Assembly (NCBI GenBank): GCA_018658605.1
Contig: JABHUV010000347.1
Span: forward strand, 1-5,982
Direction: 5' to 3'
From: Planctomycetaceae bacterium
GTDB lineage: Bacteria; Planctomycetota; Planctomycetia; Pirellulales; Pirellulaceae
DNA length: 5,982 nt
Each line of letters opens with the position of its first letter. Positions within the stretch are counted from its first letter, which is position 1. The notes below the pieces were generated by a model. That model was not told the origin of the DNA, did not search any database, and saw only the letters and a list, made by a program, of their open reading frames with translations. The position numbers and the translations under genes are program-made. Shown here piece by piece: positions 1 to 5,982 of this stretch.

Positions 1-1
1 G

Positions 2-592
2 GCCTACGATACTGGGGAAATGGCACCAACCCCGGGAGCCAAAGCACGGAATGCGTATGCAAATCAATTTTCACCAATTGCCTTAGGGCGTCAACTATTG
101 ATGGCGCGGCGATTGATTGAAGCTGGTTGTGGATTTGTCACCGTCACCTGTGGCGGTTGGGATATGCATGGGGGTGGCAAAGAATTCACAATGCGCGATG
201 GACTCAATACGTTGGCGCCAGCGGTCGATAAGGCGGTCTCCGCATTTATCGAGGACATCTCACAACGCGGTATGGCAGATGATGTATTGCTGGTCATGAC
301 TGGTGAGTTTGGCAGGACACCTCGAATCAATAAAAATGGTGGTCGAGACCATTGGGGCAATTTGTGTCCACTAGTATTTGTGGGTGGCGGTTTGAAGATG
401 GGGCAGGTGATTGGGCAATCGGATTCTCATGGTGGTGAACCAATTTCAGATCGAGTTTCTAGCCAGCACGTGTTAGCAACAATCATGAATACGTTGTTCG
501 ACACGGGCAAGTTACGGTTACAGCAAGGTATCCCGAGGGAAATTGAAGCAACCATGACTAGTGGTGATCCCATTTCCCAATTGTTTAGCTGA
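2..592 (+). CDS. DUF1501 family protein, C-terminal part (5' end outside window)
   Basis: The reading frame is open from base 2 and ends at TGA 590-592, giving 196 residues. The in-frame ATG at base 20 is internal, because family-like sequence (AYDTGEM) precedes it. Seen here are ARRLIEAGCGFVTV followed by GGWDMHGGG (about residues 51-59), then DDVLLVMTGEFGRTP (about 93-107) and GGRDHWG (113-119). EFGRTP followed by GRDHW is the hallmark of DUF1501 proteins, which resemble the alkaline-phosphatase/sulfatase fold; the conserved Asp and His may bind metal. Full-length members usually have over 400 residues and often start with a twin-arginine signal, so roughly the N-terminal half is missing. 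They commonly lie beside DUF1549/DUF1553 or DUF1800 genes in Planctomycetota, but that side is not visible. The enzymatic activity of the family is not established. The stop lies 12 bases before the next start, suggesting co-transcription. Confidence 0.93.
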   Translation, partial: AYDTGEMAPTPGAKARNAYANQFSPIALGRQLLMARRLIEAGCGFVTVTCGGWDMHGGGKEFTMRDGLNTLAPAVDKAVSAFIEDISQRGMADDVLLVMTGEFGRTPRINKNGGRDHWGNLCPLVFVGGGLKMGQVIGQSDSHGGEPISDRVSSQHVLATIMNTLFDTGKLRLQQGIPREIEATMTSGDPISQLFS

Positions 593-593
593 T

Positions 594-598
594 AAAGG
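594..598 (+). promoter_or_regulatory. Ribosome binding site (AAAGG) supporting a GTG start
   Basis: AAAGG ends six bases before the GTG at 605, which favours that start for the downstream gene. A competing in-frame ATG at 617 has GAGG at 607-610, also six bases upstream, so the start could be four codons later. Both choices leave the signal peptide intact. Confidence 0.5.
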
Positions 599-604
599 CC
601 GATT

Positions 605-3157
605 GTGAGGTTTGGTATGTGGTTGCGTTTGTTTTATTCTGTTGCTGGTTGGCTGTTGGTGTTGTGTTTAAATGTCGGCTCGTTAAACGCTTATGGACAA
701 CAAGTGGATCTTAGCGAGCAAGCTTCCACGACACCAGCGATCACGCTGCGTGTTGGTGTTGTCGCCTATGAAGATTTTCATGTCGAGCACGCTAGGTTTC
801 AGCAATGGTTGCACCAAGTCTCCGCTTCTTTGAATCCTCCCATACGGTTTCAACTGACCACGGGATCCTATAGCGAAATTGCACATTGGATGAAACAGGG
901 AAGTGTCGATGCTGCTTTGCTTACTGGCGGAGGATTTGCGGCGTTAGGGGCACTGGATCAAGACACAGACGAGTTTGACTACATTGCGACATTGGATAGT
1001 GAGCCCGCGACAGGTCCTTGGGCTTCAGATAATCGTAAGTTGGCTGGGTTCCACGGTTTGTATCATTCCGTGTGTATTACGAATATTAATACAACGATTT
1101 CCTCTGCAACAGATTTGGTTGCTTTGGCTCAGCAGGGGAAATTGCGAGTGTTATTAGTGGATCGTCGCAGTGCATCTGGGAATATTATCCCCCGCCTCGC
1201 TTTGCAGGAAATCGGGGTTCAAATCCGAGAGGCCGACGTACGGTATTTAGGTTCGCATACCCAAGTCTTACAGGAACTTGCTCAGCAAAGCGGTGCGGCC
1301 AGCACCACAACGATTGGATTTGTCTGGGATGATGCCAGTATTAAAGTGCCACAGTTGTTGAGCAAATTGCGAAAAGTTGATTTTCTCGAATTAGCACAGC
1401 GACCTATTGCACATGATGCGTTGGTAATGCGACAGGACTATCCTCGCTTTGATGAGTTGTCCGCAATTATTCAACGCCAAATAGCTAGCAGTGTTAATTC
1501 ACCTTTTCAGCGACTTGCATCGGGCAAGCAACCCTACGTCACCTTAGGACACAGTGCCGAAGAACTTGGAATCGGGATATCGCAATTATTGCGCAAAGAC
1601 ATGCGTGGGGTGGGTAATATGCTTGTCCAAGCATATAGGCAACGAAGTGCTACCAATCCATTTCGTTTAGCTTTAGTACTTTCTGGTGGCGGAGCAAAAT
1701 GTGCTTATCAGGTCGGCGCTGTTTCTGAGATTGAGGACGCCCTTGCTGAGCTTAACGCTCGTAATCAGACGAATATTTCAATCGACTTAGTCGTCGGCAC
1801 GTCCGGCGGCGCAATAAACGCCGTTCCTGTTTCAATGAAAATGTCAGCCGATCAAGTAGGGCAGCAAAAATGGCAAGAAGTTTGGCTCGAATTAGATCAG
1901 CGTGAAATTGTCTTGCCGGCGCGCGGCGTGCGCATCAATATTGGTATTTGGATCGCACTGTTGCAAGTTGCTGGATTGATTGTATTGTTGCGATTACTTG
2001 TGCGCGATCCCGCTCGGCGTAGAGTTCGCTCAGCTCAGTGGATAAGTGCTTTGGGCGGCATTGAATTAGCATTGGTTTTGATTCCCTTCACACCTTGGTC
2101 GCTTCTCGGACATAATCACCTGTTGCACCACCTATGGTTGTGGTTATCCTTGGGGGCGCAGTATACCGCTATCACCCTGTTGCTGCTCGGTGGTATCAGC
2201 TTCCTATGGAATCTGCGGTTCAAACGACAGAATGAGGCGGTTCGGAAAGTGCGACGCTTAAGGACGGGGTTTTTGCTTACGGTGGGCATATTAGGGTTAC
2301 CGCTGTTGCAAATTGGAGTCATGTTTTTGGGGCATACGACTTTGTCATCAGGCGATGGTATGACCCAAGAAATATACAAGGGGTTTTCCGGGTTGGTTGG
2401 CGACGTATCCGGCCATGCGGTTACTGTGGAAAATTCGGCCCAGAAGTTAGAGCAATTAAGTAAAAATCTGATTAACCAAGGTTTAGTTCAACGGGATTTG
2501 GTGCTAACGGCGACTGCCATCTCAAAAAATAGAGATTCGTTGCCTTCAGATCTATATTTCTATTTCGCGGCGGACAATGACCACGAGCTGCCTCGGTTTG
2601 GGAGTCGCGGTGTCGACATGCAACGTCATCCCGAGCAGTTACTCAAAATTGTACTTGGTTCTAGTTCCATTTACCCAGTGTTTCCCGCACACGAGTTGAT
2701 TGACGTACCGAACCAAGGTGATCGCATTGAGTTAGTTGATGGAGGATTCGCTCATAATGCCCCGCTCGAAGCGGCGGTGTTATGGGGTGCGACACATGTT
2801 GTTTTGATTGACGCCGCGCCGGTTCAGGTGCGAGATGGCAAGAATTTAGCAGATGGTATGTTACGTGGTTTCGGGCATCTGTTCCAACAGTCGCAACTTT
2901 CTGACAAACGCAGCAAAGATGCGGTGATGGTATTTACTTTGGAGTCTCGTTTTCAGCCAAAATTGTGCGTGTTGGATTTTGCCAATGTGTTAGTTGAACA
3001 GGGAATCTATCATGGTCGGCAGGATGTGACCCAAGAACTGCGGCATCAGGATAACTTTCCGCCGAATCAATTACTGCCGCCGTTTATCGTCACCTATGGG
3101 CAACCACGGTTTGAAGAGATCGTTGCTCCGGTCAAGCCAGCTTTGTTAGCCCCGTGA
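605..3157 (+). CDS. PhnD-like binding domain fused to a patatin phospholipase with four internal membrane segments
   Basis: An 850-residue protein with a GTG start. Residues 1-31 are a signal peptide or anchor. Residues about 46-305 resemble PhnD-type periplasmic binding proteins of phosphonate ABC transporters: LRVGVVAYEDF at the start, VDAALLTGGGF (101-111) and the ligand-loop motif DRRSASGNIIP (186-196). Residues about 352-740 are a patatin-like lipase: oxyanion loop SGGGAKCAYQ (360-369), nucleophile GTSGG with Ser400, GSSSIYPVFP (685-694) and DGG with Asp712 as the second member of the Ser-Asp dyad. Between Ser and Asp lie four hydrophobic segments, roughly 445-466, 479-501, 510-535 and 554-577. 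The family hydrolyses acyl esters of phospholipids or other lipids. Placement in the cytoplasmic membrane with domains facing the periplasm is inferred from the signal peptide and from Arg/Lys-rich loops at 467-475 and 538-553. Cys366 stands where Gly is usual. The ligand and substrate are unknown. It follows the DUF1501 gene by 12 bases and no separate promoter was seen. Confidence 0.9.
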   Translation: MRFGMWLRLFYSVAGWLLVLCLNVGSLNAYGQQVDLSEQASTTPAITLRVGVVAYEDFHVEHARFQQWLHQVSASLNPPIRFQLTTGSYSEIAHWMKQGSVDAALLTGGGFAALGALDQDTDEFDYIATLDSEPATGPWASDNRKLAGFHGLYHSVCITNINTTISSATDLVALAQQGKLRVLLVDRRSASGNIIPRLALQEIGVQIREADVRYLGSHTQVLQELAQQSGAASTTTIGFVWDDASIKVPQLLSKLRKVDFLELAQRPIAHDALVMRQDYPRFDELSAIIQRQIASSVNSPFQRLASGKQPYVTLGHSAEELGIGISQLLRKDMRGVGNMLVQAYRQRSATNPFRLALVLSGGGAKCAYQVGAVSEIEDALAELNARNQTNISIDLVVGTSGGAINAVPVSMKMSADQVGQQKWQEVWLELDQREIVLPARGVRINIGIWIALLQVAGLIVLLRLLVRDPARRRVRSAQWISALGGIELALVLIPFTPWSLLGHNHLLHHLWLWLSLGAQYTAITLLLLGGISFLWNLRFKRQNEAVRKVRRLRTGFLLTVGILGLPLLQIGVMFLGHTTLSSGDGMTQEIYKGFSGLVGDVSGHAVTVENSAQKLEQLSKNLINQGLVQRDLVLTATAISKNRDSLPSDLYFYFAADNDHELPRFGSRGVDMQRHPEQLLKIVLGSSSIYPVFPAHELIDVPNQGDRIELVDGGFAHNAPLEAAVLWGATHVVLIDAAPVQVRDGKNLADGMLRGFGHLFQQSQLSDKRSKDAVMVFTLESRFQPKLCVLDFANVLVEQGIYHGRQDVTQELRHQDNFPPNQLLPPFIVTYGQPRFEEIVAPVKPALLAP

Positions 3158-3162
3158 TTGAT

Positions 3163-4353
3163 TTATTTACGTTCGATCATCATGACAGACGTATCGTCAT
3201 GCCGTCCTGCCCCAGCGGTGATTTCGGTAGACTTAAAGAACAAGAGATTCATCGCTTCGTCCAACGGCATGTTGATGGATTCCTTGAGTGTTTCAATGAT
3301 TCCAGCGACACCAAACTGATCGGCTAAGGCATCACCCTCCGGCGGAAATGCTTCATCAAGTCCGTCTGTATAAAGGAGCACGCGACTGTGGGGTGGAATG
3401 GGCGCCGATAGACATTCGTAACTCCAGCCTTGCATTACAGCTAAAGGTAATCCAATTTGGTCTTCATGGCCGAGGACGGAGATCTCATTGGTCTCCATGT
3501 TTTGCAATAGGGGAAGCGGGTGTCCCGCACAGGTCCATTGTAATTGATGTGTTGAAGTGTCGAGGATGGAATAGAGAAGTGTTATGAATCCGCCCTCGTC
3601 TTGAACAATGTCACTACGGCAGAGTCGTTCGTTCACGGCGCTGACGAATTCAGCCGTATCACCAAATCGATTTTCCCGAATCATGCGGATTAAGGTGTGC
3701 ATGGTCATGATAGACATGCAAGCCTTGACACCGTGCCCTGATGCGTCGCCCACGAGCATTACAAGTTGGTCGTCATTGAGGGCAAAGGAGTCGTAGTAAT
3801 CCCCGCCGGCCATGACGACCATGTTGCGACCATCGACACGTATTTCCGAAGGTTCGTAACGTCCTACCACACTGTAATCACGTAGTTTGGGAAGATCCGT
3901 GGGGACGACGGATTCCTGAAGCTTTCGTACCGAATTGACTTCTTCGCTTAATCGTTCTGCAACAACCTGATCTCTTAACGCTCGGACATTCCTTTCGGCT
4001 GATTCTAGAATGGAGACTAACAACATGATAAAGTTTTCGTCGTCGTCACGGATGAGGTGAGAGTGCAGGCCATTGGAGATGAACTCAATAAGCCTGGTAA
4101 ATTCGTGACTGCGAATGACGCCCACGATTGGGATCGAGGGTAGCGCTTCTTGGGTCGCCTTAAAGACAGACGCGGCTTCTTCCGGATTCGGGAAGTCTAG
4201 GGACAATAGAACGACGCTCCAATCGGCCTTATCTAAAGTGTCAACAAACACGGCAGCATGCCGACAAATCACAGCTTCGTGCGTACCGACATTGAGCATC
4301 AACTCAATGGTCTCAATTTCCGTTGAGGGTTCCCAACCAACTAGAATTTTCAT
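3163..4353 (-). CDS. RsbU/SpoIIE-type PP2C serine phosphatase with degenerate receiver domain
   Basis: A 396-residue cytoplasmic protein. Residues 1 to about 118 look like a response-regulator receiver (MKILVGWEPS, then VVLLSLDF with Asp53 at the usual end of strand 3). However, the acidic pair expected near residues 6-8 is G-W-E, and the conserved Lys near residue 102 is Arg. Residues about 115-150 form a charged helical, probably coiled-coil linker (ESAERNVRALRDQ). The SpoIIE/PP2C domain follows with its metal-binding signatures intact: GGDYYD (183-188, Asp185), GDASGHG (202-208, Asp203), AGH (276-278), YTDG (328-331, Asp330) and HDDTS (385-389). Family members dephosphorylate a Ser/Thr on anti-sigma-factor antagonists in partner-switching pathways; here the partner is unknown and not encoded nearby. 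The ATG at 4353 has only a weak purine-rich site (AGAG). The gene is convergent with the patatin gene, with 5 bases between stops. Confidence 0.93.
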   Translation of the reverse strand: MKILVGWEPSTEIETIELMLNVGTHEAVICRHAAVFVDTLDKADWSVVLLSLDFPNPEEAASVFKATQEALPSIPIVGVIRSHEFTRLIEFISNGLHSHLIRDDDENFIMLLVSILESAERNVRALRDQVVAERLSEEVNSVRKLQESVVPTDLPKLRDYSVVGRYEPSEIRVDGRNMVVMAGGDYYDSFALNDDQLVMLVGDASGHGVKACMSIMTMHTLIRMIRENRFGDTAEFVSAVNERLCRSDIVQDEGGFITLLYSILDTSTHQLQWTCAGHPLPLLQNMETNEISVLGHEDQIGLPLAVMQGWSYECLSAPIPPHSRVLLYTDGLDEAFPPEGDALADQFGVAGIIETLKESINMPLDEAMNLLFFKSTEITAGAGRHDDTSVMMIERK

Positions 4354-4413
4354 TTAATCTCTACTCTCAATTGTTGTCCGAGTTGAGCTCGTTAATACTT
4401 CGAGCTTCCTTGC

Positions 4414-4443
4414 AGTTTACCAGCAACTGAGTTAAATGCTCAA
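4414..4443 (-). promoter_or_regulatory. Weak candidate promoter for the phosphatase gene
   Basis: On the minus strand TTGAGC (4438-4443) and TAAACT (4414-4419) are 18 bases apart, each matching four of six sigma-70 consensus positions. This would place the start of transcription around 4407 and leave a leader of about 50 bases. That leader contains a 6-bp inverted repeat, AGCTCG (4386-4391) and CGAGCT (4401-4406). The match is poor and other placements are possible. Confidence 0.22.
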
Positions 4444-4491
4444 TGATGGTTGCGTTGATTTATCCTCATAACGTTGCACTCACAGGCATAG

Positions 4492-4525
4492 AAAAAGGGA
4501 AGTATTCCTGAGAATACTTCCCTTT
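4492..4525 (-). terminator. Rho-independent terminator of the Cys-rich protein gene
   Basis: A perfect 14-bp stem, AAAGGGAAGTATTC at 4494-4507 and its complement at 4512-4525, encloses a four-base loop. Read on the minus strand the stem ends CCCTTT and runs into a five-base T tract. It lies 62 bases beyond the stop of the minus-strand gene at 4588-5031. The plus side is also T-rich (TGTTTTGTT, 4527-4535), so it could work both ways, but no plus-strand gene ends just before it. It also shields the phosphatase gene from read-through. Confidence 0.85.
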
Positions 4526-4587
4526 CTGTTTTGTTGAGCAGACAAAGAAGAAATACGTTGCCTACTCAAAGCTGACGTAAAACAAGC

Positions 4588-5031
4588 TTATTTCTTTTTA
4601 GCTTTAACTTTCACGAAAGCTTTCTTGAAAGTTTCGTCGTTGAAGACAGTTTTGACTTTGTCTTCAATTTTAGCAAGTTTGCCTTGGCATCCGCCACAGC
4701 ACACAGCAACCTTGACGCCTGCAACATCGCAGGTTTTAGCTGGGTCGACTGGTTTGCCTGCAAATGGGCAACTCGCTTGCTTGAACTGTCCAGTTTGGAC
4801 AAGTTGATGGTTTGCTTTAGCAGCAAATTTGGACGTGCTCTTGGCGAATGCACCAGGGCAATTGCCACAGCAGAAAAATACTTTTCCACCTTTGTAATCA
4901 GCGGTCTTGTCGGCAAGGACTTTTTTGCCGCTGAGTGGACACTTGACTCCGTCAAGCTTAGGGCCGGCATTTACATTGACGGCGACGACTGTGATTAACA
5001 CAGCACAAAACATTGCTAAAAACCGTTTCAT
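4588..5031 (-). CDS. Exported protein with two tandem Cys-rich (YHS/TRASH-like) repeats
   Basis: A 147-residue protein. Residues 1-22 are a signal peptide (MKRFLAMFCAVLITVVAVNV followed by NA), with likely cleavage after Ala22. The mature part has two ungapped repeats. The first is KCPLSGKKV (30-38) followed by VFFCCGNCPGAFAK (51-64). The second is SCPFAGKPV (87-95) followed by VAVCCGGCQGKLAK (108-121). Equivalent Cys residues (31/88, 54/111, 55/112, 58/115) are all 57 residues apart; Cys101 is extra in repeat two. The C terminus is Lys-rich (KVKAKKK). The CPxxGK and CCxxC pattern resembles YHS/TRASH-type metal-binding modules, so binding of copper or another soft metal in the periplasm is inferred, not shown; disulfide formation is an alternative. 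A strong ribosome site fixes the start. It is transcribed alone, between a promoter near 5202-5230 and a terminator at 4492-4525. Confidence 0.9.
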   Translation of the reverse strand: MKRFLAMFCAVLITVVAVNVNAGPKLDGVKCPLSGKKVLADKTADYKGGKVFFCCGNCPGAFAKSTSKFAAKANHQLVQTGQFKQASCPFAGKPVDPAKTCDVAGVKVAVCCGGCQGKLAKIEDKVKTVFNDETFKKAFVKVKAKKK

Positions 5032-5038
5032 AATGAAA

Positions 5039-5045
5039 CTCCTTT
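5039..5045 (-). promoter_or_regulatory. Strong Shine-Dalgarno site (AAAGGAG)
   Basis: AAAGGAG on the minus strand lies seven bases before the ATG at 5031-5029. It is the best ribosome binding site in the window, settles the start of the Cys-rich protein and suggests high expression. Confidence 0.85.
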
Positions 5046-5052
5046 GAAAATG

Positions 5053-5069
5053 TTGAGGTGCGACCTCAA
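5053..5069 (-). promoter_or_regulatory. Hairpin in the leader just before the ribosome binding site
   Basis: TTGAGGT (5053-5059) and ACCTCAA (5063-5069) form a perfect 7-bp stem with a three-base loop. In the minus-strand transcript it ends seven bases before AAAGGAG, so it could stabilise the 5' leader or influence translation. It could equally be a DNA operator. The dyad is seen directly; any role is inferred. Confidence 0.45.
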
Positions 5070-5071
5070 AC

Positions 5072-5083
5072 TACACATGTGTA
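5072..5083. repeat. 12-bp perfect palindrome TACACATGTGTA
   Basis: A self-complementary 12-mer two bases from the leader hairpin, upstream of the Cys-rich protein gene. The TACA and TGTA half sites recall operators of the BlaI/CopY type, but those usually have two bases between the halves and here there are four, so the resemblance is loose. If transcription starts near 5195, a repressor bound here would act as a roadblock inside the leader. Confidence 0.4.
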
Positions 5084-5103
5084 TGTTAGATGTATTCGCG
5101 AGT

Positions 5104-5137
5104 TGCATGCACCGCACGGTTAGTCTAACACGTACGT
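5104..5137. repeat. Cluster of three short palindromes
   Basis: TGCATGCA (5104-5111), GTTAGTCTAAC (5119-5129, arms of five around one base) and ACGTACGT (5130-5137) follow each other closely. Each is short enough to arise by chance. The grouping beside two longer dyads upstream of one gene is what makes them worth marking. No regulator can be named. Confidence 0.3.
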
Positions 5138-5201
5138 CAAACCACTGAGGATTGAACGTTTCATTTCTATTGCAGTTGCCCACGATAGACTTAACATTGA
5201 A

Positions 5202-5230
5202 ATTATAGACAAACAAAATTTCTTTGTCTA
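5202..5230 (-). promoter_or_regulatory. Sigma-70-like promoter of the Cys-rich protein gene
   Basis: On the minus strand TAGACA (5225-5230, five of six consensus positions) and a perfect TATAAT (5202-5207) are separated by 17 bases. Transcription would start near 5195, leaving an untranslated leader of about 165 bases that contains all the palindromes between 5053 and 5137. It is the best promoter match I saw in the window. Confidence 0.6.
5206..5230. repeat. Inverted repeat spanning the promoter spacer (possible operator)
   Basis: TAGACAAA (5206-5213) and TTTGTCTA (5223-5230) are perfect 8-base arms nine bases apart. One arm covers the -35 hexamer and the other touches the -10 hexamer. This is a typical place for a repressor, or for a spacer-binding activator; MerR-type sites usually have 19-20 base spacers rather than the 17 seen here. 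No regulator gene is present in the window. Confidence 0.45.
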
Positions 5231-5410
5231 CCTTTTACGATACACCAACGGTGATTGCAGTCTAATAATGACAGTTACTACTTACTGAGTCCCCCTAAAT
5301 GGGTGGAAAAACTCATTGCGGATCGGTCCTCGCCAATATAATCGTATAGTTGGATTAAATATTATTTGGATGCTGTTGGCTTTCATTAGTAGCAAAACAT
5401 GTGAATGATG

Positions 5411-5419
5411 TGATATAAA
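5411..5419 (+). promoter_or_regulatory. Possible extended -10 element for the protease gene
   Basis: TGATATAAA reads as an extended -10 (TG, one base, then TATAAA). Transcription would begin near 5426, leaving about 36 bases before the ATG at 5463. No -35 box is evident at the right distance. If real, it rules out the in-frame ATG at 5421 as the start. Confidence 0.3.
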
Positions 5420-5462
5420 TATGTCAAGAAAATCGATTGTTGTCTTATTGGAAAATACTCGG

Positions 5463-5982
5463 ATGCTACTATTGAAGAGACATTCTTTGAGGATATCAAA
5501 CAAGTTGCATGGTTTGATAATACTTAGCTTTGCGATTTGTATAAGTTCATTGTCGTTTGCCGCGGGGCCTGGGTTGGATGAATCAACACGCGGCATTGGG
5601 TTGACGGATCCAGTGGATGACCGCGCCATCAAGAATATGATCTCCAGTAAATCCGATGCACTGTTGGCAGACGAGGAGGTTGTTCACATCAAAAAGATTG
5701 GCGGTCAACTCGATCGCAAACAAACCGAATTGCGATTACCGCGGCTAAAGACGGTTGAGTTAACGAGTCGAGAATTTTACCAGAAGGTAACGCCGTCGGT
5801 ATTGATTCTTTCCAAGATATACAAGTGCGGTCGTTGTGAACGTTGGCATGATCGTAGCGCTGGTGCATTCGTGCTAACAGCTGATGGCGCTATCGTGACT
5901 AACTATCATGTTGTGGAAGGACCTCGTGATGATGAGCGGGCTTTGGTGGCGACCACGTCCACCGGAGATGTATATCCGGTTA
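5463..5982 (+). CDS. Exported trypsin-like serine protease, N-terminal part (3' end outside window)
   Basis: The frame stays open to the window end, giving 173 residues. From the ATG at 5463 there is a basic start (MLLLKRHSLRISNK), a hydrophobic stretch LIILSFAICISSLSFA and likely cleavage before AGPG, about residue 36, so the protein is probably exported. An in-frame ATG at 5421 would add 14 residues and spoil the signal-peptide shape; the ribosome site before 5463 (GGA) is weak. Residues about 36-105 are a hydrophilic spacer without a recognised domain. Then come VTPSVLIL, KCGRCERWH (Cys122, Cys125) and SAGAFVLTADGAIVTNYHVV, in which His149 is the catalytic His of DegP/trypsin-like peptidases. 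The Asp and Ser of the triad lie beyond the window. It probably cleaves or controls the quality of envelope proteins. A following PDZ or repeat domain is common but cannot be seen. Confidence 0.85.
   Translation, partial: MLLLKRHSLRISNKLHGLIILSFAICISSLSFAAGPGLDESTRGIGLTDPVDDRAIKNMISSKSDALLADEEVVHIKKIGGQLDRKQTELRLPRLKTVELTSREFYQKVTPSVLILSKIYKCGRCERWHDRSAGAFVLTADGAIVTNYHVVEGPRDDERALVATTSTGDVYPV

What the first reader, a model, noticed from the sequence alone, without database searches (positions are those of the whole stretch)
605..3157. PhnD-like ligand-binding domain fused to a membrane-split patatin lipase
One protein joins an exported PhnD-type binding domain (about 46-305, with the DRRSASGNIIP ligand-loop motif) to a patatin domain with its Ser400/Asp712 dyad intact. 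Four membrane segments sit between the two catalytic residues. Patatin domains are normally compact and without internal membrane passes, and I recall no described PhnD-patatin fusion. This suggests a ligand-gated envelope lipase: binding of a small molecule outside could open or close lipid hydrolysis. The domain calls come from motifs in the sequence; the sensing role is inference.
Basis: partly seen in the sequence, partly recalled or inferred. Interest (0 to 1): 0.75.

Follow-up and report, generated by a model that had tools for sequence, protein, structure and literature searches.

The report
Sensor-fused membrane lipase of planctomycetes
One bacterial protein joins an outside-facing small-molecule catcher to a fat-cutting enzyme that is split around a membrane anchor; its known relatives keep both parts, so it is probably a lipase switched by a phosphate-like molecule, although that has not been tested.

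The parts
605..3157 (+). whole ORF, 850 aa from GTG 605; preferred start ATG 617 (846 aa)
   Evidence: close relatives start at residue 5
617..700 (+). N-terminal export signal (hydrophobic 9-27)
   Evidence: an N-terminal hydrophobic segment passes the cut-off in 90 of 118 aligned members, not in 28
740..1579 (+). PhnD-type solute-binding domain, residues 46-325
869..871 (+). Tyr89, equivalent of E. coli PhnD Tyr47
   Evidence: Y in 165 of 167, gap in 2
1160..1192 (+). DRRSASGNIIP phosph(on)ate-binding loop with Ser189 and Ser191
   Evidence: aligned to PhnD Ser127/Ser129; Ser189 167 of 167, Ser191 159 of 167
1256..1258 (+). His218, equivalent of PhnD His157
   Evidence: H in 166 of 167
1580..1663 (+). 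linker (helix 333-345) joining the binding domain to the first patatin strand (355-359)
   Evidence: secondary structure of the model
1664..1912 (+). patatin domain, N-terminal half (residues 354-436) with oxyanion loop GGGAKC 361-366 and nucleophile Ser400 (1802-1804)
   Evidence: PF01734; GTSGG 167 of 167, Cys366 167 of 167
1913..2401 (+). membrane insert, four helices (peaks 1946-2002, 2051-2107, 2150-2206, 2273-2329) with positively charged loops 1-2 and 3-4
   Evidence: four peaks in 115 of 118, three in 3, and loop charges fit a periplasmic N-terminus in 118 of 118; no Pfam match
2402..3049 (+). patatin domain, C-terminal half (residues 600-815) with catalytic Asp712 (DGG, 2738-2746)
   Evidence: Asp712 167 of 167
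2..592 (+). upstream neighbour, DUF1501 protein (cut by the window edge), ending 24 bases before ATG 617
   Evidence: PF07394 E 3.3e-45; DUF1501 also in L002 and, by clustering, L001
3163..4353 (-). convergent downstream neighbour, SpoIIE-type (PP2C) phosphatase; not thought part of the system
   Evidence: PF07228 E 9.3e-32; in 9 of 17 distinct loci

Best explanation
It is an inner-membrane, periplasm-facing patatin-type acyl hydrolase controlled by its own solute-binding domain. The export signal places the PhnD-type domain in the periplasm. Four membrane helices inserted after the nucleophile helix pin the patatin domain to the outer face of the inner membrane, so that Ser400 and Asp712 act on lipids of that leaflet. 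The PhnD domain closes like a flytrap on a small anion carrying a phosphate or phosphonate group. Through the short linker into the first patatin strand and the oxyanion loop, closure changes activity. Shown computationally: architecture, conservation, fold, topology by charge rule, intact dyad, and retention of the PhnD anion-binding residues. Inferred: lipase activity, phospholipid as substrate, the identity of the ligand, and the gating itself.
Against: No activity or binding data. No coordinates were available, so neither the Ser-Asp distance nor the contact between binding domain and active site was measured. A binding domain can hold substrate instead of gating, and one PhnD-like protein, BstB, binds sterols (PMC10942540, passages). 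The alignment to E. coli PhnD is modest overall (HHalign probability 71%), and 23 of 167 members lack one or more of the five residues. 28 of 118 members did not pass the N-terminal hydrophobic cut-off. Neighbours differ between clades, so context does not point to a ligand. Hydropathy and charge counts, not a trained topology predictor, were used.
Confidence: 0.5

Rival explanations
1. The PhnD domain is a substrate-holding module: it grips the phosphate head group of a phospholipid or lysophospholipid (or the lipid itself) and presents the acyl chain to the patatin site. There is no switch.
Against: The anion-holding residues are those of binders of small free solutes. Pocket size could not be examined.
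Confidence: 0.22
2. The protein is an acyl transferase or clean-up enzyme of lipoprotein acylation: it works with an Lnb-type N-acyltransferase, for example removing the lysophospholipid left when an acyl chain is taken.
For: In 7 of 17 distinct loci the gene directly follows a gene with the Lnb N-terminal periplasmic domain, overlapping it by 4 bases in 5 of those 7. DUF4105 was identified as Lnb, the lipoprotein N-acyltransferase of Bacteroides (PMC12994826, passages).
Against: The seven loci belong to one group of relatives; the window's close relatives have DUF1501 in that slot and in 7 further distinct loci no ORF clusters with either. It does not explain the phosphate-type pocket.
Confidence: 0.13
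3. A scavenging enzyme: it releases water-soluble glycerophosphates from lipid and the PhnD domain passes them to an ABC importer.
For: PhnD, PtxB and GpxB are importer-binding proteins and match in fold.
Against: No PhnC- or PhnK-like ATPase in 182 ORFs of 19 loci; the importer could lie elsewhere in the genome. The binding domain is covalently held to a membrane enzyme.
Confidence: 0.08
4. Assembly or fusion artefact.
For: One listed hit, P0012, lacks the PhnD part.
Against: P0012 matches the family only from residue 373, inside the patatin domain, after an unmatched start on a 2,630-base contig, so it is itself the likely chimera. All other listed hits of three searches carry both domains.
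Confidence: 0.01

Closest known systems
PlpD-type and bacterial patatin-like phospholipases (PF01734)
   Different: Four membrane helices inserted between the two catalytic residues; Cys366 after the oxyanion loop in 167 of 167; periplasmic binding domain in front. That PlpD is a type V secreted protein is recalled.
CapV and CapE, cyclic-nucleotide-activated phospholipases
   Different: Bound ligands there are cyclic nucleotides (entry titles); cytoplasmic location recalled. This protein is far below the curated NCBIfam cut-offs (43.8 of 400 and 30 of 200 bits) and has a PhnD-type domain in front.
PhnD / PtxB / HtxB / GpxB solute-binding proteins (PF12974)
   Different: Those are free binding proteins of importers; this one is fused to a membrane enzyme, with no PhnC/PhnK-like gene in the fetched neighbourhoods.
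PhnD-type sensors: AioX/ArrX and TtrS-family kinases
   Same: PhnD-type domain used for sensing outside the cell; TtrS-type kinases carry PF12974 (PMC5408782, passages); AioX shares the Tyr-Tyr-Ser-Ser-His pocket set (PMC5908839, passages)
   Different: Their output is a histidine kinase; here the output domain would be a lipase.
NTE / PNPLA6-type lysophospholipases with cyclic-nucleotide-like domains (recalled)
   Same: A ligand-binding-type module and membrane anchor joined to a patatin domain (recalled)
   Different: Different binding domain, membrane anchor outside the patatin fold, cytoplasmic side; all recalled, not compared here.

Membership tests
Patatin-like phospholipase (PF01734) | Pfam profile above curated cut-off | tested here: met
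   66.6 bits against 27.7
Patatin-like phospholipase (PF01734) | Ser-Asp dyad in GxSxG and DG[GA] | tested here: met
   Ser400 and Asp712 in 167 of 167 aligned members; both motifs aligned to CapE
Patatin-like phospholipase (PF01734) | Single compact patatin fold | tested here: met
Patatin-like phospholipase (PF01734) | Acyl hydrolase activity | not testable with these tools
   needs enzyme assay
PhnD-type solute-binding domain (PF12974) | Pfam profile above curated cut-off | tested here: met
   56.9 bits against 27
PhnD-type solute-binding domain (PF12974) | Residues holding the phosphonate group in PhnD/AioX | tested here: met
   all five in the window protein; all five (Ser/Thr at 191) in 144 of 167
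PhnD-type importer component | Partner ABC importer genes | tested here: inconclusive
   none like PhnC/PhnK in 182 ORFs of 19 loci; only near neighbourhoods were examined. A pattern test also found none but it detects only 1 of 2 control ATPases
PhnD equivalog (TIGR03431) | Curated equivalog cut-off | tested here: not met
   32.1 bits against 261.1
CBASS / anti-phage phospholipase equivalogs | Curated equivalog cut-offs | tested here: not met
   30 bits against 200 and 43.8 against 400
CBASS / anti-phage phospholipase equivalogs | Cyclase gene next door | not tested
   the window's neighbours are DUF1501 and a SpoIIE phosphatase; loci were not scanned for cyclases

The most novel reading that the evidence does not exclude
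A receptor-lipase: a single membrane protein in which an outside-facing solute-binding domain directly switches hydrolysis of membrane lipid according to the level of a phosphate-, phosphonate- or phosphoethanolamine-like molecule, letting planctomycetes tie envelope lipid turnover to phosphorus supply without a kinase, regulator or transcription step.
Probability: 0.38. Interest if true: 0.8.

Novelty: new variant of a known kind. Interest (0 to 1): 0.62.

Why it matters
Lipases switched by small molecules are known (CapV, CapE) and PhnD-type sensors are known in front of kinases. A conserved protein joining a PhnD-type sensor to a lipase on the outer side of the inner membrane would be a direct route from an outside chemical to membrane remodelling. 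It also gives a testable case of a patatin whose fold is anchored by membrane helices inserted between its catalytic residues, in a phylum with unusual envelopes.

Tried and rejected
Assembly artefact: rejected by the number of fused copies. Separate-gene relatives: 38 weak-hit loci (28, 9, 1) were searched with separate profiles of the two domains; none had hits to both in separate ORFs, but flanks were only about 1.5 kb, one of the 38 (L009) is the cut end of a fused member and one (L065) had no hit. Anti-phage effector: sequence similarity to CapE and PADLOC effectors lies in the patatin part only. A function read from neighbours: Lnb in one group, DUF1501 in another, nothing shared elsewhere, so not used as the main argument. 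A metal-binding role for His505/508/509 in the TM2-TM3 loop: 508 and 509 are His in 154 of 154 of the main branch, but none of the three is His in the 9-member branch and only 509 in 2 of the 4-member branch, so at most a branch feature (alignment of this loop is loose). Membrane insert as a known domain: no Pfam match; it was not folded and searched alone, so a known fold is not excluded. Counterpart of PhnD Glu177: the register there is uncertain (Asp242, Asp243 or neither). ABC importer next door: a pattern test found none, but its control failed for 1 of 2 ATPases, so it was replaced by BLAST and phmmer with PhnC and PhnK.

Rows dropped before counts: of the 120 rows, P0002 (98% identical) and P0012 (likely chimera) were left out of the 167-member alignment (119, 44), and P0110 (998 aa) also out of the 118-member one. 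The 167 come from capped best-120 lists, so the most distant of the 456 and 248 hits were not examined.

How common the family is: 13 of 199 genomes in one family (14 with any match), 8 of 396 in one order (16 with any match), 1 of 9 in another order plus one fragment, and in a phylum sample of 392, two full-length members, one divergent fused member and one fragment at a contig end (69 with any match). In some searches only the two best candidates per genome were scored, so these are lower bounds; the other matches there were, as far as the listed ranges show, to one domain alone.

Full report
What is there. The ORF at 605-3157 is real and open over 850 codons. Close relatives start at the ATG at 617, so the protein is probably 846 aa. 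Pfam finds a PhnD-type binding domain (50-280, E 2.5e-15) and a patatin domain (E 4.3e-18, two stretches, best 357-435). A hydrophobic stretch at 9-27 fits an export signal, and four further strong stretches lie at 448-466, 483-501, 516-534 and 557-575, between Ser400 and Asp712.

Is it one conserved protein? A search of about 5.8 billion proteins gave 456 relatives; of the 120 listed, 119 carry both domains. The exception, P0012, matches the family only from residue 373 after an unmatched start and looks like a chimeric contig. Searches from two divergent members listed 4 of 4 and 120 of 120 with both domains; many of the 120 are the same proteins as. These searches exclude proteins much shorter than the query. 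Where the listed hits show an organism name it is a planctomycete. Trees made separately from the two domains of 38 members shared 19 of 35 splits; of the splits with support of 0.9 or more (16 and 17) 11 were shared and none conflicted. Identity matrices of the two domains correlate at 0.91, reached by 0 of 2000 permutations. The fusion is therefore old and most likely inherited as one unit.

Catalytic and binding residues. In an alignment of 167 members, Ser400 (GTSGG), Asp712 and Cys366 are identical in 167 of 167. Cys366, following the oxyanion loop, is a signature of the family; its role is unknown. A profile alignment to E. coli PhnD (HHalign probability 71%, 252 columns) places Tyr47, Tyr93, Ser127, Ser129 and His157 on Tyr89, Tyr153, Ser189, Ser191 and His218. 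These are the residues that AioX and PhnD share on one side of the pocket (PMC5908839, passages read). Singly they are kept in 165 (2 gaps), 150, 167, 159 and 166 of 167; all five, with Ser or Thr at 191, in 144 of 167. An acid at 242 or 243 together with one at 271, the position of PhnD Asp205, occurs in 128 of 167; in PhnD, Glu177 and Asp205 hold the amine of 2-aminoethylphosphonate (PMC12718374 and PMC5908839, passages). That suggests, weakly because the register near Glu177 is uncertain, an amino-phosphonate or phosphoethanolamine-like ligand.

Topology. In 118 aligned members, four hydrophobic peaks were counted between the dyad residues in 115 and three in 3; over 167 members the counts were four in 160, three in 5 and five in 2. 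The mean net charges of loops 1-2, 2-3 and 3-4 are +2.1, -0.2 and +4.7, and in 118 of 118 the average of loops 1-2 and 3-4 is more positive than loop 2-3. By the positive-inside rule the chain starts outside, so both domains face the periplasm. An N-terminal hydrophobic segment passes the cut-off in 90 of 118 and fails it in 28; some of these starts may be mis-called, which I did not check.

Surroundings. Nineteen loci were examined, window included; two pairs are the same contig (and contig lengths), leaving 17 distinct. The gene follows an Lnb-domain gene in 7 (Pfam in all 7), overlapping it by 4 bases in 5, and a DUF1501 gene in 3, the window and its closest relatives. In L002, the only one of these three that reaches far enough, a MoxR-type ATPase gene and an aminotransferase gene lie beyond; ORFs clustering with these two lie beyond the Lnb gene in 6 of the 7 Lnb loci, L074 being cut short. 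So DUF1501 occupies the Lnb slot. In the other 7 loci no ORF clusters with either. No ORF similar to PhnC or PhnK was found in 182 ORFs.

How it most likely works. The best reading is a periplasm-facing membrane lipase governed by its own solute-binding domain, as in the best explanation. The closest precedents are PhnD-type sensors (AioX; TtrS-type kinases with PF12974, PMC5408782, passages) and patatins activated by small ligands. Gating is inferred from the anatomy; substrate holding is the main rival, helped by BstB, a PhnD-like protein that binds sterols (PMC10942540, passages).

Novelty. Searches of the held open-access library for patatin with PhnD gave one review on food proteomics (listing only); searches for patatin with planctomycetes or phosphonate-binding (11 listed), for two of patatin, substrate-binding protein and PhnD (15 of 75 listed, none of the 15 holding patatin), for patatin with transmembrane, periplasmic and substrate-binding domain (none) and for fused ligand-binding patatins (two unrelated) showed no description. 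Most subscription journals are not in that library. Sequence databases already annotate the family mechanically, by one domain or by both: several JGI names list phospholipase RssA and the phosphate/phosphonate binding component together. What seems new is the description of the architecture, its conservation and its topology, not the existence of the records.

Noticed in passing
L003 4883-5941 and its equivalents in L004, L005/L072, L070, L071, L073, L074: A gene with the Lnb N-terminal periplasmic domain (lipoprotein N-acyltransferase type) directly precedes the fused lipase, overlapping by 4 bases in 5 of 7; in the window's close relatives a DUF1501 gene sits in that slot.
   Followed up: partly
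window 1685-1702: Cys366 right after the oxyanion loop (GGGAKC) is identical in 167 of 167 members, even in a branch at 22-28% identity; its role is unknown.
   Followed up: partly
window 2117-2131: His505/His508/His509 in the outward loop between the second and third membrane helices are nearly invariant in the main branch but mostly missing from the two divergent branches.
   Followed up: partly
window 4588-5031 (-): A small protein with an N-terminal hydrophobic stretch (by eye), paired CC motifs and only weak TRASH/YHS-type matches below cut-off; relatives in 6 of the 19 fetched loci, window included. Possibly metal-binding.
   Followed up: no
window 3163-4353 (-): A SpoIIE-type phosphatase, convergent with the lipase gene and present in 11 of 19 fetched loci (9 of 17 distinct); its N-terminal part looks like a response-regulator receiver by eye only.
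   Followed up: no
L010 1321-1779: A 153-aa fragment of the binding domain (76.8 bits) running to the end of the fetched stretch in another genome of the phylum, probably a cut member of the family.
   Followed up: no
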